Below are positions 1-10,189 of a stretch of DNA of 10,189 bases, piece after piece. The notes under the pieces are model-generated. The model did no database searches. It was not told the origin of the DNA and saw only the letters and a list, made by a program, of their open reading frames with translations. How positions within the stretch are numbered: position 1 is the first letter of the stretch; the number at the start of each line of letters is the position of its first letter. The DNA is taken from positions 1-10,189 of the forward strand of contig VBGE01000205.1 in NCBI GenBank assembly GCA_005880345.1, in the 5' to 3' direction. Both the position numbers and the translations under genes were made by a program. Origin of the DNA: Chloroflexota bacterium (GTDB lineage: Bacteria; Chloroflexota; Dormibacteria; Dormibacterales; Dormibacteraceae).

Positions 1-755
1 AAGGTCTGCACGACGAAGAGCGAGCCGAGCAGCGCGCCGAGCTCGACGAACGGCCGTACCAGCGGCAACGTGATGCGCCGAAAAGCCTGGAGCGCGTTGG
101 CTCCGTCGACCTTGGCCGCCTCGAGAACCTCGGGGTTCTGCGACTGGAGGCCCGCCAGGATGATGAGCATCATGAACGGCGTCCAGCGCCACACCTCGAC
201 CGTGACCACGGTCACCATCGGAAAGCGTCCGATCCAGTCGACGCGTCCAAGACCAAACGGTGCAAGGACATAGGGGATCAGCCCGAAGATCGGGTTGAGC
301 AGCGTGTCCTTCCAGACGAGTGCGGCGGCCGTCGGCATGATCAGGAAGGGCGCGATCATCAGCGTTCGCATGATGCCCCTGCCGATGACGTCGGAGTTCA
401 GGAGCATCGCGATCCCCATGCCGATGATCACCGACAGCGCGATGACGAAAACGGTCAGGATCACTGTGTTCAAGACCGCCACGCGGAGGCTTTCGTTGGT
501 CAGGATGCCCGCGTAGTTGTCCAGCCCCGCGAACTTGAAGCTACCCGGCTTGAGCAGGTTCCACGAGAAGAAGCTGTAGTAGATCGTCAGCGCGAATGGA
601 ATCTGCGTGACGAGAAAGACGTAGACGAACGCGGGCAGCAGCGGCAGCCGCCGCGCCCACGCCTCCCGCCCGGATACGGGGGCGGCGGGCACGGCCCGCG
701 CGCCTCCGCGACCGGCGACGAAATTGAGGATGGACAGTCGCTTGACGATCTTCAC
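1..755 (-). CDS. MalF-type sugar ABC permease, partial (C-terminus off the left edge)
   Basis: Inner-membrane permease subunit of a carbohydrate ABC importer (CUT1 / MalF-UgpA type), taking substrate from the binding protein encoded just upstream. About 251 residues are visible. They start with a short basic N-terminus and a hydrophobic segment (LLPAFVYVFLVTQIPF), then the characteristic YYSFFSWNLL stretch, several further membrane helices, and the EAA loop that contacts the ATPase (EVLEAAKVDGANALQ, then LPLVRP). The GTG at 755 is the only plausible start: an in-frame TAG lies five codons upstream (770-768) and no ATG occurs until well inside the first half of the protein. No good Shine-Dalgarno is visible, so translation may be coupled to the binding-protein gene, whose stop is 25 bp upstream. 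The partner MalG-type permease is expected beyond the left edge. The substrate cannot be read from this subunit; context suggests a polyol. Confidence 0.92.
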   Translation of the reverse strand, partial: MKIVKRLSILNFVAGRGGARAVPAAPVSGREAWARRLPLLPAFVYVFLVTQIPFALTIYYSFFSWNLLKPGSFKFAGLDNYAGILTNESLRVAVLNTVILTVFVIALSVIIGMGIAMLLNSDVIGRGIMRTLMIAPFLIMPTAAALVWKDTLLNPIFGLIPYVLAPFGLGRVDWIGRFPMVTVVTVEVWRWTPFMMLIILAGLQSQNPEVLEAAKVDGANALQAFRRITLPLVRPFVELGALLGSLFVVQT

Positions 756-780
756 TTTTGGCCCAGCCTAGGCGGGCGCG

Positions 781-2014
781 CTAATGCTGGTAGACCTTGC
801 CGACCGCCGCGGCGAGCGTGTTCGCCTTCTGCAGGGCCGCGTCGACGGATTCCGTGCCGGCGATGACCTTGGCGAACTCCTGGGACACCTGGTCCCCTAG
901 CTGCTGGAACTCATCGACGTCAACGTACTGGACGCCGATGTATGGAACCGGGTCCACGGTGGGGTGGGTCACGTCGGCGTGCGCGATCGAGTCCAGCGTC
1001 ACCTGCGCGAACCCGCCGGCCGCCTGCTGGTATTCAGGCAGCGAGTAGGTCGAGGTGCGGGTTCCCGGCGGCACGTGCGACCAGCCGAGCTTGGTCCCGA
1101 CGAGCTTGATGTAATCCTTGGAGGTGGCCCAGTCCGCGAACGCCCAGGCTGCGTCCTTCTTCTTGCTGGTGGACGGCATGGCCAGCGACCACGCCCACAG
1201 CCAGCCCGACCAGTCCTTGACCTTGGTCGGCGCGTAGGCGTAAGCCGAGTTCTTGGCCGCGTCGCCGGTGAAGTTGCTCGCGCCGACGGTCGCGTCGTAC
1301 CACATGGCGACCTTGCTGCTGTTGTATGCGTTGAGGCAACCAGCGACCGCCGTACGTGTTGACGACCGTGTCGAGCGGAGCGAGCTGCTCGCCCCAACCG
1401 GGGAGCCCGCGCAGGCAGATCCCGCTTGTGTTCCCGCTCTTGACCTTGTTGGCGATGGTCGCCACCTGGTCCCAGGTCGGGTGGTCGGGCATGGTCAGAC
1501 CGGCCGCCTGCAGCATGTCCTTGCGGTACATGAGCATCGACGACTCGCCATAGAACGGCACCGCGTAGAGGTTGCCGGAGACGCTGAGCGCGGTCTTGAT
1601 GCCGGGGATCAGGTCATCCGGGGCATAGTTCGAGTCCTTGGCGATGTACGGGTTCAAGTTCTCGATCCACGGCGTCGGCGCCTTCTTGGCCCACAACGGA
1701 ACCTCGTAGGTGCCGATGGTGAACAGGTCGAACCGGCCGCTGTTGGCCGCCACGTCCTGCGTGACCTGCTGCCTCAGCTGGTCTTCAGGCAGAGTGACAA
1801 TGTTGACCTTGATATCCGAATGAGCGCTCGTGAAGTTGGAGAGGAGCGCCTTCAGGTCGGCCATCTGCGGGTTGTCGACCGCGGCCACTGTGATCGTGGT
1901 CGTGCCGCCGCCACCTCCGCCCGCGCCCGAACATGCGCCGCCGACCACTGCGACCAAGCCCAGGATCGCAGCCATGAACAACCTGCCCGGTGATCCGACT
2001 TTCCTGTCCCTCAT
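781..2014 (-). pseudogene. Polyol-type ABC substrate-binding lipoprotein (SmoE-like), disrupted by internal loss and frameshift
   Basis: Extracellular solute-binding protein, family 1, resembling sorbitol/mannitol-type (SmoE) proteins. Translation from ATG 2014 gives a basic N-terminus, a hydrophobic segment and a cysteine at residue 28 (VVGGAC) followed by a poly-Gly linker, typical of a lipoprotein although Gly at -3 is a weak lipobox. Family stretches follow in order: FTIGTYEVP, LYAVPFYGESS, ICLRGLPGWGEQ and NTYGGRW, reached near residue 225. Reading then jumps frame at about 1336-1340 to LNAYNSSKVAMWYDATV, LWAWSLAMPS, GWSHVPPGTRTSTY and DPVPYIGVQYV, about 184 residues to the TAG at 783-781. 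Relatives carry roughly 40 more residues between GGRW and the segment before MWYDATV, so this is a deletion out of frame, not a one-base slip. ATG 2014 is preferred over ATG 2029 because GAGGTGG (2027-2021) sits 6 nt upstream of it. It is either a true pseudogene or an assembly error. Confidence 0.88.
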
Positions 2015-2020
2015 GCAGAG

Positions 2021-2027
2021 CCACCTC
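2021..2027 (-). promoter_or_regulatory. Ribosome binding site that decides the start of binding protein 1
   Basis: GAGGTGG on the minus strand, 6 nt before ATG 2014. It overlaps the alternative upstream ATG at 2029, which therefore has no room for its own site, so 2014 is the better start. Confidence 0.7.
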
Positions 2028-2065
2028 ATCTTTCATCAGGCGATTTGCGCACGCCCAGCCAGTCG

Positions 2066-2095
2066 TGACAACGTTGTCAAAAGACAACGTTGTCT
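2066..2095. promoter_or_regulatory. Tandem perfect palindromic operators, probably for the LacI-family regulator
   Basis: Two copies of the 12-bp palindrome GACAACGTTGTC lie at 2067-2078 and 2083-2094. Each extends to a perfect 14-bp palindrome (TGACAACGTTGTCA at 2066-2079; AGACAACGTTGTCT at 2082-2095). The centres are 16 bp apart, so two dimers could bind side by side about one and a half helical turns apart. The central AACGTT is typical of LacI-family operators, and the sites sit in the gap between the binding-protein gene and the lacI-like gene, so one regulator could control both arms. The palindromes are seen directly; assignment to this LacI protein is inferred from position and class. 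Confidence 0.85.
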
Positions 2096-2103
2096 GATAT
2101 AAC
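2074..2103 (+). promoter_or_regulatory. Candidate promoter for the lacI-kinase arm
   Basis: TTGTCA (2074-2079) and TATAAC (2098-2103) are separated by 18 bp, each matching the sigma-70-type consensus at five of six positions. The -35 element lies inside operator 1, and the spacer contains operator 2, so repressor binding would block it. This would make the regulator autoregulated. Confidence 0.5.
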
Positions 2104-2124
2104 ACAATTCGGTTTAGACTGCAA
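2096..2124 (-). promoter_or_regulatory. Candidate promoter for the binding protein 1 / permease arm
   Basis: On the minus strand TTATAT (2102-2097) or the overlapping TATATC (2101-2096) could serve as -10, with a weak TTGCAG -35 at 2124-2119 (spacer 16-17). Transcription would start near 2089, inside operator 2 and just before operator 1, a normal place for repression. The -35 is poor, so this is tentative. Confidence 0.35.
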
Positions 2125-2148
2125 CGTCAGAGTTGGTCTCGGCCCTTT

Positions 2149-2182
2149 GGTGGAGTTCAGGCTGATGCCGATAGACATACGT
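2149..2182 (+). pseudogene. Orphaned translation start of the lacI-like gene
   Basis: GGTGGAG (2149-2155) lies 9 nt before ATG 2165, which opens M-P-I-D-I-R, a normal-looking first strand of a LacI HTH, then stops at TGA 2183-2185. The sensor core continues in a different frame. This looks like the true 5' end of the regulator gene, separated from its body by a small loss of sequence. Confidence 0.5.
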
Positions 2183-3117
2183 TGACATCCGCACGGAGGG
2201 GCACCTCCAGGGCGACCATGCGAGAGGCCGCGTCCGAGCGACTCGACTACCGGCACAACATGACCGCGAGCAGCCTCCGTCGCTCGGACGGACGCAGCGC
2301 CACCATCGGCGTCGTCCTCGAGGACGTGGCCAACCCCTTTTCGTCGGCACTGCATCGGGCGGTCGAGGACATCGCGGTCACGCGTGGCGTGCTCGTGCTC
2401 GCCGGCAGCTCCGATGAAGATGAGGAGCGCGAGCGGCGGCTCGTCTCGGCGTTCGCTTCCCGCCGGGTCGACGGACTGATCCTCCAGCCGTCGAGCCACG
2501 ACCAGAGCTACCTGCTCACGGAACGCAGGGCGGGGACCGTCATCGTCTTTGTCGACCGCCCACCCGCTTTCATCGATGCCGACGCGGTGCTGACCGACAA
2601 CGCGGCGGGTGTGAGGCGCGGGATCCGCCACCTTGTCGAGCGCGGACACCGGCGCATCGGATACCTCGGCGACCTCCACACCATCGCGACTGCGGCCGAA
2701 CGTCACCGCGGCTATGTAGAAGAGCTCGGCGCCCGCGGCATCCAGGTCGACGAGAAGCTGGTTCGCCTGGACGTGCGCGGCATCGAGCGAGCGGAGGCAG
2801 CGGTCGAGGAGATCCTCGGCCTCAGCCCGCCCCCCACCGCGTTCTTCACCGGCCAGAACCTGATCACGATTGGCGCGTTCCGCGCGCTTCGCCGCCGCGG
2901 CCTGCACAACCGCATCGCGCTGATCGGCTTCGACGACATCCTGCTGGCCGACCTGCTCGAGCCGGGTATCACCGTGATCGCGCAGGACCCCGCCGAGATC
3001 GGTCGGGTCGCCGCCGAAGTCCTGTTCCGCCGGCTCGACGGAGACCGCTCGCCGACGCAGCAGCACATCGTGCTGACCCGGATGATCACGCGCGGGTCCG
3101 GCGAGATCGTCCCGTGA
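2182..3117 (+). CDS. LacI-family transcriptional regulator with an intact sensor core but damaged DNA-binding domain
   Basis: Sugar-responsive repressor of the LacI/GalR family. The effector-binding core is complete: it starts near residue 40 from TTG 2182 (TIGVVLEDVANPFSSALH), continues through GSSDEDEERERRLVSAF, RRVDGLILQPSS and HLVERGHRRIGYLG, and ends with ALIGFDDILLADLLEPGIT and QDPAEIGRVAAEVL. The hinge (LDYRHNMTASSLRR) is present. The helix-turn-helix expected before it, about 45 residues, is not readable: only a fragment like RRGTSRAT precedes REAASERLDYRHN. A much better start, ATG 2165 behind GGTGGAG (2149-2155), reads M-P-I-D-I-R and then hits TGA at 2183 in another frame. The natural start was probably 2165, with part of the HTH lost between about 2183 and 2220. 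The TTG start given here is only the first in-frame option. As written, the protein could not bind the operators at 2066-2095. It overlaps the kinase start by 4 nt (GTGA). Confidence 0.85.
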   Translation: MTSARRGTSRATMREAASERLDYRHNMTASSLRRSDGRSATIGVVLEDVANPFSSALHRAVEDIAVTRGVLVLAGSSDEDEERERRLVSAFASRRVDGLILQPSSHDQSYLLTERRAGTVIVFVDRPPAFIDADAVLTDNAAGVRRGIRHLVERGHRRIGYLGDLHTIATAAERHRGYVEELGARGIQVDEKLVRLDVRGIERAEAAVEEILGLSPPPTAFFTGQNLITIGAFRALRRRGLHNRIALIGFDDILLADLLEPGITVIAQDPAEIGRVAAEVLFRRLDGDRSPTQQHIVLTRMITRGSGEIVP

Positions 3118-4040
3118 TCGTTGTCTGCGGCGAGGCCCTGATCGACATGATCCAGAACGGCGACGGCACGCAGCGGGCCACCCCGGGAGGAGGGCCGTTC
3201 AACACGGCACGGGCGCTGGCGCGGCTCGGCGTGCCGACCGCCTTCCTCGGGCGTCTGTCAGACGATCAGTTCGGCCGGGAGCTCGCCGAGCTCCTAGTCG
3301 CGGACGGCGTGAGCCTCGCCCTCGCCAGCGTAGGTCCCGAGAAGACGACGATCGCCCTGGCCGACGTCGACAGCGAAGGTTTCGCCGAGTACCAGTTCCT
3401 CGTCCAGGGCACCTCGGCCCCGAACCTCACTGCCGACTCGTTGCCCGACCACCTGGACCCCGCCGTCAACGCCATCCACCTCGGCACGCTCGGCCTCGTC
3501 CTCGAGCCGATGTCGGACACACTGATGGGCCTGGTCGACCGCGAGCGCGACGGCCGTCTGGTCATGGTCGACCCCAACATCCGGGTCGGGCTCGTGCCCG
3601 ACGCCGAGTACCGCGAGCGACTGGGCCATGTCATCTCGTGCAGCTCGATCGTCAAGGCGAGCGACTCAGACCTCGAATGGCTGTACCCCGACAGGCCATA
3701 TCAGGTGGCCGCCGAGGACCTGGTGGGCCAGGGCATCGCGCTTGCCATCGTCACGCTCGGGGCGCAGGGCGCATTCGCCGCGCATCACGACATCAGGGTC
3801 TCGGTCGAGGCGCCGCGGATCGATGTGGTGGACACGATCGGCGCCGGCGACGCTTTTGGCGCCGCGCTGCTGGCGTGGCTCCACGATCACCAGGCGATTC
3901 GGCCCGACGTCAGGCTCGATCGGGACGAGCTCGAGGCGGCTTTGCGCTACGCGTGCCTGGCCGCAGCCATCACCTGCTCGCGGGCGGGCGCCGACCCGCC
4001 GTGGAAGCGGGAGCTCGACGCCGCACTCGCGGCCGGCTGA
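3114..4040 (+). CDS. PfkB-family sugar kinase (probable fructokinase)
   Basis: ATP-dependent cytosolic carbohydrate kinase of the ribokinase/PfkB family, 308 residues, the usual length. The N-terminal signature GGGPFNTARALARLG (residues 25-39, Asn30) binds sugar. The C-terminal signature DTIGAGDAF (residues 240-248) supplies the anion hole and the catalytic base Asp246. VDPNIR and IVKASDSDLEWLYP are further family landmarks and match fructokinases best by eye. The GTG start at 3114 overlaps the LacI stop (GTGA), so the two are co-transcribed and probably translationally coupled. Beside a polyol-type importer the likely job is phosphorylating fructose or a similar ketose made by a dehydrogenase not present here; 2-keto-3-deoxygluconate or another sugar cannot be excluded. 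The gene shows no lesion. Its stop lies 3 bp from the convergent GH42 stop, leaving no intergenic terminator. Confidence 0.9.
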   Translation: MIVVCGEALIDMIQNGDGTQRATPGGGPFNTARALARLGVPTAFLGRLSDDQFGRELAELLVADGVSLALASVGPEKTTIALADVDSEGFAEYQFLVQGTSAPNLTADSLPDHLDPAVNAIHLGTLGLVLEPMSDTLMGLVDRERDGRLVMVDPNIRVGLVPDAEYRERLGHVISCSSIVKASDSDLEWLYPDRPYQVAAEDLVGQGIALAIVTLGAQGAFAAHHDIRVSVEAPRIDVVDTIGAGDAFGAALLAWLHDHQAIRPDVRLDRDELEAALRYACLAAAITCSRAGADPPWKRELDAALAAG

Positions 4041-4043
4041 CCG

Positions 4044-5945
4044 CTACCAGCCTTCTCGGATCACCGCCACGCCGCGCGGCGGCAGGTGCATCAGCCCGGG
4101 GTGAACCTGAGCGCCGTCGACCAGGTTCACCCCGGCCTCCTGGATCGGGACATCGACTCCGGCGTCGCGGTGGTTGAGCAGGAAGAGGAACGACTTGCGC
4201 GCCGCTCCTCGGCGCACCGCCTCGACCCCCGCCGGGACCTCGGCGACCGGCACGACCCCTGCACCGGCGACTGCGGCCTGCAGCAGGCGGGCCGTCGCGC
4301 TCGCATCGGGCTGCGTGCCGAGGTAGTAAGCCGTGCCGCGGCCGAAGGAATGGCTCGTGATCAAAGGGCGGCCAATCGAGGTGGCCAGCGCGCCGGCGCC
4401 GGCCAGATGGATCTCGTCCATCCAGATGGCGCCTCGTCCCTGCTTGCCGTCGGCGAAGTCGAGGCCCACCTCCTCCCCATCGGCCAGCGGGTGGAAATCG
4501 ACGACGTCGAGCCCGAGCATCTCGCGGAACGGGGCCGGATAGCCGCCCAGCCGGATGTGGTCGGAGGGGTCGACGATGCCGCTGAAGAACGACATGACGA
4601 GCGCGCCGCCGTTTTGCACAAAGCGGACCAGCCCCGCCGCGGCCTCGTCGGCGACCAGGTACAGGCTGGGCGCGACCACCAGCCGGTATTGCGAGAGGTC
4701 GTCGCCAGGGTGGGCGAAGTCCACAGCGACGTTGGCCTCGAACAGCGGCCGGTAGAGAGCTTCCACCTGCTCGATCTGGCGCACGCGGCTGGAGGGTTTG
4801 GACGGCAGCTCGAGCGCCCACCACGACTCCCAGTCGAAGAGGATCGCGACCGAGGCCGTACTTTGCGCGCCCGCCACCGGCTCGAGGTTGCCCAGCTCGC
4901 GACCGAGTCGCACGACGTCGTGCCACACGGTCGATTGCTCGACCGGTCCATGCGGAACCATCGCGCTGTGGAACTTCTCGGCCCCGGCGCGCGACTGCCG
5001 CCATTGAAAGAACATGACGCCGTCCGCGCCATGCGCCACAGCCTGGAAGCTCCACAGCCGCATCTGGCCCGGCGCCTTCGGCACGTTGACGTCGCGCCAG
5101 TTGACGCGGCTCGAAGTCTGCTCCATGAGGATCCACGGTCGGCCGTGACCGAGCGAGCGCATGAGGTCGCCCGCCATCGCCGCGCGCATGGCGGACGCCG
5201 GATCCGACGGGTCGGGATAGGAATCGAGGCTGACCAGGTCCTCGTGCGACGCCCACTTCCAGTAGTCGAGCGGCTTGAAACCGACCATGAAGTTGGTGGT
5301 GACGGGCACGTTCGGGGTGGCCTTCTTCAGGACCTCGTGCTCGGCGTCGTAGCACTCGAGCAGCGCGTCGGAGGAGAAACGGAGGAAGTCCAGCTGCTGG
5401 CTGGGATTGGGCCAGGTGGGCGTGCGCCGCGGCGGCACGATCTCGTCCCACGAGCCGTATCGCTGGGACCAGAAGTCGGTGCCCCAGGCTTCGTTCAGCT
5501 TCTCGATCGACCCGTAGCGCGCCTGCAGCCATTCGCGGAAGGCGGCGGCCGAGACGTCGCAGTAGCACGCAGGGACATGGCAGCCGTATTCGTTGCCGAC
5601 GTGCCACATGACGAGCGAGGGGTGCTTCGCGTAGTGGTCTGCCATCGCCTCGACCAGCCGCCGCGCCGCCGAGCGATAGATCGGGCTGCTGGGGCAGTAA
5701 TGCTGTCGTGCGCCGGGCCACAGCCGCACCCCGTCGGCCAGCACGGGCAGCATCTCGGGATGTTGGTGCGACAGCCAGGGTGGAGGTGACGCGGTGGCGG
5801 TGGCGAGGTCGACCTGGATGCCGCCTTCGTGCAGCAGGTCGAGGACGCGGTCGAGCCACGCGAAATCGAACCTGCCTTCTTCCGGCTCGAGGCGCGACCA
5901 CGAGAAGATGCCGACCGACACCAGGTTGACGCCCGCTTCCCGCAT
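4044..5945 (-). CDS. GH42 beta-galactosidase, conserved N-terminus encoded upstream of the first start codon
   Basis: Glycoside hydrolase family 42 retaining beta-galactosidase, probably cytosolic (no signal peptide), cleaving imported beta-galactosides. Numbered from ATG 5945: the TIM barrel begins at once (GVNLVSVGIFSWSRLEP), the acid/base is Glu119 (WHVGNEYG) and the nucleophile Glu275 (ILMEQTSSRVNW). Cys84 (HYCPSSP), Cys122, Cys127 and Cys129 (CHVPACYC) match the structural zinc site of the family. Trimerisation and beta-rich C-terminal domains follow to LPPRGVAVIREGW. Total length is 633 residues, or about 661 with 28 clearly homologous residues encoded upstream to 6029, including HIYYGGDYNPDQWPEEVW. 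That upstream stretch is open back to a TGA at 6053-6051 but contains no ATG, GTG or TTG, so the real start is missing, non-standard (for example ACG or ATC), or lost by deletion. It follows the MalG-type permease directly, with no gap. Confidence 0.93.
   Translation of the reverse strand: MREAGVNLVSVGIFSWSRLEPEEGRFDFAWLDRVLDLLHEGGIQVDLATATASPPPWLSHQHPEMLPVLADGVRLWPGARQHYCPSSPIYRSAARRLVEAMADHYAKHPSLVMWHVGNEYGCHVPACYCDVSAAAFREWLQARYGSIEKLNEAWGTDFWSQRYGSWDEIVPPRRTPTWPNPSQQLDFLRFSSDALLECYDAEHEVLKKATPNVPVTTNFMVGFKPLDYWKWASHEDLVSLDSYPDPSDPASAMRAAMAGDLMRSLGHGRPWILMEQTSSRVNWRDVNVPKAPGQMRLWSFQAVAHGADGVMFFQWRQSRAGAEKFHSAMVPHGPVEQSTVWHDVVRLGRELGNLEPVAGAQSTASVAILFDWESWWALELPSKPSSRVRQIEQVEALYRPLFEANVAVDFAHPGDDLSQYRLVVAPSLYLVADEAAAGLVRFVQNGGALVMSFFSGIVDPSDHIRLGGYPAPFREMLGLDVVDFHPLADGEEVGLDFADGKQGRGAIWMDEIHLAGAGALATSIGRPLITSHSFGRGTAYYLGTQPDASATARLLQAAVAGAGVVPVAEVPAGVEAVRRGAARKSFLFLLNHRDAGVDVPIQEAGVNLVDGAQVHPGLMHLPPRGVAVIREGW
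4096..4135. repeat. Perfect 14-bp inverted repeat (hairpin) inside the 3' end of the GH42 gene
   Basis: CCGGGGTGAACCTG (4096-4109) is matched exactly by CAGGTTCACCCCGG (4122-4135), with a 12-nt loop. It sits about 55 bp beyond the stop of the plus-strand kinase and about 50 bp before the GH42 stop. With only 3 bp between the convergent genes, it is a candidate transcription-stopping structure acting from within coding sequence, mainly on the kinase transcript. No T-run follows on either strand, so an intrinsic terminator of the usual kind is not shown. Confidence 0.6.
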
Positions 5946-6027
5946 GAGCCGGACGTCCTCGGGCCAGACCTCTTCGGGCCACTGGTCGGGGTTGTAGTCG
6001 CCGCCGTAGTAGATGTGCGGCGTCGAA

Positions 6028-6984
6028 TCAGCCTTTGGTCGAGCCGAGCGTCAGGCCGGCGATGAACTGCTTCTGCAGAAAGACGTAGACCAGAATGGGC
6101 GGAACCGCGGCCAGCAGCGCGCCCGCCGCGATGAGGTTGTTGTTGGAGAAGAACTCGCCCTGCAGGTTGTTCAAGGCGCTCGTGATCGGGCGCTTGTCCC
6201 CTGTCTTGAGCAGGATCAGGGCCCAGAAGAAGTCGTTGTAGATGAACGTGAACAGCAGCGTCGCCATCGCGGCCAGCGCAGGGCGGCACAGCGGCAGCAC
6301 GATGTTCCACCAGATCCGCAGCACGTGCGCGCCGTCGACGATCGCGGACTCTGTGATCTCCTTGGAGATCGTCTTCATGTAGTTGCTCAGAACGAACGTG
6401 GCGAAGCCGGTCTGGAAGACGACGTGAATGAGCATGATCCCGATGTACTGGTCGTACAGCAGGTTGTTGTCGCTGAAGATCGGGAAAGAGAAGCGGCCGA
6501 TGTCGATCGAGCTGAGCATCGGGATCGGAGTGCTGAGGTAGATGTGATAGAGCGGGACGATGATGACCTGCGGCGGCAGCAGGTTGCCCGCGGTGAAGAT
6601 CATCAGCACGGTCAGGTTGAACCGCCACGTGAACTGCGTGCACGCGAAAGCGACCATCGAGGACAGCAGCAGGATCAGGATCACCGACGGGACGACGATG
6701 ACCAGGGTGTTGGCGTAGAAGTACGGCAGGTCGGCCTCTGTCCAGAACGTTCGGAAGTTGTCCAGGCTGAGGCCGCCGGCAGGCAGCGAGACGTAACCAT
6801 TGGTCACCGTGTCGCTGATCGGGCGCAGAGACGAGTAAACCGCCCAGAACAGTGGGAACGCCCACAGCACAGTCATGGCGATGAGGAACGCATGGAGGAT
6901 CACGCGCCCCGGCCGGAATTGCCGCCCGATGACGACGGACTCTGAAGGCACCGTCCTCTGGGCGACCACAGTGCTTGCGCTCAT
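6028..6984 (-). CDS. MalG-type sugar ABC permease
   Basis: Second inner-membrane permease of the locus-B carbohydrate importer (CUT1, MalG type), about 318 residues and apparently intact. A 25-residue cytoplasmic lead precedes the first helix (VILHAFLIAMTVLWAFPLFWAVYSSL). Six membrane segments are recognisable. The EAA loop reads EITESAIVDGAHVLRIWWNIVLPL, and the usual MalG ending FIAGLTLGSTKG precedes the TGA at 6030-6028. The ATG at 6984 overlaps the TGA of the upstream permease (ATGA), indicating translational coupling. The insertion between helices 3 and 4 (PIPMLSSIDIGRFSFPIFSDNNLLYD) is longer than in typical MalG proteins. The GH42 frame begins immediately after its stop. Confidence 0.93.
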   Translation of the reverse strand: MSASTVVAQRTVPSESVVIGRQFRPGRVILHAFLIAMTVLWAFPLFWAVYSSLRPISDTVTNGYVSLPAGGLSLDNFRTFWTEADLPYFYANTLVIVVPSVILILLLSSMVAFACTQFTWRFNLTVLMIFTAGNLLPPQVIIVPLYHIYLSTPIPMLSSIDIGRFSFPIFSDNNLLYDQYIGIMLIHVVFQTGFATFVLSNYMKTISKEITESAIVDGAHVLRIWWNIVLPLCRPALAAMATLLFTFIYNDFFWALILLKTGDKRPITSALNNLQGEFFSNNNLIAAGALLAAVPPILVYVFLQKQFIAGLTLGSTKG

Positions 6985-7857
6985 CTCGCCGGCCTCATCG
7001 CCTGAGACAGGAAGGCGACGATCGGACCTAGCGAGATGACGAGCAGGATCACCGCAATCGCGGAGCCGAAGCCCACTCGCGTCGACTCGCTGATGCTGTT
7101 GTTGGTGATCAGGATGGAGAGGAGCTCGAGCCCGTTCTTGCCCTGGTTGATGATGAAGGCGAGGTCGAACGCGCGCAGCGACTCGATGGCGGTCAGCACC
7201 ACGATGACCGTGTTGATCGGGGCCATCACCGGGAAGACGACGCGGAAGAAGGTCCGTATCTCGTTGGCGCCGTCCACCTTGGCCGCCTCGCGCAGGGTCG
7301 GGTCGACGCTCTTGAGGCCCGCGAGGTAGATGACCATCATGTAGCCGACGTGCCGCCATGATGAATCCTTCGGTCGGGCTGAACTGCAGCTCCCAGATGA
7401 AGCCGACGACGACGAGCGAGAGGACCACCGGCAAGTAGAAGACGCTCTGATAGATGCGCGTGCCCCTGATGTCGCGGTCCAGGAGCACCGCGAAGAAGAT
7501 GCCGATGGGCGTGGCGATGAACGTCAGCCAGGCGAGCCAGATGAAGTTGTGGCCGAAGGCTCCCCAGAACTGGAAATACCCTCCACTCAGGAGGAATCGA
7601 TAGTTGCTGAGGCCGACGAAGTTGCCGGCGGTGATGTCGCCGATGCCGTCCCAGTTCGTGAAGGAGTAGTAGATCGAGGTCAGCGTGGGCCACCAGATGA
7701 ACACCACGTCCAGCAGCAGAGGAATGCCGACCATCGCAATCAGGAGGCGCCGGTCATAGCGCGTGAGGACGTGGTAGCGACCACTTTTTGTGGCAACGAG
7801 CTCCCCCGCCTCGGGTGTGTCCGCCGTGGCGGGGGAAATGCTCGTCGTTCGCGCCAC
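6981..7857 (-). pseudogene. MalF-type sugar ABC permease, disrupted by internal loss and frameshift
   Basis: First permease of the locus-B importer. From GTG 7857, 166 residues read cleanly: a polar N-terminus, the first helix (LLIAMVGIPLLLDVVFIWWP), SIYYSFTNWDG, more helices, and FIWELQFSPTEGFI. At 7359/7358 the sense moves to another frame and resumes with WRHVGYMMVIYLAGL, the EAA loop (TLREAAKVDGANEIRTFFRVVFPV) and the C-terminal helices to AMRPAR, about 125 residues. Relatives have roughly 30-40 residues between the SPxxG(F/L)I segment and W-R-H-V-G-Y, so the lesion is a loss of roughly 100 bp out of frame. As written, the EAA loop is not translated and the importer would fail. The gap to the upstream binding-protein stop is 23 bp without a clear ribosome site. 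The downstream ATGA junction with the MalG gene is intact. Confidence 0.88.
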
Positions 7858-7880
7858 TGTCTAGATCATATGTCGCGTCG

Positions 7881-9251
7881 TCACTCGGGCCCGAGCGAGT
7901 CCCAGAACTTCTGCATGTCGGACTGGAGGCTCGTCGTGTCCGAGGTCGGGTTGGCCAGGTAACGCAGCAGGAACTGCTGCATGCCGTTCGGGCCGGCGAA
8001 GTCCGGTCGCGAGTCGCGGTCGAAGAACTGCGTGATCTTCTTGGCCTTGCTCACGATGTCGGCCGCCTTCTTGGTGAGCGGGTCGTACTTGGTCTGGTCG
8101 GCATCGTTCGCGGTCGGGATGGCGCCCGGCGACTCGACGAAGAACTGGGTCTGCGTCGATCCCTTCGACAGGTACTCCATGAAGGCTTTCGCCTGGCCGA
8201 GGTCGTTGCTCAGGGTCGGTGACTTCTTGGTGACCATGAACACGTCGATCGGAGCGTCGAGGGCTTCCTCGGCGTCGTACTGCGAGCCGACGTGCGGGAA
8301 CGGGAAGAAGTCGAGCTGCGCCAGGTCCGCCTGGCTGCCCGAGGCGAGAAATTCCTGGGAGACGAACAGGCCGAGCAGGTACATGCCCGCCTGCTTGCGC
8401 AGCAGCTGGTCCGCGGCCTGCTGCCAGGTCAGGCCGGCGAAGGCCGGCGAGTAGAACGGCGTGATCTCGGCCCACTTCTTGAAGACCGCGGTCACCTTCG
8501 GGTCGCTCCACTTCTGCTGCCCGGTGCACAGGCCGACGTGGAAGTCGTAGCCGTTCATCCGCAGGTTGAGGATGTCGAACGTGCCCATCGCGGGCCAGCC
8601 GTCCTTGTCCGCGAACGCGATCGGGGTGAGGCCGTCGCTCTTCATCTTGGTGCAGAGGGCTTTGAATTCGTCCCAGTTGGTCGGGATCGTGTAGTTGTGC
8701 GCGGCAAAGACGTCCTTGCGATAGAAGACCGCCCACGGGTAGTAAGACGTCGGAATCGCGTACACATGGCCGTCGTCGCCCTTGACCGAGTTCGCGAATC
8801 CTTCGGTGTAGTTGCCCTTCACGGCGTTCCACACGTCGTCGATGGGCGAGGCCAGGCCCTTGGAGGCGAAAAAGCGCATGCGGTGTCCGGAGAACCAGGT
8901 GAAGACGTCCTCGGGCGTGCCCTGCAGGTACGAGGTGATCTGGTTCTGGAAGGTGCCGTGGTCGACCGTGTTGATGTTCACCTTGGTGCCGCCGTTGGCG
9001 CTGGTGAACGAGGTGACCAGGTCGGCCAGGGCCTTCTTGGGCACGGAGTCGGACTGGTAGCTGCCCAGCGACATTGTGCCGCCCTTGGCGGTGACTGAGG
9101 TGCTGGTCCCGGGGGTCGAGCCGCCGCACGCCGCGATGAAGGCGGCGAGACTGCCATAGCCCGCGATCTTGAGGATGTCGCGCCGCGACAGGTCGAGGTC
9201 TAGGGGCAGCTTCAGGTTCGTGCCGGGAACCACGATCTTGTCATCAGGCAT
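7881..9251 (-). CDS. Carbohydrate ABC substrate-binding lipoprotein with a Tat-type signal
   Basis: Solute-binding protein, family 1, 456 residues, first gene of locus B. The export signal has a twin-arginine motif (SRRDILK, Arg23-Arg24), a hydrophobic segment and a lipobox ending at Cys42 (FIAAC), so it should be exported folded by Tat and lipid-anchored outside the membrane. The mature part starts with a Ser/Thr-rich linker. Recognisable pieces are GTPEDVFTWFSGHRMRFFASKGL, YAIPTSYYPWAVFYRKDVF, IPTNWDEFKALC and a C-terminal helical part with FFVESPGAIPTA. Length is normal and no break is seen. ATG 9251 has a strong ribosome site (AGGAGGAG) 5-6 nt upstream. The gene heads a cluster with two permeases and a GH42 enzyme, which points to a galactose-containing oligosaccharide ligand; that is inference. 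Confidence 0.93.
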   Translation of the reverse strand: MPDDKIVVPGTNLKLPLDLDLSRRDILKIAGYGSLAAFIAACGGSTPGTSTSVTAKGGTMSLGSYQSDSVPKKALADLVTSFTSANGGTKVNINTVDHGTFQNQITSYLQGTPEDVFTWFSGHRMRFFASKGLASPIDDVWNAVKGNYTEGFANSVKGDDGHVYAIPTSYYPWAVFYRKDVFAAHNYTIPTNWDEFKALCTKMKSDGLTPIAFADKDGWPAMGTFDILNLRMNGYDFHVGLCTGQQKWSDPKVTAVFKKWAEITPFYSPAFAGLTWQQAADQLLRKQAGMYLLGLFVSQEFLASGSQADLAQLDFFPFPHVGSQYDAEEALDAPIDVFMVTKKSPTLSNDLGQAKAFMEYLSKGSTQTQFFVESPGAIPTANDADQTKYDPLTKKAADIVSKAKKITQFFDRDSRPDFAGPNGMQQFLLRYLANPTSDTTSLQSDMQKFWDSLGPE

Positions 9252-9255
9252 GCGA

Positions 9256-9264
9256 CTCCTCCTC
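9256..9264 (-). promoter_or_regulatory. Ribosome binding site of binding protein 2
   Basis: GAGGAGGAG on the minus strand, ending 4 nt before ATG 9251. It is the strongest such site in the window, fitting the first and most abundant product of the cluster. Confidence 0.75.
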
Positions 9265-9321
9265 TATTCCGGCCCTTTACGGCCTCGCCCAAAGGCGGTT
9301 GATGCCGTGGGATACAGGCGA

Positions 9322-9349
9322 AGAGTACAGATTCGGTCAATTTTGTCAA
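9322..9349 (-). promoter_or_regulatory. Promoter of the locus-B importer/GH42 cluster
   Basis: Minus strand: a perfect TTGACA (9349-9344), 16 bp spacer, TACTCT (9327-9322), giving a leader of about 65 nt before ATG 9251. The -35 belongs to a direct repeat, TTGAC-AAAA-TTGAC (9349-9336), that could be bound by a regulator. No transcript data are available. Confidence 0.55.
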
Positions 9350-9362
9350 CAGCGACCTTCGG

Positions 9363-9381
9363 TCTTGATCGTTCTTGATCG
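9363..9381. repeat. 9-bp direct repeat in the deoR promoter, candidate operator
   Basis: TCTTGATCG occurs twice, at 9363-9371 and 9373-9381, with a 10-bp period, so both copies face the same side of the helix. The first covers the proposed deoR -35 and the second lies in the spacer. Direct repeats at one helical turn are a plausible DeoR-family binding site. Confidence 0.45.
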
Positions 9382-9393
9382 ATGCCGTACGAT
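9365..9393 (+). promoter_or_regulatory. Candidate leaderless promoter of the deoR-like gene
   Basis: TTGATC (9365-9370), a 17-bp spacer and TACGAT (9388-9393) lie 7 bp before GTG 9401. The expected transcription start coincides with the start codon, and no Shine-Dalgarno is visible. Leaderless mRNAs are common in actinobacteria. Confidence 0.5.
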
Positions 9394-9400
9394 CGCACGC

Positions 9401-10107
9401 GTGCTAGCCGTGGAGCGAAAGCGGCTGATCGCGGAAAACCTCCGCCAGCGCGGCGTCATCTCCGTCGCCGAGATGGCCGAGGTTCTGGGCACCACCGAGA
9501 TCACGGTGCGCCGCGATATGCGCGCCATGGCCAGGGACGGCCTGCTGGTGCGTGCCCATGGCGGCGCCGTCTTGCCGGCCGCGATCGGGCACGAGCCGAG
9601 CTACTCGGAAAAGGCGCACCAGGCGGGCGCCGAGAAGGCTTCCATCGCCCGGCTGGCGGTCAAGCTGATCCTGCCCGGCGACTCGATCCTGCTCGGGCCG
9701 GGCACGACGACTCTGGCCCTAGCGCGGCTGCTGACGGAAATCCCAGAGCTCACCGTCGTCACCAACTCGCTGCTGGTGGCGCAGGCCTTGATGGCGGCGC
9801 CGCGCGTCGAGGTGATCCTGACCGGCGGCACCCTGCGCCGGTCCATCCACGCCCTGGTGGGACCGGCCGCCGAGGATTCGGTGCGCTCTCTGCGCGCGTC
9901 CAAGGCGTTCATCTCCGGCAACGGCTTCACGGCGGAGCGCGGACGGACACGATGTGCCAGACGGTGGCCGCGGGGCGCGTGCACACCCTGATCACCGACA
10001 GCGGCGCCGACCCCGTTGTGATTGCCTCGATTCGCGAGGCCGGCGTCGACGTGCGGGTCGCCGAGCCCAGGGGGGAACGTGAGCACCTCGCCTCCGCGTC
10101 GGCGTGA
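9401..10107 (+). pseudogene. DeoR-family transcriptional regulator, disrupted by internal loss and frameshift
   Basis: Repressor of the DeoR/GlpR family. From GTG 9401 the winged HTH is intact at residues 5-55 (ERKRLIAENLRQRGVISVAEMAEVLGTTEITVRRDM, then RAHGGAV). The phosphosugar-sensing domain follows with GPGTTT, VVTNSLLVA, LTGGTLRRSIHALVGP and AFISGNGFTAERG, to residue 181. At 9943-9946 the frame changes and the protein resumes with DTMCQTV, HTLITDSGADP and REAGVDVRVAEP to the TGA at 10105-10107. Family members have about 30 residues between the T-x-E-R-G segment and D-T-M-C-Q-T, including the strand ending in ADHTK, so the lesion is a deletion of roughly 100 bp out of frame. The junction reads GGACGGAC, a 4-bp tandem repeat. 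It diverges from the locus-B cluster across 149 bp and would be its natural regulator. The next gene overlaps its 3' end. Confidence 0.88.
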
Positions 10108-10189
10108 GCCTGCGGTCAAACCCCTGGCCAGGCTCGAGCTGCGGCTGAAAGACGGCCGGTACCTCATCGCCTACAGCCGGCCCGTGCCG
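10079..10189 (+). CDS. Unknown small protein, N-terminal 37 residues, runs off the right edge
   Basis: An open frame from GTG 10079 (just after GGGGGAAC, a possible ribosome site) reads 37 codons without a stop to the window end. It starts S-T-S-P-P-R-R-R and becomes a strand-like stretch LARLELRLKDGRYLIAYSRP. The change from a polar basic tail to a regular amphipathic pattern looks like a real protein start. It overlaps the deoR-like 3' end by 29 nt, which suggests cotranscription. I do not recognise the family; the remaining sequence is needed. Confidence 0.5.
   Translation, partial: MSTSPPRRREPAVKPLARLELRLKDGRYLIAYSRPVP

Follow-up and report, generated by a model that had tools for sequence, protein, structure and literature searches.

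Short blocks of coding sequence missing from a Dormibacterota MAG contig: a probable assembly artefact

Why would several genes within one short stretch of a bacterial genome each lack a block of similar length, with clean family sequence on either side? The stretch in question (the window) is the entire contig C70, 10,189 bp long, of the MAG G000, a fragmentary genome of 1.95 Mb that is split into 411 contigs and has a completeness of 63.1%. Its closest relatives in named collections are soil MAGs with the titles Chloroflexi or Dormibacteraeota bacterium. The contig carries genes for permease 1, SBP1, lacI, PfkB kinase, GH42, permease 3, permease 2, SBP2, and deoR. An earlier note on this DNA named five places where residues appeared to be absent (SBP1, lacI, the GH42 start, permease 2, and deoR) and offered two explanations, namely an assembly that drops short segments systematically or a recent process that removes pieces of 60–130 bp.

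Alignment to relatives, a check which that note had proposed, gave exact missing lengths of 119, 93, 92, and 97 nt for SBP1, lacI, permease 2, and deoR, respectively (Table 1). At the SBP1 junction, 130 nt are kept in all 30 listed relative loci (those passing a 50% identity filter, with several genomes counted more than once) versus 11 nt in the window, and the loss again measured 119 nt in two wider alignments of relatives' queries. Permease 2 lacks 92 nt relative to three of four relative loci, the fourth (L042) giving 95; the same 92 nt are missing in comparison with 7/7 aligned relatives from among 24 candidates, and 92 is also the median of 14 queries. The deoR segment is kept in 13/13 listed relative loci. 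For lacI, 31 residues that include the HTH are absent in frame, and a domain search of the window gene matched Peripla_BP_3 and returned no match to the LacI HTH domain. Of 24 relative rows, 22 contain the HTH segment, the two exceptions being L138, in which the row starts inside the gene, and L119 (G008:C45), where no homologous HTH region lies upstream in frame. The latter is possibly another broken join.

Table 1. Positions of the affected genes, their junctions, and the GH42 gene in the window
Feature	Position	Strand	Shared bases at junction	Basis and remarks
SBP1 (extracellular solute-binding protein)	784..2029	-		SBP_bac_1 on both pieces; 119 nt lost
SBP1 junction	1338..1339		~1	DNA alignment with relatives
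lacI-type regulator without HTH	2182..3117	+		Peripla_BP_3 match; 93 nt lost in frame
lacI junction	2226..2229			Placed by protein comparison
GH42 beta-galactosidase	4044..5945	-		Unbroken; frame open upstream of first ATG
Permease 2 (ABC sugar permease)	6981..7857	-		BPD_transp_1 on C piece; 92 nt lost
Permease 2 junction	7358..7359		0	DNA alignment with relatives
deoR-type regulator	9401..10107	+		HTH_DeoR and DeoRC; 97 nt lost
deoR junction	~9944..9945		0–2	DNA alignment with relatives

Four of the five places are therefore without a block that relatives keep, while the GH42 start is normal. The missing lengths predicted from reading phase for SBP1, permease 2, and deoR (2, 2, and 1, mod 3) agree with those measured. 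The lacI loss, which had been regarded as a smaller version of the others, is full-size and merely in frame. A natural lack of the segments in relatives fits the GH42 start only, and none of the four broken genes is brought back to full length by a single-base indel, because 31–40 residues present in relatives are absent from them.

The GH42 start was rejected as a fifth loss, small or otherwise: the short arrangement that follows the permease 3 stop also occurs in the relative loci L036, L037, L047, and L109, and the reading frame in the window is open through the conserved N-terminus. A peculiarity of this gene is that no ATG, GTG, or TTG occurs within 40 codons upstream of the conserved GGDYNP motif at 13 of 74 motif-bearing places, all 13 belonging to one Dormibacterota group (the window at 5945–6030 on the minus strand, L036, L038, L041, L042, L045, L046, L047, L051, L052, L053, L056, and L109). 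Near-cognate starts such as ACG and CTG are candidates; they could be real, or the start could lie elsewhere.

Losses of similar size also occur elsewhere in the MAG. A frame-plot HMM served solely to choose candidates, because many of its calls in G000 proved on reading to be ordinary gene boundaries and it missed the deoR loss. It made 22 calls in 231 kb of G000 (33 contigs, with the window left out) versus 26 in 394 kb from 24 control loci, with 13 of the 26 control calls falling at the permease 3/GH42 boundary; of its three window calls, one falls there too. Three of its candidates were measured. DnaK lacks 82 nt relative to 13/13 loci of genus relatives that match both flanks (14 given), TrpB lacks 91 nt relative to 13/13 genus-relative loci, and GalK lacks 86 nt relative to 13/14 matching loci (15 given), with L244 giving 31. 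Other candidates were E1-beta-like, CtaA-like, and histidine-kinase-like genes, the names being our own reading. The MAG holds two DnaK pieces (G000:C9:4772-5596 and G000:C307:3947-4711), of which the second is 90% identical to the first and may be a paralogue or else part of a second genome that was binned with this one.

Proteins from two large contigs of G013, aligned to 61.3 kb of G000, revealed six losses and no gains of at least 60 nt. A wider query set covered 134.8 kb of alignment on 52 readable contigs and yielded 15 loss places versus one gain (at least 60 nt); because some of its queries derived from genes that had already been recognized as broken, these counts give no fair estimate of the rate. 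Two of the 15 look spurious, namely L161:1882 (139 nt), backed by a single weak query, and L170:4559, where 84 and -83 nt occur together. Five of the 15 keep the reading frame, and those other than lacI rest on one relative apiece; among them, losses of 102 nt (in a gene that we named primase-like), 105 nt, and 126–140 nt (126 or 140 at L196), each aligned to a single relative, may be partly natural. An in-frame loss of 84 nt at L175 (56% identity) appeared in the first alignment and is absent from the wider query-set result. Ten losses change the frame, of which three lie in the window and seven outside it; they measure 119, 92, 97, 82, 91, 86, 80, 125, 92, and 65 nt (mean 92.9, SD 17.8, median 91.5 nt), where the value for L288 is 125 or 98 (DNA alignment gives 98, with a poor right flank) and that for L295 is 65 or 68 (DNA alignment gives 68). 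With four losses in 10 kb, the density in the window is higher than the MAG average seen here.

Control loci provide a yardstick for these numbers. Across 25 of them, with ~256 kb aligned, three losses of at least 60 nt were backed by at least three queries: one of 81 nt, in frame, in L048, and two of 83 and 78 nt, both in L057. The same test found two losses in the 7.8 kb of window sequence that aligned, SBP1 and lacI lying beyond the reach of its queries. Judged by the control loci, the window losses exceed chance. The wider query-set run included small control pairs, with alignments of 6.1 and 6.0 kb, which contained one difference, of 19 nt.

L057 belongs to another MAG and shows losses of the same kind within ~1.3 kb (L057:1600-2900). 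In comparison with seven relatives, 78 nt are missing in 7/7 and 83–84 nt in 6/7, and possibly a further 63–68 nt are missing at the permease 2/3 boundary, as seen against four of the seven. The locus is VBHN01000136.1, from isolate CF_105 14_0929_12_20cm, and its match values are identical to those of G021:C198, so that the two are very probably one contig. Sample names of this pattern occur in PMC6784897, which describes assembly with IDBA-UD and later correction of scaffolding errors. L057 may come from that study, with which no evidence links G000.

What do the joins themselves look like? Five could be resolved (SBP1, permease 2, deoR, DnaK, and TrpB; lacI and GalK are excluded), and each has 0–2 shared bases when judged against relatives rather than against the strain's own intact DNA. 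The direct repeats or microhomology expected of repeat recombination were not found at these five joins. Drop-out of GC-extreme or hairpin-forming segments is likewise unsupported, with all six lost segments tested having GC and folding energies like those of their flanks. Among the first 40 G000 contigs, the 34 that were readable contain no Ns; of the next 20, 18 were readable, and their screen covered 100 Ns or more. N-marked scaffold gaps in related MAG loci resemble the window gaps in being short unassembled stretches from the same lineage, but they carry Ns (2 to 298 nt), whereas the window gaps carry no mark. A literature search on the removal of Ns found no paper.

A collection of 5.8 billion proteins was searched with permease 2, lacI, and SBP1. 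Protein P0241 is identical to permease 2 in both flanks (166/166 and 124/124) and has, between them, 32 residues that are absent in the window; P0242–P0253 match the same flanks at 161–166 of 166 and 122–124 of 124 residues. P0001 is identical to the window LacI at 292/295 residues and possesses the HTH (PF00356). P0121, a less close member of the SBP1 family, agrees with the flanks at 226/230 and 172/185 residues, and 40 residues separate the two. Intact copies so nearly identical to the broken genes are the decisive evidence for an artefact. They stem from other assemblies and from a sample other than the window's own, a point that counts against this reading.

In all likelihood, the window losses are an assembly artefact in which pieces were set end to end over short unassembled gaps and no Ns were inserted. 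Neighboring assembled pieces would have been placed against each other across each gap, the gap would not have been written as Ns, and each join would drop roughly 65–125 nt of real sequence. Such joins may have arisen in assembly, in scaffolding, or in later gap handling. Their common size could reflect a length scale of the library or assembler, for example the stretch between two paired reads that goes unsequenced, most simply the insert size less twice the read length. Nearly blunt joins, ordinary lost segments, and the lack of Ns together fit contig ends joined across an unmarked gap. Losses also outnumber gains, and genes are hit regardless of function (DnaK, TrpB, GalK, and others). Against this explanation stand the narrow size range, which some forms of gap loss would not predict (the N gaps in other loci of the lineage span 2 to 298 nt), and the above-average density of losses in the window.

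A narrower form of artefact is possible, though doubtful: before assembly, the two reads of a pair may have been joined although they did not truly overlap, or may have been merged falsely, so that joined reads lacking the ~90-nt middle of the insert were inherited by the assembly where depth was low. The narrow spread of the ten losses, the nearly blunt joins, and the ordinary GC and folding of the lost segments all speak for it, but false merging on a spurious overlap should leave more than 0–2 shared bases.

Biological explanations fare far worse than end-to-end joining of assembled pieces. It is very improbable that a sugar-utilization cluster no longer used by the strain is undergoing ordinary pseudogene decay. 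The four broken genes do lie in neighboring sugar clusters, but signs of decay are absent: as the earlier note had held, the flanks are clean and look fully constrained, permease 2 being identical to intact P0241 at 290/290 flanking residues and lacI to its intact counterpart at 292/295. Losses moreover reach beyond the sugar clusters, and those in DnaK and TrpB contradict decay of an unused pathway. It is scarcely credible that the sampled strain truly carries deletions made by a size-measuring process, at work in a soil Dormibacterota population, that cuts out ~90 bp and rejoins blunt ends. Such a process agrees with the similar sizes, nearly blunt joins, and great excess of losses over gains, but it would break DnaK and TrpB along with the sugar genes, the flanks are undecayed, and near-identical intact genes exist elsewhere. 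Between the two explanations first offered, systematic dropping of short segments by the assembly is borne out by similar-size losses in unrelated genes of the MAG and by intact near-identical proteins in other assemblies; a recent process that removes 60–130 bp in the cell is not supported.

The closest described parallel to joining across unmarked gaps is the local assembly errors of MAGs (Chen et al. 2020, PMC7111523), to which IDBA-UD is suspected there of being especially prone. In both cases, the consensus is wrong where pieces meet within genes, which leads to incomplete or incorrect protein-coding genes. Local assembly errors are defined in PMC7111523 by a lack of read support, whereas the window losses were identified by sequence comparison, and the accessible text of that paper does not mention a narrow size of ~90 nt.

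The pattern is real in the letters, and its cause is almost certainly technical. This matters because the MAG represents its species in a public reference collection, where shortened proteins can pass as pseudogenes or gene absences. The artefact can also mimic domain loss, as exemplified by a LacI-type regulator without its HTH. Its signature, consisting of nearly blunt joins, a single size class, losses far in excess of gains, and all kinds of genes affected, would offer a simple screen for such assemblies.
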